64,000 nt of DNA. Source: Nitrososphaerota archaeon. GTDB lineage: Archaea > Thermoproteota > Nitrososphaeria > Nitrososphaerales > UBA183. The translations under genes and the position numbers were made by a program. Positions 1 through 64,000 of the stretch are shown here, piece by piece. The stretch's first letter is position 1. Each line of letters opens with the position of its first letter. Location of the stretch: the NCBI GenBank assembly GCA_027386095.1, contig DAHXUN010000007.1:1-64000 (forward strand), given 5' to 3'. The notes beneath the pieces are model-generated. The model was given only the letters and a program-made list of their open reading frames with translations. It searched no databases and was not told where the DNA came from.

Positions 1-155
1 TTGAGGTCGGTGGGACGCGGGATGAAACGGCTGACCCGTGCGGAGCAAGGCCAAACGTGGCCGATGAAGTGCCTGCGACAGGCCAGGGTAGGCCGCTGAG
101 CGGAATCCCGTCTAGAACAGAAGGAGGACTACGGCCGGCACACGTCGGAGTCCTC
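1..155 (+). ncRNA. rnpB: RNase P RNA, 3' part (5' end outside window)
   Basis: Catalytic RNA of RNase P, which matures tRNA 5' ends. The block GGAGCAAGGCCAA at about 41-53 matches a conserved stretch found in RNase P RNAs such as E. coli M1. It is followed by GGGTAGGCCGCTGAGC at 85-100 and by ACAGAAGGAGGACTAC at 117-132, which fits conserved region V (ACAGAA, three bases, GG). The order and spacing fit the 3' half of the molecule. The 5' half lies left of the window, and the exact 3' end cannot be set because its P1 partner strand is missing. Strand is certain from motif direction. This is from remembered consensus, not a model search. Confidence 0.85.
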
Positions 156-180
156 GGGAGAGGGGTAAAACCCTCTCTCG
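155..180 (+). terminator. 10-bp hairpin after RNase P RNA, possible 3' end or terminator
   Basis: Bases 155-164 pair with 171-180 (10 bp, one G-U) around a GTAAAA loop, and a short T run (186-189) follows. It may be the 3'-terminal part of the RNase P transcript or a termination structure. Archaeal termination relies mainly on T runs, so the role is uncertain. Confidence 0.4.
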
Positions 181-189
181 TGGGCTTTT

Positions 190-708
190 GCATTGGAACA
201 AGCAATGGAGGCTAACCCAAGTGGGGTGCTAGATTATCCGAGACTTAAAGTGGGGATGAACACGAATCAGATTCTACCTTTCAATCTGTCTGGGCACAGG
301 TAGGAGGTTACTTCGATGGAGATAGATTGCCCACATCCGAGTTGACTCCCCCGTCGTCCTGAAGTTCATCCTCGCTTGGGTTGACAACTAGCGCGAGCGA
401 CTGCGATGGCTCAGACTCTCCCTTCTAACGAAGGGTTTGCAGTCGGGCTGATCTGAACCACGGCAAAGAGGCGCTCGTGCTTCGAGTAGCAAGCACCAGG
501 ACGGCGCTGGCTGCCGTAAAGGAGTTGGTAAGACATTGTTTCAAGAAGCTCAGAGAATTGCAAGCGACTGTTGATTATTATTAGAACAGGGTTACCGGAA
601 CCGCGGTTCTATCAGAATTCAATGAGCTGATACAAGCAAGAACACGCCTCGGTAAGACAATGCCATTGGTCCCACTATCGGCATTTGTTGATGCCATGTG
701 TCAAATAG
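190..708. other. Intergenic stretch, AT-richer, no confident gene
   Basis: Between the RNase P RNA and the end of the giant surface-protein gene. It is visibly less GC-rich than the rest of the window. No tRNA, no complete gene and no clear promoter is seen. The only coding-like signal is the interrupted reading frame listed separately (429-899). Confidence 0.5.
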
Positions 709-899
709 CTACGGACGGAGAATTGAAGTCTGAAGAAGCGAAGAAATGTCGAAGAGAGCAGAAAATCCGGAACCGTGACAGTTTCGAGCCAGGACAGGCA
801 AAGCCTGGGCGGAGGGAAGACACCTCTGCTGGGAATCATATTTCCCGAGCTTCGTCTGGAGCTCCTCCTCTTCCTTCCTGCGTCGCTTCCCCGCGATGA
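429..899 (+). pseudogene. Possible degenerate gene interrupted by an in-frame TAG
   Basis: One + frame stays open from just after a TAA at 426-428 to 899 except for a single TAG at 582-584. The peptide before it contains VKELVRHCFKKLRELQATVD. The peptide after it continues in the same frame with SEFNELIQARTRLGKTMPLV. Both halves have a protein-like composition. The frame then runs antisense into the 3' end of the surface-protein gene, where it is probably not coding. No family is recognised. It could be a decayed gene, a recent insertion remnant, or chance. Confidence 0.2.
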
Positions 900-3800
900 G
901 GAAGAACCACGCGAAGAAGAATACAAGGGAGCCCACGAGCATGGGGATGATGAAGAACCAAATCCATGATATCTGGCTCGCAATGCCGACACGAGTGGGC
1001 ACGCTCTGAAGGTTCCCGATAGCAAAGTTGGTCCCGCCCAGTCTGGCTATCGGGACAGTCCCGCAGATTGTGAATCCCGCTGTCGTAATGTCAGATGGAT
1101 TCACCCAGGTGCTCCCGTTCCAGTATTGCATTCCGGTGCCGGCACCGACAATGGAATTGGTGATGCAGACGTGGGCGTTCAACCCGGTCGGGATGGTCCC
1201 GTTACCGACTACGAACACGTCGAAGTATCTGATCGCACCGGTAAAGGTCTCGGCGGTGACTCCGTAGGAGGGCAGGGTGAGGTTCGCGAGCTCGATTCTG
1301 AGCGTCGTGCCGGGGGCGTTCCCGAGGCCAGGGATGGAGACCGAGATTCCCGTCGTGGCCGTCTCGTCGACGACGGCCGTGCCGTTGGTCGAGGTCACTG
1401 GGAAGACGTCCGAGTGGTAGTTGCCGACGTTCGTGACTATGAAGGTCGTTGTCGCCACGTCTCCGGGGCGGGTCGCCACGTCGCTCCCGGTCGCGGTGAC
1501 AGTTTCGGCCCCGGGGGGAGAAGATGGGACGCTGAACGTAGCCGAGAAGGTCCCGTTGGGACCTACAGTCGCTGCGGCTACCGTACCTCTGCTTATCACG
1601 ATGTTGACCGTCGCACCAGGAGTGAACCCGGTTCCGTCCACGGTCACTGGAGTACCTGTGAGCCCCGAAGTCGGCGTGATAGCGATGGCGGGACCTCCAG
1701 CCGGAGCGGTAGTGAGGATAAAGACCGCGTAGGCGACGATTTGCCCGGTGCTAGCGTCGCTTACGACCACCAAGCCATTCTGGCCGAAGGCAGTGAGGAC
1801 GGTTAGGGGAGGGACGGCGCCTGAGGAAGTTGAGGTGAACTCGTAGGTCGTCGGACATGGGGACATGGTGCTGAGAGTGACGCCCGGCTCGAAGCAGTAG
1901 TAGTAGTTACCACCAGGCGAGAAGTTGGAGCCGCTGAGGAAGATCAGTGTTCCCGGCGGGCCGGAGGTCGGCGTGATGGTGATGACGGTGGTGGACCCGA
2001 CAGCCACCGTGTCCACGGGAGAACACGCGCTTTCAGGGGTGTGGGCCGAGTCGGTGACTTTGTAGGAGTATACCGTCGAGGTGGACGGTGAGGGAGAGAA
2101 GCTGGCAGCTGTCGCACCTGAGACAGGGCTGGCGCACCCTGCTCCCGCGTACCACTGGTAGGAGTATGGGGCTGTCCCGCCTGAGGGGCTGGCCGAGAGG
2201 CGGATGGACTGCCCAGCGCTGATGGTCGGGGCGGAGGGAGTTATCGGTCCGGCGATGAGCTCGCCGTTTACTGTCACGGCGTCACCCCCCACGCAGGACT
2301 TGGTGCCCGTCGCGTCGGTCACCTGGACCCAGTAGGTGGTGGTCGTGGAGGGTGAGACGGTGAAGCTCGAGCTGGTTCCCGATACCTGGCCGCTGCAGTC
2401 TGCCCCGGTGAACCACTCGTAGGAATAAGGACCAACGCCGCCACTGGGAGTTATGGTGAGGGTGATTGGTTGGCCGCCGTCGATGGAAGGTGAAGGTGGT
2501 TCTATCCCGCCAGGCGATAGGGTGGAGCCGTAGGTGACAGAGCTGGAAGAAGTCGCGGTGTTGCCGTCAGCGTCGGTGACGGTCAGGCCGACGGAGTAGC
2601 TTCCAGGGGCCCTGGCGATGACGGTGCATGACTGGTCGGAAGGCCCGCACCCCGAGGCGACGGACATTCCGCCTGGGAGGTTCCATGAGTAGGTGTAGGG
2701 TGAGGTACCGCCCGAGGCGGTTGCGGTGAACGTGACGGGCGAACCCAAGGTCGCGCTCACGGGAGCTGACACCAGGACGGAAAGGGGCGCAGGGCCGACC
2801 TTGAGGGTCGCCGGGGAAGAGGTCGAAACATCGTTGGCGCTGTCCGTGACCCTTACGCTCACCGAGTAGGACCCTGGGGCGGCGGAGGTCACTGTGCAGG
2901 TGTCGGCGGTGGAGTCGCACCCTGACACCACCGTGACGCCTGAGGGAATGCTCCAGTAGTAGGTATACGGCGAAGTGCCGCCTGTGGGGGTAACTCTGAA
3001 GGTGACGTCACTCCCCGCTTGAATTGTCGCGGTCGAAGGCGACAGCGGCCCCGCATGGAGCGAAGGCAGGGGAGCTGGGCTGTTTACCGTTACAGTGTCC
3101 CCCGCGGAACAGGCAGACTCAGGCGTTGAAGCAGAGTCGGTGACTTGGTAGTAGTAGGCGGTCGTAGAGGAGGGCGAAGCATCGTATGTAGAGGAGATTG
3201 CTCCGCTTATGGGGCTGGTGCAGCCAGCTCCAGTGAACCATTGATACGCGTAGGCGGTGGTACCGCCGTTCGGGTTTGCAGTAAGGAGCACCGATGAGCC
3301 GCTGGAGATGGTAGGCGATGGAGGTGTTATGGCTCCTGCGCTCAGGGCCGGGTTGACGGTCACCGCCACGGGGCTGGACGTCGAGACTGCGCCAGTCACG
3401 CTGTCGACGACGGTTGCACAGTAGTAGGTAGTTGAAGCGGGCGAGACGGAGACGCCAGTGAGCGGGCTCGTTCCGATGTTGGCATGCGCCGAACCTACTT
3501 GGGTGATGTCGAGGGCGCAACTTGTGGACGAGGAACCGCTGTAAATCGTTATCGTGAAGTCTGCCGTCCCGCCGGTCCAAGACACTTGGAGGGTGCCCGA
3601 CTGCCCGCTGTCCAGAACGGCGGGTGAAGGCGTCGCGGTGACCCCGGAGATCGCCGCGTTGACCGTTACCAAGTCGGTTGGGGAGCTTACAGCCGGAGGA
3701 TTGGTCGAGGCGTCTGTAACTTCGTAACAGTAGTAGGTGTTGGAAGTCGGCGATACCAACTGGATGGATGAGGTACCCAGGGGTGTCGTATCAGAGGTAC

Positions 3801-6800
3801 AGGCCGCACTGGACCCTGAGTACCACTGGTAGGTGTACGAACCGGTTCCGCCTGATGGGTGGGCGGTGAGGGTCAATGATTGGCCGCTGTCGATCGTGGG
3901 GGATGCTGGGGTGATGGCTCCAGCCGAAAGAGCAGTGTCAACAGCTACCTGGTCCGTAGCTGAGCTAGTCGTGGGCGGGTTGGTGGATGTGTCAGATATG
4001 CTGTAGCAGTAGTAGGTGTTCGAGGTCGGCGACACTACCTGAGCGGATGACGTCCCGAGCGTTGCGGTGTCAGAGGAACAGGTGGAGCTCGAACCTGAAT
4101 ACCATTGGTAGGTGTACGCCCCCGTCCCTCCTGACGGATGCGCCGTGAGGGTTACCGACTGTCCATTGTCGACGGTCGGGGAAGAGGGAGTGACTGCGCC
4201 GGCCGAAAGAGCGGAATCCACTGTGACCAAGTCGGTCGCCGATGACACCGTGGGAGGGTTCGTCGAAGTGTCCGACAGTGAATAGCAGTAGTATGTGTTG
4301 GTTGTGGGTGAAACCACCTGTGTGGAAGCAGTTCCCAGTGTGGCGGTGTCAGAAGCACAGGAGGTGCTTGACCCGGAGTACCACTTGTATGTGTAGGAGC
4401 CGGTTCCGCCTGATGGATTAGCCGTAAGGGTGACGGACTGGCCGCTGTCTATGGTAGGACCATTTGGGGTCATTGCCCCCGCTGAAAGTGTACTGTCTAC
4501 GGTAACTGCGTCGCCAGATGAGCAAGAGGTAGTTGAAGTGGAGTCAGTCACCTTGACGTAGTACGTGGTAGAGGAGCCAGGCGAGGCAGCAAGAGTGGAG
4601 GCCGTCGCTCCAGATATAGGAGAGGTGCTGCAGTCAGAGGAGGTATACCACTGATAGGTATAGGGGCTGGTCCCGCCGCTGGGATTGACAGCCAGCGTGA
4701 CAGATTGACCGTTGTCTATTGTGGGAGATGAGGGGGAGATGGTTCCTGCAGCAAGGGGGACGTTGACTGTCACCAGGTCTGTGGCAGAATTCACGGTTGG
4801 AGTGTTGGTCGAAGTGTCCGTGACGGAGTAGCAATAGTAGGTATTCGACGTCGGAGATGGAGCGTAAGTCGATGAAGTCTGCCCGCTCACCGCCGAATCC
4901 GAGGAACAGGCCGCGCTGGACCCTGAGTACCACTGGTAGGCGTAGGAGCCGGTACCGCCCGAGGGGTGAGCCGTCAGGGTGACTGATACACCGCTGTTGA
5001 TGGTCGGGCTAGTGGGGGTAATCGCGCCGGCAGTCAGCGCGGAATCCACTGTGACAAGATTGGCGGCCGAGGTCGACGTTGGCGGGTTGGTCGATGAATC
5101 TGTCACCGAGTAGCAGTAGTATATGTTTGATGTGGGTGAGACCGCCTGGGTTGAAGCGGTTCCAAGTGTCGTAATGTCGGACGAACACGTTGAACTCGAA
5201 CCAGAGTACCACTGATACGTATAGGACCCGGTCCCACCGGACGGATGGGCTGTCAATGTGACGGACTGTCCGCTGTCGATGATTGGAGATGTCGGGGTCA
5301 CAGCACCGGCAGCCAGTATTGCATCTACCGTCACTGTGAAAGTGCTTGAGCTTGCGGTTGGGGTCGGGGAAGAACCTGAAGTCACTCCGGCATCCGTGAC
5401 GATATAGCAGTAGTAGTAGGTGCCAGCAGAAGTCGACGTTGGGACAGTATAGGTTGAAGATGTCGCCCCGCTGATGGAGGCATCGCTCGTGCTGCATGTT
5501 CCAGGGCTGCTGGCGCTGTACCATTGGTAAGCGAAAGTCCCCGTGCCTCCTGAAGGATGCGAAGTCAACAACAGCGACTGGCCGCTGTCGATGGTTGATC
5601 CTGGTGCTGTGATAGCTCCTGCAGAGGGGGAGCTGTCGACGGTGACGGCGTCCCCGCTCGAGCAACTTGTAGCGCTCGTCGAGTCGGTGACCAGCACGTA
5701 GTAGGTGGTTGTCGACGACGGAAACGGGGAGAAGGTTTGCGAAGTCCCTAGCACCGAGCCGCTGCAACCCGAGCCGGAGTACCATTGGTAGGTGTAGCCG
5801 GGGTTCCCTCCGGTGGGGTTGGCAGTGAGGGTCACCGACTGGCTGCTATCGATGGTCACGGGGGATGGAGAGATGGCTCCTGCAGAAAGGACGTTGTTTA
5901 CGGTAAGGGAAGATCCTGACGTGGGAGAAGCCGCAGAATTCGAGTTGGCGTCGGTGACCTTGGCACAGTAGTAGTAAGTGTTGGCGGAGCCCGGCGAAGT
6001 GAAACTCAGAGTTTGTGGCGACGATGACGCGCCGGTCACCTGTCCAGCCTGAGTGTCGGCGCTCGAGCAGGAAGAACTCGACGTGCTGTAATAGAGGGTG
6101 ACCGTGAAGGTTCCGGTCCCGCCTGACCATGAGACGCTTACAGAGTCAGACGTGGTGGGCCCGACAGGGTCCGCCGCGAACGACCCGAGCGAAACGCTGG
6201 ACGGGAGCGGGTTCGCCGTGACTGTCGTCGGGGTCGAGGTCGTGGTTACCGGGGTCGAGGCGCTGTCGGTCACCTTCAGCTCGAATGAGTAGACACCGGA
6301 TGTTGTGAGGGTCCCCGTGGACTGAGTGTAGGTCGTGACCCCGGCGCTGCATGAGAAGGAAGAGCCCAGGTTGCTGTAGCTGCTGGCGCCAGGGGCCTCC
6401 TGCAGCCACTGACAAGTGTAGGATGATGTGCCGCCGCTGAAGGCCGAGGTGACAGTGAGCGATGTCGAACCGCCCACGTCGAAGGCCGGTGACGCTTGAG
6501 AGATAGCAGGGGCGCTCAACGGTGTGTTCACGGTAACCTGATCGGTGCCAGACCCGGATGTGGGAGCGGGAGTCGACCCGGACGTCACCCCCGTGTCAGT
6601 GATGATGTAGCAGTAGTAGTAGATCCCGGACGTGGTTGAGGTCGGAACTGCGTAGGAAGCAGAGGTGGCGCCGCTGATCGGTGCGTCACCAGTGGTGCAG
6701 GTTCCGGGAGAGCTTGCGGTGTACCATTGGTAGGTGAAGGTTCCAGTGCCCCCTGTGGGAGCTGGGGCTGTGAGTAGGACGGACTGACCCTGGTCGATCA

Positions 6801-8133
6801 CAGGGGTCGAGGGTGTTACCGACCCTGCCACAGGCGCGCTGTCAACGGCGACCGCGTCCCCGCTGGAGCAGGCCGTCGCGTGGGTCGGCGTTGCCGAGTC
6901 TGTGACATATACGAAGTAGGTTCCGGCCGACGAGACAGAAAGGGAGGACGCCGTGCCCAGGACCGTCCCTGAGCACCCTGACCCAGAATACCACTGGTAA
7001 GTATAGGGTGAGGTGCCGCCATATGGGTTCGCAGCAAGCGAAATCGACTGCCCGCTGTCAATGGTCGGAGTGGAAGGCGAGATGGCGCCTGCATTCAGAG
7101 CGACGGCGGTCACGGCGACTGTAGCAGGCGTCGAAAACCCCTGAGGTGTAGGTGAATTCGACCCGTCGGACACTTGAAGCTCAAAGCTCCAAGTCCCGGA
7201 TGTTGTGAGGGTCCCCGTGGACTGAGTGTAGGTCGTGACCCCGGCGCTGCATGAGAAGGAAGAGCCCAGGTTGCTGTAGCTGCTGGCGCCAGGGGCCTCC
7301 TGCAGCCACTGACAAGTGTATGGTGAGGCACCTCCGCTGAATCCGGAGGTCATCGATAGAGAGGAACTCTGACCCTGGTCTATAGACGACGGCGTGGCCG
7401 CGATGGTGGGAGCGACCAGCGCTGGGTTTACAGTGATGGTCACTTCAGCCGTCGCCGTGTCGGTTGTGACCGTGTCAGTGACGATCAGGCAGAAGTAGTA
7501 AGTGCCTGCGGCGGCCGGCGTGTAGTCCAAGGTCGATGACGTATAGGAGGAGCCCAGGCTCGTCAATGAAGAACATGAAGCGTCTGTGCTTGAGTACCAC
7601 TGGTAGGTGAAACCGTCTGTTGTCGCACAGTTTATCGTAGTAGTGACTTTGAAGTCCTCGCCCTTGTTGATCTTCTGATTGGGATTGTTGAATGTGATGC
7701 ACCCTGTCGTGCCGTAGGCTGCAGAGGTGATCGGTGTCCCGGTAGCGCAGGTGGAGTTGGCGCATACAATAATGAAGACATTTCCGAACGAGGAGCTTGG
7801 GACCGTGTCAGTGATGCCGGACGGTATGTTGCCAGAGGCATCAGTGGTGAAGGTCCCGTCGGGATGGGATGAGGATGGAGTGCTGCCGGCGTCCAGGCAC
7901 AGGTTAGAGTGCGCCGTTCCTGACGCAAAGCAGTACCCTTCCACTGTGTTGGCAGAGTAACCTGTGCCCGACAGCGTGACGACCGTCCCCTGGCCGCCGG
8001 AGGACGGGTTTATCGCCAGGGTCGCTGTGCCGCTGCCAGCGCGCGTTGGGCCAGCAACTGGGATGATGGCGAGCGTGGCCGAGGTCAGCAGCAGGACCGC
8101 GACCAGCAGAGACCTTAGCGCACGGGAGTTCAC
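709..8133 (-). CDS. Giant secreted, membrane-anchored protein with about 19 Ig-like repeats
   Basis: A 2474-residue surface protein. A signal peptide is visible at residues about 5-32 (LLVAVLLLTSATLAI core). An IPT/TIG-like segment follows. From about residue 235 to 2060 there are roughly 19 modules of about 90 residues, each opening with a variant of TPTSPTIDSGQSVTL, then GGTGSYTYQWYSGSS and a YYCYSVTD strand. Two further IPT/TIG-like domains (ITPTSGPPGT, ITPTSGLTGT) precede one membrane helix and a basic KRRRKEEEE stop-transfer. Most modules carry two or more Cys, suggesting disulfides outside the cell. The start is GTG at 8133 with a GAGGAG-type ribosome site inside the end of the upstream V4R gene, so the two are translationally coupled. 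The role is probably adhesion or cell-surface binding. The last ~45 residues look unusual and may be a recombined tail. Confidence 0.85.
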   Translation of the reverse strand: MNSRALRSLLVAVLLLTSATLAIIPVAGPTRAGSGTATLAINPSSGGQGTVVTLSGTGYSANTVEGYCFASGTAHSNLCLDAGSTPSSSHPDGTFTTDASGNIPSGITDTVPSSSFGNVFIIVCANSTCATGTPITSAAYGTTGCITFNNPNQKINKGEDFKVTTTINCATTDGFTYQWYSSTDASCSSLTSLGSSYTSSTLDYTPAAAGTYYFCLIVTDTVTTDTATAEVTITVNPALVAPTIAATPSSIDQGQSSSLSMTSGFSGGASPYTCQWLQEAPGASSYSNLGSSFSCSAGVTTYTQSTGTLTTSGTWSFELQVSDGSNSPTPQGFSTPATVAVTAVALNAGAISPSTPTIDSGQSISLAANPYGGTSPYTYQWYSGSGCSGTVLGTASSLSVSSAGTYFVYVTDSATPTHATACSSGDAVAVDSAPVAGSVTPSTPVIDQGQSVLLTAPAPTGGTGTFTYQWYTASSPGTCTTGDAPISGATSASYAVPTSTTSGIYYYCYIITDTGVTSGSTPAPTSGSGTDQVTVNTPLSAPAISQASPAFDVGGSTSLTVTSAFSGGTSSYTCQWLQEAPGASSYSNLGSSFSCSAGVTTYTQSTGTLTTSGVYSFELKVTDSASTPVTTTSTPTTVTANPLPSSVSLGSFAADPVGPTTSDSVSVSWSGGTGTFTVTLYYSTSSSSCSSADTQAGQVTGASSSPQTLSFTSPGSANTYYYCAKVTDANSNSAASPTSGSSLTVNNVLSAGAISPSPVTIDSSQSVTLTANPTGGNPGYTYQWYSGSGCSGSVLGTSQTFSPFPSSTTTYYVLVTDSTSATSCSSGDAVTVDSSPSAGAITAPGSTIDSGQSLLLTSHPSGGTGTFAYQWYSASSPGTCSTSDASISGATSSTYTVPTSTSAGTYYYCYIVTDAGVTSGSSPTPTASSSTFTVTVDAILAAGAVTPTSPIIDSGQSVTLTAHPSGGTGSYTYQWYSGSSSTCSSDITTLGTASTQAVSPTSNIYYCYSVTDSSTNPPTSTSAANLVTVDSALTAGAITPTSPTINSGVSVTLTAHPSGGTGSYAYQWYSGSSAACSSDSAVSGQTSSTYAPSPTSNTYYCYSVTDTSTNTPTVNSATDLVTVNVPLAAGTISPSSPTIDNGQSVTLAVNPSGGTSPYTYQWYTSSDCSTSPISGATASTLAASPGSSTTYYVKVTDSTSTTSCSSGDAVTVDSTLSAGAMTPNGPTIDSGQSVTLTANPSGGTGSYTYKWYSGSSTSCASDTATLGTASTQVVSPTTNTYYCYSLSDTSTNPPTVSSATDLVTVDSALSAGAVTPSSPTVDNGQSVTLTAHPSGGTGAYTYQWYSGSSSTCSSDTATLGTSSAQVVSPTSNTYYCYSISDTSTNPPTTSSATDQVAVDTALSAGAITPASPTIDSGQSLTLTAHPSGGTGSYTYQWYSGSSAACTSDTTPLGTSSIQLVSPTSNTYYCYEVTDASTNPPAVSSPTDLVTVNAAISGVTATPSPAVLDSGQSGTLQVSWTGGTADFTITIYSGSSSTSCALDITQVGSAHANIGTSPLTGVSVSPASTTYYCATVVDSVTGAVSTSSPVAVTVNPALSAGAITPPSPTISSGSSVLLTANPNGGTTAYAYQWFTGAGCTSPISGAISSTYDASPSSTTAYYYQVTDSASTPESACSAGDTVTVNSPAPLPSLHAGPLSPSTATIQAGSDVTFRVTPTGGTSPYTYYWSIPSGVTVVSGCDSTADTCTVTSAAPGSYSVSVRVTDSANDVSTSSPATLKVGPAPLSVLVSAPVSATLGSPVTFTATASGGTSPYTYSWNLPGGMSVASGCGPSDQSCTVIARAPGSYSVGLTVTDADGNTATSSSSVTYGSTLSPGGIEPPSPSIDGGQPITLTITPSGGVGPYSYEWFTGADCSGQVSGTSSSFTVSPSTTTTYWVQVTDATGTKSCVGGDAVTVNGELIAGPITPSAPTISAGQSIRLSASPSGGTAPYSYQWYAGAGCASPVSGATAASFSPSPSTSTVYSYKVTDSAHTPESACSPVDTVAVGSTTVITITPTSGPPGTLIFLSGSNFSPGGNYYYCFEPGVTLSTMSPCPTTYEFTSTSSGAVPPLTVLTAFGQNGLVVVSDASTGQIVAYAVFILTTAPAGGPAIAITPTSGLTGTPVTVDGTGFTPGATVNIVISRGTVAAATVGPNGTFSATFSVPSSPPGAETVTATGSDVATRPGDVATTTFIVTNVGNYHSDVFPVTSTNGTAVVDETATTGISVSIPGLGNAPGTTLRIELANLTLPSYGVTAETFTGAIRYFDVFVVGNGTIPTGLNAHVCITNSIVGAGTGMQYWNGSTWVNPSDITTAGFTICGTVPIARLGGTNFAIGNLQSVPTRVGIASQISWIWFFIIPMLVGSLVFFFAWFFLIAGKRRRKEEEELQTKLGKYDSQQRCLPSAQALPVLARNCHGSGFSALFDISSLLQTSILRP
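6296..6420 (-). repeat. 125-bp block, identical copy 1
   Basis: Bases 6296-6420 are identical to 7196-7320, exactly 900 bp away (300 codons, in frame). The flanks differ at once on both sides. A perfect block inside otherwise diverged repeats suggests recent gene conversion or duplication. It is also a possible assembly trap. Confidence 0.9.
7196..7320 (-). repeat. 125-bp block, identical copy 2
   Basis: Second copy of the block at 6296-6420, inside the first large Ig-like module of the surface protein. Confidence 0.9.
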
Positions 8134-8136
8134 GAT

Positions 8137-8676
8137 CTATCTCCTCGCCACCACTACCTCGCAGACGTCGTCCCCCTTCGAGGTGCAGAGCTCCTCCCAG
8201 GCCCTGAACTGCTCTCCCTCGAGGACGCTCATTGTCCCCTTCAGTAGTCCTACTGTGAAATGGCAGAGCGGAGTCTCGCCCCCGAGCCTCAGCTTGTTGA
8301 AGGCGCATCCCTTGATCCTGAAGTTGACCTGGTCAGATTTGTGCGATGTGAAAGCCTTTAGGACATCCGAGTCGAACACGAACTGCCCCCACCCCACCTC
8401 GCTGAGGCTCGCTACGATGTCCGCCATCGAATCCTCGGTGAACGGCGTCTCCTTCTTCTGTCGGGTCGCGAGCTCGGCACCAAGCGCCCCGCCGATTTCG
8501 TCCATTATGATGGGGGCCCTGGACGGGTCGCAGGTGTAGATCCGCTTGCAGATAGAGCTCCAGGTGTCTATGTCGACGGCTACGACTCTCCGCCCGTCCC
8601 TGACGCTGGTCAGCACTCCGGGGATGGTGTGCGTGAAAGGACGTGGGTTCTCGGAGGAATGCGGCAGTAGTACCAA
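8137..8676 (-). CDS. V4R-domain small-molecule sensor protein
   Basis: 179 residues. The C-terminal half carries the V4R (4-vinyl reductase-like) pattern: CHFTVGLLKGTMS followed by a cysteine pair region CTSKGDDVCEV. In known V4R proteins this domain binds small ligands or metal and controls partner proteins. The N-terminal half (DEIGGALGAELATRQ, DIVASLSEVGWG) is also typical of this fold. The start is TTG at 8676, about 30-40 bp from a TATA element at 8705-8716, consistent with a near-leaderless transcript. It is the first gene of an operon with the giant surface protein 3 bp downstream. A second V4R domain occurs at the end of the 9932-11473 gene, so the region is a signalling locus. Ligand unknown. 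Confidence 0.7.
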   Translation of the reverse strand: MVLLPHSSENPRPFTHTIPGVLTSVRDGRRVVAVDIDTWSSICKRIYTCDPSRAPIIMDEIGGALGAELATRQKKETPFTEDSMADIVASLSEVGWGQFVFDSDVLKAFTSHKSDQVNFRIKGCAFNKLRLGGETPLCHFTVGLLKGTMSVLEGEQFRAWEELCTSKGDDVCEVVVARR

Positions 8677-8679
8677 GTG

Positions 8680-8716
8680 TTTAACTGTTCAACTGTTAAA
8701 CTCGTAATTATATAAG
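8680..8716. promoter_or_regulatory. Divergent promoter with operator-like repeats
   Basis: AATTATATAAGC at 8706-8717 is a TATA element usable in both directions (V4R to the left, KaiC-like to the right). Next to it, 8680-8701 holds two copies of AACTGTT flanked by the inverted ends GTTTAAC and GTTAAAC. The right half, TTCAACTGTTAAAC at 8688-8701, recurs as TTCAACAATTAAAC at 9881-9894 and CTCAACAGTTAAAAC at 9914-9928. The shared motif suggests one regulator for all these promoters; the HTH protein at 9517-9870 is the obvious candidate (inference). Confidence 0.65.
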
Positions 8717-8785
8717 CTCAGCGCCACGCCTTCGACCACATCGCTCCCAGAAAGGGACATAAGCCGATTAGATTCCCACCAGAAC

Positions 8786-9514
8786 GTGCGACGGCTTCCT
8801 ACCGGCGTGGAAGGCCTGGACGAGATTCTTGGCGGAGGGTTCGTCCCGGGAAGCTGCGTGACCATATCAGGGGGCCCGGGGAGCGGGAAGTCGACGCTTT
8901 GCTCACAGTTCCTATACCACGGGTACAAGGAACTGGGGGAGAACGGGGTTTATGTCACCTGCACAGAGAGCCCCGAGGAGATCAAGAATAACTTCAGGGA
9001 CCATGGGTGGGACATCGACGAAGCAATTCGCAAGGGGAAGATCAAGATCCTCGACATGAGGCCTGTCCTAGCTACCGAGTCGGGACTAATCACCAGAAAC
9101 GAGGCGCTCTTCGAAGGGGAGACCATCCCGTTCAGCGTGGTCGCCAAGGGAACCCTGGATGAAATCAGACGGTCACATGCGAGGAGGGTAGTTCTCGACT
9201 CTATCACCACCATAGCGATGCAGTACTCTGGCGAGTTCCAAGTGAGGCAGGGGCTGCTGGGGCTTGTCCAGGGGCTGTCGAACGAAGACTGCGTCAGCCT
9301 TCTGATCGTCGAGACAATCGGGGCCAAGAACATCATCCCGGCCGAGTGGGCGCTTTCGCACGGCGTGGTCCTGCTCAACTACACCAGCGAAGCGGCCGAG
9401 GTAATCAGGTCGATACAGGTGGTCAAGATGCGAAGGACGGCGCACGACCAGGCTGTCTATGGAATGGAAGTCAGCAAGGATGGGATAGTCGTCCACACCG
9501 ATGTTAAGGTCTAG
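8786..9514 (+). CDS. KaiC/RAD55-family RecA-like ATPase
   Basis: 242 residues, one RecA-like domain. Opens RRLPTGVEGLDEILGGGF, the typical KaiC/RAD55 beginning. The Walker A motif is GGPGSGKST (residues about 29-37) and a Walker B-type strand RRVVLDSITT lies near residue 130. Archaeal single-domain KaiC-like proteins of this type commonly sit beside signalling and DNA-binding partners and act as ATP-dependent switches rather than recombinases. Start is GTG at 8786. The gene is divergent from the V4R sensor and convergent with the HTH gene, 2 bp away. No C-terminal V4R or kinase domain is attached. Confidence 0.85.
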   Translation: MRRLPTGVEGLDEILGGGFVPGSCVTISGGPGSGKSTLCSQFLYHGYKELGENGVYVTCTESPEEIKNNFRDHGWDIDEAIRKGKIKILDMRPVLATESGLITRNEALFEGETIPFSVVAKGTLDEIRRSHARRVVLDSITTIAMQYSGEFQVRQGLLGLVQGLSNEDCVSLLIVETIGAKNIIPAEWALSHGVVLLNYTSEAAEVIRSIQVVKMRRTAHDQAVYGMEVSKDGIVVHTDVKV

Positions 9515-9516
9515 AG

Positions 9517-9870
9517 TCAGTATAGGTTCGCGAGCCTGAAGAAGACCTTCTTCCCGACCCTCTTGCGCGCCAGCGCGCCAAGCCTGACTAGCTGGTTCAG
9601 GTAGATTGTCTCCACGCTTCGGTTTCTTCCTGTCTTCTGACCTACCGCGGAGGCGTCGGCTTCGCCGAGAACCCGCATCGCCTGGAGGGACTTCGTCAAC
9701 GAGTTAGGGAGCTCACCGAGCTTCAGGTCGCCCAGGGCCGAACCGGGTTTGGGGAGGGATACTCCTGCCCTGAGCATCTCCTCTAGCGCGGTGACGCGAG
9801 CTTCAAGCCGCTTGAGTTTGCTGGCCGTGTCGTTCCTATGCGTGGTGTTAGACAAATAGAGCTTGGTCAT
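9517..9870 (-). CDS. Winged-helix-type transcriptional regulator with coiled-coil N-terminus
   Basis: 117 residues from ATG 9870; a TTG at 9888 is possible but lies inside the operator motif. The N-terminal part (KLKRLEARVTALEEML) is a predicted coiled coil. The C-terminal part, LTKSLQAMRVLGEADAS then RNRSVETIYLNQLVRLGALA and RVGKKVFFRLANLY, reads as a winged helix with recognition helix and beta wing. A TATA-like TTTAATT (complement of 9889-9895) overlaps the operator motif at 9881-9894, so autoregulation is likely. Flanked by the KaiC-like gene and, divergently, by the KaiC/V4R fusion gene. Confidence 0.65.
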   Translation of the reverse strand: MTKLYLSNTTHRNDTASKLKRLEARVTALEEMLRAGVSLPKPGSALGDLKLGELPNSLTKSLQAMRVLGEADASAVGQKTGRNRSVETIYLNQLVRLGALARKRVGKKVFFRLANLY

Positions 9871-9880
9871 TGGAGAAGTG

Positions 9881-9949
9881 TTCAACAATTAAACCCTCTC
9901 CCGAATCCGCGCCCTCAACAGTTAAAACGAGTTGGGTTGCTCTAAAAGG
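9881..9949. promoter_or_regulatory. Divergent promoter with two operator motifs
   Basis: TTCAACAATTAAAC at 9881-9894 and CTCAACAGTTAAAAC at 9914-9928 are two same-orientation copies of the motif also present at 8688-8701. The first overlaps the probable TATA box of the leftward HTH gene. A TATA-like CTCTAAAAGG (9940-9949) could serve the rightward gene if it starts downstream of TTG 9932. Confidence 0.55.
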
Positions 9950-11473
9950 CGCGCATTGGAGCAGGAAAGGAGTAGCCATCCACTCGCGGAGGGAGCGCGT
10001 GAGGCAAAGCGACCAGGAAAGCTCGTCACTGGGCATCAGATTCTTGACAAGATCCTGACGGTCTACCAGGGCAACTCGATACTGATGCTGGACGAGACCT
10101 ACTCGGAGGCGAGGAACTTCATGCAGCTCATCATAGAGAAATACAATCCGGGGCTGAAATTCGTCGAGATAACGGACAGGATTTCCCTGGCCAATAGGGA
10201 GAACCTAGAAGTCCTCACCGGAGACACTCTTGCAGACAAGGTCTTCAGGGTGAACGCAATCAGGAGGAAGCATGCGGGCGAGATACTAGTCCACTCGTAT
10301 CTGCCGTCGCTCCTGATCAGCCAGCCCCAGGACAACGTCCTGAAGTACGTCGACGGCTGGAAGAACGCTGCGAAGGAGTTCGAGACGGTCGAAATCTTCC
10401 TTATGCCCTCCAACTCCTTCAAGGAGACAGAACGGAAGCTGATCGCGCTTCTGGACTGCCGCGTCGAGTTCAGCGTCACCAGGAAGGACAGCAGGATGGC
10501 GAAGTACTTTGTAATCTCCGGGTGCTGCAGGGCGGAGTTCAACATGAAGGAGTTCGAGTATCTCGTCGAGGGCGACAAGCTCCTCGTTGAGTGGGAAGGG
10601 AGCCTCACTGACAGGCCCGCCCAGATTTCAGAAGGCGCACTGGAAAAGAAGTATGGAGAGATCGTCGAAAAGCCAGCGACATTCATCATACAGAAGGGGG
10701 CCAACTCGGAGAGGGCTGCGCTCACCGTGTCCGACTACACCCTAATCCACCAGATTATCGGGATGTCTGCGGGAGAAGTCAGCGCGCTCTTCCCCGAAAG
10801 GCCAAAGGAGATCCTGCAGCGGCTCGCCAAGTGGGACCTTGCGGGCGTAGTGTCGTTCAAACGCGACTTCTCCAGGTCGGCGGGACCGATTCCAGAATCC
10901 AAGGATGCGGGCTATTCGGTGCTCAACGCGCTTAGGCTCCTTCTCCCTGACAGGCTGGTCGCCTGGAGCTACAAGATGGGGACGCAGGCAGTCCCGCTGG
11001 AGTACTTCGTGGCGAACAGGGAAGCGCTGAGCACGGTGATTGACATGCTCACTGAAAACGCGGCGAACAAAGACAAGAACGACTACTTGAAGTCGATGCC
11101 CCAGATCGAGCGGTCGGTGTTGGAGATGGCCGCGAGGAGGGCGGCGCTGCTGGAGGTGCCGAGGCACCACGAATCCACCGCCGCTGCCGCGGCCAGGAAA
11201 TACATTCCCAAGATAATGAGGGTGAGCCTACTGAGCGCATTCATATTGAGGTCGAAGATCGACAAGATCTCTGATACCGAGTACCACATCGTAGTTCACA
11301 ACTGCTACATCTGCGGCAATCAGACCACCAAGGTACCCATGTGTTCCTCCGTTTCGGGGGGCCTGGAAGGGGTCTGCGGGACCGTGTTCAAGCTGAAGGC
11401 GGATTGCACCGAGGTCAGATGCAAGGCCCTGGGGGACAGGAACTGCGAGTTCAGACTTCGGCTCTACTCCTAG
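9932..11473 (+). CDS. Degenerate KaiC-like / C-terminal V4R fusion protein
   Basis: Up to 513 residues. The N-terminal ~200 residues have the strand-helix layout of a RecA/KaiC-like domain (TGHQILDKILTVYQGNSILM, later GEILVHSYLPSLLISQPQDN), but no Walker A glycine-lysine loop is present, so ATPase activity is unlikely. A middle part (residues about 250-400) is alpha-rich and unrecognised. The end (YHIVVHNCYICG, CSSVSGGLEGVCGTVF, CKALGDRNCEFRLRLYS) is a clear V4R domain with its conserved Cys residues. Start is uncertain: TTG 9932 gives the longest form and TTG 9956 is an alternative. Shares operator motifs with the neighbouring KaiC, V4R and HTH genes. Confidence 0.65.
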   Translation: MGCSKRRALEQERSSHPLAEGAREAKRPGKLVTGHQILDKILTVYQGNSILMLDETYSEARNFMQLIIEKYNPGLKFVEITDRISLANRENLEVLTGDTLADKVFRVNAIRRKHAGEILVHSYLPSLLISQPQDNVLKYVDGWKNAAKEFETVEIFLMPSNSFKETERKLIALLDCRVEFSVTRKDSRMAKYFVISGCCRAEFNMKEFEYLVEGDKLLVEWEGSLTDRPAQISEGALEKKYGEIVEKPATFIIQKGANSERAALTVSDYTLIHQIIGMSAGEVSALFPERPKEILQRLAKWDLAGVVSFKRDFSRSAGPIPESKDAGYSVLNALRLLLPDRLVAWSYKMGTQAVPLEYFVANREALSTVIDMLTENAANKDKNDYLKSMPQIERSVLEMAARRAALLEVPRHHESTAAAAARKYIPKIMRVSLLSAFILRSKIDKISDTEYHIVVHNCYICGNQTTKVPMCSSVSGGLEGVCGTVFKLKADCTEVRCKALGDRNCEFRLRLYS

Positions 11474-11537
11474 TCGAATGGTCCGACGACGTCCCTCCCG
11501 AAACACGCATAAAGTGAACCTCTCATAAGGGGGGCCG

Positions 11538-12791
11538 TTGCACAGGTTCGCACACATCGCGGATGCGCATCTCGGGGCGCATCGGGAGCCAAACCTCCAG
11601 AAGCTCGAGTTGCGGACGTTCGACTCGACGATGAAGAAGTGCGTCGAACTCGGCGTGGACTTCATCCTTGTGTCCGGGGACCTCTTCCACGTGGGGATCC
11701 CTGACCTAGGCGTCGTGGATGCGGCGCTGAAGAGTATGATGGAGGTCCAGCGCCGTGGGATACCGATCTATGCTATCTATGGGAGCCACGACTACACCCC
11801 CAATGGGACCTCGGTCATAGACATCCTCAACACCGCGGGAGTGCTCAGCAACGTGTTCAGGCCGACCTTCGACGGCGACAGCCTCCACCTCGGAGTGACC
11901 GTCGACGAGAAGACCGGGGCGAAGATAGCCGGCATCTCAGCGCGGAAGATAGGCCTCGAGAGCAGGTACTTCGTCGCGCTCGACAGGGGGGCCCTGGAGG
12001 CCGAGCAGGGGTTCAAGATATTCGCCTTCCACAGCGGGCTTACTGAGTTGAAGCCTGGGCACCTCAGCGCCATGGAGTCTGTGGACTCCTCGCTGCTCCC
12101 CAAGGGGTTCGACTATTACGCAGGGGGGCACATCCACGAGAGAGGCGAGTTCAGGCTGCCTGGGCTGGAAAACATAGTGTTCCCTGGCCCGCTGTTCACA
12201 GGCTATGGTCGAGACCTCGAAGCTACGGCCAAGGGGGAGAGGCGGGGATTCTACGTCGTCGAGTTCGACGAGCATGTGAGGAGCAAGAAGTTCGTCCCGA
12301 TGAACTCGTTCGAGGGCGTCTTCAGGGAATACGACCTGACGGGACGGAATGCCCCAGACGCGGGATCTATGATCGCGGAGGACTTCAAGGGGGTCAACGT
12401 GGCCGGGAAGTTGGTCGTCGTCAGGGTATTCGGGGAGCTCGCCGGGGGGAGGGCATCAGAGGTAGGGCTGGCGGGGCTGCGCTCCAACCTTTCCGAACGG
12501 GGGGCCATCCACGTCTACCTCAACAGGAACGCCCTGAAGTCGAAGGAGGCGACGGGTCACGTCTTCTCTGGGGAGGAGCCTTCTTCTATCGAGAGGAAGC
12601 TCTTCGAGAGCGAAGCTGGGAAGGTCGACGTGGCGGAAGAGCACCTCCGAGGGCAGCAGGGGGCCGAGGTGGGCATCGAGCTCCTGAGGCTCTGGCGCCA
12701 GCCCCCGAAGCTCGGGGAGACGAAGAAGGACTACGCCGGGAGGATGGTCAGGGAGGGGGTGCACGCGCTGGAGAAGGAGAAACAGAGTTGA
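11538..12791 (+). CDS. mre11: Mre11 DNA double-strand break nuclease
   Basis: 417 residues. Metallophosphoesterase motifs are in order: IADAHLGAH (residues 7-15), SGDLFH (46-51), GSHD (82-85), FHSGL, and GGHIH (about 200). These hold the two catalytic Mn ions. The enzyme forms the Mre11-Rad50 complex that resects and tethers broken DNA ends. Start is TTG 11538 preceded by an AAGGGGGG ribosome site. The stop overlaps the TTG start of rad50 by 4 bp, showing translational coupling. Length is usual for archaeal Mre11. HerA and NurA partners are not in the window. Confidence 0.95.
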   Translation: MHRFAHIADAHLGAHREPNLQKLELRTFDSTMKKCVELGVDFILVSGDLFHVGIPDLGVVDAALKSMMEVQRRGIPIYAIYGSHDYTPNGTSVIDILNTAGVLSNVFRPTFDGDSLHLGVTVDEKTGAKIAGISARKIGLESRYFVALDRGALEAEQGFKIFAFHSGLTELKPGHLSAMESVDSSLLPKGFDYYAGGHIHERGEFRLPGLENIVFPGPLFTGYGRDLEATAKGERRGFYVVEFDEHVRSKKFVPMNSFEGVFREYDLTGRNAPDAGSMIAEDFKGVNVAGKLVVVRVFGELAGGRASEVGLAGLRSNLSERGAIHVYLNRNALKSKEATGHVFSGEEPSSIERKLFESEAGKVDVAEEHLRGQQGAEVGIELLRLWRQPPKLGETKKDYAGRMVREGVHALEKEKQS

Positions 12792-14812
12792 TAATCAAAG
12801 AGATCGAGCTCACCAACATCAGGAGCCACGGGCACTCGGTGATCAAGTTCCCGCCAGGCAAGACCCTGCTGGAGGGAGACATAGGCTCGGGCAAATCCAG
12901 CGTGCTGATGGGGATTGAGTTCGCCCTCTTCGGCCTGGGGTCCGAGTCTGGGAGTTCCGTCCTGAAGCTGGGGCAGGACAGCGGCGAGGTGAGGATGGCC
13001 TTCGATGTCGACGGGTCGGAGTACCAAATCACGAGGAGGCTCCAGAGGAAGGCCGGGAAGGTCCAACAATCTGACGGAGAGCTGAAGACGCCCGGCGAGA
13101 CGCTCGTACTGTCGCCGAGCGAACTGAAGGAGAGAGTGCTCGAGACGCTCGAGTTCAACGAAGCCCCCGACCCGAAGGCCCAGAGCTGGATTTACCGCTA
13201 CGCGGTCTACACTCCCCAGGAGGAGATGAAGAGCATCCTGGCCCTGGCCCCGGAGCAGCGCCTCCAGATACTTAGGCGGGCGTTCAGGGTCGAGGACTAC
13301 AAGATCGCTGCCACCAACGCGGACGAGTCAGTGAAACACATCAGAGAAGAGGCCCGGGAACAGGATGGCATCGCCAGGGGGATGGGGGAGCTCCGCTCTC
13401 AGGCGCAGAGGCTGCAGGCGGATGAAGAGAAGCACAAGGCTGATTTGACCCGGCTGGAAGACGCGGAGACAGCGGACGAGGGTCAGCTGCGGGTGGCGAA
13501 GGCGGAAAAGGAAGCCCTGCAGAAGCGCGAGGTCAGCCTGCAGAACGTCAAAGCAGAGAAAGAGTACTATGAGCGGCTTGGGGCGGACGCCGCGAAGGAT
13601 GCGGCCGAACTCGGAGACGAAATCGCGGAGCTGAGCGGAAGTCTCCGGGGGCTCGAGGCCGCACTCGCGCGGTCAGAGCTCGGGCGTCCCTCTGCCGCCA
13701 GCTCCCTCCCCGAGCTCAAGAGAAGAGAGAGGACCCTCGAGGCGAAGGCAAGGAAGCTCGCCGAGCTCAAGGCTGCCACCGAGACCAAGCTCTCGGACTA
13801 CGAGTCGATAATGAAGAATGGTGTCTGCCCTGTCTGCGACCGGGCGGCTGAGGCTCACGACTTCGAAGACAAGAGGGCGAGGAAGGACGCAGAGAGGAAC
13901 CACCTGGCGGAAGAGCTGGCGTCGGTCGAAGGAGAGGCCGAAACCCTGAGGGCGAAGATCGAGCAGGGGGAGGCCTACAAGGACGCGGCGAAGGAAGTGG
14001 CCCATCAGCGGACAGAAAGGTCCAGGCTGAGGTCGGAGATCGAGAAGAAGGAGCAATCGAAGCGCAAGTTCGAGAAGAGGGCGGCCTTCGCGAAGAACAC
14101 GCTCCAGCAGCTCGGGGAGCAGCTCGGGGAGCTGGGCGGGCTGGCCAAGGAGATGGAAGCCGCCGACAAGAAGCTGGCACAGTCGGAGGAAAGGCTCAGG
14201 GGCACCAGGGACAGGCTCGTCAGGACCAGGGGGACCGTCGAGTCGGTCCAGAAGAGGCAGACGGAGATCGCCATCGAGGTTATCGCCAAGGAGGAGGCAT
14301 CCAACAAGAGCAGGAGGCTCAGGGAGAGGGAGATATGGCTCGAAGACTACTTCGTCCCCACCGTCCGAGTCATCGAGAAGTCGGTACTCGCCACCATCAA
14401 CCAGGAGTTCGACTCTCTGTTCAAGCGATGGTTTGGCATGCTCGTGAACGACCCTGACAAGGAGGTCGGCGTGGACGAGGACTTCACACCGTCGGTGACG
14501 CAGGGTGGATACGAGCAGGACGTGAGGTACCTTAGCGGAGGCGAGAGGACTAGCGTAGCCCTTGCATACCGCCTCGCGCTGAACGTCCTTGCCCAGAGGG
14601 TATCGATCGGCATGAAGTCCAACCTCCTGATACTCGACGAGCCTACTGACGGCTTCAGCAAGGAGCAGCTGGGGACCGTGAGGGAGGTCCTTGATGATGT
14701 GGGGTGCCCGCAGGTCGTCGTCGTGTCGCACGACAAGGAACTGGAGAGCTTCGCCGACCAGATCTTCAGGGTGGAGAAGGCAGGGAGCGAGACGGCCGTC
14801 AGAGTCCCCTAG
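12788..14812 (+). CDS. rad50: Rad50 SMC-like ATPase
   Basis: 674 residues. Walker A GDIGSGKSS lies at residues 30-38, the zinc-hook CPVC at 347-350, the ABC signature YLSGGERTSVAL near 590 and Walker B LLILDEPTDG near 625. Two coiled-coil arms flank the hook (about 180-345 and 352-530). Works with Mre11 in end tethering and processing. The arms are shorter than in most archaeal Rad50 proteins (commonly above 800 residues), giving a compact complex. Translationally coupled to mre11. Confidence 0.95.
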   Translation: MIIKEIELTNIRSHGHSVIKFPPGKTLLEGDIGSGKSSVLMGIEFALFGLGSESGSSVLKLGQDSGEVRMAFDVDGSEYQITRRLQRKAGKVQQSDGELKTPGETLVLSPSELKERVLETLEFNEAPDPKAQSWIYRYAVYTPQEEMKSILALAPEQRLQILRRAFRVEDYKIAATNADESVKHIREEAREQDGIARGMGELRSQAQRLQADEEKHKADLTRLEDAETADEGQLRVAKAEKEALQKREVSLQNVKAEKEYYERLGADAAKDAAELGDEIAELSGSLRGLEAALARSELGRPSAASSLPELKRRERTLEAKARKLAELKAATETKLSDYESIMKNGVCPVCDRAAEAHDFEDKRARKDAERNHLAEELASVEGEAETLRAKIEQGEAYKDAAKEVAHQRTERSRLRSEIEKKEQSKRKFEKRAAFAKNTLQQLGEQLGELGGLAKEMEAADKKLAQSEERLRGTRDRLVRTRGTVESVQKRQTEIAIEVIAKEEASNKSRRLREREIWLEDYFVPTVRVIEKSVLATINQEFDSLFKRWFGMLVNDPDKEVGVDEDFTPSVTQGGYEQDVRYLSGGERTSVALAYRLALNVLAQRVSIGMKSNLLILDEPTDGFSKEQLGTVREVLDDVGCPQVVVVSHDKELESFADQIFRVEKAGSETAVRVP

Positions 14813-14863
14813 GCTCCCGAAAGGTTGCGCCGAGTTTAAGAGGAGAATTCTCCCGATGGCGAC

Positions 14864-16180
14864 GTGCCCCGGCGCGTCACTTGGCTCTCGAATGTTATGG
14901 CGGCCTCGGTCACCGGACTCGAAGAGGAGGTTGCAAGGTCCATCGAAGTCGTGGAGAGCCCTCCGGCCTGGATGTGCCTCGCGTGCCGAGGAGCGAAACT
15001 CCTCTGTGGTAAGCCCAGGTGCCCCATAATCGTCAAGGCCCAGGCCATGGCGAAGCTCAACGCGTCAATGACGACGAACGAGATTGCCGGCTCCTCCCCG
15101 CCCGGTGTGTTCGTGGGAAGGCTTGGGTATCCCAGGGTGTCCATAGGGCCCATGGTCCCGCCCAGGTTCGGTGACACCTCCGTCCTGGACACGCCGGAGG
15201 AGTGGCTAGGCAGGTCCATAGACCAGATAGTCGACTACAGATACTCCCTCGTCCGGGGGAACTCCAAGGCGAGCGTCGAAGACGCCCGCGACCCGGGGAG
15301 GGTCCTTTCGTCGCTCCAGGAGCTCGCCATGGCGGCGAAGCCGGTCGACACAGAGCTGAAACTCACGAAGGCCCCGAGGCGGATACTGACCCTAAGCGAA
15401 GACACCCAGCCCTATGGGCCCTCTGGCCCCCTCGACAGGTTCAGGATAGACAACCCCTCGGTCGACAGGAGGGTGCAGACCGCGTACTACGACAGGGACC
15501 TTGGGGCGGCAGGCGCGGTAGGGGAGCTGTATAGGAAAGGAGTGCTGGTCACGAGGATCCAGAAGGCGTTCTCCCTGGGGATGTTCGGCATCGGAGCGAG
15601 GAGGAGAATCGTGCCGACTCGGTGGAGCATCACCGCCGTCGACAGCTCCATCAGCCTCGACCTCATAGAGAAAGTGAAGCACCATCCGACCATCGATGGG
15701 TACCGGGTCTACAGCTTCGGGGTGTACGACAACCAGTACGTGGCGATACTGATGCCCGAGCCCTGGAGGTTCGAGTGGATCGAGGCCTGGTTCCCGAACA
15801 CCACCTGGAACCAGTTCACCCGCGAACCGTACATGATCGGAGACTACGAAGAATACTTCGGGAGGACCAAGTACGCCCGGGTCGGCGGCTGCTACTACTC
15901 CACCAGGCTGGCCGTCGGGGAGGCGCTTGAGAGGGAGAGGAGGCAGGCCGCGGCCATCGTGTTGCGGGAGACCTATCCTGGGTTCATCATGCCGCTGGGC
16001 GTCTGGAATGTGAGGGAGAGCATTCGGGCGCTCTTCAGGCAGCCGTTCCAGAAGCATGAGACCTTCAGGAGCGCAATGGATTCGGCGCTGTCGATGTTGA
16101 GGATTTCGAAGGCGAGGTGGAAGAGGGAGAGCGTGCTGATTTCAAGGGAGCTGACCCAGACGAAGATCAGCGCGTTCTGA
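14864..16180 (+). CDS. nreA: NreA-type archaeal DNA repair protein
   Basis: 438 residues. N-terminal zinc-binding motif CLACRGAKLLCG followed by RCP is the hallmark of the Nre family (DUF650/DUF651), as are WSITAVDSSIS and the GxCYYSTRL region. Nre proteins take part in repair of mitomycin-type DNA damage and many carry a C-terminal PCNA-binding motif. Here the last residues, QTKISAF, form a Q-x-x-I-x-x-F ending that fits a shortened PIP box. Start is GTG 14864 or ATG 14897; the GTG gives an N-terminal extension without clear homology. Follows rad50 by 51 bp, so a repair operon is likely. Confidence 0.85.
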   Translation: MPRRVTWLSNVMAASVTGLEEEVARSIEVVESPPAWMCLACRGAKLLCGKPRCPIIVKAQAMAKLNASMTTNEIAGSSPPGVFVGRLGYPRVSIGPMVPPRFGDTSVLDTPEEWLGRSIDQIVDYRYSLVRGNSKASVEDARDPGRVLSSLQELAMAAKPVDTELKLTKAPRRILTLSEDTQPYGPSGPLDRFRIDNPSVDRRVQTAYYDRDLGAAGAVGELYRKGVLVTRIQKAFSLGMFGIGARRRIVPTRWSITAVDSSISLDLIEKVKHHPTIDGYRVYSFGVYDNQYVAILMPEPWRFEWIEAWFPNTTWNQFTREPYMIGDYEEYFGRTKYARVGGCYYSTRLAVGEALERERRQAAAIVLRETYPGFIMPLGVWNVRESIRALFRQPFQKHETFRSAMDSALSMLRISKARWKRESVLISRELTQTKISAF

Positions 16181-16224
16181 CGCGCTTTGAACGTTAAATC
16201 TGAGATCGTGGGAGGAGGAGGGGT

Positions 16225-16920
16225 TTGACCAGACGGATCTTCTGGGACGACGCGTATGTGAAGGAGTTCGACGCCGAGGTGGTGTCCGTTGGCGGGGACA
16301 GGGTGGTGCTGGACCAGACTGCGTTCAATCCTCGTGGGGGAGGGCTGGTCTCGGATACTGGTTCACTGGGGGGGTCGAAGATGCTCGAAGCTGTAAAGGA
16401 AGGTGAGGAGATATTCCACGTCCTAGAGACGGCGGGCGGGCTCTCCCCTGGAGACAGGGTCCACGGAGCACTGGACTGGGATAAGCGGCATCGGATTATG
16501 CGGATGCACACCACGGCCCACATACTCAGCGCGGTCGTCAACGGGGAGACGGGCGCCCTCATCACGGGGAACCAGATCAGCCCTGGAGGCTCGCGGGTCG
16601 ACTTCAACCTGGAGGACTTCGACAAGGAGAAGATGTCATACTACATCGACAGGGTGAATGAAGCAGCGGCGAGGGGCCTGGAGGTGAAGTCGTTCTTCAT
16701 GAAGAGAGAGGAGGCGCTCGCCAACCCTGGCTTCGTCAAGCTGGCCAACGCGATGCCTCCCTCGTTGGACTTGCTGAGAGTCGTCCAGATAGGAGACGTG
16801 GACATTCAGGCGGACGGAGGGGTCCATGTGAGGAACACCAGGGAGATAGGAAGGGTTGTCGGGGTGAAGACGGAGAACAAGGGCAAGAGCAACAGACGCC
16901 TTTACTTCACGGTAGAGTGA
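16225..16920 (+). CDS. alaX: AlaX, alanyl-tRNA editing protein
   Basis: 231 residues. Trans-editing hydrolase that removes wrongly attached amino acids (Ser/Gly) from tRNA-Ala. Shows the N-terminal FNPRGGGLVSDTG glycine-rich motif, the zinc-binding HTTAHIL (HxxxH) and the second zinc site ADGGVHVRNT. Length fits the AlaX-M class, without the C-terminal extension of AlaX-L. TTG start with a GGAGGAGG ribosome site immediately upstream. Same strand and close to nreA. Confidence 0.9.
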   Translation: MTRRIFWDDAYVKEFDAEVVSVGGDRVVLDQTAFNPRGGGLVSDTGSLGGSKMLEAVKEGEEIFHVLETAGGLSPGDRVHGALDWDKRHRIMRMHTTAHILSAVVNGETGALITGNQISPGGSRVDFNLEDFDKEKMSYYIDRVNEAAARGLEVKSFFMKREEALANPGFVKLANAMPPSLDLLRVVQIGDVDIQADGGVHVRNTREIGRVVGVKTENKGKSNRRLYFTVE

Positions 16921-16952
16921 ACAGTAGAAAGTCTTAAACGGCGGGGAAGATT

Positions 16953-17198
16953 TTGAGGGAAAGGTTGCGGAGTTCATCTCTCGGTCTCGGCATTGTCGGC
17001 GTGCTGCTGCTGCTTGCCGGTACTGTGTTCGCGCTCCAGGGGGACGGGATAATCGGAGGCTCGTCCATGACCGGCGTGTCGTTCTGGATCTATGCAGGTT
17101 CCGTGATAGCAGTGATCGGCGTCATATTCATCGTCCTCGGCTTTGTGCTGACATCAAGGAGCAGGGCAGGCGGGGTCGCCCCGGTGCAGCCGAAGTGA
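16953..17198 (+). CDS. Small two-helix membrane protein
   Basis: 81 residues, TTG start. Two hydrophobic helices (GLGIVGVLLLLAGTVFAL and YAGSVIAVIGVIFIVLGFVL) are separated by a short glycine-rich loop, followed by a basic end (SRSRAGG). Family not recognised. Lies 32 bp after alaX. Confidence 0.6.
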   Translation: MRERLRSSSLGLGIVGVLLLLAGTVFALQGDGIIGGSSMTGVSFWIYAGSVIAVIGVIFIVLGFVLTSRSRAGGVAPVQPK

Positions 17199-17416
17199 AG
17201 GTGTTCGACCTGGCAAGGGCATTTCCCAACCTCGTGTGAGTCAGCCGGGAGCACTTGGTCGGATCAGGTCCGGGGAACCGTGGACCGTACTCAGAGTTCT
17301 CTGCCGGATCTGGAATTGTCCTTCGGTCCACGCATTGGGGTACCCTGGGCCGGCATCGCTACTTCGCGGGCACGTGGACTAGCCCCAAACTTCCTACCTG
17401 AGGCGCCTGAACTCCA

Positions 17417-19030
17417 TTGACTCCTAGACGCGTGGTCTCACTCTTCCTGACCGGCGCCCTCGCCGGCCTGGGAGGGCTCGCATTCAATTTCCTCCTCAGG
17501 CTGGGCGGGGTCGCCCCCTTCCCTCCGGAGTCTGCACTGAGCGTGTTTCTCAGGGTGGTCCCTGCCTCGATCGAGGAACCGATGGTACAGCGGTTCGGGG
17601 ATTTCGCGGGGCAGCTGGGCCTCCTAGTCGCCACCCTGGTCGCGGCTGCAGTCTACGGCTTGGTGGTCCTTCTCTTCGACCTGCTCCTCGCCAAGAAGGT
17701 CTTCGGTCAGCTGAAGAGGTTCGAGGGGATGTTGGTGCTCGGCCTCTTCCCCTGGGCGCTCTTCGGCCTTCTCCTCTTTCCTGTAGACGGAGACGCTCTC
17801 TTCGGAACAACGTCTCCCTACGCCCCGGTGAACGCGGTCTGGGTCTTCCCCCTCGGCCTTCTCCTTGTCCAGGCGGTGTTTGCGCTAATGCTCTCCGCGG
17901 TGTACCATCCACTCGCGACGCTGAAGGCGCCGCCTGGGGGATCAGGCGTTAGAGACACCGGGAGGAGGGAGTTCATCGAGAAGGGCACGGTGCTAGTGCT
18001 GGCGGCTGCCGCCGGAATCGCCGGGCTAGGGGGGTTGGACCAGCTCTTTGCTGCCGACGTGCAGCCGACGGGGACGAGCCAGCCCGTGGACCTTCAGGGC
18101 GCGCCCCCGATCTTCAGTGACCCGAGGCTCACCTCGCTCGTAGACTCCGAGGTGACGCCTAGCAGCAGCTTCTACAGGGTGGCCATAGACGTGATAGACC
18201 CTGTCGTGGACGCGTCTGTTTGGTCCCTCAAGGTGGACGGTCTCGTGAAAGCCCCGAAGTCGTACTCTCTGCAGGACCTTACCCGCCTACCCCAGACCAG
18301 CCAGTACACCACCCTTGAATGCGTGAGCAACGAGCTGAACGGGGACCTGATTGGGAACGCGAATTGGACAGGGGTGAAGATCTCTGACCTGGTGGCCGAC
18401 GCCGGAGGGGTCGGCCCCGGAGCGACGTATGTCGTCTTCTATTCGGTCGACGGGTACAGCGTGGGAATCCCCCTGGCCAGGGCTCTGATGCCCGACAGCC
18501 TGGCCGCCTACGGCATGAACAGCCAGGACCTCCCGGTCCGCCACGGCTACCCCCTCAGGGGGCTGATCCCCGGGCTGTATGGGATGATGAGCGCGAAGTG
18601 GGTGGAAAGGATCTCTGTCGTTGGCTCAGTCTACGAGGGTTACTGGCAGACCAGGGGGTGGACCAACACTGCCACTGTGCACAGCCAGGCGTTCATCATC
18701 CCGCTCCCCCCGGCCCAGGCGAGCCTCTCCAAGTACGGAGGCTCGATAATCCTGGCAGGATACGCCTTCGCCGGAGACAGGGGAATTTCAAAGGTGGAAG
18801 TCAGCTTCGACAACGGCCGAACGTGGGAAGAGGCACAGGTCAAGCCCCCGATCTCTGACATCACCTGGGCGCTCTGGGCGTACGAGTGGAAGCCAGGGTC
18901 GGCTGGAGAGTACTCTGTGCTAGCCAGGGCCGTCGACGCGGCAGGGAAGGTGCAGACTTCTTCTGGGGAAGGCACCTACCCAAACGGTGCGACGGGTTAC
19001 GTCAACGCGTTGGTACAGATATTCGATTGA
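17417..19030 (+). CDS. Membrane-anchored sulfite-oxidase-family molybdopterin oxidoreductase
   Basis: 537 residues, TTG start. The first ~170 residues hold four membrane helices. Then comes GRREFIEKG (182-190) with a hydrophobic stretch, which looks like an internal twin-arginine motif. The rest is the catalytic part. It contains the sulfite-oxidase-type molybdopterin domain with TTLECVSNELNG (Cys302 is the expected Mo ligand) and the C-terminal Ig-like dimerisation domain (KVEVSFDNGRTWEEA, WALWAYEW). The enzyme probably acts outside the membrane on sulfite or another oxo-substrate. The fusion to a multi-helix membrane domain is unusual; it may replace a separate cytochrome subunit. The partner is not seen. 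Confidence 0.8.
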   Translation: MTPRRVVSLFLTGALAGLGGLAFNFLLRLGGVAPFPPESALSVFLRVVPASIEEPMVQRFGDFAGQLGLLVATLVAAAVYGLVVLLFDLLLAKKVFGQLKRFEGMLVLGLFPWALFGLLLFPVDGDALFGTTSPYAPVNAVWVFPLGLLLVQAVFALMLSAVYHPLATLKAPPGGSGVRDTGRREFIEKGTVLVLAAAAGIAGLGGLDQLFAADVQPTGTSQPVDLQGAPPIFSDPRLTSLVDSEVTPSSSFYRVAIDVIDPVVDASVWSLKVDGLVKAPKSYSLQDLTRLPQTSQYTTLECVSNELNGDLIGNANWTGVKISDLVADAGGVGPGATYVVFYSVDGYSVGIPLARALMPDSLAAYGMNSQDLPVRHGYPLRGLIPGLYGMMSAKWVERISVVGSVYEGYWQTRGWTNTATVHSQAFIIPLPPAQASLSKYGGSIILAGYAFAGDRGISKVEVSFDNGRTWEEAQVKPPISDITWALWAYEWKPGSAGEYSVLARAVDAAGKVQTSSGEGTYPNGATGYVNALVQIFD

Positions 19031-19134
19031 GGAGGTATCGACAGCCGAGGCCGTCCCCAGGCCCTGACGACCGAGGGAGAAGATGGCACGTTGTGGACGC
19101 ACGTTAATTAGGGCTCGCCGCCCGTGGTCTTGCC

Positions 19135-19560
19135 ATGCCTACAAATTGGGAAAAGACAGGAAAGACGAAGGCGCCGATTTCAAAGGTCATCGACTTCTAC
19201 ATGCACCCAGGGAACCTTCCCAAAGTGCACCCCAACTTCGTCAAAGAGGTGAAAGTCCTCGGCAACGAGGGGGGAGTCATGAAGATCGAGCAGCATGCAG
19301 CCATGATGGGGAAGAAAATCAGGTCCATCAACACCCTGGCCTTCGACGTCGCCACGAGGACATTCCACGTGGACACCCTGGAAGGAGACGGCAAGGGGAG
19401 CAAGGTCACCATGGGCCTCAGGGAGGCAATCGATGGTACTGAAGTCAAGTACTCGGCGAGCATGGAACTGGGAATGCTGGGTCTGTTCGCGAAGGGGCCC
19501 GCCAAGGGACAGTTTGAGCGGACGGTCGACGAGGATATGGCCGCGATGGATGCACTCTAG
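19135..19560 (+). CDS. SRPBCC-fold protein
   Basis: 141 residues. The pattern fits the START/Bet v1-like SRPBCC superfamily: KTKAPISKVIDFYMHPGNLP (N-terminal strand and helix), central antiparallel strands, and a long C-terminal helix (GPAKGQFERTVDEDMAAMD). Such proteins bind hydrophobic ligands in a deep cavity; the ligand here is unknown. A TATA-like GTTAATTAG at 19104-19112 about 25-30 bp before ATG 19135 suggests a leaderless transcript. Confidence 0.75.
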   Translation: MPTNWEKTGKTKAPISKVIDFYMHPGNLPKVHPNFVKEVKVLGNEGGVMKIEQHAAMMGKKIRSINTLAFDVATRTFHVDTLEGDGKGSKVTMGLREAIDGTEVKYSASMELGMLGLFAKGPAKGQFERTVDEDMAAMDAL

Positions 19561-19696
19561 CGCCGTCAGCTCCTCTTGCCCGGTCTGGCCTCGCGGAGCA
19601 GCGAATGCCTGGCTGAACAGCCTCAGGGCCCCGATGCTACGCTGACGCAGTCGACACCCTACGGTCGGGTGCTGCGCTGGAAGGCTCTTTGTGGCC

Positions 19697-19873
19697 TTAC
19701 CTTCGTCGGCCTACCCACACGGGCATCCGCTTAGCCGTACAGTTACCGCAGTAGGTCTTCATCGCCCTGCTCCCTTCATCAAAGATTGTAGTAGAGTGCG
19801 ACATGCACACTAGCGCCGCGCACTCCGCGCATGATGCGACCGCATGACCCTTGCAAACCGAGCATCTTGCCAT
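19697..19873 (-). CDS. Small zinc-finger protein
   Basis: 58 residues from ATG 19873, preceded by a GGGGGTG ribosome site. Two CxxC-type pairs (CSVCKGH, CAECAALVCMSH) and a third pair CGNC make a cross-brace-like zinc module, similar to a B-box/ring-like small finger. Function unknown. Isolated from neighbours. Confidence 0.65.
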   Translation of the reverse strand: MARCSVCKGHAVASCAECAALVCMSHSTTIFDEGSRAMKTYCGNCTAKRMPVWVGRRR

Positions 19874-20008
19874 TCGTTCACCCCCAATTTCTCTGCGTCC
19901 AACAAGCACGGCTCAGGCTTCGAATCAGAGGTTTCACTTCGGAGCTATGAGCAGGTGCAGGCCAGGCGCAGATTATTCTAGGCCTTGACCAGTTAATAAA
20001 CAGGACGC

Positions 20009-20272
20009 TCAGATTGGGAGCTTGACATCTCCGGGAAAGACTGGAATCCCCTCGGCCTCCAGCCTCCGGGAGGCTCCATCCGCACTTTCGGACGGGATCC
20101 AGGCGCTCATCGCCTTCGAGTTCCCCTCGCCGTCACATATTACCAGGGCGGCGGTGGCGTTCTTCCCCCTGACCACTTTGTTCATCATTTCTTCCCCGAC
20201 AGGGGTCCACTCTGCGACGCCGAGCTTCAGGATGAGCATCGGGTAGGAGGGGCCGGCGACCTTCTGCAGCAC
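20009..20272 (-). CDS. Unrecognised 87-residue protein
   Basis: GTG start 20272. It sits in the same frame as the EamA gene upstream, whose stop is at 20333-20335. The sequence AALVICDGEGNSKAMSAWIP then LEAEGIPVFPGDVKLPI has an alpha/beta character. No confident family. Probably co-transcribed with the transporter; the real start could lie a little upstream. Confidence 0.5.
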   Translation of the reverse strand: MLQKVAGPSYPMLILKLGVAEWTPVGEEMMNKVVRGKNATAALVICDGEGNSKAMSAWIPSESADGASRRLEAEGIPVFPGDVKLPI

Positions 20273-20332
20273 AGCCAGCGCCCGGTTGACTCGCCGTCTC
20301 CCCTCCTGGACGGCGGCGAAGTACTCCAGCGC

Positions 20333-21220
20333 CTAGGCCCCCAGATACAGCAGAACGAAGACGCCCAGCAGGGACAAGACCACTCCGATTATCTGGTTGG
20401 GTTCGAGCCTCTCCTTCAGTAACACTAGCCCATATCCCCCGGCCACTGCTCCTCCCATCCCGGATAATGCCGTGACCACAGGGAGCGACCCGCCGGGGAC
20501 CGAGATGCCATACGTCAAGGAAAGGAAGCCGATTGCCTCCAACACGCCCATGGCGATTATTCCTCTCGAGAAGACCCCCTTCATGGGCCTGGCGCTCTGC
20601 TTGAGGGCCGGAGCCAGCGCGAACCCCATCGCTATCCCCACAATCCGAAGGATCATGACCGGGATCACGACGCTCACCACCGGAGCTGCGTAGCCCACCC
20701 CCACGTAGACGAAGCCGAAGAAGAGAGAGGCGGCCGCGGCGGGGATGAAGCCCACCGTGAGACCTGCGGATCCTTTCCCGGCGATGGACCGTTTTATCTC
20801 TGAAAACTTCGTTGACGTCAGGATCACCCCCGTGATTATCCCAGCTATGGCGAGAATCTCCATGGACTGAAGGACGGTGCCCAGGATGACGATCGAGAGT
20901 ATCGTTGTGATGGCAGGATAGGTGTAGGCCACAGGCGCGACGACTGAGACGACACCCTTGTGGAACGCGCGGTAGAGGAAGCTGAAGGCGACGAAGTTCA
21001 GGATTCCTGCGACCACGAGCACGGCCGTGGGGAAGAGCGGAGCCTTGAGTCCGGGGCTGAGGACGGGTGTGATGGCGACAAGCACGATGAAAGTCACCAG
21101 CATTGAATATACCAGGGTCCTGTAGTACCCGATCCTCTCCGATTGTCCCCTGGACAAGTAGTCGCCGGTCCCCCAGCACAGGGCGGTTGCCAGTCCGGCG
21201 ATGACCGATAGATTCGCCAA
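20333..21220 (-). CDS. EamA/DMT-family membrane transporter
   Basis: About 295 residues from TTG 21220. The longer form reaching 21367 has a low-complexity Arg/Pro-rich start antisense to the next gene and is unlikely. There are ten hydrophobic helices in two five-helix halves, with GLATALCWGTGDYLS in the first and GISVPGGSLPVVTALSGMGG near the end, typical of EamA (drug/metabolite transporter) proteins. Substrate unknown. Divergent from the LLM oxidoreductase. Confidence 0.85.
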   Translation of the reverse strand: MANLSVIAGLATALCWGTGDYLSRGQSERIGYYRTLVYSMLVTFIVLVAITPVLSPGLKAPLFPTAVLVVAGILNFVAFSFLYRAFHKGVVSVVAPVAYTYPAITTILSIVILGTVLQSMEILAIAGIITGVILTSTKFSEIKRSIAGKGSAGLTVGFIPAAAASLFFGFVYVGVGYAAPVVSVVIPVMILRIVGIAMGFALAPALKQSARPMKGVFSRGIIAMGVLEAIGFLSLTYGISVPGGSLPVVTALSGMGGAVAGGYGLVLLKERLEPNQIIGVVLSLLGVFVLLYLGA

Positions 21221-21279
21221 GCGATGCAGCCGGCCCCATTGGTCCGGCTTTAAGAAGCGCGCTCGGGCGGTGCTCTCCG

Positions 21280-22287
21280 TTGAAGATAGACGCCGAGGTG
21301 GCAGTGGGCGAGCCGATGGAGGCGGCCGAGCTCTCGAGGAAGGCCGAGGAGTACGGCTTCGACGCATTCTGGGCGAACGAGACGAAGCATGACCCGTTCG
21401 TGCTGCTGGCTCTCGCTGCCGCTGCCACCACGCGGATAGGGCTGGGTACTTCGATAGCCCTGGCGTTCACGAGGAGCCCCACGACCATGGCATACACAGC
21501 GTGGGACCTGCAGAGCACCTCCGGAGGCAGGCTCATGCTGGGGTTGGGAAGCCAGGTCAAGGGTCACATCGAGCGGCGGTTTGGGATGAAGTGGGATCCA
21601 CCCGCCCCGAAGATGAGGGAGTACGTGTTGGCACTGAGGTCTGTGTGGAAGAGCTGGCAGGGTGGGACCAAGCTGGACTTCCAGGGGAGGTTCTACACCC
21701 TCGACCTCATGACGCCGTTCTTCACCCCGGGCCCGATCAGGGACCCCACCATCCCGGTGCTGGTGGCCGGGGTCAACGGGATGATGTGCAGGGTAGCTGG
21801 AGCGGTCGCGGATGGCCTCCACGTGCACCCTCTCCACACGGTCAGGTACCTCCGCGAGGTCATCGAGCCAGCGCTGTCAGCGGGCTTAGCCCAGGCAGGG
21901 AGGAGCAGGACGGAAGTTCAGGTGGCAGCGTCCGTGTTCGCCGCTGTGGGGGACAATGAGGAAGAGATTGCCGCGGTGAGGGAAGCGTACAGGGGGCAGA
22001 TCGCATTCTATGCGTCCACCCGGAGCTATAGGAGGGTGATGGAGCTTCACCACTGGGAAGACGTTGCCGAAAGGCTTCATGTCCTCTCCGTGAACGGAGA
22101 GTGGCGCAGGATGGCCTCCGAGGTGGGGGACGACATGCTGGCCGAGTTCGTTGTGGAGGGGACGTGGCGGGAGGTGGGGGGAGAGATCCAGAACAAGTAT
22201 CGTGGTATCCTGGACAGGGCGAGGGTGTACCTGCCCTTCGATGGAGACCCGAGATGGGCAGACGTGGCGCGTGGGTTCAGAGCCTGA
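21280..22287 (+). CDS. LLM-class (luciferase-like) F420-dependent oxidoreductase
   Basis: 335 residues, TTG start. TIM-barrel flavin/F420 enzyme with AAELSRKAEEYGFDAFWANE, TTRIGLGTSIALAFTRSPTT, SGGRLMLGLGSQVKGHIERR and DPTIPVLVAGVNGMMCRVAG, which are standard LLM motifs. In archaea these usually use coenzyme F420. Substrate unknown. The 3' end overlaps the convergent O-methyltransferase by 11 bp. Confidence 0.9.
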   Translation: MKIDAEVAVGEPMEAAELSRKAEEYGFDAFWANETKHDPFVLLALAAAATTRIGLGTSIALAFTRSPTTMAYTAWDLQSTSGGRLMLGLGSQVKGHIERRFGMKWDPPAPKMREYVLALRSVWKSWQGGTKLDFQGRFYTLDLMTPFFTPGPIRDPTIPVLVAGVNGMMCRVAGAVADGLHVHPLHTVRYLREVIEPALSAGLAQAGRSRTEVQVAASVFAAVGDNEEEIAAVREAYRGQIAFYASTRSYRRVMELHHWEDVAERLHVLSVNGEWRRMASEVGDDMLAEFVVEGTWREVGGEIQNKYRGILDRARVYLPFDGDPRWADVARGFRA

Positions 22288-22891
22288 TGCTTATCTCGAC
22301 CGCGTCCCCCTCGTCCGCCCCCCAGTTCGATGGAGCATCCCTGCAGGCACTCGAATACGCCCCCGATCTCCGCACGTAGTCGAGGTAGGGCTTCACTTCT
22401 ACTGAGTGGGACTTCACGTTGTCCGCTACCACCACGCTCCCGGCATGGAGGAGCCTCTCGACCGACTTCAGATAGGCGAGATAGTCGACCTTCACAGCGT
22501 CGAGGAAGACCATGTCGAAGCTCCCAGCGAGGGTGGGAAGGACGAATCGAGCATCCCCCACGATTACTTCGATGTAGCCTTGGAGACCCGCTTTCTCGAA
22601 GTTCGCCCTGGCTGTCAGCGCCATCTCCTCGCTGATCTCTACGCAGGTGAGCTTCTGGCCTGGCTTTAGGTGCCTAGCCATCCTGATGGCGCTGTAGCCG
22701 ACGTTGGTTCCCACCTCGAGTATGGATGACGGCTTGCGGCTCTCTATCACCTCATCGAGTATGGCCCCTCTCTTGGGTCCGATTATCGGCCACCCCCGGC
22801 GGGGGGCGGCCGCCTCTATGGATTCGAGCACCAGCTCTGGTTTCATGAGCGAACTCTTGCCCCGGACCGGTGTAAGCCTATCGGGGGTCAT
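22277..22891 (-). CDS. O-methyltransferase (class I SAM-dependent)
   Basis: 204 residues. Motif I is SILEVGTNVGYSAIRMA, the post-I acidic residue is in LTCVEISEEM, and the metal/SAM motif is FDMVFLDAVKVDYLAYL. VVADNVKSHSVEVKPYLDYV matches the catechol O-methyltransferase family (motif VVADN). Probably methylates a catechol-like or small-molecule hydroxyl, with Mg. Confidence 0.85.
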   Translation of the reverse strand: MTPDRLTPVRGKSSLMKPELVLESIEAAAPRRGWPIIGPKRGAILDEVIESRKPSSILEVGTNVGYSAIRMARHLKPGQKLTCVEISEEMALTARANFEKAGLQGYIEVIVGDARFVLPTLAGSFDMVFLDAVKVDYLAYLKSVERLLHAGSVVVADNVKSHSVEVKPYLDYVRRSGAYSSACRDAPSNWGADEGDAVEISIRL

Positions 22892-22939
22892 TCCAAGACA
22901 AGCTTTTATTAGCGGAAACGCAGGTTTTCGCCGGTTTCC

Positions 22940-23284
22940 ATGTCATCAGAGCAGGTTGATGTAAAGGAGGTTCAGAGACAGGTCTCGAAAATAGTCGACC
23001 CTGAAATCGGAATGCCAATCGTTGAGATGAACCTCATCGACAAGCTAGACATCAAAGACGGGAACGTGGACGTCGAGTACCATGCGACCACCCAGTTCTG
23101 CCCGCCTGTGTTCGCGTTGAAGATCTCCCAGGACCTGAAGGACAACCTCGCGCAGGTGAAGGGAGTGAAGTCGGTGAAGGTGATAGTGACAGGGCACTAC
23201 TTCGCCGACGCCATCAACAGACAAGTGAACAAGCAGCAACCTGGCCCCGAGGCAGCCCCGGCCGAGCAGGCTACCAAGCAATAG
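22940..23284 (+). CDS. DUF59/MIP18-family Fe-S assembly protein
   Basis: 114 residues. VSKIVDPEIGMPIVEMNLID and the Cys-containing TTQFCPPV match the DUF59 (PaaD/SufT/MIP18) domain, whose members help mature Fe-S proteins. A TATA-like CTTTTATT at 22903-22910 lies about 30 bp before the ATG. The C-terminal tail is Pro/Ala/Gln-rich. Confidence 0.85.
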   Translation: MSSEQVDVKEVQRQVSKIVDPEIGMPIVEMNLIDKLDIKDGNVDVEYHATTQFCPPVFALKISQDLKDNLAQVKGVKSVKVIVTGHYFADAINRQVNKQQPGPEAAPAEQATKQ

Positions 23285-23905
23285 TCAGAGAAGCGTAAGG
23301 GCGGCCGAGAGGGCACCGAGCCTAGCTGTGGTTTCGTCCGCCGCGCCGCAAAGAATCACCACGTCTCCATCCCCGGGCGCCAGTTCGGACCTGAGGACCC
23401 GCCAGACGGGCCCCGGGAAGTCCCTCTCGCAGTCAGGCGAGTTTCCAGGAATTGCAAACTTCCCGTCCTTGATCACGTATGTAGTAGCTCCGGTCGCCCC
23501 TATCCTGATTGCGGAGTCGCGTTGGTCAAGCCCGTTGGCGGCAGGACCGCCGGGGGGCCGTACTAGGACAGCGACCTGAGACCTGCCGACCCCGACCTGG
23601 GAGTCACTCACCGCCACCATCGATGGGATGTTCTTCAGAATGGAGGCGTGTAGCCGCCTGCCCGAAGGCGTGAGATGGCAGCCCAGCGTGTCAGCCTCCA
23701 CATAGCCCGCCTGTGAAAACTTCTTCAGAACGGTCCGCATCGACCCTTCGCCTAGATTCAAGCTTCTCGCCAGCGCTTGCCTTCCGATCTCCCCGGCGGC
23801 CCCGATGGTGAGGAATGCCAGTAGGGCGTGCTCCTTGCTGAACACGGGCGAGGGGCCCTGCTCTTTCCTCTCCACGAGCCCGAGCAAGGTCGAAACCGCG
23901 GTCAT
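23285..23905 (-). CDS. HTH regulator with DUF4443-like C-terminal domain
   Basis: 206 residues. The N-terminal winged helix has ALARSLNLGEGSMRTVLKKF followed by a wing (LTPSGRRLHASI). The C-terminal ~110 residues (SQVAVLVRPP, SAIRIGATGATTYVIKDGKF, GDGDVVILCGAADE) look like a ligand-sensing domain of the archaeal DUF4443 type. The family name is from memory. Its stop is directly adjacent to that of the DUF59 gene. Confidence 0.7.
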   Translation of the reverse strand: MTAVSTLLGLVERKEQGPSPVFSKEHALLAFLTIGAAGEIGRQALARSLNLGEGSMRTVLKKFSQAGYVEADTLGCHLTPSGRRLHASILKNIPSMVAVSDSQVGVGRSQVAVLVRPPGGPAANGLDQRDSAIRIGATGATTYVIKDGKFAIPGNSPDCERDFPGPVWRVLRSELAPGDGDVVILCGAADETTARLGALSAALTLL

Positions 23906-24007
23906 CCTGCGTCGCTCGGCCTTTGGTTCTCTATAACCAGTTCTTTGCTCTGTAGATTTGGGTGACCGGTGCGCTTAAATGTAGATGGTTGGATAATCCA
24001 TCCAGCC

Positions 24008-24601
24008 ATGGAGCACAGAGACACCGCTGCGGTCGCTGTGTTCACTGCGCTGATTATCGGGTCTGACTTCGCCCTCTACCCTCTCCCCAACGTCAAACTC
24101 CTGGACATGGCGGTATTCGTGGCAGCCTTTGTCTTCGGCCCCAAGGTCGGAGCCGCAGTGGCAGTCCTCTCTGAAACGACCTGGGGGTTCGTCAGCCCGG
24201 CGGGGAGCGCTGGGGCCATCCTGCCCTTTCTGGTGGCGGGCGAGCTGCTGTTCGTGCTGGCGGGTTACGTGGCATCGAGGTGGGGCGGCCCAGGCGGCGT
24301 GGCGGCGGTCTCGACCAGGAATCTCTTCTTCGGTGGACTGCTGGCGATATGCGCCTTCCTCTGGGACTTTGAGACGAACATCGTGACGGGGCTCCTGGGA
24401 GGCGCAAGGACCGTCCCTGCCCTTATGGCGTACGAAATCCTCGGAATCCCATTCATGATACTGCACGAGTTCAGCGACTTCCTGCTCGGAGCCCTCGTCG
24501 CCCCTCCGGTCATTGTGTACGCCTGGCGCACCCTGGCCCGGAGTTCCGACGCGGTGGGGATGGCGCGGAGAGGACGGATTCCGCCGACGGGAGGTAGATG
24601 A
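24008..24601 (+). CDS. ECF-transporter S-component-like membrane protein
   Basis: 197 residues from ATG 24008. Six hydrophobic segments, with LLDMAVFVAAFVFGPKVGAA and the ETTWGFVSPAGSAGA loop, resemble substrate-binding S components of ECF vitamin transporters. It precedes by 6 bp a secreted DUF4430-like protein, a pairing known for cobalamin-type uptake (inference). No EcfA/EcfT genes are in the window. Confidence 0.65.
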   Translation: MEHRDTAAVAVFTALIIGSDFALYPLPNVKLLDMAVFVAAFVFGPKVGAAVAVLSETTWGFVSPAGSAGAILPFLVAGELLFVLAGYVASRWGGPGGVAAVSTRNLFFGGLLAICAFLWDFETNIVTGLLGGARTVPALMAYEILGIPFMILHEFSDFLLGALVAPPVIVYAWRTLARSSDAVGMARRGRIPPTGGR

Positions 24602-24607
24602 TTTAGC

Positions 24608-25297
24608 GTGGATCAGAGGGGCTCGGCCTCCCGCATGCTTGTCGTCTTTGTCGCTGTCCTGCTCATGGTGTCGAGCGTGGGAGCGTACTACTACTACCAG
24701 GATCAGCAGCAGGCCCAAGCCAACAAGACATACACGAGCGAACTGAATGCGGCCCTGAACAGCTACAGGGCGCTTTCGGAGAGCTACAACTCCAGCCTGC
24801 AGGACTACAACAGGACCCTCAACCTGCTGGCCGCCGCCGTTGCCAACCTGAACACGAGCACCTCGGCGTACAAGAACGCCAGCTCTGCCCTCGCTTCCCT
24901 CTGGACGGCATATCAGGTCCTTGCCCGTGAAAGCGGCAGGAGTGCCCCATCGTACGAGTTGAACATGCTTGTGGACTACGGGAACGGCACGCGCGTCTGG
25001 TACAACGACACCAGGGCGCAGCCAGGGTGGAACGGCTACCTGGTCACGCTGGTGCTGCTGAACGGGGACGTGCAGGCAACCTGGTATCCTCAGTATGGAG
25101 AGCACTATGTGACGGGGATCGGCGGCGTATCTGACACGCAGAGCAAGTTCTGGTTCCTCCTCACATACAATCAGACCGCTTCGTGGCAGGTGGCCCAGGT
25201 CGGCGCAGACCAGATTCATGTCTTCAACGGGACGACCTTCGCCTGGGTCTACTGCGCGGAGAACGCGGCCTACGGCCCTGCCTGTCCTCTGCCGTAG
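24608..25297 (+). CDS. Secreted DUF4430-like protein
   Basis: 229 residues, GTG start. Signal anchor at residues 10-27 (LVVFVAVLLMVSSVGAYYYY). A helical, Asn/Ser-rich region (about 40-110) is probably a coiled-coil stalk with many N-glycosylation sequons. The C-terminal domain (NGYLVTLVLLNGDVQATWYP, SKFWFLLTYNQTASW, GTTFAWVY) resembles DUF4430 (transcobalamin C-terminal-like). Likely captures a small ligand outside the cell for the S component encoded just upstream. Confidence 0.65.
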   Translation: MDQRGSASRMLVVFVAVLLMVSSVGAYYYYQDQQQAQANKTYTSELNAALNSYRALSESYNSSLQDYNRTLNLLAAAVANLNTSTSAYKNASSALASLWTAYQVLARESGRSAPSYELNMLVDYGNGTRVWYNDTRAQPGWNGYLVTLVLLNGDVQATWYPQYGEHYVTGIGGVSDTQSKFWFLLTYNQTASWQVAQVGADQIHVFNGTTFAWVYCAENAAYGPACPLP

Positions 25298-25957
25298 TCA
25301 GCCTGGGAGGATGTCTGCGAAACAGAACCCGTCTCTGAGCACCACCTCTCCCTTCCTGACTGGGATCTCATCCTCGAATATCGGTCCGCCGTATACGAAG
25401 GTGTGGAACTCGCCGTTCTCACCGCATGGGTCCACAGAAGGTGGAAGGTCAGAGAGGAATGATTCGTCGAACTCCCTGCCGCAGTAGTTCGCGCTGAGAG
25501 CTTTCGGATCAACGGTGCACACGACGGCTTTGAATCCGTCTTTGACGAACTGCGCGGCCAGCTCCTGAGTGTCCCTCTTCCACAGGGGGAATACCCCTTG
25601 CATCTCCGCCTTCAGCAGTTCCTCCTCTCGGAAGCGGCGTATGTCTTCGAGGAAGAGGTCGCCGAAGACGATGTGGCTAACACCGTTGGCGCGGTGCCGG
25701 AGCATTGCCCTTCGCATCGCCGAGGAGTATTCGGCGTTGGACGCCCCCTTCGTGATCCAGACCTCGTCGAGGGGGAGCCGCAGGCTCAGCGCCTGCTTCG
25801 TGAGTAGCTCCCTCCGTACCCCGTGCATGCTGACCCTGTCGTAGTCGGTCGTCAGAGTGGTGAGGAGGCATACTATTTTCAGGCCTTCGGCCCTCAACGC
25901 CTCCCGCAAAGCGAGTGAGCTGTCCTTCCCTCCGCTCCATGAAACAATCGCCCTCAC
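25298..25957 (-). CDS. Diphthamide-ligase-like PP-loop ATPase (Dph6/DUF71 family)
   Basis: About 219 residues from GTG 25957. The longer TTG start at 26005 lies within the probable TATA box (GGTTTAAGC, minus strand, ~25990-25999) and is unlikely. PP-loop SWSGGKDSSLALREAL, the conserved YDRVSMHGVRRELL, and the C-terminal CGENGEFHTFVYGGPIF are diagnostic. Dph6 amidates diphthine on elongation factor 2. Some relatives act in other ATP-dependent amidations, so the exact role is inferred. Confidence 0.85.
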   Translation of the reverse strand: MRAIVSWSGGKDSSLALREALRAEGLKIVCLLTTLTTDYDRVSMHGVRRELLTKQALSLRLPLDEVWITKGASNAEYSSAMRRAMLRHRANGVSHIVFGDLFLEDIRRFREEELLKAEMQGVFPLWKRDTQELAAQFVKDGFKAVVCTVDPKALSANYCGREFDESFLSDLPPSVDPCGENGEFHTFVYGGPIFEDEIPVRKGEVVLRDGFCFADILPG

Positions 25958-26276
25958 TCCGGACAAACCAGTGCCACTGATGTTCTTGGTGCTTAAACCT
26001 GCCAATTCATAGCGGCAGCGGTCCTACCTTTGGCGGCGCGGGTGAGGTCCGGGCTGATGAGGCAGAAACGCCCCTGGCCTTGGTTCGCCCACGGACCAGG
26101 TTCCACTTAACCGATGGAGAACAGGGAAGGCGGTCCCCTGAACCTGGTTCCCTTCGGGCCGTCGAGCCTTATGTGCCTGCGTCTGTTCATGACAGACACA
26201 ACAGTTCGATTCCCAGTTGAACGGAGAAATCAATGATTGCTGACTAAAGGCTCAACTGACAACGACAGGTTTGATT

Positions 26277-26299
26277 GCTTAAGTGGGGCGAGGCCCCAC
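26277..26299 (+). promoter_or_regulatory. TATA-like box plus 7-bp inverted repeat at the transcription start
   Basis: GCTTAAGTGG (26277-26286) sits about 25-30 bp before ATG 26310. Overlapping its end, GTGGGGC (26283-26289) and GCCCCAC (26293-26299) form a perfect inverted repeat around GAG, at the place where transcription should begin. It could be an operator for the metalloprotease-like gene. Confidence 0.45.
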
Positions 26300-26309
26300 C
26301 GGACATTCG

Positions 26310-26663
26310 ATGGGTCCCTCGCAGGAGGAGATGCAGGCTCGTGTGGTCGCTCTAATCTTGGACTCGAAGACTGAGGAGGCCATCAGCGTCCTTTCGAAGT
26401 GGTACAAGGTCTCAGAGCCGAGGCTGGGGGTGGGGGTGGTCGAAGGGAAGACCAAGGGCGTCGCGGCTGTCTACTCGCAGAGGAGAAAGGAGATACTTGC
26501 GGCCCGCCGAGAATACCTCTACAATCCTTTCGTGATGGTTCACGAGTTCTACCATCACCTGAGGTCAGTCAGCGGCAAGCATCGCGGAACCGAGAAGCAG
26601 GCGGACAAATTCGCGCTTGAATTCATTGCGGCCTACCAGCGGATGGCCCTGGGGCGAAGCTAG
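26310..26663 (+). CDS. Small zincin-like putative metallopeptidase
   Basis: 117 residues from ATG 26310. VMVHEFYHHLRS gives the HExxH zinc motif and GTEKQADKFALEFI supplies a downstream acidic helix typical of minimal gluzincin/SprT-like domains. Length is far below full peptidases, so it is a one-domain protein. The end overlaps the convergent zinc-ribbon gene by 4 bp. Confidence 0.65.
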   Translation: MGPSQEEMQARVVALILDSKTEEAISVLSKWYKVSEPRLGVGVVEGKTKGVAAVYSQRRKEILAARREYLYNPFVMVHEFYHHLRSVSGKHRGTEKQADKFALEFIAAYQRMALGRS

Positions 26664-26818
26664 AGCCCGACCGCTGACCAGATCGCCTCATCGTCGGCGA
26701 GCTCAGCGTAGCCGCACAGCGCGCACCTGACGCCCCTGATGGTGGCTTTCTTTCCCCCTCTCCCGACCTCGCGCTCGTACTCCGTCATCTGACCGGCGTG
26801 GCACCTCTCGCAGATCAA
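26660..26818 (-). CDS. Small zinc-ribbon protein
   Basis: 52 residues from TTG 26818. Two pairs, ICERCHAG and VRCALCGYAE, form a zinc ribbon, with a basic strand between them. A longer start is possible but would run antisense into the HIT gene. The TATA-like TTAATA about 25 bp upstream supports the short, leaderless form. Confidence 0.6.
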   Translation of the reverse strand: MICERCHAGQMTEYEREVGRGGKKATIRGVRCALCGYAELADDEAIWSAVGL

Positions 26819-26839
26819 TCGCGCCGGTCGGCTCCGAGC

Positions 26840-26850
26840 GCGTATTAAGG
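26840..26850. promoter_or_regulatory. Bidirectional TATA element
   Basis: CGTATTAAGGA lies about 25 bp from TTG 26818 (minus) and about 25 bp from ATG 26872 (plus). It could drive both the zinc-ribbon and the HIT gene as leaderless transcripts. Confidence 0.5.
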
Positions 26851-26871
26851 ACGGCCGGAACGAGGGTAACC

Positions 26872-27357
26872 ATGGCCGGATCCAGTGGGCGAGAGGCGAT
26901 CCCGAGCAGGCGGATAGCATTCAACTCCTCCACCAGGGCAGGCGGGAACTGCATATTCTGCCTGATCGCGTCGGGAAAGTCCCATTCGGATATCGTCTAT
27001 GAAGACGAGAAGTACGTCGCCTTTCTGGACATATTTCCCTTCTCAAGGGGCCACACTCTGGTCTGCCCCAAGGAGCATGGGGAGACCATCTGGGACATGG
27101 AGGAGAAGGACATCGCCGGCCTCTTCCGAGTCGCGTCCAGGGTGTCCAGGGCCGTCGTATCGGCGGTGGATGCCGACGGGTTCAGGTTCGTCCAGAACAA
27201 TGGCGAGGCTGCCAACCAGGTCGTGGCTCATGTTCACGTGCATGTCATACCAGTGAAGATGGAGGACAAGGGCAGATTCACAGACAGGAAGAGGTTTACC
27301 CCTGCGGAGATGGAGGAGACCGCCCGGGCCATCAGGGCGGAGATGGGCCCGGCCTAG
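26872..27357 (+). CDS. HIT-family nucleotide hydrolase
   Basis: 161 residues. NCIFCLIASGKSHSDIVYED opens the HIT domain, and the catalytic histidine triad HVHVHVIPVK is near residue 125. HIT proteins hydrolyse adenosine polyphosphates or adenylated intermediates. The first ~25 residues are an extra basic/Ser-rich extension. The stop overlaps the convergent CAP gene by 4 bp. Confidence 0.9.
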   Translation: MAGSSGREAIPSRRIAFNSSTRAGGNCIFCLIASGKSHSDIVYEDEKYVAFLDIFPFSRGHTLVCPKEHGETIWDMEEKDIAGLFRVASRVSRAVVSAVDADGFRFVQNNGEAANQVVAHVHVHVIPVKMEDKGRFTDRKRFTPAEMEETARAIRAEMGPA

Positions 27358-28523
27358 CTTGCGAAGACAGACAGCGTAGTCAGGGCGGTGTCGGTGCTCG
27401 GGCCTGTGACCAGGTAGATGGTGTAGACCCCAGGCCCGTAGTCCTTGACGAATTCGTCCAATGAGAAGGAGATGTATATGGCGCTGGCGTTGAACGCCCA
27501 CCGGCTTGCACAGACGGTGATTCCCGTTGTGAACTGGTTGCATCCGCCAAAGGGCCCCGCGGGAGGGAGGACGCCCCCCAACAGAGTGCCTGGCCCGTAC
27601 TCGTGCGGTCCGCTGTCGAGTTGGGCCCTGGTCTCCGGGGTGGGGGTCCCATCGAAGGCCACGTATATGGCGGTCGGGGTCGGGGTCCCCGGGATTGGGG
27701 CTCCCTGCATGGTCACATGGTAGGGGCTCGGCGATGATGGTGCGGCCACCGACAGGTTCAGGTTGAGATACTCGTTCTGGAACTCCTCGTCGAAGAAGAC
27801 GTAGGTGCTGTTGTAGGCCACGCCGATGGACACGTAGTTGTGGAGAGGATTGAGGATGTTGTATCTGTGCCCGTTGTTGCAGCAGACGGCGTCGTTGTAG
27901 ACCATGAGGTGTTCGAGGCTACTGATTGCGTCTTCGATGGCGGCCGTCCGTCCCAGCAGGCCGACTGCGTAGCTCGAATACGCCACGTTCTCGAAGTCAG
28001 CCCCGCGGCCTCCAAGGAGGGTGTACCGCATGTAAGGCTTGTACCCCTGGGTGTCGAAGTGACTGAAGTACGAATAGTAGAGCATCGAGTCGGCATGCTG
28101 CTGGGCGGCACGGTTGAAGCTCAACGCTACGGGCCCCGTACCATTGGCTGCCCTGTCGTTGTTGATCTGTTTCAGGGCGAATCCCGCGAGCGTGCAGTAG
28201 TCAGACGGATACGCGACGACGGCAGAGCCGTTCAGTATGTCCGGGTTGCTCAGAGGCTGGATTGTGACAGCACTCGAGCAGCTCCCTGTGCTGGTGCCGG
28301 TCGAGAAGCCTGAAGTTGGGATCCCTCCGGTGGACTGGCCGGAGAGCGTCGAATAAGCGCGCCTGAGCGCTGCGGATAGGGAGGGGGCTGCGACCAGGAA
28401 CGCGGCCATCAGCACAAATGCCACTAGGATCAGCGCTGCCGCCCGCCTCCTTCGGTTGGGTGGGGACGGCGGAGTAGGGTCGCCGGTCTGAAGCGAACGG
28501 GCGAGGCCTCTGTCGATCTTCAA
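27354..28523 (-). CDS. Membrane-anchored CAP-domain (SCP/PR-1-like) exoprotein
   Basis: 389 residues. Pro/Arg-rich start, then a membrane helix (AALILVAFVLMAAFLVAAPS, about 29-48). The CAP core follows: INNDRAANGTGPVALSFNRA, QQHADSMLYYSYFSHFDTQG, then FENVAYSSYAVG and HRYNILNPLHNYVSIGVAY. CAP proteins are secreted and may act in cell-surface interactions. The C-terminal ~130 residues are a beta-rich domain not recognised. Faces outside the cell. Confidence 0.85.
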   Translation of the reverse strand: MKIDRGLARSLQTGDPTPPSPPNRRRRAAALILVAFVLMAAFLVAAPSLSAALRRAYSTLSGQSTGGIPTSGFSTGTSTGSCSSAVTIQPLSNPDILNGSAVVAYPSDYCTLAGFALKQINNDRAANGTGPVALSFNRAAQQHADSMLYYSYFSHFDTQGYKPYMRYTLLGGRGADFENVAYSSYAVGLLGRTAAIEDAISSLEHLMVYNDAVCCNNGHRYNILNPLHNYVSIGVAYNSTYVFFDEEFQNEYLNLNLSVAAPSSPSPYHVTMQGAPIPGTPTPTAIYVAFDGTPTPETRAQLDSGPHEYGPGTLLGGVLPPAGPFGGCNQFTTGITVCASRWAFNASAIYISFSLDEFVKDYGPGVYTIYLVTGPSTDTALTTLSVFAS

Positions 28524-28620
28524 CTCAGGGCCCGATCCGACTTTCCCGATATTAAGCGAATCTAGCCAGTAGGCCGGTCAACGCCATCGCGTGGATGAGG
28601 GACTTGGGGGAAGCCGTTGG

Positions 28621-29268
28621 CTAGGCGGTGAGACCTTCGCTCTCGTCTTGGCTGAAGACCCCGGCTGGTATCTCCGGGAAGCTCTCCTTCATCCTCTGTT
28701 CCGCGACAGTCGCGGCCTCTTCGAGGACCCTCTGGGCGTCCTCGTTGGCGGCGTCGAAGTTCAAGGAAATCCCCCCTGAGGTGCTCGCGTCCACGAGAAC
28801 GCTGCTGAGAAGGCCAGAGATTTCGCTAATCTCTCTGTCGGCGTCTGGGAGCGCGTTGCTCAGGCCCTCCTTCATGTTCTTGATGACTGAGACCGCGGGG
28901 GCCAGGGTGTTGGCGATCTCCCCCAGGTCTGTGATAGTCCCGAGCCTCAGAGAAATCTGTTCCATGGCCAGCTGCGCCTGGGTCACCATCTTCCCCATCT
29001 TCCGGACCTCGGAGAGCTCGTTGGCATAGACCGCGGCGTGCTGCATATCGTGCTTCGCGAGAGACGAGACCACGTTCTTGAAGATGGTCGAGTCGCGCTG
29101 CTTGATTCTGGTAACCGTGCCGTCCAGCTGGGAGATCAATACCCTGATTTGCCTGTTGGCCTGTTCGATCTGAGATTTCAAGGGCGTAGGGGACCTGACT
29201 GTGCCCCTGAGCCTGTCCACCAAACCGGGGCTCTGGTCTTTCCTCTGCCACTTGGATGAAAAACTCAT
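28621..29268 (-). CDS. cdvB: ESCRT-III-like protein (CdvB family)
   Basis: 215 residues, mostly helical. LKSQIEQANRQIRVLISQLD, FKNVVSSLAKHDMQHAAVYA and EISLRLGTITDLGEI-like helices follow the Snf7/CdvB core; the C-terminal helices carry EISEISGLLSSVLVD. ESCRT-III filaments constrict membranes in archaeal division and vesicle budding. No winged-helix C-terminus is seen, so this is a short paralogue rather than the CdvA-binding form. CdvA and CdvC are not in the window, but a stand-alone MIT-like protein is at 46006-46317. Confidence 0.8.
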   Translation of the reverse strand: MSFSSKWQRKDQSPGLVDRLRGTVRSPTPLKSQIEQANRQIRVLISQLDGTVTRIKQRDSTIFKNVVSSLAKHDMQHAAVYANELSEVRKMGKMVTQAQLAMEQISLRLGTITDLGEIANTLAPAVSVIKNMKEGLSNALPDADREISEISGLLSSVLVDASTSGGISLNFDAANEDAQRVLEEAATVAEQRMKESFPEIPAGVFSQDESEGLTA

Positions 29269-29421
29269 TCTTAGTCCCGTAATCGCCCCGAGTTCGGATA
29301 TACCTCGGGCTCTAAACCGCGTGCCAGTTTGAAGAAATTTAGTTGACAGGTGCCTCCCGGGTGAAGGCCGCGAGCCGATACGGTCTACCCTGAAATATGA
29401 ACCCTCGGTGGGCAGGCGAGG

Positions 29422-30135
29422 ATGAGGTCGGAGCGGGGTTTCATCTTCCTTTCGGCAGTGGAGATGGCCGGAGCTGACAGGATGGCAATCGAAACATATG
29501 GGATAGACGTGCTATCCCTGATGGAGAACGCGGGTCTCAGGACCGCCGAACTGGCCAGAGAGATGCTTGGAGGAGCAGTCGGGGGGAAGGAAGTATGTTG
29601 CCTGGTCGGGCGTGGGAACAACGGAGGCGACGGTCTTGTCGCTGCGAGGCACCTGCACAACTGGGGGGCGCGGGTGCGGGTGGTGCTCGGAGGAGCCAAG
29701 GAAACGATCCGCGACACGCCAGGGAAGCAGCTCGCTGCAGCCGAGAAGATCGGGGTCGAAACTGCGGGACCTGACGGGGACTTCGGGAAGGAGGAGTTAC
29801 TGATAGACGCTCTGCTGGGCTACGGGTCCAAAGGGGACCCCAGGGAACCTCTGGCGACCCTCATCACCAAGGCGAACCAATCATCGGCCAAGACGCTCGC
29901 CGTGGACGTCCCTTCAGGGTTGGACGGCACCTCTGGGGAACCCGGGAACCCATGCGTCGAGGCAGATGCGACGCTGACCTTCGGTTTTCCAAAGGTCGGG
30001 TTCCTCAACCCGAAGGCCATGGCACATCTCGGAGACCTATACCTGGCTGACATCTCGTTCCCGCCGAATGTCTACCGCTTCTACTCCCAGGAGACAGGAA
30101 TCTTCCAGAGGGGGCCCGTAGTGAGGATGTGGTGA
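29422..30135 (+). CDS. nnrE: NAD(P)H-hydrate epimerase (YjeF N-terminal domain)
   Basis: 237 residues. Repairs damaged NAD(P)HX by interconverting epimers. Shows LMENAGLRTAELARE, the nucleotide-binding VGRGNNGGDGLVAARHL, LIDALLGYG, and AVDVPSGLDGTSG, all standard for the family. The C-terminal ADP-dependent dehydratase domain found in many archaea is absent, so dehydratase activity must be encoded elsewhere. Confidence 0.9.
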   Translation: MRSERGFIFLSAVEMAGADRMAIETYGIDVLSLMENAGLRTAELAREMLGGAVGGKEVCCLVGRGNNGGDGLVAARHLHNWGARVRVVLGGAKETIRDTPGKQLAAAEKIGVETAGPDGDFGKEELLIDALLGYGSKGDPREPLATLITKANQSSAKTLAVDVPSGLDGTSGEPGNPCVEADATLTFGFPKVGFLNPKAMAHLGDLYLADISFPPNVYRFYSQETGIFQRGPVVRMW

Positions 30136-30178
30136 CAGCGTCAATGCTTTTGAATCGGGTCTTCGTCGGAGTCGGAGG

Positions 30179-30364
30179 ATGAAGCCCCAGAGCGACCAGA
30201 TGAAGTGCCCGAAGTGCGGGCGCTTCGACTTGAAGGAGACGGGCCAGGGCATCTCCTGTCGGGTCTGCGGCTACACCCTCTCGCCGGGGGAGAGCGACAA
30301 GTTCAGGCTCTTTAGGCTCCTCAAGGAAGAGGAGAAGAGGCCAGAGGGCCGCAAGGGCCCCTGA
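30179..30364 (+). CDS. Small zinc-ribbon protein
   Basis: 61 residues. MKCPKCGRFDL and ISCRVCGYTLS form a TFIIB-like zinc ribbon, followed by a charged helix. Possibly a transcription or RNA-associated accessory protein. ATG directly after a GGAGGATG context. Confidence 0.65.
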   Translation: MKPQSDQMKCPKCGRFDLKETGQGISCRVCGYTLSPGESDKFRLFRLLKEEEKRPEGRKGP

Positions 30365-30435
30365 AAGCGACGACAGACCTCGCTTCAGCCAACTTCTCAA
30401 TAGCCGTTTAACCAGCCCTTCACAGCACCCGCAGG

Positions 30436-30645
30436 TTGGCCGTAAGAGCTAGCCCGCTCTCGAAGACCGCCGCCATCTTGATCATAATAGTTGGGATATT
30501 CGTCCTGCTCGCTGGACTCCTTGCCAGGGTGGTGGCAAGCGAAGTCGAGGGAATCGCATTTATCGCCCTCGGGCTTGCGCTTTATGGCCTTCTCAGGAGG
30601 TTCACCAGGAAGTTGAGAGGAGAGATTCGAGAGAAATCCGACTAG
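30436..30645 (+). CDS. Small membrane protein
   Basis: 69 residues, TTG start. Two hydrophobic helices (TAAILIIIVGIFVLLAGLLA and GIAFIALGLALYGLL) and a basic end (RRFTRKLRGE). Family unknown. The stop overlaps the convergent membrane gene by 4 bp. Confidence 0.55.
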   Translation: MAVRASPLSKTAAILIIIVGIFVLLAGLLARVVASEVEGIAFIALGLALYGLLRRFTRKLRGEIREKSD

Positions 30646-31175
30646 TTTGAAGAGCGCTGGACGGGGGCGAACCTGTGCTTCAGGTTTCGGTCCCACAATC
30701 TGGCCCCCAGGACCCCACCTACGGTCCCGCTTACTGCACCCACGACCAAGATGGGCAGGTACAACTCCAAGAATGGCGCTGTCGTGCCGAAGCCGAAGGC
30801 GATGAACGCGTAGGTCGCTGCCACCCCCACAATGATGGTGCTCAAAGTCAATGAGGCCACCAACCTCTTCGGGCGGACTTTCCCCTCATAGGTCACCTTG
30901 AAAATGCTGCAGAACAAGTCTACGAGAACCCCGTACAGCAGCGCCACCCCGAAGGCGAACGGGCCGAAGGAGAGTTGCAATGGGGTCTCGACCAGCCCGT
31001 TGATGATGCCTGTGTAGGTCGCGCCACCGGGCCCGAGAAGGATGTAGCTGAGAGAGAGGAGGATGGCTTCAAAGACAATTAGAGAGTCGCCGATCTCGAA
31101 AGGAATGGCTCCGTAGACGACGCCGATTACGACCCCGAAGAGCGTGGCCGTAATGAGTTTCCTCGAATCTACCAA
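30642..31175 (-). CDS. Membrane protein resembling an ECF S component
   Basis: 177 residues with five or six membrane helices (LITATLFGVVIGVVYGAI, SLIVFEAILLSLSYILLG, GVALLYGVLVDLFCSIF, LTLSTIIVGVAATYAFIAF, LPILVVGAVSGTVGGVLG). Size, helix count and loop layout are like vitamin-uptake S components. A TATA-like element (TTAAATAC, minus strand, ~31204-31211) gives a leaderless transcript. Divergent from a BtuF-like gene, which strengthens a vitamin/metal-chelate uptake link (inference). Confidence 0.55.
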   Translation of the reverse strand: MVDSRKLITATLFGVVIGVVYGAIPFEIGDSLIVFEAILLSLSYILLGPGGATYTGIINGLVETPLQLSFGPFAFGVALLYGVLVDLFCSIFKVTYEGKVRPKRLVASLTLSTIIVGVAATYAFIAFGFGTTAPFLELYLPILVVGAVSGTVGGVLGARLWDRNLKHRFAPVQRSSN

Positions 31176-31278
31176 GCTGGGTGGCGGCCGGGTCGCAAGG
31201 AAGTGTATTTAACGGTAGTTATAGTGTGCCGGCGGTCCGTGTAAACAGATATCGCAATGAGGAATGGAAAGGGGTGCG

Positions 31279-32115
31279 ATGGCGAAGGTCTTCAGCGAAG
31301 TGCTCGGGACAGAGGTGCCAGTCCCCGACTCGCCTGAAAGAATAGCGAGCTTCAGTCCCGCCGCCACCGAGACCCTCTTCCAGCTCGGACTCGGCGAGAG
31401 GGTCGTTGGAGTCACGGCGTTCTGCGCTCGACCGTCGGAGGCGCGATCGAAAAGGAAACTGGGGAGCTACAACACGGTTAGAGCGGAGGTCCTTGAAGAA
31501 CTCAACCCGGACCTGATTCTTACCGTCACTGGATATCAGCGGGAGTTCGCGGTCAGGCTGTCAAAGAAGTATCCGGTGTATCCGCTCGAGCTCCCGGTGT
31601 CGGTCGCAGGCATCGTCGACTTCGTGGTGAAGGTAGGCCTGGTAGCAGGCGCCGCGGACGAGGGGCGTGGCCTGGAGGCTGCCCTCCTCAGGTCCCTGGG
31701 GAGCCTGCGAAGGGTCTCGAAGCTCGAATCCTACGTTGAGATCGACCTAGGCGGCCCCGTGAGCTTCGGCTCCTACAGCTACATCACCGATGCGTTCAAG
31801 CTCCTCGGGAGCTCGTTGCTCTATGGAAGGGCACCCTGCGAATGGCTGGCCCCGGATATGAAAGCGGTGTCATCCAGCGACCCGGACGCGATATTCTACG
31901 AGGCAAAGATGTACTCCCAGTTCGGAAACCGCGACCTGACCAAGCTGCTTAGTTCGAGGGGATGGGACGGCTTGAGGGCGGTGACCCTGGGGAACACCTT
32001 CGTGACCCCGGGACCATTGGACTTCCTGGCCCACCACGGGCCTTCGTTCATCACGGAGGCGATCCCGTGGTTAGCGGCGAAACTCGAGTTGGCTGAGGAG
32101 AGGATCAGATCTTAG
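31279..32115 (+). CDS. BtuF/FepB-like substrate-binding fold protein without signal peptide
   Basis: 278 residues from ATG 31279 (preceded by GGGGTG; ATG 31264 is the alternative). IASFSPAATETLFQLGLGER, GVTAFCARP, LEELNPDLILTVTGYQREFA and FLAHHGPSFITEAIPWLA match the helical-backbone (BtuF) family that binds cobalamin or metal chelates. No signal peptide or lipobox is visible, so it is probably cytoplasmic; such forms occur as chelate- or corrinoid-handling proteins. No ABC permease or ATPase nearby. Confidence 0.8.
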   Translation: MAKVFSEVLGTEVPVPDSPERIASFSPAATETLFQLGLGERVVGVTAFCARPSEARSKRKLGSYNTVRAEVLEELNPDLILTVTGYQREFAVRLSKKYPVYPLELPVSVAGIVDFVVKVGLVAGAADEGRGLEAALLRSLGSLRRVSKLESYVEIDLGGPVSFGSYSYITDAFKLLGSSLLYGRAPCEWLAPDMKAVSSSDPDAIFYEAKMYSQFGNRDLTKLLSSRGWDGLRAVTLGNTFVTPGPLDFLAHHGPSFITEAIPWLAAKLELAEERIRS

Positions 32116-32286
32116 CCTGGTCTGTTTCAACCCGAGGGCCGTCGAATCCGGCAGACGCATGCCTGGATGCGACGGTTGAAGGGCGCGGGTTGGGGCCGTT
32201 GTCAGCTGCAGCCTTGCGACGAACCTACGGTGCCCTAGGTGGGGCTACATAGCCGAATGGTCAGCGGTCATCGTGTTGCGGCTGCC

Positions 32287-32805
32287 TCACCGCGGCGGCT
32301 TCAGCGCTTCCGCGGCCCGCATCAGGTCTCCGCTCCTCGGTGAGAAGACCACGTCGAACAACAGGTATCCAAGGGCAACGACCCACGCGAAGGCGGAGTA
32401 GACGAACGGCTCTGCCAGCGTCGCTGCGGCCGCGATGAGCAGGGGCGAGCCAACGGATGCCACGACTCCTGCGGCGAACATGGCTGCCGCACTCCTCCGC
32501 GTAGCCTGCGAAAGCGTGCGCTTCTCTGTCGAGAGCGTCAGGATTGGAATGAGGCTGGCGACCTTCCCTAGGCTTGCAGGGAGGACCCGGGCCAGAGAGG
32601 TCCGCCCGAACCGTAACTCCCTGAACCTTATGCCGCCGGCTGCCCCCACTACATAGTGGGCGGGGCAGTGTATCAGGAAGGTGGACAAGAGCTGCGCCAA
32701 GACGACGTACAGACCGAAGTACGGGCCGGCCGGAACTGCCCGGGAAGCCGCCAGCAGGACCGCCAGCGCGAATATCTCCGCGACGATGCCCGGAAGGGGC
32801 TTCAT
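32287..32805 (-). CDS. Membrane protein, family unknown
   Basis: 172 residues with about four hydrophobic segments (IVAEIFALAVLLAASRAVPA, FGLYVVLAQLLSTFLIHCPA, AAAMFAAGVVASVGSPLLIA, FVYSAFAWVVALGYLLFDVV). The HCPAHYVVGAAGGIRFREL loop carries His and Cys and might bind metal or a cofactor, but no family is recognised. Confidence 0.6.
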   Translation of the reverse strand: MKPLPGIVAEIFALAVLLAASRAVPAGPYFGLYVVLAQLLSTFLIHCPAHYVVGAAGGIRFRELRFGRTSLARVLPASLGKVASLIPILTLSTEKRTLSQATRRSAAAMFAAGVVASVGSPLLIAAAATLAEPFVYSAFAWVVALGYLLFDVVFSPRSGDLMRAAEALKPPR

Positions 32806-32909
32806 GGGGCGGCCGATGCTGCAGGGATACTTTAGGATGAGGCCCGCTCATATGGGGGGAGGATGAGGAGCGGGTCCTGCGGCGGGTTTCTTGTACGTAG
32901 TCTGCGTTC

Positions 32910-33253
32910 GTGCTGACTGATTTCGACTCCGGTTGGGAAAACTCGTTCAGCGAGTACAGGGGTCCCCAGGGTGGCCAAGCTGCTGATCTCGCACAGCGTC
33001 GTCCTGAACATCGCATTAGGCGTCGAGGCAGAGCTCTCCTGGTTCCAATCCGGACTTCTAGGGATTGGTGGCGGGGTCAGTATGTCACTGTGGAGGCTGC
33101 CCAGTGCCCTTTCGGCCGACGCCGGCCTCGGCCTTATGGCTGCCGGGCGCCTGGCCCCCCGTTCTGCATCGCGATGGGTCTCTATGTGGTCAGGATATCC
33201 ATGTACTGGGTCACGTTCAGAAATGCGAGGCTCCAGGAGGTGCAGAAGAAGGC
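32910..33253 (+). pseudogene. Possible frameshifted membrane-protein remnant
   Basis: The 450-bp gap contains coding-like pieces in different frames. From 32971, AKLLISHSVVLNIALGVEAE then GLLGIGGGVSMSLW reads as membrane-protein sequence. After about 33160 another frame gives CIAMGLYVVRISMYWVTFRN and ARLQEVQKKAQ, which looks like the end of a membrane protein. Joining needs at least one frameshift. No family recognised. Confidence 0.25.
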
Positions 33254-34345
33254 TCAGCCCCCGGCCCAGTCGTCCAGCCTTGAGGGACCCGAAGAGGAGC
33301 GCTGTATGTCTGCGACCCTGACCCCCACCAGACGCACCGGCTTCCCCTTCGTCTCAAACTCGTCCAGCAGCCTGTCAATGTTCTCGAGCAGGGGCCCTTC
33401 GCTGTCGGTGTGGCTTACGAGGGTCCGTTCCCTGGTGTGGGTCTCGAACCCACGGAACCTGATCTTGATCCCGGCCACCCTGTAGGAATAGCCTGCGGAC
33501 TTCACCCTCCGCATGAGCTCGGCGGCGCCGTCGGCTGCCTCTCTCCTCACCGTCCTGAAGTCGCCGACGTCGTCCTTGAAAGTCCGCTCTACGCTGAGCG
33601 ACTTTGGTATCTCCTGCTGCCTCACCTCCACAGCCTCCTCTCCGTGGACGACCCCCCAGAGCCAGACACCGCTCTTTCCGAACCATGTGAGGAGCTGCCG
33701 CCCCTCCAGCTGCTGGAGCTGGGCGATGGTCGTGATGCCCTTTTCGCTCAGGAAGTCGCGAGTCTTCGGACCGATGCCGGGGACGACCCCCACGGGAAGC
33801 GGCGCAAGGAACCCGCTCACTTCCTCGAAGGGGACGACCGTCATGCCGTCGGGCTTGTTCCTGTCTGACGCGATCTTCGCCGAAGACTTGTTCGGCGCTA
33901 TCCCGATGGAACAGCTGAGGCCGTGCCTTTCCCTGATTGCCTTCTTGACCTCTGTGGCCAAAGAAGCCGCGGAGCGTTCGTCCGGCGCCCTGCTGGTGAC
34001 GTCGAGGTAGGCCTCGTCTATGCTCCCTTGCTCGAACCTGTCGGCGAAGCCTTTCAGCGTACCCATCACCTCCTCCGACGCGCGCTCGTAGAGCCCCCAG
34101 TTCGGCGGGATGTACTTCGCCTGCGGGCACAGCCTGTAAGCCTGTGTGATGGGCATCCCTGAACGAAGCCCGAACTTCCTGGCCTCATAGGAGCAGGCGA
34201 TGACGACCCCTCGTCCCTTGCCGCCCTCCGGGTCGGCCCCGACCACCACCGGGAGCCCCTTCAGCTCCGGGTGCTCTCTTACCTCCACGGAGACGTAGAA
34301 CGCGTCCAAGTCGACGTGGAGTATGGTCCGGCGCTGGGACTGCAT
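33254..34345 (-). CDS. dpo4: Y-family DNA polymerase IV (Dpo4-like)
   Basis: 363 residues. ILHVDLDAFYVSVE carries the first catalytic Asp and the Tyr steric gate (residue 17); QGSIDEAYLDV supplies the second catalytic Asp/Glu pair. GIAPNKSSAKIAS, the helix-hairpin-helix GVVPGIGPKTRDFLSEKG, and the little-finger part follow. Performs error-prone bypass of DNA lesions. The C-terminus RLDDWAGG is a weak match to a PCNA-binding motif, lacking the final aromatic pair. Lies 7 bp after the DUF72 gene and is probably co-transcribed. Confidence 0.93.
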   Translation of the reverse strand: MQSQRRTILHVDLDAFYVSVEVREHPELKGLPVVVGADPEGGKGRGVVIACSYEARKFGLRSGMPITQAYRLCPQAKYIPPNWGLYERASEEVMGTLKGFADRFEQGSIDEAYLDVTSRAPDERSAASLATEVKKAIRERHGLSCSIGIAPNKSSAKIASDRNKPDGMTVVPFEEVSGFLAPLPVGVVPGIGPKTRDFLSEKGITTIAQLQQLEGRQLLTWFGKSGVWLWGVVHGEEAVEVRQQEIPKSLSVERTFKDDVGDFRTVRREAADGAAELMRRVKSAGYSYRVAGIKIRFRGFETHTRERTLVSHTDSEGPLLENIDRLLDEFETKGKPVRLVGVRVADIQRSSSGPSRLDDWAGG

Positions 34346-34352
34346 CTGTCAG

Positions 34353-35177
34353 CTACTGCCCGAGCAGCGTCTGCTGCCCAGTCCCTTGAGGTTTCCAGTC
34401 GAGCTCCATCAGGCCGAGGAGCCTGCGGAACTCGTTGGCGGACTCGGGGCTGAAGCCTGCGAAGTGGTTGTTGAAGAAGACGTAGCCAGATTCGAACTTC
34501 TCGGCGTTGTCCTTGACCGCTCCCGCCCAGCGGGTCATGTCCTCGGACCTGTCCTTCTGCACCCCTGTGAACTCCATGATCTCCCTGTCCCCGACCATCC
34601 TGAGATAGACGAAGTCTGCGGTCACCTCAGGAGGGCTCTCGACGTACTGGTTCAGGCTCCATATCATGGCGACGTTGTTCTTCCTCAGGAGCGCGTAGAC
34701 ATCGGGGGTGAACCAGGACTTGTGGCGGAACTCTATGGCGTGCCTGAACTCGGGGCTGAGCAGAGAGAGGAACTCCTTCATCGTCTCGTGGTGGGTGCTC
34801 AGCTTGACGGAGGGCGGGAGCTGTATCGCAATCGGGCCCAGCTTGTCCTTCAGCTTGCTCATCACACTATAGAAGTAGACGAGCGTGGACTCGGAGTCCT
34901 TGAGCTTCTTCTCGTGGGTGATCTTCTTTGGGAGCTTTGGCGAGAAGACGAACCCTGCGGGGGTGTTGCTCCTCCACTGGCTCACCATGGACTGGCTTGG
35001 AATCCTGTAGAAGCTGGAGTCGACCTCGACGCAGTTGAAGACCTTGGAGTAGAATGGGAGGTAGTCCTTGGCCGCGGTCCCCCTGGGGTAGAATATGCCG
35101 TCCCAGTCCTTGTAGGACCATCCGCTGCACCCAATCCTAATGCCGTCGAGGTCCATGGAAGAGGAGACCGTTCCCAT
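34353..35177 (-). CDS. DUF72 family protein
   Basis: 274 residues from ATG 35177, about 25 bp from a TATA element, so leaderless. IRIGCSGWSYKDWDGIFYP, EVDSSFYRIPSQSMVSQW, GPIAIQLPPS, HAIEFRHKSWF and GYVFFNNHFAG are the DUF72 landmarks on a TIM-barrel-like fold. Biochemical role unknown in general. The pairing with a translesion polymerase suggests a DNA-metabolism link (inference). Confidence 0.9.
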   Translation of the reverse strand: MGTVSSSMDLDGIRIGCSGWSYKDWDGIFYPRGTAAKDYLPFYSKVFNCVEVDSSFYRIPSQSMVSQWRSNTPAGFVFSPKLPKKITHEKKLKDSESTLVYFYSVMSKLKDKLGPIAIQLPPSVKLSTHHETMKEFLSLLSPEFRHAIEFRHKSWFTPDVYALLRKNNVAMIWSLNQYVESPPEVTADFVYLRMVGDREIMEFTGVQKDRSEDMTRWAGAVKDNAEKFESGYVFFNNHFAGFSPESANEFRRLLGLMELDWKPQGTGQQTLLGQ

Positions 35178-35194
35178 GGACGGTAAACGTTCGC

Positions 35195-35207
35195 CATATT
35201 TATTTAG
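35195..35207. promoter_or_regulatory. Bidirectional TATA element
   Basis: CATATTTATTTAG lies about 25 bp from the leftward ATG 35177 and about 30-40 bp from the rightward TTG 35237. It likely serves both the DUF72-dpo4 operon and the SPFH operon. Confidence 0.6.
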
Positions 35208-35236
35208 ATGGAAAGGGGGTCGAGACCTGTAGGCCT

Positions 35237-35785
35237 TTGTCACAGGGTAGCCCGGACATCAGGCAGCAGGTGGAGGCCAACAGGGGCGTCGCGAAGAAGC
35301 TGGAGCTCCTCATACCTGGCCTCAGGGGATACAGAAGCAAGGAGGACATCAGGGTATCCGACGAGCTCCTTAGGAACCAGGTGGCCGACAGGCTCGACAA
35401 GGTGAGGGACAACCTCCAGCAGCTGAGGAAGCAGGTAGCATCGAGCAACGACTTCACCAACCTGACGAGCGTCGGGTCCCTCATTTCCCAGGTGCAGGCG
35501 CTCAGCGGCGAAGTGCGGCACGCGGGGCAGGGGTACTCGGGTTGGGTCGCCCCGATTCAAATCACCGACGACAAGCTGAACAAGCTTTACGACTACGATT
35601 ACTCGTTCGTCACTGCGGTCTTCCAGCTGGACGACGCGACGTCGCCAGGGAAGCTGGCGTACGACGGCGCCGCCCCCAACGCCATCCAGGCGGCGATGGG
35701 TGGTTTCGTCCGGGGAGTGGCTGACATCAGACAGAAGTGGTCGCAGAGGATGGAGGCCATAGAGGGCATAGCCCTCGGCCGGTGA
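35237..35785 (+). CDS. Helical protein, first gene of SPFH/zinc-ribbon operon
   Basis: 182 residues, TTG start. The first half is long amphipathic helix (ELLRNQVADRLDKVRDNLQQ, SLISQVQALSGEVRHAG) and the second half is mixed (KLYDYDYSFVTAVFQLDDAT). Family not recognised. It precedes the SPFH gene by 5 bp. In bacterial YdjFGHI-type operons a helical PspA-like protein accompanies the SPFH protein, so a similar membrane-stress or scaffold role is possible. Confidence 0.7.
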   Translation: MSQGSPDIRQQVEANRGVAKKLELLIPGLRGYRSKEDIRVSDELLRNQVADRLDKVRDNLQQLRKQVASSNDFTNLTSVGSLISQVQALSGEVRHAGQGYSGWVAPIQITDDKLNKLYDYDYSFVTAVFQLDDATSPGKLAYDGAAPNAIQAAMGGFVRGVADIRQKWSQRMEAIEGIALGR

Positions 35786-35790
35786 GTGCT

Positions 35791-36885
35791 ATGGTGTTCG
35801 GGAAGAAGAGCGAACCAGTCCCCGCCACAGGGGGGAGCGTATTCGGTTCGACGACGTTCGCCTGGGACGACAAGGACAAGCAGCCTTCGCCGGGAGTCTA
35901 CAACGTGCTCTGGAAGGCGCCCCGCCAGATCAGGCTCAACGACAACGTCGTGGTGAGGGAGGACGAGATCGCGGTGTTCTACCGGGACGGGAAGGCGCTG
36001 ACATACTTCGACCAGCCCAACAGGTACGCGCTGACAGACTTCAACGCCCCCGTGGTGGGCAACCTCCTGAAGTTCTTCACCGGGGTGACCCAGTGGGCCG
36101 AGGTCTATTTCGTCCCGAAGCGATATCTCGACGGGAAATTCGGGACCACCCAGCCCTACCAGTTCACCGACCCGACCTTCGGGATAGTCAACCTGAGGGT
36201 GTTCGGCGAGTACAGGTGGAGGATTTCGTCCCCCGAGCTTTTCATCAACCAGTTCGTAGGGACCTTCGGCGCGGACACCTCAGTCGACGTGGAGGAGAGG
36301 GTGAGGGAGCAGCTGGTCATCCTCGTGTACAACGCACTGGGGAAGATGAAGCAGCAGGGGTTGAAGGTCACGGACCTGGCGGCCAACCTCATGAACATCG
36401 AACAGGAGGTGCTCGCCGTCGGCCCGGACCACCTCGGGCAGTATGGGATTGAAATCAACAAGGTCTCGGGGCTGAACATCAGTCTCCCCGATGAGGTCCA
36501 GCATGCTATTGACACCAGGTCAGAGATGCAAGTTCTGGGGGTCAATTTCATGCAATACCAGACCGGAAAGGCCATCGACAACGCCGCGAAGAACACAAGC
36601 GGAGGGGCGGGGATGTTCGCGGGCCTCGGGGCAGGGATTGGTGCTGGAGGGGCGATTGGAGGGCAGATGGCCCAGGGGATGGGCCAGACTATGAACCAGA
36701 GGAGCTGTCCCAACTGTGGTTCTCTGATATCGGCTACGGCGAAGTTCTGCCCGAACTGCGGAGCCACCATCGCTGGATCTCAGGGCCCACCAGCACCGGC
36801 TGGCACGAGCAAATTCTGCCCGAACTGCGGCAGCCCGATAGCTGCCGGGGCGAAGTTCTGCAATAATTGTGGGACCAAGCTTTAG
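35791..36885 (+). CDS. SPFH-domain protein with C-terminal zinc ribbons (YdjI/virion-core-like)
   Basis: 364 residues from ATG 35791. The SPFH domain (GVYNVLWKAPRQIRLNDNVV, VNLRVFGEYRWRISSPELFI, YGIEINKVSGLNISLPDEV) is followed by a Gly-rich linker and two double-Cys zinc ribbons (CPNCGSLIS/CPNCGATI and CPNCGSPI/CNNCGTKL). This is the YdjI (virion-core-protein-like) arrangement. SPFH proteins assemble membrane microdomain cages. Confidence 0.85.
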   Translation: MVFGKKSEPVPATGGSVFGSTTFAWDDKDKQPSPGVYNVLWKAPRQIRLNDNVVVREDEIAVFYRDGKALTYFDQPNRYALTDFNAPVVGNLLKFFTGVTQWAEVYFVPKRYLDGKFGTTQPYQFTDPTFGIVNLRVFGEYRWRISSPELFINQFVGTFGADTSVDVEERVREQLVILVYNALGKMKQQGLKVTDLAANLMNIEQEVLAVGPDHLGQYGIEINKVSGLNISLPDEVQHAIDTRSEMQVLGVNFMQYQTGKAIDNAAKNTSGGAGMFAGLGAGIGAGGAIGGQMAQGMGQTMNQRSCPNCGSLISATAKFCPNCGATIAGSQGPPAPAGTSKFCPNCGSPIAAGAKFCNNCGTKL

Positions 36886-36894
36886 GTGAACCTG

Positions 36895-37914
36895 ATGTTT
36901 TGTCAAAAGTGCGGAGCCCAGTTACCCGACGACGCAGAGTTCTGTTCCAAGTGCGGCGCGAAGGTCGGCCAGGCGTCGCAGGGGGCACCGCAGACCGCGG
37001 CCGCCCAGCAGGATGTCTTAGCCTCCACCGGCGCGACATCCCTGAAGTGTCCCAGCTGTGGGGCCCCGATAGCCCCCAAGTTCGGCGAGATGTTCATCAC
37101 CTGCGAGTACTGCGGGAGCAGCGTATCCCTCGGGAACCAGGGGTGGAAGAGCATCGACAAGCACACGATGCTCCCCGTCAAGATAGCTCAACAGGACGAG
37201 CTGATGAAGGAGATCCATGGGCTCATGGACAGGGGGTTACTCCACCGCCACCTTCAGGAGTCGTCTACCCTGGAAGAAGTCAACCTGGCCCTGGTCCCTT
37301 ACTGGCTGCTGCCTGTCTCTGCGAGGACCTCGCTGGTGGCGGTAGACATGGCGGCTGAAGCCGGCCAGATCGCCACCACGGCGGCCCTGGCCGGGATAAT
37401 GGGAGGCGCACTGGGAGGCGGGAGGGACAGGGGGTTCGGGGGAGGAGGCTTGTTCACCGGCATGATGATGGGGACGATGATGGGAGGAGGGGGGTTAGGG
37501 TTCGGTGGTGGGGGCCAGGGGAACAGCCGGGCCTATCAGATGGACAACGACTACAACTTTCCCATAGTCGGACTGAAGGCCCTCGCGGACTACCAGCCCA
37601 AGGACTACCAGTTCAACCTCGCCGACAGGGTGGTGTTCGACGTGACGAAGGTCAAAGGGATCAAGGTCCTCAACGGAGACGTCGGGGAAGAGGTAGCCAA
37701 GACCCAGGCCAAGACCCTGGTGGACCAGCTGCAGTCGCAGAAGGCACACTCCGCTCACCATATGATTCAGAAGCTTACGACGGAGTCAGACGTCGGCGAG
37801 GCAGAGCTGCTGCACGCCCCTGTCTGGTTCGCGAGATACCAGCACAAGAACGGGAAGATCGTGCTGGTGATCGACGCGAACTCGGGCGGCGTCATCAACA
37901 GCATCGGGCTCTAG
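36895..37914 (+). CDS. Zinc-ribbon protein with Gly/Met-rich linker
   Basis: 339 residues from ATG 36895; ribosome site AGGTGA (36884-36889) overlaps the stop of the SPFH gene, 5 bp from the ATG. Two ribbons lie at the N-terminus (FCQKCGAQLP/FCSKCGAKV and CPSCGAPI/CEYCGSSV). A core domain with AQQDELMKEIHGLMDRGLLH and a very Gly/Met-rich segment (about 175-215) follows. The C-terminal domain (HAPVWFARYQHKNGKIVLVI) is beta-type. Third gene of the operon; likely a partner of the SPFH scaffold. Confidence 0.75.
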   Translation: MFCQKCGAQLPDDAEFCSKCGAKVGQASQGAPQTAAAQQDVLASTGATSLKCPSCGAPIAPKFGEMFITCEYCGSSVSLGNQGWKSIDKHTMLPVKIAQQDELMKEIHGLMDRGLLHRHLQESSTLEEVNLALVPYWLLPVSARTSLVAVDMAAEAGQIATTAALAGIMGGALGGGRDRGFGGGGLFTGMMMGTMMGGGGLGFGGGGQGNSRAYQMDNDYNFPIVGLKALADYQPKDYQFNLADRVVFDVTKVKGIKVLNGDVGEEVAKTQAKTLVDQLQSQKAHSAHHMIQKLTTESDVGEAELLHAPVWFARYQHKNGKIVLVIDANSGGVINSIGL

Positions 37915-37958
37915 GAAGACGCCTAACCCAGAAATACGCGGGGAGCTGCCAGCCGGCC

Positions 37959-38180
37959 ATGGCCGCAAGCAAGCAGGGGGTCCCCGTCATCATCCCGAAC
38001 GATGTCTGGCACCCTTTGATGGAGATAAGGTCCCAGTTGGACTCTGAGTGCCCTGGGGCGCCGACGCCCATCGAGGAGCTCCTCCGCGAGATAGTGAGGC
38101 ACTATGAGCGCTGCGACAAGGCAGCGGACGAAGCCGAGGAGTTCTGCAAGAGGGCCCAAGCCTGGAAGAGAAAGAAGTAG
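37959..38180 (+). CDS. Small helical protein, family unknown
   Basis: 73 residues. IIPNDVWHPLMEIRSQLD and PTPIEELLREIVRHYERCDK are two helices resembling small DNA-binding or antitoxin-like ribbon-helix-helix proteins, but no firm match. Ends with a basic cluster (KRAQAWKRKK). Confidence 0.55.
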   Translation: MAASKQGVPVIIPNDVWHPLMEIRSQLDSECPGAPTPIEELLREIVRHYERCDKAADEAEEFCKRAQAWKRKK

Positions 38181-38266
38181 CTGGGACCGAAGCGTGAGAT
38201 GGGGGGAAACCTTCCCATGGTGGGCTGCCTGCCATAGTACGCCCTGAGTGCTGGAATTCTTCTGAA

Positions 38267-38710
38267 TCAGGTTGTCGTGGTTGGAGGAGAAGCCGGCTGG
38301 AGAGGCGCGGCCTGGGCGCCTCCGCCGAAGAAGGCCCTTACGTTTGGGCGGAACAGATACCACAGTATGACGCCGTCGATGACCAAGCCCACCACACCCG
38401 AGATAGAGAGCAGGGCGAGGCTCGCGAGGCTCCCCACGATCCCAAGGCCAGAGAGGATGATAGCCAGTATCCTGGCCCACCCTCTTCCGGTCCAAAGACC
38501 CCAGCCCACGAGGAGCCCCAGAATCCCGAATATGGCCACCGCCCCCCCGACGGCTATCCCTATCCCTGCAGGGATGGCTAAGCCGAGGGCCGAGAGAAGC
38601 GACCCGGTTACAGCCGCCACCGCCACGCCGATGAGAAGTATGATCAGTCCCCCGAGCATCTGCAATATCGCCAGGATTGCTATCCCCGCGGGCCTGGGGG
38701 GCCTCATCAA
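38267..38710 (-). CDS. Four-helix membrane protein
   Basis: 147 residues. Helices are IAILAILQMLGGLIILLIGV, GIGIAVGGAVAIFGILGLLV, WARILAIILSGLGIVGSLAS and ISGVVGLVIDGVILWYLF, then FRPNVRAFFGG and a Pro/Thr tail. Looks like the DUF2127/'WYLFxPxVRxFF' type of small membrane protein. Role unknown. Confidence 0.7.
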   Translation of the reverse strand: MMRPPRPAGIAILAILQMLGGLIILLIGVAVAAVTGSLLSALGLAIPAGIGIAVGGAVAIFGILGLLVGWGLWTGRGWARILAIILSGLGIVGSLASLALLSISGVVGLVIDGVILWYLFRPNVRAFFGGGAQAAPLQPASPPTTTT

Positions 38711-38774
38711 GACATCAGTGCTTGACGACAGAGCTACATAAGCCTAAGCGCCCGTCGCGCACCTGACAGACATT

Positions 38775-38969
38775 TCAGCGCTGCAACGGCTTGAATTCGA
38801 ACCCGCACTTGACGCACACCCTCATACCTGGCGCGTCTGTAATGACCTGACGGGTACCGCATCGGGGGCATTCTACGGTCAAGCTCGCGTGCTTCACGGA
38901 CCCGGAGTGCTCCGAGCGGACCTTGTTTATGGCGTCGCTGTATGCGTCACGCCCGTAGCGAGGTGCCAT
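38775..38969 (-). CDS. Small zinc-ribbon protein
   Basis: 64 residues. VECPRCGTRQVI and RVCVKCGFEFKP form a zinc ribbon after a short charged helix (AYSDAINKVRSEHSG). Function unknown. Confidence 0.65.
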   Translation of the reverse strand: MAPRYGRDAYSDAINKVRSEHSGSVKHASLTVECPRCGTRQVITDAPGMRVCVKCGFEFKPLQR

Positions 38970-39005
38970 GGGGCCTCCTTGGACGACCAGGAACTAAAGG
39001 TTGTC

Positions 39006-39287
39006 CTAGCTGACTTCGTCCAGCGTGAAAGTGAACCTGGCGCCGGCGAACTCCCCTGTGCTCACTCTCTCCCAGGTGACCTTGTACGTCTTGGTGACGT
39101 TCGCCCCGATGATGCTTATCTGCTTCGGGACTTCAGAGAATAGCCTCTCGACCTTGGCCTGGTCCTTGGTGAATATCAGGCTCCGCCTGCGCTTCATGAG
39201 GTATTTCACAGCCACGTTCCGGTGGGCGTTGCCTTCCACGGGAATCTTCTCGGTGCCGGTGTCTATCGTGAACGATCTCTTCGCCAT
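39006..39287 (-). CDS. Unrecognised 93-residue protein
   Basis: Basic beta-rich small protein: SFTIDTGTEKIPVEGNAHRN, AVKYLMKRRRSLIFTKDQA, then a C-terminal beta hairpin (VTKTYKVTWERVSTGEF). Composition and codon use look real. No family assigned; the basic helix could bind nucleic acid. Confidence 0.6.
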   Translation of the reverse strand: MAKRSFTIDTGTEKIPVEGNAHRNVAVKYLMKRRRSLIFTKDQAKVERLFSEVPKQISIIGANVTKTYKVTWERVSTGEFAGARFTFTLDEVS

Positions 39288-39392
39288 CTCTAGGCATCTG
39301 GGAGGGGCCGCCGGTGGTAAATAGTTTCGGGGTCAAGCGGAGTGCACAATGAACTCGAATGCCAGAGAGCATGATCACAGAGAGAGGGCGCT

Positions 39393-39725
39393 TTAGGGTC
39401 TCTTGATATTTGTCACGAGGAGCCTGAACTGGAGGGTCTTCCCCGCCATGGGATGCCTGCCCGTCTTCCCGTACGCCTTTTCTGGAGGAAGTGTGATCTC
39501 CTTGCTCTCGTTCACCTGCATGCCGACGAGCGCCTCCTCGAAGCCGCTTATCACCTGGTGCTGGCCGAGCACAACCTGGAGGGGCTTGTAGTCCCGCGCC
39601 GGGCTGAACAGGCCAGACTTGACCGCTTCGGCCTTCATGCTTGTGTCGAACACCTTCCCGCCCGGAAACTTCCCGACGTAATGGACAGAAATCGTGTCCC
39701 CGTTCTGTGCCTTCACGTCGCTCAT
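39393..39725 (-). CDS. FKBP-type peptidyl-prolyl isomerase
   Basis: 110 residues from ATG 39725; TATA-like CTTAATTAC about 25-30 bp upstream suggests a leaderless transcript, so the longer start at 39803 is rejected. NGDTISVHYVGKFPGGKVFD, LGQHQVISGFEEALVGM, and SKEITLPPEKAYGKTGRHPM are FKBP landmarks; the flap insert of SlyD-like forms is short or missing. Assists protein folding in the cytoplasm. Confidence 0.9.
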   Translation of the reverse strand: MSDVKAQNGDTISVHYVGKFPGGKVFDTSMKAEAVKSGLFSPARDYKPLQVVLGQHQVISGFEEALVGMQVNESKEITLPPEKAYGKTGRHPMAGKTLQFRLLVTNIKRP

Positions 39726-39897
39726 GACTACGATGCCGCCTGGAAGGATGTAATTAAGGACAAAGCCGCCCCTCGCTGCCTTCGTCTGCCCGTTCAGGGC
39801 CATGCGAGGCCAGGCTTCCGCGCCCCGTTCCGGTTTCAGAACGCAAAGCTGAGGTCGATCCGCCCTCGGGACTCGGCCCGCACTCGGGATTCGGGCT

Positions 39898-40095
39898 CTT
39901 CTTCGGTCGAGGCGGTGCTAAGCATGGAGCTCCACACCCCGCTCGGTCGAAGAAGGGTCCTCCACCCTCCTGCGTGCCTCCTCCTTCGCGCATCTCAACC
40001 CCGCCTGCGCTCCTCCACCTTCCCTGGGCGCGGTCGCCTGACCGCGCCGGGCTCTGGCGAGCACAAGGCTCCGCCTCTGACCCAAGAGCAGCCCG
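39898..40095 (+). ncRNA. Strongly structured non-coding stretch, possible RNA
   Basis: 39898-39911 pairs with 39942-39955 through 14 consecutive base pairs, including tandem G-U/U-G pairs. A further five pairs extend it inward (39912, 39914-39917 with 39935-39938 and 39940). The G-U pairs keep the helix only on the + strand. 40027-40035 pairs perfectly with 40040-40048 around GCCT. 40051-40055 pairs with 40091-40095 over an inner bulged hairpin starting at 40056. No signature of SRP RNA, tRNA or RNase P is found, and no clear upstream TATA box. Lies between FKBP and a nuclease-like gene. Confidence 0.4.
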
Positions 40096-40384
40096 GAATA
40101 TTCCCAGCCTCGCGCGTAACCAGCGTCGACTCGGGCTGCATCCCAGGCCATCGGCAGAGCCGACAGCGAGAGAGCTGAGACTGTTCTGGTGCGGGTCGCT
40201 GTTATCTTAGCTTGACTCTTGTTGCTGACAAAGAGCGAATATTCTTTTGACCACTGCATCGTCCTGCGGAAAGCGCGTGAGTTTCCCGAAGTCGCGACCC
40301 TCTGGGTCGGTCTACTGAAAGATGACACCGGGTGGAGCGTGCTTGAGCCCAAAGATGATATCTGCCCGCGGCCCCGGCCTTGGC

Positions 40385-40837
40385 ATGGCCGAATCTGCGG
40401 TTCACAGATCTATGAAGGCCATAGTCAGGCGGGAGCTCGAGCGCGAGCGCTTCGCGGTGGTGGAGGAGCCGGTCGTCCCTCCAGGTCGCAGGGTGTCCTG
40501 GACCGCCTATCGTCCGGATCTTCTCGGATATAGGTCGGAGGGCGGGAAGGAGGAGGTCGTCCTCGTGGAATGTGAGACGCGCCCCCTGATGCGCAGGCTC
40601 GAAGCCAAGAAGTGCTCGACGGTGTGGTTTCAGCCGCGCGTCTATCGGGGCGGGTCCGTCAGGAAGATACTCGCCGTGCCGCAGGGCAGGCTCCATCGGG
40701 TCGACATGAGAATCAGGCGCAGCTGGGACATCTGGGTCCTCGGCCGAGACGCGACCATGGCGAAGTTTCCGGCCGTTCAGGAGAGTGCCGCCTGCGAGCC
40801 ACGTTTCTCAAAATCGATAATCGAAGCAAGCGATTAA
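40385..40837 (+). CDS. Putative PD-(D/E)XK-fold nuclease-like protein
   Basis: 150 residues from ATG 40385. MKAIVRRELERERFAVVEEP is an N-terminal helix and strand. YRPDLLGYRS followed by EEVVLVECETRP gives the D...ExE pattern of PD-(D/E)XK restriction-like folds, then VWFQPRVYRGG and RKILAVPQGRLHRVD. The catalytic Lys is not obvious (C-E in its place), so the enzyme may be atypical or inactive. Ends directly before the TATA box of the structured RNA at 40862. Confidence 0.6.
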   Translation: MAESAVHRSMKAIVRRELERERFAVVEEPVVPPGRRVSWTAYRPDLLGYRSEGGKEEVVLVECETRPLMRRLEAKKCSTVWFQPRVYRGGSVRKILAVPQGRLHRVDMRIRRSWDIWVLGRDATMAKFPAVQESAACEPRFSKSIIEASD

Positions 40838-40840
40838 TAT
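40832..40840 (+). promoter_or_regulatory. TATA box for the structured RNA
   Basis: GATTAATAT lies about 25-27 bp upstream of 40862, where the closing helix of the structured RNA begins. Its position overlaps the end of the nuclease-like gene. Confidence 0.6.
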
Positions 40841-40861
40841 GCGTCGTGTGTTTAACAAACC

Positions 40862-41084
40862 ACTCGTCCGGCCAGGAGAAGGATGGATTCGCGGAGAAGA
40901 AGAGGTGCCGGGGAAAGCCTCGGCGCCTGGTACCATCCGCGAGCGGGATGGTGGCGCGTAGAGCCGGGGAAACCCGGACTTCAACGAAGGCCAAACCGAG
41001 GGCGAACCGGGACGGCGGCGGTGAAGGAACGCTACGAAGCCGCCGTCGGAGGAAAGCCACATCCCTCCTGAGAGCCGGGCGAGG
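40862..41084 (+). ncRNA. Candidate novel structured RNA, ~223 nt
   Basis: The ends pair: 40863-40872 (CTCGTCCGGC) with 41074-41083 (GCCGGGCGAG), 10 bp with one U-G, and 40873-40878 with 41065-41070 (6 bp). Inside are hairpin A 40903-40928 (11 bp, two G-U, AAAG loop), hairpin B 40932-40952 (7 bp), hairpin C 40964-40977 (5 bp with a GAAA tetraloop), and hairpin D 41011-41019/41039-41047 (9 bp, 19-nt loop). A TATA box sits ~26 bp upstream. G-U pairs favour the + strand. No SRP helix-8, RNase P or tRNA motif is seen. Could be an independent RNA or a leader of the downstream PRTase gene. Confidence 0.6.
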
Positions 41085-41130
41085 CAACCAAATATCAGCC
41101 GGTTCTCACCTCTAGCGGGGGACTTCGGAG

Positions 41131-41775
41131 ATGCTCTACAAGGACCGGGCGGACGCAGGAAAGCGCCTCGCGGGGGCCCTCCTGCATCTCAGGGGCGAGG
41201 ACTTGGTCGTGCTCGGGATACCGAGGGGAGGCGTGGTGGTGGCGAACGAAGTTGCCAAGACGCTGGACGCCCCGCTGGACGTCGTGGTGACCAAGAAGAT
41301 TGAAGCGCCAGGGGAACCAGAGTATGCCCTCGGAGCGGTCACCCAGGAAGGAGAAGTGATGATGGACAGGCAGGCTGCGGAGTCCTTGGGGGCCAGTGCG
41401 GCGTACCTTGACTACCAGATTCGACTCAAGCGGGAAGAGGTGAAGGACAGGATGCAGAAGCTGCGGGGGTCAGCCCCCTACCCTAGACTGGAAGGCAAGG
41501 TGGTGGTCATAGTGGACGATGGCATAGCCACCGGGAGTTCGGTGAGCGCGGCCGTGATGTCGGTGAAGAAGCGGGGCCCGAAGGATGTCATCGTCGCGGT
41601 TCCGGTGGCGCCGGCGGACGCGGTGCAGGCCCTCTCCGAAGACGGAACCAAGGTCGTCTGTGTTTCGACCCCAGGACCGTTCCTGGCCATAGGGGAGTTC
41701 TATGAAGACTTCGGGCAGGTTGAGGACATCGAAGTGAAGAGAATCCTTGACGAAAACGCTGCAAGGCGCCGCTGA
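41131..41775 (+). CDS. Phosphoribosyltransferase-domain protein
   Basis: 214 residues. The PRPP-binding loop VVVIVDDGIATGSS (about 124-137) is clear, as is the N-terminal LGIPRGGVVVANEVAK. KKIEAPGEPEYALGAVTQEG and the PFLAIGEFYEDFGQV end match a widespread family of PRTases of unknown substrate. A TATA-like CAAATATCA at 41089-41097 could give its own transcript; otherwise it follows the structured RNA. Confidence 0.85.
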   Translation: MLYKDRADAGKRLAGALLHLRGEDLVVLGIPRGGVVVANEVAKTLDAPLDVVVTKKIEAPGEPEYALGAVTQEGEVMMDRQAAESLGASAAYLDYQIRLKREEVKDRMQKLRGSAPYPRLEGKVVVIVDDGIATGSSVSAAVMSVKKRGPKDVIVAVPVAPADAVQALSEDGTKVVCVSTPGPFLAIGEFYEDFGQVEDIEVKRILDENAARRR

Positions 41776-41817
41776 GGCCCCACGCCCTTAGCATCCAGGG
41801 GGGAGCGAGGCCGAGCT

Positions 41818-42492
41818 TTGGACGTCCGCAAGTTCGAGGGCGACCTCTACGAGCTCGCCGGCAGGGCCTGCCACGTCGACACCGAAGAAGTAAGATCCAA
41901 GGTGTTTGCCATCGCCGACGTCCTGGTCAACCTTTACAAAAAGAACCTCGTGAAGATCAACCATTCGGCCCTGGAGTTGGTGTGCGCCAGGGGCCTGATA
42001 AAGCAAGGCTACGATGTGAAAGTAGAGCACAGGCTGGACAAGATCCTGGTCTGCGATGTGATGGGGTCGAGGGGGGACGGGCCCCTCATAGTCGAGATAG
42101 AGACCGGGTTCATACCGCCCGAAGCGGCCCTGGAACCTTCGGCGTATGCGCGGAGCCGGATTGCCAGCAAGATATCCAGGTACAGCAGGTATGCGGGGAA
42201 GTTCGCCCTGGGGACAACTCCCTCGTACATTCTGGACATCCCCGGGTTCTTCATCGGGGCTCCACGGAACAGGACCCACGAAGAGGCCGCACGGATCAAA
42301 GAGCTCACCGACGTCGCCTACAACAAGCCCGAGATCTCCATAGACGACCTTATGCAGGCGAGGCTTCACGCCGTGTTTCTGATAGATGTCGACTCCGGGG
42401 GTGTACAGGAAATCGACCCCGAGGCCTACGATAGGATGGCGCTGGCCGTCCTGGATTGGCGCCGGAGTGTCCAAGGCTTAAATCCGCGCTGA
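41818..42492 (+). CDS. Putative nuclease-fold protein, unknown function
   Basis: 224 residues, TTG start. Begins with a helical region (YELAGRACHVDTEEVRSKVF). GYDVKVEHRLDKILVCDVMG then GPLIVEIETGF has a D...ExE spacing like PD-(D/E)XK folds. ARSRIASKISRYSRYAGKFA and the C-terminal LMQARLHAVFLIDVDSGG complete it. No firm family. Placed between the PRTase and the pyr operon. Confidence 0.6.
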   Translation: MDVRKFEGDLYELAGRACHVDTEEVRSKVFAIADVLVNLYKKNLVKINHSALELVCARGLIKQGYDVKVEHRLDKILVCDVMGSRGDGPLIVEIETGFIPPEAALEPSAYARSRIASKISRYSRYAGKFALGTTPSYILDIPGFFIGAPRNRTHEEAARIKELTDVAYNKPEISIDDLMQARLHAVFLIDVDSGGVQEIDPEAYDRMALAVLDWRRSVQGLNPR

Positions 42493-42566
42493 AACGCAAC
42501 ACAGCGCGGGTTCAATTTCGCAAGCGCGTGCAGGCTGACAGGACCCGTGTTTTGGAGGGGTGATTC

Positions 42567-43184
42567 TTGCCGGACCAGGTGAGCGGCCGGGTCGCCCTCG
42601 CAAACGCCCTCTTCCGGATAGGAGCCCTCCGGTTCGGGAAGTTCAAGCTATCCAGCGGCAAGGTCAGTTCCTACTATCTGGACCTGAGGGTCGTTCCGAG
42701 CGACCCTGAAGCATACGGTCTCGCTATATCGGCCTATCTTGCTGCTGCGAAGGGAATCGGAGAATCCAGCTTCGACGTAGTGGCGGGCGTCGCTACGGCT
42801 GGGGTGACCATCTCATCTCCCCTCGCCTACGTCCTCAAGAAGCCGATGGTCTACGTGAGGAAGGAGGAGAAGGGGCACGGCCTCGGGAAGCTGGTCGAAG
42901 GTGCGGTCAACCCGGGATGGCGGGCCTTGGTCATCGACGACCTGGTGACTACAGGAGGGAGCGTCATCTCGTCGGTGGAAGCGCTGAGAAGCGTGGGGTG
43001 TGTGGTCAGGGACGCCTTAGTTCTTGTGGACAGGCTGGAAGGAGGAGGGGCGAACCTCGCGCGGGCAGGGGTCAGGCTCAGCGCCTTCGCAGACATCACG
43101 GAGCTTGTCGAGACCCTCCACGGCCAGGGGAAGATCACCAAGGCGGACCTCCAGGCTGTGCTCAAGCAGATGGAAGGAAAATAG
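42567..43184 (+). CDS. pyrE: Orotate phosphoribosyltransferase
   Basis: 205 residues, TTG start behind a GGAGGGG ribosome site. FKLSSGKVSSYYLDLRVVPS, VAGVATAGVTISSPLAYVL, the Lys-rich YVRKEEKGHGLGKLVEG loop and the PRPP motif ALVIDDLVTTGGS identify OPRT, which makes OMP in pyrimidine synthesis. The stop abuts the pyrD ATG. Confidence 0.93.
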   Translation: MPDQVSGRVALANALFRIGALRFGKFKLSSGKVSSYYLDLRVVPSDPEAYGLAISAYLAAAKGIGESSFDVVAGVATAGVTISSPLAYVLKKPMVYVRKEEKGHGLGKLVEGAVNPGWRALVIDDLVTTGGSVISSVEALRSVGCVVRDALVLVDRLEGGGANLARAGVRLSAFADITELVETLHGQGKITKADLQAVLKQMEGK

Positions 43185-44099
43185 ATGGAAGCTAGCGCAA
43201 TCGAGGTACAAATGGGAAGTCTGCGCTTCGCCAACCCCACGGCGCTGGCCTCGGGCGTGCACGGAAGCTCCCTGTCGAAGGTGTTGCAGGCACTGAAGAT
43301 GGGAGCAGGTGCGGCGGTCACGAAGTCGATCGGAGTGGTGCCGCGAGAAGGTTACCCAGACCCGACCATGGTCGAAGTCGAGGGCGGGATGGTCAATGCA
43401 GCCGGGCTCCCTAACCCTGGAGCGGCGATGTTCTCCGAGCAGCTGGCCGAGGTGGAAGGAAAGAGCCTCCCGATTGTAGTCTCAGTCTTCGGAGCAGACG
43501 AAGCGGAGTTCACATCTGCGGTCAGGGCCCTGGATGGGAACGACTTCGTCGCCTATGAGCTCAACCTAAGCTGCCCGCACGTGTCGGGGGTCGGCATCGA
43601 GGTCGGGCACCTCCCCGAGGAGGTGAGCAGGGTCACCAAGGCCGTGAAAGCTGCCACGGGCAAGCCGGTGTTCGCCAAGCTATCCCCCAACACGGAGAGA
43701 CTGGTCGAGGTCGCCCAGGCGGCGGTGGATGCGGGGGCCGATGGCCTGACGGCCATCAACACGGTGAGGTCGTTCCCAATTGATATCGTGAAAGGGGGGC
43801 CCGCCCTCTCGCATGGCTTCGGTGGCCTGTCTGGGGCGGCGATAAGGCCCATAGCACTGCGCTGCGTCTACGAGCTGAGGGAGCAGTTGGGCGTCCCCAT
43901 CGTCGGGTGCGGCGGGGTGGGGACATGGGAGGACGCGGTGCAGTTCTTCCTGGCTGGTGCGAACATGGTCCAGCTAGGTACCTCGACAATCAAGAGGTTT
44001 GACAGATTCAACGATGTCAACCTGGGGATCATCTCTTACATGAAGAGGAAGGGTTTTGCAAAGCTTGAAGACCTTGTCGGGCGGGCGCACGCCAGATGA
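43185..44099 (+). CDS. pyrD: Dihydroorotate dehydrogenase (class 1)
   Basis: 304 residues. FMN-binding TIM barrel. YELNLSCPHVSG has the catalytic Cys used by class 1 enzymes; FAKLSPNTERLVEVA, GADGLTAINTV, GLSGAAIRPIALRCV and PIVGCGGVGTWEDAV line the FMN site. The Cys form is typical of class 1B, which uses PyrK; no pyrK is in the window. Overlaps pyrF by 4 bp. Confidence 0.92.
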   Translation: MEASAIEVQMGSLRFANPTALASGVHGSSLSKVLQALKMGAGAAVTKSIGVVPREGYPDPTMVEVEGGMVNAAGLPNPGAAMFSEQLAEVEGKSLPIVVSVFGADEAEFTSAVRALDGNDFVAYELNLSCPHVSGVGIEVGHLPEEVSRVTKAVKAATGKPVFAKLSPNTERLVEVAQAAVDAGADGLTAINTVRSFPIDIVKGGPALSHGFGGLSGAAIRPIALRCVYELREQLGVPIVGCGGVGTWEDAVQFFLAGANMVQLGTSTIKRFDRFNDVNLGIISYMKRKGFAKLEDLVGRAHAR

Positions 44100-44842
44100 A
44101 TTCTGACAGGATGGCGCACAGCTTCAGAGAGCGGGTCCTTGAAGCCTCGCGGCGGAGGGGCTCGAAGGTCGTCCTCAACCTCGACTTCGCCGGCCCCTAC
44201 GAAGGAAGGCTCGACAATGCTGTGCGAGTGCTCAACGAGACCAAGGAGCACCTGGCCGCGGTCAAGGTGAACCACCACCTGCTGCTTCCGTTCGGTCTCC
44301 AGGGCATAAGGGCTGTCATCGACATCTGCAAGGAAGAAGGGCTCCCCCTGATCGCGGACCTGAAGATGAACGACATAGAGTCCACCAACCTGAACATAGT
44401 CGACTCGCTCCTCGGTTACGGCTTCGACGCCGTCATAGCGAACCCCTTCGTAGGGAAGGCAGAGGGCCTGGGAAAGGCGATCGAGAGGATCCACTCCAAG
44501 AACGGAGGGATACTCCTCCTGGTCTACATGAGCCACAAGGGGGCGGACGAAGGGTATTCACTCCGCCTCGAAGGGGGCGAACCGCTGTACCGGGTATTTG
44601 CCAGAAGGGCAAAGGAGTGGGGTGCGGACGGGGTGATAGTCTCCGCCAAGTCCGCAGAGAAGATAGTCGAAACCAGGCAGATCGTGGGGAGGGAGTGTCT
44701 GATATTCTCGCCCGGAGTCGGTGTCCAGGGGGGCGACGCTTCCGCAGGCATCGCGGCGGGCGCGGACTTCGTCCTAGTGGGGAGGACGATCACAGAGTCT
44801 CTCGACCCGGCGAAGACTGCAGCCGAGCTGAAGTCGGTCTAG
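44096..44842 (+). CDS. pyrF: Orotidine 5'-phosphate decarboxylase
   Basis: 248 residues. VVLNLDFAGPYEG (substrate Asp), VKVNHHLLLPFG, the catalytic LIADLKMNDIEST (D-K-x-x-D), and SPGVGVQGGD with ADFVLVGRTITES identify OMP decarboxylase, the last step to UMP. The long form is closer to the PyrF type 2 length. Confidence 0.92.
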   Translation: MNSDRMAHSFRERVLEASRRRGSKVVLNLDFAGPYEGRLDNAVRVLNETKEHLAAVKVNHHLLLPFGLQGIRAVIDICKEEGLPLIADLKMNDIESTNLNIVDSLLGYGFDAVIANPFVGKAEGLGKAIERIHSKNGGILLLVYMSHKGADEGYSLRLEGGEPLYRVFARRAKEWGADGVIVSAKSAEKIVETRQIVGRECLIFSPGVGVQGGDASAGIAAGADFVLVGRTITESLDPAKTAAELKSV

Positions 44843-44962
44843 GGCCGGGTCGCCCCGCTGCGCCAGCCTGAAGAGCAGCGCTCCATGTCGCCCGGGAAGC
44901 CGACAGCTAATGGCTGGGCCTGGTCCCTCGCGGCGCTCGAGGCGAACTGGCCGCGGGACTTA

Positions 44963-45427
44963 CTAGGTCGGGGCCTCGGAGGAGTAGTAGTCCCAGATTC
45001 GCTTCTGCGCCTCCTTGACGTAGTTCATCTCGGCCGCGGATAGCCGGGGGTCCGAAGCTCTGGAATAGGGACGCCTCAGCGACTGTGGGAGTTCGTCGTC
45101 GCAGAAGAAGCCCCCGCCTGGAAAACCGGTGTCCTTGCGGACGATGATGGCGGCGAAACCGGGAGCCCCCCTGGCGTATTCCTCCCTGTCCACCGCGACG
45201 ATGGCGTCGAAGAGCGCCTTCCCCCTCGAAACCCCCATTATCTTCATCAGCTGCCCATAGGCGAGGGTCCCACGTGACCCGGCCGCCCTGACGAGTTCCC
45301 GCCTCAGTTCTCCCAGATCGGGCGAAGCTATCCCTCCCCACTCATGGCCCCGGACGCCGCAGCGCCGCAGCATCTCACTACCAAACCATCGACCCTGTGC
45401 GACAATTCGTCCCCCAATCTCCCTCAA
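44963..45427 (-). CDS. Unrecognised 154-residue protein
   Basis: TTG start 45427 (ATG 45373 possible). GTLAYGQLMKIMGVSRGKAL reads as a helix-turn-helix-like stretch; AAIIVRKDTGFPGGGFFCDD and AEMNYVKEAQKRIWDYY follow. Similar small proteins with the 'VRKDTGxPGxGF' strand occur in prokaryotes, but no function is known to me. Confidence 0.6.
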   Translation of the reverse strand: MREIGGRIVAQGRWFGSEMLRRCGVRGHEWGGIASPDLGELRRELVRAAGSRGTLAYGQLMKIMGVSRGKALFDAIVAVDREEYARGAPGFAAIIVRKDTGFPGGGFFCDDELPQSLRRPYSRASDPRLSAAEMNYVKEAQKRIWDYYSSEAPT

Positions 45428-45464
45428 ATCATCCAGGGGCTTGCCAGTGGCGCCTGGGAGAAGC

Positions 45465-45977
45465 TCAGGACTCCAGGCTCTTGGCCACTTTGAACTGGTC
45501 GCCGACCACCGACCGCATATTGAGCAGGCCGAGCGGCTTGCCGTGGTCGGTCACGAACAGCGTCCTTATCTTGCGCTTCGCCATCAGCTTAATTCCTTCG
45601 GACAGCGGCTCGTCGGCCTCGATGGAGACCATGGGGGAGGTCATTATCTTCCTCACGGGCACCACGGATGCGACCAGGTCGTCCGCCGCCACGTGGTTCA
45701 GTATGTCTCGTTCAGTCATAATCCCCTTCGGCTCTCCGTTCACGAGGACCAGTATGTTCCCTGCGCCCTTGTCGCGCATCTTCTGGGCTGCTCTCAGGAC
45801 CGACTCGTTGGCGTCGATCATCAGAGGGTCGGTTTTCACGAAGCTCCTGACGGTCGGGGCTTTGGTCTCGGCCGCTTCGATCCAGAATGTGAGCGAATAC
45901 TGGCAGCTCGGGCACTCCTCGGGGGTTCTGTCTCCTTCAAAGACATACCCGCACCGGTAGCATTGCCACTTTGCCAT
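45465..45977 (-). CDS. Rubredoxin-like zinc ribbon plus CBS pair
   Basis: 170 residues. WQCYRCGYVFEGDRTPEECP with CPSCQYSL is a rubredoxin-like metal site (residues 5-29). Two CBS motifs follow (NILVLVNGEPKGIMTERDIL and TLFVTDHGKPLGLLNMRSVV). CBS pairs bind adenosyl nucleotides; fusion to a ribbon is a common archaeal regulator type. A TATA-like CTTAATATAC about 25 bp upstream (46001-46010) gives a leaderless transcript. Confidence 0.85.
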   Translation of the reverse strand: MAKWQCYRCGYVFEGDRTPEECPSCQYSLTFWIEAAETKAPTVRSFVKTDPLMIDANESVLRAAQKMRDKGAGNILVLVNGEPKGIMTERDILNHVAADDLVASVVPVRKIMTSPMVSIEADEPLSEGIKLMAKRKIRTLFVTDHGKPLGLLNMRSVVGDQFKVAKSLES

Positions 45978-46005
45978 CCCTGAAAAAATGGCGGGCCGTA
46001 GTATA

Positions 46006-46317
46006 TTAAGAGCGTGGGGAGCCGCCGAGGGCAGCGTTTGGGGGGCCGTGCGCGTCGGGGCCGCTCGGCGTCTGGGCGATGAGCAATCTCGCCCTCCGCT
46101 GGCAGAGAGATGCTTTGTCGGTGTAGTCTCTCCATGTGGCGTAGTTCGCCTCCACCTTGGAGAGCAGCAGCAGGATCTCCGCGGCCTGAAGATAGCGCGC
46201 GGTCGCGGTCTCCTTATCGCCGGCCTTCTCCGCGGCCTCCGCGTCAGAAATCAGCTGTTGTGCGTACCAACTCAGCTTCTGGGCGCGGCTCATCGGGGGC
46301 CTGGGGGCCGGTTGCAT
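46006..46317 (-). CDS. Stand-alone MIT-domain-like protein
   Basis: 103 residues. SWYAQQLISDAEAAEKAGDK, TATARYLQAAEILLLLSKVE, and DYTDKASLCQRRARLLIA form the three-helix pattern of MIT domains, which bind ESCRT-III tails (in archaea, the N-terminus of CdvC/Vps4). No AAA ATPase is attached. Start ATG 46317, with ATG 46293 possible. An ESCRT-III-like gene is at 28621-29268. Confidence 0.6.
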   Translation of the reverse strand: MQPAPRPPMSRAQKLSWYAQQLISDAEAAEKAGDKETATARYLQAAEILLLLSKVEANYATWRDYTDKASLCQRRARLLIAQTPSGPDAHGPPNAALGGSPRS

Positions 46318-46399
46318 GTCCTCCGGATGGGATCGCAGGAGGCAAAAGAACGGCGTGTCGAATTCCTTAGACGATTGGGAGAAGTAGGCGAGTCATGCC

Positions 46400-46891
46400 T
46401 CAGCTGAACTTGATGGTCATGCCTACGGCTATCCCGTTGGCGGCCGCGAAGCCCCCCTGGGCTTCGATGACGTAGTTGGCCTCGGCGGTGGGCGTGTAGA
46501 CTGTGCAAGTGCCGCTGTTGTAGCAGGGGGGAGCGGAAGCCACGAGGTAGACGACCTGACCGGAGTCCCCCGTTGCGTTTATCCAGATTATGTCGAGGCT
46601 GGTGTTGGTGTCGTACATCCAGAAGGCCCACTTGCCGTAGGTTGGGAACGCGAAGAGCATGGTGGTGGCGTCCGTCACCCTCCTGTTCATGAGCCCGGAC
46701 TCCCTCTCCGCCTGCGTCGTTGCCGTGAAGTTGAATTCGAACGTCTTTCCATTGAGCGCGAAGGCCGAAGGCACAGGGGTGCTGACGCTCCCGGGCTGAG
46801 AGTACGTCGAATAGACATTGTAGGCCAGCAGGGCGACCCCGGAGACGCCCAGCAGGACTATCACCAGCAAGGCCGCCTTCACCCAGGACAC
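46400..46891 (-). CDS. Secreted DUF192 protein
   Basis: 163 residues. Membrane anchor at residues 5-24 (KAALLVIVLLGVSGVALLAY). FEFNFTATTQAERESGLMNR, TTMLFAFPTYGKWAFWMYD, LDIIWINATG, and VIEAQGGFAAANGIAVGMTI are the DUF192 landmarks. Beta-rich extracellular domain of unknown function. Confidence 0.85.
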   Translation of the reverse strand: MSWVKAALLVIVLLGVSGVALLAYNVYSTYSQPGSVSTPVPSAFALNGKTFEFNFTATTQAERESGLMNRRVTDATTMLFAFPTYGKWAFWMYDTNTSLDIIWINATGDSGQVVYLVASAPPCYNSGTCTVYTPTAEANYVIEAQGGFAAANGIAVGMTIKFS

Positions 46892-47019
46892 CGGGGAGGT
46901 TCGGCCAGAGGGGCTATTTTATGCCGTTGGCGGAGGAGGTGGAAGTCTGACCCGGGAGCATGGCCACATCCCGCGCTTGTTTTTTAAGTGAGCATCGGGG
47001 AAACGGTCAGAGAGACTCA

Positions 47020-47637
47020 ATGTCGGCCCGCGAGGACGGTCCTGTCGATGGTGGATTGGAGAACCCCAGAGACGCCGAAGTGCTGAGGACGATAGAGGAC
47101 GAAAGGCTTGCAGTCTTCACCTTCGACGGGCTGAGACGAATCACCAGGACGCATCCGGAGACGCTCTCAAGGGCCTTGGAAAGACTGGAGGAGAGCGGCG
47201 CGATTGTGAGATCACCTGAGGGATATAGCCTCGCAGAGAAGGCGAAGGGGATGCCCCCTTTCAGGCGCGCAGCTGCGGGCTCCAAGAGCATACCTGTGCT
47301 GCACACCTATCTGCCGTACCCGGGTAGCGCCTCGAGGATTGCCGACGCCCTGAAGGGCAGGTGGTTCGACAACGCCAGGTGGGTCGGGATGGCGGAGGAA
47401 GACGGCGGGTTCGTCATGAAATGGGTTACAGCCGATGGGACGGCTTTGATCGATGCGAAATTCACCTCGGGTCAGCTCGACATCGAAGCCAAGGTCTCGC
47501 GCGACTCTGACCTCCCCAAGGCGGTGCGTGCGGCCCACCAACTGGTAGGGAGGATCTCTAGGCTCTATGGCGGCGAGAGACCGGTGAACAGGACCGGGTT
47601 CATGCGCATAGGGCACTTCGCGCCCTCCGCCATGTGA
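47020..47637 (+). CDS. Winged-helix regulator with sensor-like C-terminal domain
   Basis: 205 residues from ATG 47020, about 30 bp after a TTTTTTAAG element. HPETLSRALERLEESGAIV and the wing SPEGYSLAEKAKG make a winged helix. The C-terminal ~120 residues (PVLHTYLPYPGSASRIADAL, ARWVGMAEEDGGFVMKWVT) are a conserved but unassigned beta domain. Upstream of the HtrA-like protease gene. Confidence 0.7.
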   Translation: MSAREDGPVDGGLENPRDAEVLRTIEDERLAVFTFDGLRRITRTHPETLSRALERLEESGAIVRSPEGYSLAEKAKGMPPFRRAAAGSKSIPVLHTYLPYPGSASRIADALKGRWFDNARWVGMAEEDGGFVMKWVTADGTALIDAKFTSGQLDIEAKVSRDSDLPKAVRAAHQLVGRISRLYGGERPVNRTGFMRIGHFAPSAM

Positions 47638-47691
47638 CCGGGTATCTTCCAAACCCCCTCAACAAGTAGCTCCCCCTCCTGAGCGACTGCG

Positions 47692-48624
47692 ATGATTCAA
47701 GACACCGTGAAAGGGAGCGGAGGAGAGCGGCTGCTGCAGTCGTTCTCGGAAGCTGTGACAGAGCTGGCAGAACGCGTCTCGCCGTCGGTGGTGAGCGTAG
47801 GCACAGGGGAGAGGAGCGGGAGCGGCGTCGCCTGGTCCGGAGAAGGTATCGTCGTCACCGCAAGCCATGTAGTTGGTCGTTCGGCTTCGCCCACCGTGAC
47901 TCTGTCTGGGGGACGGAAGGCCCAGGCAAGCCTGGTGGGCTTGGACCCCTACCTCGACGTGGCGGCCCTGCGGGTCGATTCAGATGGGTTATCCCCGTTG
48001 GCCCGGGGGACCGCGGAAGGGGTCCGGGTCGGGCAATTCGTCCTCGCTCTCGCGAACGCCACAGGCAATGGAGTCTCTGCCACCTCAGGAATCGTCACTG
48101 GCGCCAGGAGGAGCGCTCGGGGATTCTGGGGCGTCAGGATAGACGACGCCGTGGTGACAGATGCGAGGCTGAACCCAGGCTATTCGGGCGGGCCGCTGGT
48201 AGACTCGTCGGGGCGCCTCCTCGGCTTGAACGTCGCCTACTTCGCCGGCCGGGGGGTCGCTGTGTCGGTGGACTCCTTGGAGGAGGCAGTGGCCAGGATG
48301 TCGAAGGACGGCGGCGCGAAGAGGGGCCGCCTGGGGGTCGTGGTCGAGCCCATAGAGCTTCCGCAAGGGGTGTCAAGACTGCCCGGGGTCGACCAGGACG
48401 AGGCGCTTCTCGTGAAGTCCGTGGAGCCTGGTTCCCCCGCCAGGGATTCGGGCGTGGCCCTGGGCGACATCATCCTCAGCCTCGGCGGGACCAAGGCCAC
48501 TGACGAGTACTCTCTGTACAGGGCGCTCGGAGGGGACGTGGTCGGGAAGGGCGTGGCGCTGCGGATCCTGAGGGCTGAGAAGGTAGCCGAGCTTCAGGTG
48601 ACGCCCAGGGAGGCCGAGGCATGA
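47692..48624 (+). CDS. HtrA/DegP-family serine protease with PDZ domain
   Basis: 310 residues. Triad residues are His in IVVTASHVVG, Asp in LDPYLDVAALRVD, and Ser in NPGYSGGPLVD. One PDZ domain (SVEPGSPARDSGVALGDIIL) is C-terminal. No signal peptide or membrane helix, so it appears cytoplasmic, which is unusual for HtrA proteins; involved in protein quality control or regulated proteolysis. Confidence 0.88.
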   Translation: MIQDTVKGSGGERLLQSFSEAVTELAERVSPSVVSVGTGERSGSGVAWSGEGIVVTASHVVGRSASPTVTLSGGRKAQASLVGLDPYLDVAALRVDSDGLSPLARGTAEGVRVGQFVLALANATGNGVSATSGIVTGARRSARGFWGVRIDDAVVTDARLNPGYSGGPLVDSSGRLLGLNVAYFAGRGVAVSVDSLEEAVARMSKDGGAKRGRLGVVVEPIELPQGVSRLPGVDQDEALLVKSVEPGSPARDSGVALGDIILSLGGTKATDEYSLYRALGGDVVGKGVALRILRAEKVAELQVTPREAEA

Positions 48625-48766
48625 CGCGTCGCGACTTCCTGGCATCGCTTCCGAAGGAACCCAGCTTCCCTCAGCCGGGAGGCCCCCGGGAGCCCCTCCC
48701 ACCGCTCCGGCCGCCGTTCTAGACAGGCCCAGCGGGGTTGATTAGGGGGCTTAGCGGAAGGCACCT

Positions 48767-49225
48767 GTGAGCGAAATCAAGGCGAAGACGCCCCACGGCG
48801 AAATCACGATAGACCAGCTCGCGGCTATCCAGCCCGGGATGGCCGCCCTCATGAAGGAGACGGGGGACAGGTTCACGCAGACATATTATGCGGCAAAGGG
48901 AGGCAACTGGAAGCTGGCGGCCCACCACCTGAACCAGGTGAGGGCATCTTTCAGAACCGCGAAGGTGACCCGGCCCAAGTACGCGGAAGACCTCGCGGCG
49001 TTCGACAGCGAGTATCTCCTCCCCATTTTCCAGGCGATCCATGCCCAGGAGTGGGGGGAGTTCGAGAAGGCGTTCAGGAAGGGCGAGGTGGGCTCCGACA
49101 TATACCACGACAAAAGAGGATACCCGCACATCAGATACGTACTCCCGAAGGATCCTCCGGCCAACTTGTACCTGGGCCCTCCCGAAAAGTTCAGGAGGGA
49201 GCAGGTCGACTCCGAAAGCTCGTAG
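48767..49225 (+). CDS. Unrecognised 152-residue protein
   Basis: GTG start. A conserved-looking helical protein: QPGMAALMKETGDRFTQTYY, NWKLAAHHLNQVRASFRTAK, FDSEYLLPIFQAIHAQEWGE, ending in RYVLPKDPPANLYLGPPEKF. His and Asn in HHLNQVR could be functional. Family not recalled. TATA not obvious. Confidence 0.6.
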   Translation: MSEIKAKTPHGEITIDQLAAIQPGMAALMKETGDRFTQTYYAAKGGNWKLAAHHLNQVRASFRTAKVTRPKYAEDLAAFDSEYLLPIFQAIHAQEWGEFEKAFRKGEVGSDIYHDKRGYPHIRYVLPKDPPANLYLGPPEKFRREQVDSESS

Positions 49226-49345
49226 CCGAGTCTGCCGGCGCGGGAGATATTCCCAAGGCAGCGAAGGACGGGACCGGGCGGAACCGTATGGCCACATCAA
49301 GGCGGCATATGTAATTTATAGCGGCGAGACAGAGCAAACTCAGTA

Positions 49346-50884
49346 ATGCAGAGCTCGACTGTCGATACGGACCTCCTTCAAAGGTTCGATTCGGAGGTCA
49401 TGGCCAGGGTTCCTCAGTTGAGGGATGGGACGGTTAGTAATCCCACCCCCCTGGTTGAGGTGACGGACGACTTCATCCGTTGCGCCGACTCGGAATACGG
49501 AGTGAGACTGAGTGGGAAGGGTGTCAGGGTGTTCCTCAAGATGGACTCCAAGCTCGTTGGGGGATCGGTCAAGGTCAGGCCCGCCGTCGCAATCCTGCGC
49601 GACGCGATAGCTTCGGGGAGGCTGACCAAGGGTCAGACCGTCTTCGAGGCGACGTCGGGCAACTTCGGCCTCGCCCTGGGCACCCTCAGCAGGCTCGGCC
49701 TGGACGTAGTAGTCCTAGTCTCGAGGAGGCTGCAGCAGGGGGTGATTGACGGTCTGCGCTCGAGCGGGGCCAAGCTTGTGAACCTGGACATAGACATCTG
49801 CCCTGCCCCTGGGCTTGGGGACGCGAACCTGGCCGCCGCGAAGGGCATCGCGTCCAGCGTCAGGCAGCAGCTCGCCGAGCTCGGGCTGGACCCGGCGAAG
49901 TTTGATGGGGCAAGGGGAGAAGTAGAAGGCTTGCTCGCAAGGCAGGACGCGATCGGGCTGGCAAAGCTGCTGGCCACGTCCTATGGCGGCTTCTGCACCG
50001 CGCAGTATGAGAATGACCTGAATGTGGAGACCCATAGGATGGTGACCGGGCCGGAGATAGATATGCAGTTGCGGGAGAAAGGCGCCTCTCTTGGAGGGGC
50101 GGACTTCGTCTGCGCCTTCGGCACAGGGGGGACAGCAACCGGAGTGAGCAGATACGTCCGCGCCGAGCATCGGAGGAAGGGCGTCAGAGTGATCTTCCCG
50201 GTCGCTGGCCAGGACGTCGCCGGGATCAGGACCAGGGAGAAGGCGGCGGGCCTGAAGTTCTACGAACCTGACTCCTACGCTGGAGAGCACGAAGCGGACT
50301 TCGAAGAAGCGAGCAAGTTCTTCGAGTTCATGAACAAGAAGGGGCACGACATCGGTGAGAGCGGGGCGCTGGCGCTCTACGCGGTCATGCAGCTGGCGAA
50401 CTTTGGGACCGGGACGAAGTTCGTGGTGATGGTTGCCGACGGCTCCTCCAAGTACCTCTCAGAGGTCAGCGCGGTGGCCAAGAGGGGCAGGAGGGACCAA
50501 GTCAGGCTGGACGAGGCTGCGTCGAGCATCAAGGAGTATGGAGGGATCGTCTGGGTCCACAACATGTTCGTGCCGAGGGACGAGGGGAGGAGCGTCATCG
50601 CCTCTGCCCTGGGGGTGGAGGAGGAGAGCATCAGGGTGGCGAACGTGAGGGACGTCCAGGCCGTGCTCAACGGGGTCGAGCCGTCAGAGGAGTTCGAAGG
50701 GCTGCTGCATGGAGACGACAAGCCGCTCCTACTGGTATGCGTCGCCGGGAGCACGTCGATGATGATCGCCAAGGTGCTGGAGAGGAGGGGGGTCGCTGCC
50801 GAGAGCCTCGTCGGCGGCATATCAGGACTGCCTGGGTCCAAGGGGAGGCAGATGTTCGACCTCGTCCAGATTGCAGGGAAGTGA
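49346..50884 (+). CDS. Cysteine-synthase-like PLP enzyme fused to a rhodanese-like domain
   Basis: 512 residues. Residues 1-385 are a fold-type II PLP enzyme: LVGGSVKVRPAVAIL (the Lys is the expected PLP Schiff base), FEATSGNFGLALGTLSRLG, the long insert around CPAPGLGDANLAAAKG, and AFGTGGTATGVSRYV. Residues 400-512 resemble a rhodanese-like domain (KPLLLVCVAGSTSMMIAKVL, with Cys in the loop, then GGISGLPG). A sulfide-donating domain joined to a sulfhydrylase suggests channelled cysteine or thio-compound synthesis (inference). Confidence 0.75.
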   Translation: MQSSTVDTDLLQRFDSEVMARVPQLRDGTVSNPTPLVEVTDDFIRCADSEYGVRLSGKGVRVFLKMDSKLVGGSVKVRPAVAILRDAIASGRLTKGQTVFEATSGNFGLALGTLSRLGLDVVVLVSRRLQQGVIDGLRSSGAKLVNLDIDICPAPGLGDANLAAAKGIASSVRQQLAELGLDPAKFDGARGEVEGLLARQDAIGLAKLLATSYGGFCTAQYENDLNVETHRMVTGPEIDMQLREKGASLGGADFVCAFGTGGTATGVSRYVRAEHRRKGVRVIFPVAGQDVAGIRTREKAAGLKFYEPDSYAGEHEADFEEASKFFEFMNKKGHDIGESGALALYAVMQLANFGTGTKFVVMVADGSSKYLSEVSAVAKRGRRDQVRLDEAASSIKEYGGIVWVHNMFVPRDEGRSVIASALGVEEESIRVANVRDVQAVLNGVEPSEEFEGLLHGDDKPLLLVCVAGSTSMMIAKVLERRGVAAESLVGGISGLPGSKGRQMFDLVQIAGK

Positions 50885-50915
50885 GCAGGCCCGGTAGGGG
50901 AGCCCCGGGGCGGGA

Positions 50916-51455
50916 CTACCTCCGGCGTCTCACTCGGGGGCGGACCAAGACCTTCTTGGGCTTTGGACCTAGGGAGAGGACAGTCTTCTCGTAGTCGGAC
51001 CACCTCACCCCGAGCTTCTGGGCTACCATCATCTCGATTGTCGTCGCGAACGCGTGCTCGTTCCTGTATGGAGCCTTTGGATGGTCCCCCGGCTCCGCGT
51101 CGATGGGGTGGAGGTTCATCTTGCGCTCGGCCTCGAAGCCGACGTCGAAGGCCACGACTTCCCTGTCGGTGATGCCGTGCATCTTGCACAATTCGTACTC
51201 TATCATCTCGTGCAGAGCCACCAGGAACACGTACCTCTGGTCCTTCATCCTGCTAACCATGATCTGGGCAGGCTTGCCTGGGATCCAGTCGCCTACAGTC
51301 TCATACCTCTGTTTCCTGTGCGGCACCTGGGCTATGGTGAAGATCGGTCTGACGCCGCCCTTCTTCCCCAGGCTCTGACGGAGGAGGGCAGGGGGGGCCC
51401 TGCGGGCGGGGCCGTCGGAGCGCATGGAAGGTCGTCGCAGGCCTTGGGAAGACAT
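50916..51455 (-). CDS. Unrecognised protein with HExxE motif
   Basis: 179 residues; the first ~40 residues are basic and may be an over-extended start. FTIAQVPHRKQRYETVGDWI, then FLVALHEMIEYELCKMHGI, with an HExxE arrangement often seen in ferritin-like or zincin-like proteins, and HPIDAEPGDHPKAPYRNEHA. Conserved-looking but no function assigned. Confidence 0.6.
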   Translation of the reverse strand: MSSQGLRRPSMRSDGPARRAPPALLRQSLGKKGGVRPIFTIAQVPHRKQRYETVGDWIPGKPAQIMVSRMKDQRYVFLVALHEMIEYELCKMHGITDREVVAFDVGFEAERKMNLHPIDAEPGDHPKAPYRNEHAFATTIEMMVAQKLGVRWSDYEKTVLSLGPKPKKVLVRPRVRRRR

Positions 51456-51856
51456 GTTACTCAGAAAATCCCCCGTGGAAGGGCCCTAAGGGATAGGCTG
51501 TCAAAACGGCATCCCCTTTTGGTAAACCAAAATTAGCCAGCCCATCTGGCCACGTCTCTGGTTATCTACATCGTCGACCGCCGATGTGTTCTTTGGAGTT
51601 TGTTCGATGATTGCCAAACGGATTAACTAGGGGTCTCCGGAGGCGTGAAGGCGCCTCTGCCGGTCTGCGCCGGCCTTCCCTCAGCTATGGCCTGATCCCC
51701 GCGGTCGTGACCAACCAATGATTCCCCAGGCGTCTGACGCCTCTCCGGGCCTGGCCCTTTCGGCCTGGGGGGCGGAAGGCCCCAGATTCATTGCTCCCGC
51801 CTCGGGTGTACGGCTGTAGGCTGCGTCCACGTCGGCACCGCGGCTGCGACCGGAGC
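51456..51856. other. Intergenic region rich in inverted repeats
   Basis: No gene is seen. Bases 51516-51521 and 51526-51531 form a TTTTGG/CCAAAA hairpin. GAGGCG/CGCCTC (around 51640-51657), AGGCGT/ACGCCT (51728-51742), CCCCAGG with CCTGGGG (51724-51730 with 51764-51770) and CTGGGG/CCCCAG (51765-51770/51780-51785) all can pair. May hold a structured RNA or transcript ends for the flanking minus-strand genes. No promoter is assigned. Confidence 0.35.
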
Positions 51857-52246
51857 TCAGGCCTTCCTGAATTCCAAGGCCGCGGAGTTCATGCAGTAGC
51901 GGAGCCCGGTAGGCTTGGGGCCGTCGTCGAACACGTGACCCAGATGGACGCCGCAGTTGGCGCACGTAACCTCTGTCCTGGTCATCCCGAAGCTGCGGTC
52001 GGCCTCTTCCTTGATCGCGGTTTCTGAGACAGGCCGGAAGAAGCTGGGCCACCCCGTGCCCGACTCGAACTTGGTGTCCGAGCTGAAAAGCGGGGCGCCG
52101 CAGACCACGCAGTGATAGACCCCGGCCTCGTGGCTGTCCCAGTATTTGCCTGTGAAAGGCGCCTCCGTCCCCTTGAGGAAGCAGACGTCAACGGCCTCCC
52201 GGTCCAGCTGAGCCTTCTTCTTCGCCATCTCCTCCTTGGTGAGCAT
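51857..52246 (-). CDS. msrB: Peptide methionine (R)-S-oxide reductase
   Basis: 129 residues. [31 protein letters not shown] and [16 protein letters not shown] carry the zinc CxxC pairs; [13 protein letters not shown] and the catalytic [10 protein letters not shown] (Cys) complete MsrB. Repairs oxidised methionine in proteins. Confidence 0.95.
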
Positions 52247-52347
52247 CTACGCGAGGACAGGGGAGCAGGTATAAAATTGAAGCCGTCCCGCGTGACGCGG
52301 CCGGATATTCTTAAGAGGAGCCGCAGGATTCGACGGTTTGGCCCACC

Positions 52348-53250
52348 ATGGCGAAGTTCAGCTCGGCGCAGGAGAACTGGAAGGAGCAGACCGGGAGCAT
52401 AGTGTCAGTCGAGATATCGAAGCTGTTCGTTGGGAAGACCAACGTCCGCAAGTCGCCGGGGGACGTCGGAGACCTCGTAGACTCGGTAAAGGAGAAGGGA
52501 ATCCTGGAACCCGTGCTCGCCAGGCCCATCGGCGGAAGGTACGAGCTGGTCGTCGGGTCGCGAAGGTTCGAGGCTGCGAAAATCGCCGGGCTCAAGAAGA
52601 TGCCATCGATAGTGAGGCCCATGACCGATGAAGAAGCGATCATAGTCTCCCTCGTCGAGAACATCCAGAGGAGGGACATCGAGCCCGAAGAGGAGTACGA
52701 CGCCATCCTGGCGCTGAAGAAAGCTAACCCGCGCGCCTATGGCACGTCCGAACAGGTCGCCAGGGCCCTCGGCAAGTCAAGGAGATATGTGGAAGACAGG
52801 ATAAGCGCGGTCGAGGTCGTGCGCAACATAAGAAGGGAGACCAGAGCCGACATCACCGTCAAGCAGGCCCCCCTTCCCAAAGAGCGAAAGGAGGGTGTTT
52901 TGCCCGTGAGGCACGCGACGTTCCTCCACCGGGCCGAGGAGGCATCGACCGTCCAGGAGCTCCCCAAGAGGGAGAGGGCCACGCAGCTGAAGGAGCTGGC
53001 CGAGACCATCGCGCCGATGACCACCCCCGAGGCAGAGAACGTGGTGAGTCACTTCGTCATGGCCCCGCAGCGCCCCGTGGAAGACATCAAGAAGGAAGCA
53101 GCGTACCTCCACGCCGTCAAGCTCGAAATCCTGCTGGACCCGAGGGTCGCCGACGGCCTTCGCAAAGCGGCTGAGGAGAGGAACACCACCATGGAGGCGG
53201 TGGCCACCCTCGCCATACATTCCTGGCTCAGGCAGCAGCGCTACGCCTAA
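52348..53250 (+). CDS. parB: ParB-family DNA-binding protein
   Basis: 300 residues. Nuclease-like ParB box (VRKSPGDVGDLVDSVKEKGI, GRYELVVGSRRFEAAKIAGL, IVSLVENIQRRDIEPEEEY) followed by an HTH (YGTSEQVARALGKSRRYVED). The C-terminal helix region has RNTTMEAVATLAIHSWL, ribbon-helix-helix-like. Chromosome segregation or transcriptional regulator; no parA gene is in the window. The N-terminus contains the GxRR (GSRRF) CTP-binding box. Confidence 0.88.
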   Translation: MAKFSSAQENWKEQTGSIVSVEISKLFVGKTNVRKSPGDVGDLVDSVKEKGILEPVLARPIGGRYELVVGSRRFEAAKIAGLKKMPSIVRPMTDEEAIIVSLVENIQRRDIEPEEEYDAILALKKANPRAYGTSEQVARALGKSRRYVEDRISAVEVVRNIRRETRADITVKQAPLPKERKEGVLPVRHATFLHRAEEASTVQELPKRERATQLKELAETIAPMTTPEAENVVSHFVMAPQRPVEDIKKEAAYLHAVKLEILLDPRVADGLRKAAEERNTTMEAVATLAIHSWLRQQRYA

Positions 53251-53269
53251 TCTGCCGAGGCAGACCGGC

Positions 53270-53720
53270 GGCCAGCCCGCCCGTCTCCGACTGGGTTGGC
53301 ACACCGTGAAGTAACCGCCTGCGGACTGGAGGCAGCTCTTGTCCAAGCCCTTGACGTAGGCCAGGGCGCCTCCAGGCGGCGGGGAATGCCTTGCCAACGC
53401 CTGACTCTCGAACTCCTCGTTGGTCCACACATCCTGCCCACGGCTCCCGATTTGCCGCCTCGGTGAAGATCGACGCATTCATGCATCGGCTGAAGGGCGA
53501 GGCCCTTCGTTGCCGCCGAGAGAGCTCTCCGGGGGGTTTCCCGAACTTCTCCACGAAGGTCACAGTCGACAGCGGCTTCAGGCTCTTGCGGCCCGTGAGC
53601 TTCTTCCTAGGGTAGTCGAAGGCTACAACGGTCGTGGGGCTCACGGTCTCTGGGAAGTCATTCTTCAGCTCCCGGGGCCACGCGCCGGTAAACGTGCCGT
53701 CCGCCGGCTGCCGGCCTCAC
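53270..53720 (-). pseudogene. Probable frameshifted small gene, minus strand
   Basis: Two good coding pieces in different frames. The upstream piece (about 53545-53700) reads AWPRELKNDFPETVSPTTVV, then FDYPRKKLTGRKSLKPLSTV. The downstream piece (about 53290-53455) reads DVWTNEEFESQALARHSPPP, then YVKGLDKSCLQSAGGYFTVC. At least one frameshift separates them. No family recognised. A real decayed gene or sequencing error are both possible. Confidence 0.3.
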
Positions 53721-53767
53721 CGCTCGGCTTCGGTATTTATCACAGGTTCCCGGCCCCCAGGCGGCCG

Positions 53768-53944
53768 ATGTCCCCAAGAGCCAAGCTCCTCCTCTCCCTG
53801 CCTGTCATCGCTGCCGCCGTAATCGTGCTCGTCTACTTCAGGCTCTTCGCGAGCCCGGTGGTAATCGCCGTCATCTTCATACTCTACGTCGTCGTAAGCC
53901 TCAGGAACAGGCGGAAGTTCAGGAAACAAGAACGGGGCGCCTGA
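53768..53944 (+). CDS. Small membrane protein
   Basis: 58 residues from ATG 53768. Two membrane helices, AKLLLSLPVIAAAVIVLVYF and PVVIAVIFILYVVVSL, and a basic end (RNRRKFRKQERG). TATA-like TATTTAT (53734-53740) lies about 30 bp upstream, so a leaderless transcript. Same strand frame extends further upstream without good coding sequence. Confidence 0.6.
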   Translation: MSPRAKLLLSLPVIAAAVIVLVYFRLFASPVVIAVIFILYVVVSLRNRRKFRKQERGA

Positions 53945-53978
53945 CCGAGCTCTGGCGCCAGACGAATGGGTCTTGATG

Positions 53979-54665
53979 TCAGGGCGAGAACCTGTCGTAG
54001 GGAGAGATGAGATCCAGCTCCCCCTCGAGGTCACGGAAGCCGGGGAGGAGGGCGCCGAGTCTCCTCCTGAAGGCGGTGGAATGGTTGAACTCGAGCAGAT
54101 GGGTGAGCTCGTGCAGGACCACATACTCCCTGAGACGCTCAGGGAGGGCTATGAGCTGCCAGCTGAACGAAAGCCTGCCACCCCTGGTGCAGTAGCCCCA
54201 CTTGCCCATCTCCCTCACATCCACCCTAGCCGGCTTCGCGCCCACCCTCGGGGCCAGCTCGGCAACCTTCCGCACGACGTAGGCTGAAGTCTCGCGGAGG
54301 AACCACCTCCGGACGAGCTCCTTGAACCTCCTTCGGTCATCGGTGTAGACATCCACGACCCCCCGAGAGGGGTCCGGGACAAGCAAGTCCCCAGCGCGGT
54401 CGTGGAAGACTGCCGTGAGCATCTCCCCCCCGACCATTACAGCGTCGGGGCGGAGGATCTGCTTCGTCATGGCCATCCGTTCGTACTCCCTCCTCAGCCA
54501 GGGGGCTTTGTCTCTGATGGCCTTCTCGACGTCCACCGTCCTCCCCCTCGGGAGCACCACTTCCAGGGTCAGGTCAGGTCGGAAGCGGAAGTAGGTGTAT
54601 CTGTTGCTTGTCCCTTTCACCACTGAATACTCCACAGGATTCGGTCCGAGGATGTAGTGCGGCAA
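53979..54665 (-). CDS. YgjP-like (DUF45) metallopeptidase
   Basis: 228 residues. YVVLHELTHLLEFNHSTAFR gives HExxH plus the third zinc ligand His, and MGKWGYCTRGGRLSFSWQLI is the conserved preceding strand pair, as in YgjP/UTP pyrophosphatase-like minigluzincins. Substrate unknown. Confidence 0.88.
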   Translation of the reverse strand: MPHYILGPNPVEYSVVKGTSNRYTYFRFRPDLTLEVVLPRGRTVDVEKAIRDKAPWLRREYERMAMTKQILRPDAVMVGGEMLTAVFHDRAGDLLVPDPSRGVVDVYTDDRRRFKELVRRWFLRETSAYVVRKVAELAPRVGAKPARVDVREMGKWGYCTRGGRLSFSWQLIALPERLREYVVLHELTHLLEFNHSTAFRRRLGALLPGFRDLEGELDLISPYDRFSP

Positions 54666-54703
54666 CTTGTCCTGCCTGGCATACAGTCAGATTGCGGCGG
54701 ATT

Positions 54704-54935
54704 TCAAGTTGCTTGGAGTCGCGTAAAGGCCATCAGATAGCGTGAGCCGAAGTCAGCCGTCCTGACGACCTGGAACAGGCCCGAAGCGTCGACCGCGTGG
54801 ACCTGGACGCTTTGTCCTCCATCGCCAGGGCGGCTGTCTCCTCTCTCCCCGCGCCTATGTCGAGTATCTTTTCCCCGGGGGAGCGGGGAGAGCATGCCGA
54901 CGTCACTCCCCAGCGTCCGGAGTCGGTCGAAGCCC
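54704..54935 (-). pseudogene. SAM-methyltransferase remnant with frameshift
   Basis: SPGEKILDIGAGREETAALA is motif I of a SAM methyltransferase (about 54833-54893, minus frame). It then continues in another frame as VQVHAVDASGLFQVVRTADF and GSRYLMAFTRLQAT. VQVHAVD would be motif II right after motif I, so a one-base shift near 54830 broke the gene. The piece is far shorter than a methyltransferase; most of the enzyme is deleted. Confidence 0.55.
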
Positions 54936-54941
54936 CTTGCC

Positions 54942-55664
54942 TCAGGCGGTGCCGGCTCGCAACCTGCTCCTAGCCTGACTCGCGCCGACGATTATGAGCA
55001 CTGGAGCGGCCAAGTTGAGGAAGGGGATGATGGTGAAGATGGCGCCCAGCTTGAGCAGCGTCTCGTTGTACCTGCTGCCCGCCCTCCAGAGCCCGAGGAG
55101 TTCCCCCCCGATGAAACCGATCAGGGTCAGCAGCCCTCCGATCGCGAGCATGAAGAAGGCGATGAAGAGTGATGCCACGGCGGAAGAAAACTCTGCCGAG
55201 GAGAGCGACGCGGAAGCTGTCGGCGCCTGGGTTATGATGTTACTGACTGAGCCGAAGAAGCCGACCCCTCCAGCCACAGCCAGCCCCCCTCCCACTACCA
55301 TGACAATGGTAAGGATGGATGGCACCGAGAACGTCCGGTCGACCCTCCTGAGGCCCCAGAAGCCTATGGCGAGAATCGCGAGCGCGATTATTTCCACTGC
55401 GCCCGTGACCGGGAGGACCAAGGTCATGCTCCGGATCGCCGGCCCCAGCGCCGCCGCGGTCTGGACCGAAGTCGCGTTCCGGACCTGGGGGAATGCGGTG
55501 AAGCTTGAGAACGCCCCCCCGAAGAGGTACAAGCTGGCGGCCCATCCGGCAACCAACCCCGCCAACTGCAGGACGCCGAACCAGAGCATCATCCCAAGAG
55601 CCGAGACTTCGCGCCCATCGGCACTCTGCGGTGCAGCAGGTACCGAAGGAGGCTCCGTGGCCAT
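54942..55664 (-). CDS. DUF973-like membrane protein
   Basis: 240 residues with about five membrane helices (MLWFGVLQLAGLVAGWAASL, VEIIALAILAIGFWGLR, ILTIVMVVGGGLAVAGGVGF, LFIAFFMLAIGGLLTLIGFI, FTIIPFLNLAAPVLIIVGAS). GELLGLWRAGSRYNETLLKL and PFLNLAAPVLIIVG match the DUF973 type common in Thermoproteota. Shares a TATA element with the RNase H-like gene. Confidence 0.75.
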   Translation of the reverse strand: MATEPPSVPAAPQSADGREVSALGMMLWFGVLQLAGLVAGWAASLYLFGGAFSSFTAFPQVRNATSVQTAAALGPAIRSMTLVLPVTGAVEIIALAILAIGFWGLRRVDRTFSVPSILTIVMVVGGGLAVAGGVGFFGSVSNIITQAPTASASLSSAEFSSAVASLFIAFFMLAIGGLLTLIGFIGGELLGLWRAGSRYNETLLKLGAIFTIIPFLNLAAPVLIIVGASQARSRLRAGTA

Positions 55665-55684
55665 AGAGCGAAGGTGGCGTCTGA

Positions 55685-55696
55685 GTTATTTAAGTG
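55685..55696. promoter_or_regulatory. Bidirectional TATA element
   Basis: GTTATTTAAGTG lies about 25 bp before the leftward ATG 55664 and about 30-40 bp before the rightward ATG 55726. Confidence 0.5.
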
Positions 55697-55725
55697 GGGG
55701 AGGACTTCCGGCGACCAGTTTCAGC

Positions 55726-56139
55726 ATGCGGATCCCCGGACGCAGGCCCGTCAGGGTCTATGTCGACGCCAAGATTCTGAACATGCATGACCCGTCGCTA
55801 CCGAAGGAAGCCTACGTCGGTTACGTGGTCGACGGCAGCGGGAGGAAGAACGTGAAGCGGGTGGAGGCCCAGGAGACCGATGACGCCGAGGTCCTGGCAA
55901 TCCTCTTTGCGATCGAGGAGCTGGGGCTCCTAGGCAGGTTCACCGTTGTGTGCGACCATGAGTCGGTGGTCTCTGAGGCCAGGAGGGACAGGGCGAAGAA
56001 CCCGAGCGAGCTTCTCCGGAGACTGCGGGAGACCCTGCGTTCGCATCCCAAGGTCAGGCTCGAAGCTTTACAGTCCAACCCTGCCCACCAGGTGGTCACG
56101 GAATATGTCAACGCCCTGAAGGCGCCCGCGGAGAGCTGA
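55726..56139 (+). CDS. RNase H-like fold protein
   Basis: 137 residues from ATG 55726. VRVYVDAKILNMHDPSLPKE (first acidic residue), EAQETDDAEVLAILFAIEEL, and RFTVVCDHESVVSEARRD (Glu/Asp of the central strand) follow the RNase HI layout, including an acidic residue on the fourth strand. Archaeal RNase HI-like protein; loss of full catalytic carboxylates cannot be judged by eye. Overlaps the convergent sfsA gene by 32 bp. Confidence 0.75.
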   Translation: MRIPGRRPVRVYVDAKILNMHDPSLPKEAYVGYVVDGSGRKNVKRVEAQETDDAEVLAILFAIEELGLLGRFTVVCDHESVVSEARRDRAKNPSELLRRLRETLRSHPKVRLEALQSNPAHQVVTEYVNALKAPAES

Positions 56140-56890
56140 CCGGCCGTGGCCTGCCGCTGACATGGACTCCGTATGGGCGGCTCCTGAAGTACCGGATGAG
56201 AGACACGCCATCCTTCGTCACCCTCAGATTCACCTGCCATCTCTCTACCCCAGCGTCCTCGGCCGACCTGGCGGCGGCCAGTATCCTGCTGTTCGAGTCG
56301 TTGGGCGGAGGAGGGCTGAAGGGCTCAGCGTCGTACAGATAACAGAGGACTATCTTGGCCCTCCTTCCGTCCGCGAGGGACCGTCTGAGGTCGCCCATGT
56401 GCCGGATCAGCCTGTCGAAGGAATCGAACCTGCTGCTCCTCTTCCTCGCGGCTCCGTCCCCCGCGGGGAGCGTTATCAGCGGAGTCTTCACTTCGACGTA
56501 CGCGTCCCCGACCATGAAGTCGATGCGCGAAGACCCCAACACGACCTCCCTCCGAACACGGCCCGAGGCCAGATGGAAGAGGGACCCGCGCTTTAGGAAG
56601 AACTCGAAGTACCGGTTGGCGGCCGTCTGGTTGATGCCGATCCAGTCCCGTCCCCCTGTCGTGGAAATCGCTTCGACCGTGTAGGCGGTCTTGCGCTGCC
56701 TGTTTGAGGCCTTGGAGTAGAGGCATGGGAGCCCTGCGGGCTCAAGGTCGCCCAGCCTCCCCGTGGTGGGGCAGTGGCATCGGAGCACCTTCCCCCGGGA
56801 CTTCACGAGCATGACGAACCTGTTAGGCCTCGACAGGATTGTCCCCCTCAGGAGTGGACTGGGGAACCTGTAGGCTGGTCTGGTGCCCAT
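56108..56890 (-). CDS. sfsA: SfsA-family protein
   Basis: 260 residues from ATG 56890. FPSPLLRGTILSRPNRFVM, VLRCHCPTTGRLGDLEPAGL, RKTAYTVEAI, WIGINQTAANRYFEFFL, and SSRIDFMVGDAYVEVKTPL match SfsA (sugar fermentation stimulation protein), a putative OB plus nuclease-fold protein. The acidic D...E-x-K triplet typical of nucleases is intact (SRIDF, VEVK). Confidence 0.9.
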   Translation of the reverse strand: MGTRPAYRFPSPLLRGTILSRPNRFVMLVKSRGKVLRCHCPTTGRLGDLEPAGLPCLYSKASNRQRKTAYTVEAISTTGGRDWIGINQTAANRYFEFFLKRGSLFHLASGRVRREVVLGSSRIDFMVGDAYVEVKTPLITLPAGDGAARKRSSRFDSFDRLIRHMGDLRRSLADGRRAKIVLCYLYDAEPFSPPPPNDSNSRILAAARSAEDAGVERWQVNLRVTKDGVSLIRYFRSRPYGVHVSGRPRPVSSPRAPSGR

Positions 56891-56947
56891 TGTCGTCCGG
56901 CAGGGCAATGACCGACGTTATTAGCCGCGCGTGGCGCCCGCTCTGCC

Positions 56948-57106
56948 ATGGCCGCGGAGGGGCTTCGGAAGGCCCTCCATGAAATCGAAGGGCAGCCTGG
57001 TGCGCTCGACGCCTCTTCGCGGGAGGAACTCTCCGAGGCGCCCCTGGCTGAGCGGCGCCGGGTCAGCCGTGGAACTTCCGCTCCCCCGCTCTCACTGCGA
57101 CCTTGA
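56948..57106 (+). CDS. Possible small protein, 52 residues
   Basis: ATG 56948, about 25-30 bp after a TATA-like GTTATTAGC (56916-56924). MAAEGLRKALHEIEGQPGAL is a good helix; the rest is Arg/Ser-rich. It overlaps the convergent DUF1684 gene by 44 bp, which lowers confidence. Confidence 0.3.
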   Translation: MAAEGLRKALHEIEGQPGALDASSREELSEAPLAERRRVSRGTSAPPLSLRP

Positions 57107-57608
57107 GCCAGTTCTCCTGCGGCGGGAGGGGGCAGACGTAGTCGTCGGAATAGGCGCAATATGGGTTGTACGCGTAGTTGAAGTCGACCGCGTACTCGTC
57201 GTCGTGCTCAACCTCGAGGTCCAGGTAGCGGGCCGCCCCGTAGCTCTCCTCCCCCGACGTCGCGTCCCTGAAAGGGATGAAGAGGCTGGGCTCTTGCCGC
57301 TGGGCAGACTGGTAGGCGTGAATCCGGAACCCTCCACCCCCCACTGACAGGTCGAAGAAGCCCACCCTATTGAAGAGCTGGCGGGTCCCCTTGCTGGTTC
57401 CCATGACCACTCCATCAGGGCTGGGGTACCTCTGCAGCCTCGCTTCCATCCGATAGTCGGGGTCAGGCACGAAGTAGTTCAGCCCTGGGAAGGCGCGCTT
57501 CGCCTCCGGCGGGAAGGGCGAATCTGGGTCGGACCTGAAGAACTCGTCCTTTTCCTCCCTGAACCTGGCGAGCGCCCTCTTCCACGTCTCCTGGTCTTCC
57601 GGGGACAT
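57063..57608 (-). CDS. DUF1684 protein
   Basis: 181 residues. REEKDEFFRSDPDSPFPPEA, FPGLNYFVPDPDYRMEARLQ, FRDATSGEESYGAARYLDLE and DFNYAYNPYCAYSDDYVCPL are signature stretches of DUF1684, proteins of unknown function found in bacteria and archaea. Presence in an archaeon suggests transfer from bacteria (inference). Confidence 0.9.
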   Translation of the reverse strand: MSPEDQETWKRALARFREEKDEFFRSDPDSPFPPEAKRAFPGLNYFVPDPDYRMEARLQRYPSPDGVVMGTSKGTRQLFNRVGFFDLSVGGGGFRIHAYQSAQRQEPSLFIPFRDATSGEESYGAARYLDLEVEHDDEYAVDFNYAYNPYCAYSDDYVCPLPPQENWLKVAVRAGERKFHG

Positions 57609-57695
57609 ATCCCCGCTCGGGGCCCAGGCCTGAGACTAGAACCTTGCGGACGTGGCAAACATAAAAAGTCCGGCCGGCGGACTGTCGGGGCAGCC

Positions 57696-59174
57696 TTGGC
57701 TCAGAATCCCATAGTCCGTGACATCCTGAAGAGGTACCAGCAGGTGTGGTCCCTCGGCCATTCCATGGCTGTGCTCGGATGGGACACGGAGACGCACATG
57801 CCCGAGTCCGGGGCGAAGGCGAGGGGGATCGCTTCGGGCCAGCTCGCCATGCTGGTCCAGAAGGCGACCGTCGACCTGGAAGGGCTGGTGAGGAAGGCGG
57901 AGAAGGCGAGAGACCTAGACGACATGGAGAAGGGGGTCGTCAGGGTGCTGAGGAGGAGCCTGGACTACTACCTGAAGGTCCCGCCGGAATTGGTGAACCA
58001 GCTCCAGAGGGAGACCACGGAGGCGACCGTCGTGTGGAGGACGGCCCGCGAGCGGTCAGACTTCAAGTTGTTCAGACCCCACCTGGAGAAGATCGTCGAG
58101 CTCGAGAGGAAGGTGGCCGACAAGCTGGGCTACGCGAAGCACCCGTACAACGCGCTACTCGACCTCTACGAAGAGGGATTCACGGTGAAGGACGCCGACA
58201 AGGTCTACGCGGTGCTGATACCGGAGAGCAAGAGGCTCCTCAAGAGAGTCGCGGCCGACGGAGTGTACCCCTCGAAGCACCCGCTGGAATCGGTCACCTA
58301 CGACACAGGGGCGATGCAGAAGGTGAACGAAGAGATCCTCGGGCTGCTGAAGATGCCCATGACGAGGTTCCGCATGGACGTGTCTACCCACCCGTTCACC
58401 ACTCAGATCGCGCCCGACGACGTGAGAATCACGACCAGATACGAGGGGAAGGACTTCAAAGCGTCGCTCTATTCGACGGTCCATGAGAGCGGCCACGCGA
58501 TCTACGGGCTGGGGCTCGGGCCGAAGCTTGCCTACACCCCCGTGGGCGATGGGGCGTCCTATGGGGTGCACGAGTCTCAGTCTAGGTTTTGGGAGAACGT
58601 CGTGGGGAGGAGCAGGGATTTCGTCAAGCTTGTCCGCCCGATACTCAAGCAGAACCTCCCGTTCGTAGAGAAGTACGACGCGGAGGAGCTCTACCTCTAC
58701 TTCAACACTGTCAGGAAGAGCCTCATCAGGGTGGACGCGGACGAGCTGACCTACAACTTCCACACCGCCGTGAGGTACGAGGTAGAGAAGAAGATCATCG
58801 GGGGCGAAGTGAAGGTCGCAGAGGTTCCAGAGGTCTGGAACGACACATTCGAGAGCTACCTGGGAATCCGGCCAGGAGGCGACGCCGAAGGCGCACTCCA
58901 GGACGTGCACTGGAGCGGAGGGTCCTTCGGCTACTTCGCCACGTACACCCTCGGGAACATCGTGGCGGCGATGATATGGCACAAGATGGGGAAGGGAGCG
59001 CTCGTGCAGGAGGCCTTGAGCGGGGGTGACGTCGACGAACTCAAGGAGTGGCTCGGGTCCAAGATCCACAGGTTCGGGGCCATCTATCCCCCAAAGGAGC
59101 TGCAGGAGAGGGTGTTCGGGGAGGCCTACAACGCCGAAAGGCTCCTGACCTATCTGAGCGAGAAGTTCGCGTAG
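57696..59174 (+). CDS. M32-family carboxypeptidase
   Basis: 492 residues, TTG start. Zinc motif VHESGHAIYGLGL (HExxH) with the downstream HESQSRFWENVV Glu, typical of thermostable carboxypeptidase 1. The N-terminal MAVLGWDTETHMPESGAKAR and YHIPVxR-like DADELTYNFHTAVRYEVEKK are also family marks. Cytoplasmic peptide degradation. Confidence 0.93.
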   Translation: MAQNPIVRDILKRYQQVWSLGHSMAVLGWDTETHMPESGAKARGIASGQLAMLVQKATVDLEGLVRKAEKARDLDDMEKGVVRVLRRSLDYYLKVPPELVNQLQRETTEATVVWRTARERSDFKLFRPHLEKIVELERKVADKLGYAKHPYNALLDLYEEGFTVKDADKVYAVLIPESKRLLKRVAADGVYPSKHPLESVTYDTGAMQKVNEEILGLLKMPMTRFRMDVSTHPFTTQIAPDDVRITTRYEGKDFKASLYSTVHESGHAIYGLGLGPKLAYTPVGDGASYGVHESQSRFWENVVGRSRDFVKLVRPILKQNLPFVEKYDAEELYLYFNTVRKSLIRVDADELTYNFHTAVRYEVEKKIIGGEVKVAEVPEVWNDTFESYLGIRPGGDAEGALQDVHWSGGSFGYFATYTLGNIVAAMIWHKMGKGALVQEALSGGDVDELKEWLGSKIHRFGAIYPPKELQERVFGEAYNAERLLTYLSEKFA

Positions 59175-59191
59175 TCCTCGAGGCCGCGAGG

Positions 59192-59344
59192 GTGGCGAGT
59201 AGGTTTGGCGAGCTGGACACCTCGAAGGTGCTTCCGCGCGTCCTTGACGAGCACGACAGAGGGGTGGCCCGCATCTCCGAGGCGCTCAATCTGGAGTACT
59301 CCGTCAGGCCCATCCTCGAGGAGCTGAGGGAGTTCCTTGAGTGA
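59192..59344 (+). CDS. Possible small protein, 50 residues
   Basis: GTG 59192, 17 bp after the carboxypeptidase stop. SRFGELDTSKVLPRVLDEHD then VARISEALNLEYSVRPILEE reads as a tight helical protein with good codon use. No family recognised. Possibly the last gene of the operon. Confidence 0.4.
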   Translation: MASRFGELDTSKVLPRVLDEHDRGVARISEALNLEYSVRPILEELREFLE

Positions 59345-59360
59345 CGTCTGTGTTGCAACG

Positions 59361-59378
59361 AGCCGGCAGCTGCCGGCT
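59361..59378. repeat. 18-bp perfect palindrome, copy 1
   Basis: AGCCGGCAGCTGCCGGCT is fully self-complementary. Both 7-base arms recur at 62986-63003 (AGCCGGCAGGCGCCGGCT). It lies about 50-65 bp before the thioredoxin start. Could be an operator, a transcript-end hairpin or a scattered repeat. Confidence 0.6.
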
Positions 59379-59426
59379 GTATGTCTAAATCCATCCGTCT
59401 CCAGTGTGTTGCCAAGTGACCGATGA

Positions 59427-59867
59427 GTGACGTTCGATGACGAAGTGAAGAAGATCAACGAGAAGAAGTTCGAAGAGATGCTGAAGCGGACGAAGCCCCA
59501 GGCGGGCATTGCCGCGAACGACGGGAAGCCCGTCGAGTTGACGGACGCCAACTTCCGCGAGGTGGTAGGGAAGCACCAGGTGGTCGTGGTCGACTTCTGG
59601 GCTCCATGGTGCGGCCCGTGCAGGGTAGTTTCCCCGGTGCTTGAGGAGCTCGCGACTGAGATGGCGGGCAAAGCCACCTTCGGGAAGCTCAACGTGGACG
59701 ACAACCCCCTGACCTCCCAGCAGTTCGGCATCCAGGGAATCCCGACAATCATGGTCTTCAAGGACGGCGAGCCCGTGGACGGCCTGGTGGGTGCCGCGCC
59801 GAAGCAGACGATTGAGGCCAGGATCAGGCCCTACGTCTCGGAGACCAAGGGCTCGCCGTATCAGTGA
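59427..59867 (+). CDS. Thioredoxin
   Basis: 146 residues, GTG start. VVVVDFWAPWCGPCRVVSPV carries the WCGPC redox centre; GIQGIPTIMVFKDGEPVDGL has the cis-Pro. A ~35-residue N-terminal helical extension (EVKKINEKKFEEMLKRTKPQ) precedes the fold and may mediate partner binding. General protein disulfide reduction. Confidence 0.93.
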   Translation: MTFDDEVKKINEKKFEEMLKRTKPQAGIAANDGKPVELTDANFREVVGKHQVVVVDFWAPWCGPCRVVSPVLEELATEMAGKATFGKLNVDDNPLTSQQFGIQGIPTIMVFKDGEPVDGLVGAAPKQTIEARIRPYVSETKGSPYQ

Positions 59868-59873
59868 GCCCCG

Positions 59874-60575
59874 CTAGTCTTCCTGGGACGTGACGTAGGC
59901 AAGCCTGGCGTACGGCCTGACCGCCTGCAGTATCTTCAGCTCCGCCTTCCTGAGGTGCTCCTCGTAGGTAGACCTCTTCATCCCCTGGTTGGCGGCGATT
60001 TCATCCATGGTCGCGCCCTTGGGCATGCCATAGTATCCCATCTGCAGGGCGGTGACGAACGCTTCGAGCTGCTTCTTCGTCAGCGCCCCCAGGAACTCGT
60101 CCACAGGGACGGTGATGGCCCCCCTCGCCGACTCTCTCGGCACCACCGACTTGTTCTCGACCTCGACCTTGGACACCTTCGAAAGCGCCTCCAAGGCGCC
60201 GTCCAACGTCCCCTTGGTGAAGGCGAGCAGGCGACAGTGCTCGAACCCTCCGCGGTAGTTTACAGGCATGACCGGTATGCACTCCGCCCATTCAATCATG
60301 GCGACTGTGGAGTTGTCCGTAGCGCACTTGCATCCGACCACCGCCTCCATGTTCTTGGAAGAGTACCTGTTGAACCGGATCAGGTGGGCGCCCAACGACT
60401 TCAGCATGTCGCCGAGGGCCCGCTCCAGCTTCCCGGCGTCCTCCTCTTTGGAGACCTGGAACTCCAAGATGTCGACCTGGAGGTTGCACCACCTTTGGAT
60501 TCCCACGGTCGGGAAGAGCTTGGAGAAGTTGCAGAAGGGGAGAGAGTGGTCGAGTCTCAGGGATACATCAAACAT
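59874..60575 (-). CDS. HTH_10 (bacterioopsin-activator-type) regulator
   Basis: 233 residues from ATG 60575 (a longer start at 60623 has a poor N-terminus). The C-terminus has the HTH_10 pattern: LTKKQLEAFVTALQMGYYGM, KGATMDEIAANQGMKRSTYE, EHLRKAELKILQAV. The N-terminal ~150 residues (DILEFQVSKEEDAGKLERAL, NRYSSKNMEAVVGCKCATDN with a CxC) are a sensor-like domain, perhaps metal- or redox-responsive. Next to thioredoxin, which is suggestive of redox control. Confidence 0.85.
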   Translation of the reverse strand: MFDVSLRLDHSLPFCNFSKLFPTVGIQRWCNLQVDILEFQVSKEEDAGKLERALGDMLKSLGAHLIRFNRYSSKNMEAVVGCKCATDNSTVAMIEWAECIPVMPVNYRGGFEHCRLLAFTKGTLDGALEALSKVSKVEVENKSVVPRESARGAITVPVDEFLGALTKKQLEAFVTALQMGYYGMPKGATMDEIAANQGMKRSTYEEHLRKAELKILQAVRPYARLAYVTSQED

Positions 60576-60718
60576 GCCGGCACTTTGGCGAGGCTCCGCT
60601 AAATGGTTTCCACCGCGGCGCAAGGCGGCGCGCGCCTAGGCCTGCATCAGCAGACTCCGTCTGGCGTCAGGGGCGGTCATCGGCGGGCGCTCCTCCAGAG
60701 GTAAGGGGCCCTCCGGCG

Positions 60719-61129
60719 CTAGCCGTACCTGGAGACCTGACTCCTCTCCGTGGGGAATAGGTTTTCGTATGAAGGCATGTCGCCGCGTAGCATCCCCCCG
60801 GCATCCGTCCGCTCGCCCTCCCACATGGCCTCTGGTGGGAAGGGCCGAGACTCGAGGCCGGCCAGTATCATCCTGAGCCAGGCGACTGACATCGCCTGCC
60901 CCTGGTACCAGCCACCCCTCTCAATGGCGGTCCCCACGATGGCCTTGTAGTGTTCCTTCATGCCTAAATCGTTGGTCTCGCGTGTCCCGGTCGGCTTTTG
61001 AGCTGCCAGCAAGACTGCCGCTCCGCCTAGGAGCTCGGAGTCGCCTCTGAATTCCGGCTCGAATTCGTGCTCTATGCTCCAGGGGTCCTCGACCTGCCTG
61101 GAGAGCCTCCGCCTAAGTTCTCCAATCAT
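60719..61129 (-). CDS. Unrecognised 136-residue protein
   Basis: Start ATG 61129 (61180 possible). IGELRRRLSRQVEDPWSIEH, FRGDSELLGGAAVLLAAQKP, HYKAIVGTAIERGGWYQGQA, AWLRMILAGLESRPFPPEAM. Helical and conserved-looking; no family recognised. Ends with PTERSQVSRYG. Confidence 0.6.
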   Translation of the reverse strand: MIGELRRRLSRQVEDPWSIEHEFEPEFRGDSELLGGAAVLLAAQKPTGTRETNDLGMKEHYKAIVGTAIERGGWYQGQAMSVAWLRMILAGLESRPFPPEAMWEGERTDAGGMLRGDMPSYENLFPTERSQVSRYG

Positions 61130-61257
61130 CACCCATGGTGTCCCTGGGCTGGTTTTTGAAACGGCGGCTTTGAATGGCATGGCGGTCGCTGTTCAACCCC
61201 CTTGAACAGGCCTGATTCAAAGGCGGGGCCCGGCTGCAGCCCCCTCGGAGGGCTTTG

Positions 61258-62223
61258 CTAGACCAGCGCCCGCCGGAGGGCGTCCTGGGAGACATTCCCC
61301 CCAGAGACCACGAGGACGACCCTGTCCCCGAAGTCCCCCTTCCGGGACAGTAGCGGGGCGAGGGGGGCTGCCCCCGAAGGCTCGGCGAATATCCTCGCCG
61401 CCTTCGCCATCGCGCTGGTGGCGCCCATGATCTCCTCCTCCGAGACCGTCAGGGCGCCGTCGACGTATTTCGAGCAGGCTAGGTACGTGAGTTCCCCCAG
61501 GGCAGACGGGACGAGCCCGTCAGCGACTGAGCCTGCCGGCCTGACCCGCACCACCTTCTTGGCGGCGAGAGCGGCCGCGAGCTTCGGGGCCACAGCCGGC
61601 TCGACTCCGATCACCTTAGCAGCAACCCCCATCTCCTTCAAAGCGATGGAGACCCCCGATATCAGCCCCCCTCCGCCCACCGGAACGAGGACGGTGTCGA
61701 AATCCGCGATCTGCTCCGCGATCTCGAGGCCGCAGGTCCCCTGGCCCGCAATAACGTCGTGGTCGTCGAAGGGGTGCACGAAGGCTGAATCGTTGGCGCG
61801 CGCGATTTCTCTCGCCTTAGCCTCCCGCTCGTCGCTGAACCGGCCTGCCCTGACCACCTCGGCCCCACAGTCCTCGATCGCCTCGACCTTCTCCCGCACG
61901 GCGGTCTCGGGGACGACGACAGTGCACTTCTTGCGCAGCAGCTGAGAGCTGTAGGCCACCGCTATCCCGTGGTTCCCAGAAGAAGCCGCGACCACGCCCT
62001 TCTCTTCCACCCTGGACACCTTGTTGTAGGCGCCCCTGATTTTGAAGACTTTGACGGGCTGGAAGCATTCCAGCTTGAGGAAGACCTGCCGGCCGGTCAG
62101 TCTGGACAGAGGCCTGGATTCGACCAGCGGCGTCCGGCACGCGACCCCGGCTATCTGTCTGGACGCGTCTTCAATCTCCTTGACGCCCGGCAGACCGCCT
62201 TGGCGCATTCCCCTAGGCGTCAC
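61258..62223 (-). CDS. Threonine dehydratase / serine racemase-like PLP enzyme
   Basis: 321 residues. LECFQPVKVFKIRGAYNKVS holds the PLP Lys, ASSGNHGIAVAYSSQLL the substrate loop, VPVGGGGLISGVSIALKEMG the phosphate clamp, and VLVVSGGNVSQDALRR the C-terminal strand. No ACT domain, so catabolic threonine/serine dehydratase or racemase rather than feedback-controlled IlvA. Confidence 0.88.
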   Translation of the reverse strand: MTPRGMRQGGLPGVKEIEDASRQIAGVACRTPLVESRPLSRLTGRQVFLKLECFQPVKVFKIRGAYNKVSRVEEKGVVAASSGNHGIAVAYSSQLLRKKCTVVVPETAVREKVEAIEDCGAEVVRAGRFSDEREAKAREIARANDSAFVHPFDDHDVIAGQGTCGLEIAEQIADFDTVLVPVGGGGLISGVSIALKEMGVAAKVIGVEPAVAPKLAAALAAKKVVRVRPAGSVADGLVPSALGELTYLACSKYVDGALTVSEEEIMGATSAMAKAARIFAEPSGAAPLAPLLSRKGDFGDRVVLVVSGGNVSQDALRRALV

Positions 62224-62306
62224 CCCGCCGTCCGTCGACCGAAGTCGGCCAAGTAGTAGGGCATCGTCTGACCCGGGCGCCCGGGGCTTTCGATAAGGGT
62301 TTCAGG

Positions 62307-62555
62307 TCACTTCTCGACTTCTGCCTCGGAATAGCCGAGGACCTGGGTCGAGTTGGAGTCTATCTTGACCTGGACCATGTGGGGCTTGATCAGCAGGACC
62401 CCAGAAGAGAGCTTGACGTTGGCCCTCACCGTCCAGACGTCGCTGTCCTTCAGCACCTCGACGAACTTCACCCTTCCGAGCCTCTTGCCATACTTCTTCT
62501 GCAGCCATGCCTTGGCCGCCAACTCGGCGTCGTCGGTGCTTGCCAGCAGAGACAC
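62307..62555 (-). CDS. Unrecognised 82-residue protein
   Basis: LAAKAWLQKKYGKRLGRVKF, DVWTVRANVKLSSGVLLIKP, HMVQVKIDSNSTQVLGYSEA: an alpha/beta small protein similar to archaeal proteins sometimes seen as PepSY-like single domains (weak). Real by composition; no function assigned. Confidence 0.55.
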   Translation of the reverse strand: MSLLASTDDAELAAKAWLQKKYGKRLGRVKFVEVLKDSDVWTVRANVKLSSGVLLIKPHMVQVKIDSNSTQVLGYSEAEVEK

Positions 62556-62761
62556 GCCCCGTGGTGCGGCCCTCTGGCCTATAGGGTCGGGTGCGTGATT
62601 GATTTGAACAAACGGTTAGGAAAACTGAACTACGCCCGGCGCGGCTCCACGACTGGCTGCAGGCAATGACGGGGTGACTTTGGCCCGAGCTCGGGCTTGT
62701 CGTTGTGGTGGGACGCTCGGTCGACGGCGAAGAACAGCTAGGAAAATACGGGAGGGCCAGT

Positions 62762-62941
62762 TCAGCTCCTTATCGCTGAACTGACCTTGTTGGCCACTTC
62801 TTGGGGGACAGTTTGCATGTTGTGCGCGGTCTTGGCGTGCACGACGGCCAGTTGCATCGCCTCGTCCCTGGACGAGGCGCCCTTCACTTCGAACCCGCAC
62901 TGCATGCCGATGTCCTTGCACTTGAACGCGTATGTCGTCAA
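62762..62941 (-). CDS. DUF1059 small protein
   Basis: 59 residues, TTG start at 62941. TYAFKCKDIGMQCGFEVKGA and MQLAVVHAKTAHNMQTVPQE match the DUF1059 pattern CKDxGxxCxF...HAKxxH. Two Cys and two His suggest a metal site. Short proteins of this type are common in Nitrososphaerota and haloarchaea. Confidence 0.75.
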   Translation of the reverse strand: MTTYAFKCKDIGMQCGFEVKGASSRDEAMQLAVVHAKTAHNMQTVPQEVANKVSSAIRS

Positions 62942-62985
62942 GTCTTCTTCTTTCCCTATCCACTCCCGACTCTGTAAAAGGGTTC

Positions 62986-63003
62986 AGCCGGCAGGCGCCG
63001 GCT
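62986..63003. repeat. Palindrome, copy 2 of the AGCCGGC/GCCGGCT element
   Basis: AGCCGGCAGGCGCCGGCT: 7-bp arms around AGGC, identical arms to 59361-59378. Located upstream of the DUF1059 gene. Confidence 0.55.
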
Positions 63004-63186
63004 GCTCCAATGCAGGCACGGGGTTTCAGCGGCGCAGGAACAGGGCGTATCCCGATGTCCGTGTTGTCTCACGGTCGCGTTCTGACTCTCTCTTCCTCTC
63101 CTCGTCGTCTTCTGGCATGGGCGCGAGGTGGGTTCGCGATTCTAAATACCCAGGGCACGTTCAGTAATCACTTTAGGTGAGTCGCC

Positions 63187-63194
63187 AATATATC
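63187..63194 (+). promoter_or_regulatory. TATA box of the beta-helix repeat gene
   Basis: AATATATC lies 25-30 bp before ATG 63218, the spacing for a leaderless archaeal transcript. Confidence 0.55.
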
Positions 63195-63217
63195 AGCGCC
63201 GTGGCGGCGAAGGCCCA

Positions 63218-64000
63218 ATGAGCGATTTTGAACAGAGGGTTGAACGCGGGAAGACGGCGACCATCTCAGAGGTAGAAGGCGACCTGCTCCTTGATGGCTC
63301 CACTGTGATTCCGTCAGGGAGGGAGGTGGTGGTGCGTGGGACCCTTGTGGTCAGGAGCCGGTCCGCGGTCAAGGGGAACTTGAGGGCGGAAGAGGTGAGG
63401 GGCGAGGGAGACCTCCTTGTGGAGGGTAATCTGGAAGCCAGTGACATCAGGCTTGAAGACGGCGCGAGCCTTGAGGTGAAGGGCGACCTGAAGGCGGACG
63501 ATGTTGACGTGCCGAACTCGGTCAGGGTGGGTGGGAGGACGGACGTAGACGACCTGCGGGTTGGCGGCACAGCGGTCCTGACCGGCGACGCCAAGGTGGA
63601 TGACGTGAAGGTCGGCGGAACCTTGGAGGCGAAGGCGAGGCTGGAATCGGACGACGTCAGGGTCGGCGGCGCGCTCCAGGTCAGGACGTTGGTCTGCGAA
63701 GACGTCAAGGTGGGCGGTAGCCTGCGTGCTGAGACAGTCGAAGCTGAAGATGTGGACGTCGGAGGGACGGTCGAGGTCTCCGGCGAAGTGAAGATCGAAG
63801 ACCTCACGGTGGGAGGCACCGCGGTGGTAGGCGGCGGAGGAGTGGAGGACGTAAGGGTCGGAGGAGAACTCAGGTCCGCGGGGGAGCTAGCCTTCGAAGA
63901 GATCCACGTCGGCGGGAGGCTCGCCATCGACTCTGGGAAAGGAGAGAAGATTTCCGTTGGCGGAATCATGGAGGTAGCCAGGGACCTGGCGCTCGGAGAC
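63218..64000 (+). CDS. Bactofilin-like beta-helix repeat protein, truncated at window end
   Basis: 261 codons are present and the frame is still open at 64000. After MSDFEQRVERGKTATISEVE the protein consists of short repeats with the pattern E/D-DVxVGGxxxVxG, for example VDDLRVGGTAVLTGDAKVDD, VKVGGTLEAKARLESDDVRV, and EDVDVGGTVEVSGEVKIEDL. This alternating Val/Gly pattern is that of a right-handed beta-solenoid, as in bactofilins and other polymer-forming proteins. No signal peptide. Probably a filament-forming cytosolic scaffold; the C-terminus is unknown. Confidence 0.75.
   Translation, partial: MSDFEQRVERGKTATISEVEGDLLLDGSTVIPSGREVVVRGTLVVRSRSAVKGNLRAEEVRGEGDLLVEGNLEASDIRLEDGASLEVKGDLKADDVDVPNSVRVGGRTDVDDLRVGGTAVLTGDAKVDDVKVGGTLEAKARLESDDVRVGGALQVRTLVCEDVKVGGSLRAETVEAEDVDVGGTVEVSGEVKIEDLTVGGTAVVGGGGVEDVRVGGELRSAGELAFEEIHVGGRLAIDSGKGEKISVGGIMEVARDLALGD

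Follow-up and report, generated by a model that had tools for sequence, protein, structure and literature searches.

A structured, probably stand-alone RNA of the Nitrososphaeria that is absent from Rfam 15

What does the short stretch at 40862-41084 encode, in a window of 64,000 nt (the whole stretch of DNA that was analysed, the start of a contig from a Nitrososphaerota archaeon)? An earlier note, made from the sequence of the window, had proposed a structured RNA of about 223 nt. The fold agrees with this proposal: the 223 nt of the + strand have a minimum free energy (MFE) of -128 kcal/mol, compared with -89.9 +/- 4.6 in shuffles (z -8.3), and none of 200 dinucleotide shuffles was equally stable, whereas the reverse strand reaches z -3.7. 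Homologues add strong compensatory change, and the locus is very probably a real RNA gene of a new family absent from Rfam 15.

The consensus consists of a stalk, with P1 (10 bp), a 3-nt bulge, P2 and a further 5-bp helix after P2, and then of three arms (Table 1). The 10-bp closing helix that had been proposed from the single sequence stands at every pair. Its extension has the proposed 6 bp in the MFE fold of the window's own sequence, but 5 bp in the consensus, and the GAAA tetraloop is present in this genome but not conserved in alignment A3 (see below). Where four hairpins had been described, the consensus shows three arms, hairpin I being made of an inner and an outer stem.

Table 1. Features of the RNA locus, in positions of the window.
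Feature	Position	Strand	Basis or remark
Structured RNA gene	40859..41087	+	covariance-model limits; RNA proper about 40862-41084
TATA-like box TTAATAT	40834..40840	+	sequence; 23-29 nt before closing helix; position recurs in relatives
P1 5' strand, 10-bp closing helix	40863..40872	+	10/10 pairs double-changed, 94.7% of cells paired
P2 5' strand	40873..40877	+	partner 41066-41070; 87.6% of cells paired
Helix 3 5' strand	40881..40885	+	partner 41060-41064; weak, 71.4% of cells paired
Hairpin I	40888..40943	+	4-nt RAAG-type apical loop at 40914-40917
Hairpin II	40944..40998	+	GAAA cap at 40969-40972 in this genome; loop not conserved
Hairpin III	41001..41058	+	base GGC(NAA)CC / GG(AAA)GCC
3-nt A-R-N bulge, between P2 and P1, 3' strand	41071..41073	+	3 nt in 50/50 A7 relatives
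P1 3' strand	41074..41083	+	closing helix

Alignment A3 holds 16 of the 17 sequences found by DNA search, aligned with MAFFT (G026, cut by a contig end, was dropped), whereas A4, A5 and A7 were fitted to covariance models, which favours the structure. On the 16 rows of A3, RNAalifold returned 73 pairs, 21 of them changed on both sides. The 1164 pair cells of A3 with letters on both sides divide into 980 Watson-Crick, 126 G-U and 58 unpaired cells; these counts fit a reading on the + strand, which the earlier note had seen marked by G-U pairs. On A4 (35 rows, 33 distinct), 90.6% of cells are paired, 59 of the 73 pairs are double-changed and covariation scores 0.612. A7, with 50 relatives, has 88.7% of 3376 cells paired and 66 of 73 pairs double-changed, and its covariation of 0.682 compares with a mean of 0.233 in 500 shuffles and a maximum of 0.110 with slid partners. 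Homologues without covariation had been named in advance as the result that would speak against an RNA, and the homologues found are strongly compensatory. The weakest helices of A7 are helix 3 of the stalk and helices 9 (66.7% of cells) and 14 (74.4%), both inside arms.

Covariation also appears outside the model, in an extension of hairpin II (columns 116-285 and 117-284) and in a possible mini-stem of hairpin I; among the remaining top long-range pairs outside the model, some had no Watson-Crick support. On the 5' side of hairpin I, A7 columns 47-56 hold a short self-complementary stretch in several families, for example CAGAUCUG or CAGGCCUG, which could possibly form a mini-stem or a dimer contact. 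The window's own RNA sequence contains three open frames. The RNA is nonetheless not coding, because single-base indels are frequent, and in 8 of the 16 rows of A3 neither strand is open in any frame.

The near-invariant bases outside helices lie in short loops and bulges. The longest conserved stretch is the base of hairpin III, which forms a 3x3 A-rich internal loop and is followed by ACAU. In the apical loop of hairpin I, AAG is near-invariant, and pair 40912-40919, next to the pair that closes this loop, is G-C in all 50 relatives of A7. The first position of the stalk bulge is A in 50/50 of them, and the loop opposite has an A in 49/50. A divergent type from family f10, and likewise f25, keeps P1 and the tip of hairpin I but differs at the base of hairpin III. 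Genus g45 carries two very different types of the RNA, the canonical one and another in which the base of hairpin III is remodelled (L094-L097, L103, L207-L209, L221, L223).

The TATA box that had been noticed ahead of the closing helix was found again at a recurring spacing in relatives. With a weight table for the TATA consensus, averaged over 50 loci, the score has its maximum at -27 to -25, counted from where the match begins, and a second, lower peak lies at -11 to -8. The best TATA site within -60..-11 falls at -32..-24 in 27 of the 50 loci, where a uniform spread would give 9, and TTTT occurs within the last 4 and next 12 nt in 25 of the 50, against 9% of windows further downstream; the 50 loci include close relatives, so that the counts are not independent. 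From these signals I read the RNA as a probable transcription unit of its own, which would start about at the closing helix and end just past it. In several families (loci L081, L082, L083, L085) an inverted repeat resembling TTCTCAA...GAGAA stands about 40-60 nt before the RNA, upstream of the TATA box, and by eye no such repeat was seen ahead of SRP or RNase P genes. It is a possible regulator site. A genome-wide pattern for TTCTCAA-GAGAA, which has one spacer base too many and misses the sites seen by eye, gave 9 matches in 2 of 7 genomes; these bear on the idea in neither direction.

The RNA belongs to an old family of the Nitrososphaeria (Thaumarchaeota), which is missing from Rfam 15. 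Of 61 genomes searched at the DNA level, 17 matched at E < 1e-5, the window's own genome counted, and 48 had a match of some kind at E up to 1, most of these short. Covariance model R1 found matches in 40 of 300 order genomes, spread over 13 of 64 genera, and R2, built from 26 members, matched 65 of the 300, in 19 genera. Among 398 genomes drawn from the whole phylum, 15 matched R2, ten within the order and five outside it, three of the latter at E < 1e-12 (E-values of model matches are rough). Two other orders of the phylum gave full-length covariance-model matches; the order of G503 was matched in 4 of 44 genomes, one in part only, and that of G316 in 1 of 8. Model R3 represents the divergent type and was built on six members, all from a single genus of f10; it found matches in 27 of 200 f10 genomes, and 26 of these belong to g45. 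A pattern scan of GTDB contigs yielded 59 loci, of which R1 confirmed 38, all archaeal by title, and none of the 21 titled as bacterial; some of the confirmed contigs are called simply 'archaeon', and the more specific names are Nitrosocaldus, Nitrosopolaris, Nitrososphaeraceae, Nitrososphaerales, Nitrososphaeria, Nitrososphaerota, Nitrosopumilales (L163) or Thaumarchaeota. Four viral contigs also matched the pattern, with a best model E of 0.25. As a guess, I take f1 to be group 1.1c, f10 the Nitrosopumilaceae, g45 Nitrosotalea-like and g39 Nitrosocosmicus-like.

Within this range the distribution is patchy: under strict filters 235 of the 300 genomes of the order have no R2 match, and 173 of the 200 f10 genomes have no R3 match. 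The RNA is therefore either dispensable in such genomes or too diverged there. Some genomes hold several copies by R2, with six in G179 and three in G231. The two G096 copies, whose neighbours match, may reflect a duplication in the assembly.

Is it a known RNA in disguise? At gathering scores, Rfam 15 matches the window just once, at 1-143, where an archaeal RNase P RNA is present with its 3' part. At E up to 10 the region 40700-41250 gave a single hit (E 4.3), which falls outside the RNA, at 40710-40765. ARAGORN found no tRNA or tmRNA in the window. The RNA has no match to the tRNA model (RF00005) or to curated H/ACA or C/D guide families, and it does not reach the gathering score of RF01857 (archaeal SRP RNA) or RF00373 (archaeal RNase P RNA). 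The earlier note's failure to place it among SRP RNA, RNase P RNA, tRNA or guides thus holds against Rfam 15 too. Rfam holds only some archaeal guide RNAs. At eleven loci with relatives, the Rfam matches were confined to one SRP RNA and one tRNA, which lie next to the RNA of L086; the same two came up (at L070) in a permissive scan of eighteen small loci. A lncRNA model also matched inside the L070 RNA at E 3.9, scoring 21 bits where the gathering score is 80, which I take to be chance.

The known RNAs were also found elsewhere in the same genomes. SRP RNA is separate in 11 of 11 genomes tested (10 over the cut-off), and a full RNase P RNA is separate in 7 of 8, the eighth, the window's own, being broken by contig ends. 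Positions 1-143 of the window correspond to positions 147-288 of the RNase P RNA model and the end of contig C11 to 12-264, so that the gene of this genome is apparently split by an assembly break. In 6 of 7 relatives a whole RNase P RNA lies on the same strand, 28-75 kb from the new RNA, and in G052 the two are on different contigs. Identity with SRP RNA was rejected, SRP RNA being separate in the same genomes. Kinship with RNase P or MRP RNA was rejected likewise, since each of the eight genomes has a separate RNase P RNA and there was no Rfam match. Archaeal SRP RNA (RF01857) is likewise the product of a gene for a stable, structured RNA of comparable size whose ends pair, but the new RNA has no match to the SRP model. 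Its conserved A-rich strands loosely resemble those of archaeal RNase P RNA (RF00373), but it has no match to that model either. Literature searches in an open-access library turned up no description of it. Stand-alone structured RNA as a general kind is already known.

Close to the RNA lies a second conserved element, c0, a 224-aa protein encoded at 41818-42492 (+) and present in 162 of 300 genomes of the order. It adjoins the RNA or sits within about 1.4 kb of it in f1, f2, f3, f7 and f9, in f8 (G087, G212) and in f10 (G228, G243). In genus g1, c0 is found in 14 of 15 RNA-bearing genomes and in 0 of 16 without the RNA; the exception, G026, has its RNA at a contig end. Outside g1 the link looks looser, and G035 and G052, for example, carry the RNA without a c0 match. 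Across the order, c0 is present in 104 of 235 genomes without an R2 match and missing from 7 of 65 with one, counts that assume the same 300 genomes in both surveys. As a protein partner of the RNA c0 was dropped, being frequent without the RNA and missing from some genomes that have it. In 20 c0 regions with no RNA match there (L232-L251, from f4, f8, f9, f10, f13 and f14), R2 matched one, L246, at E 1e-6 and 1.3 kb from c0, as in G087; the genome of another, G169, carries the RNA elsewhere. These regions may reflect either loss of the RNA or its divergence. I take the proximity in seven families as evidence of an ancestral linkage, not of function.

The predicted fold of c0 (best model pLDDT 90.8) is weakly like PD-(D/E)XK nucleases, with a best Foldseek value of 1.3e-3 and TM of at most about 0.5. 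There was no Foldseek match below 1e-3, no PDB sequence match and no Pfam or NCBIfam match over the cut-off. Directly upstream of the RNA is a 171-aa ORF without a family match (40322-40837, +), whose motif PDLLGYR...VVLVECET by eye resembles DVxG...LIVEIETG of c0.

The RNA is most likely stable, protein-bound and trans-acting. Apparent transcription on its own, ends that pair, neighbours that change, and short loops and bulges that hold the conserved bases speak for a protein-bound RNA acting in trans, and against a leader or an antisense RNA. An independently transcribed structured RNA of about 225 nt, acting in trans, would be kept stable by its paired ends and would serve as a ribonucleoprotein scaffold, with partner proteins gripping the A-rich internal loop, the RAAG loop and the A-R-N bulge. 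To this scaffold mechanism alone I give somewhat less than an even chance. OLE-type orphan RNAs are similarly stand-alone and widespread, with a function not obvious from neighbours, but the new RNA is archaeal and about 225 nt long, and is not known to have a motif in common with them.

Other readings would give the RNA a different role. It could be a riboswitch or 5' leader of the phosphoribosyltransferase gene (PF00156) that follows at 41131-41775, and such an ORF does start 170-272 nt past the start of the RNA in the window and at four f1 loci (L083, L108, L112, L114). I take the window's three ORFs after c0 to be pyrE, pyrD and pyrF. Other families, however, have unrelated or convergent genes after the RNA. 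In f13 its neighbours are, judging from their sequences, probably carB and a preceding gene taken for carA, and in f10 presumably folD and purD. The kind of gene downstream is not constant, and the T-tract after the RNA in half of the loci also speaks against a leader, which is very improbable. Since its neighbours differ between families, the RNA does not serve any one gene as a leader; it neither leads the gene that follows nor works by long antisense pairing. About equally improbable is a diverged SRP, RNase P, H/ACA, C/D or tRNA missed by the Rfam models. GAGGGCNAACC and GGAAAGCCACAU are loosely like CR-II and CR-I of RNase P RNA, and an ACA follows hairpin III, but SRP and RNase P RNAs lie elsewhere, no model in the permissive scans matched the RNA at E < 1, and the conserved loop at the base of hairpin III does not vary as an H/ACA guide pocket does. 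Multiple copies in G179 and G231 would suit the RNA of a mobile element (retron, omega RNA, bridge RNA or intron), but five f8 loci (L098-L102, three of them G179 copies) share no gene cluster, and c0 recurs close to the RNA in members of seven families, which indicates vertical descent; a mobile element is extremely doubtful.

A rival of another kind concerns the stalk, which would be cut at a relaxed bulge-helix-bulge (BHB) by the tRNA-splicing endonuclease, with RtcB closing a circle and P1 serving as a processing stem only. A BHB, as described in PMC4731332, has a 4-bp helix at its centre and at least one 3-nt bulge beside it, and the same paper reports the SRP RNA of Thermoproteus tenax to be circularized via one. 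PMC12918454 reports circular 23S rRNA in Nitrososphaeria and EndA and RtcB in every genome searched there. Like the circular T. tenax RNA, the new RNA has a terminal stem, a BHB-like bulge and helix, and an enclosed structured RNA; unlike it, it is not an SRP RNA, and its circularization is a hypothesis. On the model-fitted alignment a 4-bp stalk helix (pairs formed in 44/49, 50/50, 47/50 and 40/50 relatives) lies beside the constant A-R-N bulge of the 3' strand, the other strand has an asymmetric loop, and P1 varies in sequence while covarying at all 10 pairs, as expected of a processing stem. Against this, the second bulge is not clean, with 3 nt in the 5' loop in just 28/50 and 1-2 nt opposite in 48/50, the fitting itself favours a constant bulge length, and a constant 10-bp P1 is unnecessary for processing. 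The reading presumes a BHB geometry as to the side of the helix on which each bulge lies, and no intron-bearing tRNA turned up as a control in the 51 loci scanned. I consider processing of this kind unlikely. The fullest version, in which a new archaeal class of ribonucleoprotein RNA, ancestral to the ammonia-oxidizing Thaumarchaeota and their kin, would be excised and circularized by EndA and RtcB via the stalk bulge, with up to six copies in one Nitrososphaeraceae genome and undetected in most of f10, is distinctly unlikely as a whole.

Structured stand-alone RNAs that extend across many families of an archaeal order and stand in no RNA library appear to be rare. This one is present in nitrifying archaea, with covariation strong enough to fix its fold, and its occurrence in named lineages such as Nitrosocaldus and the Nitrososphaeraceae makes its expression, processing and partners directly testable. 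Close relatives in which it is absent, or diverged past detection, provide natural comparisons. Kept across many groups of ammonia-oxidizing and related archaea and matching no family of Rfam 15, the RNA appears to be an overlooked cellular part.
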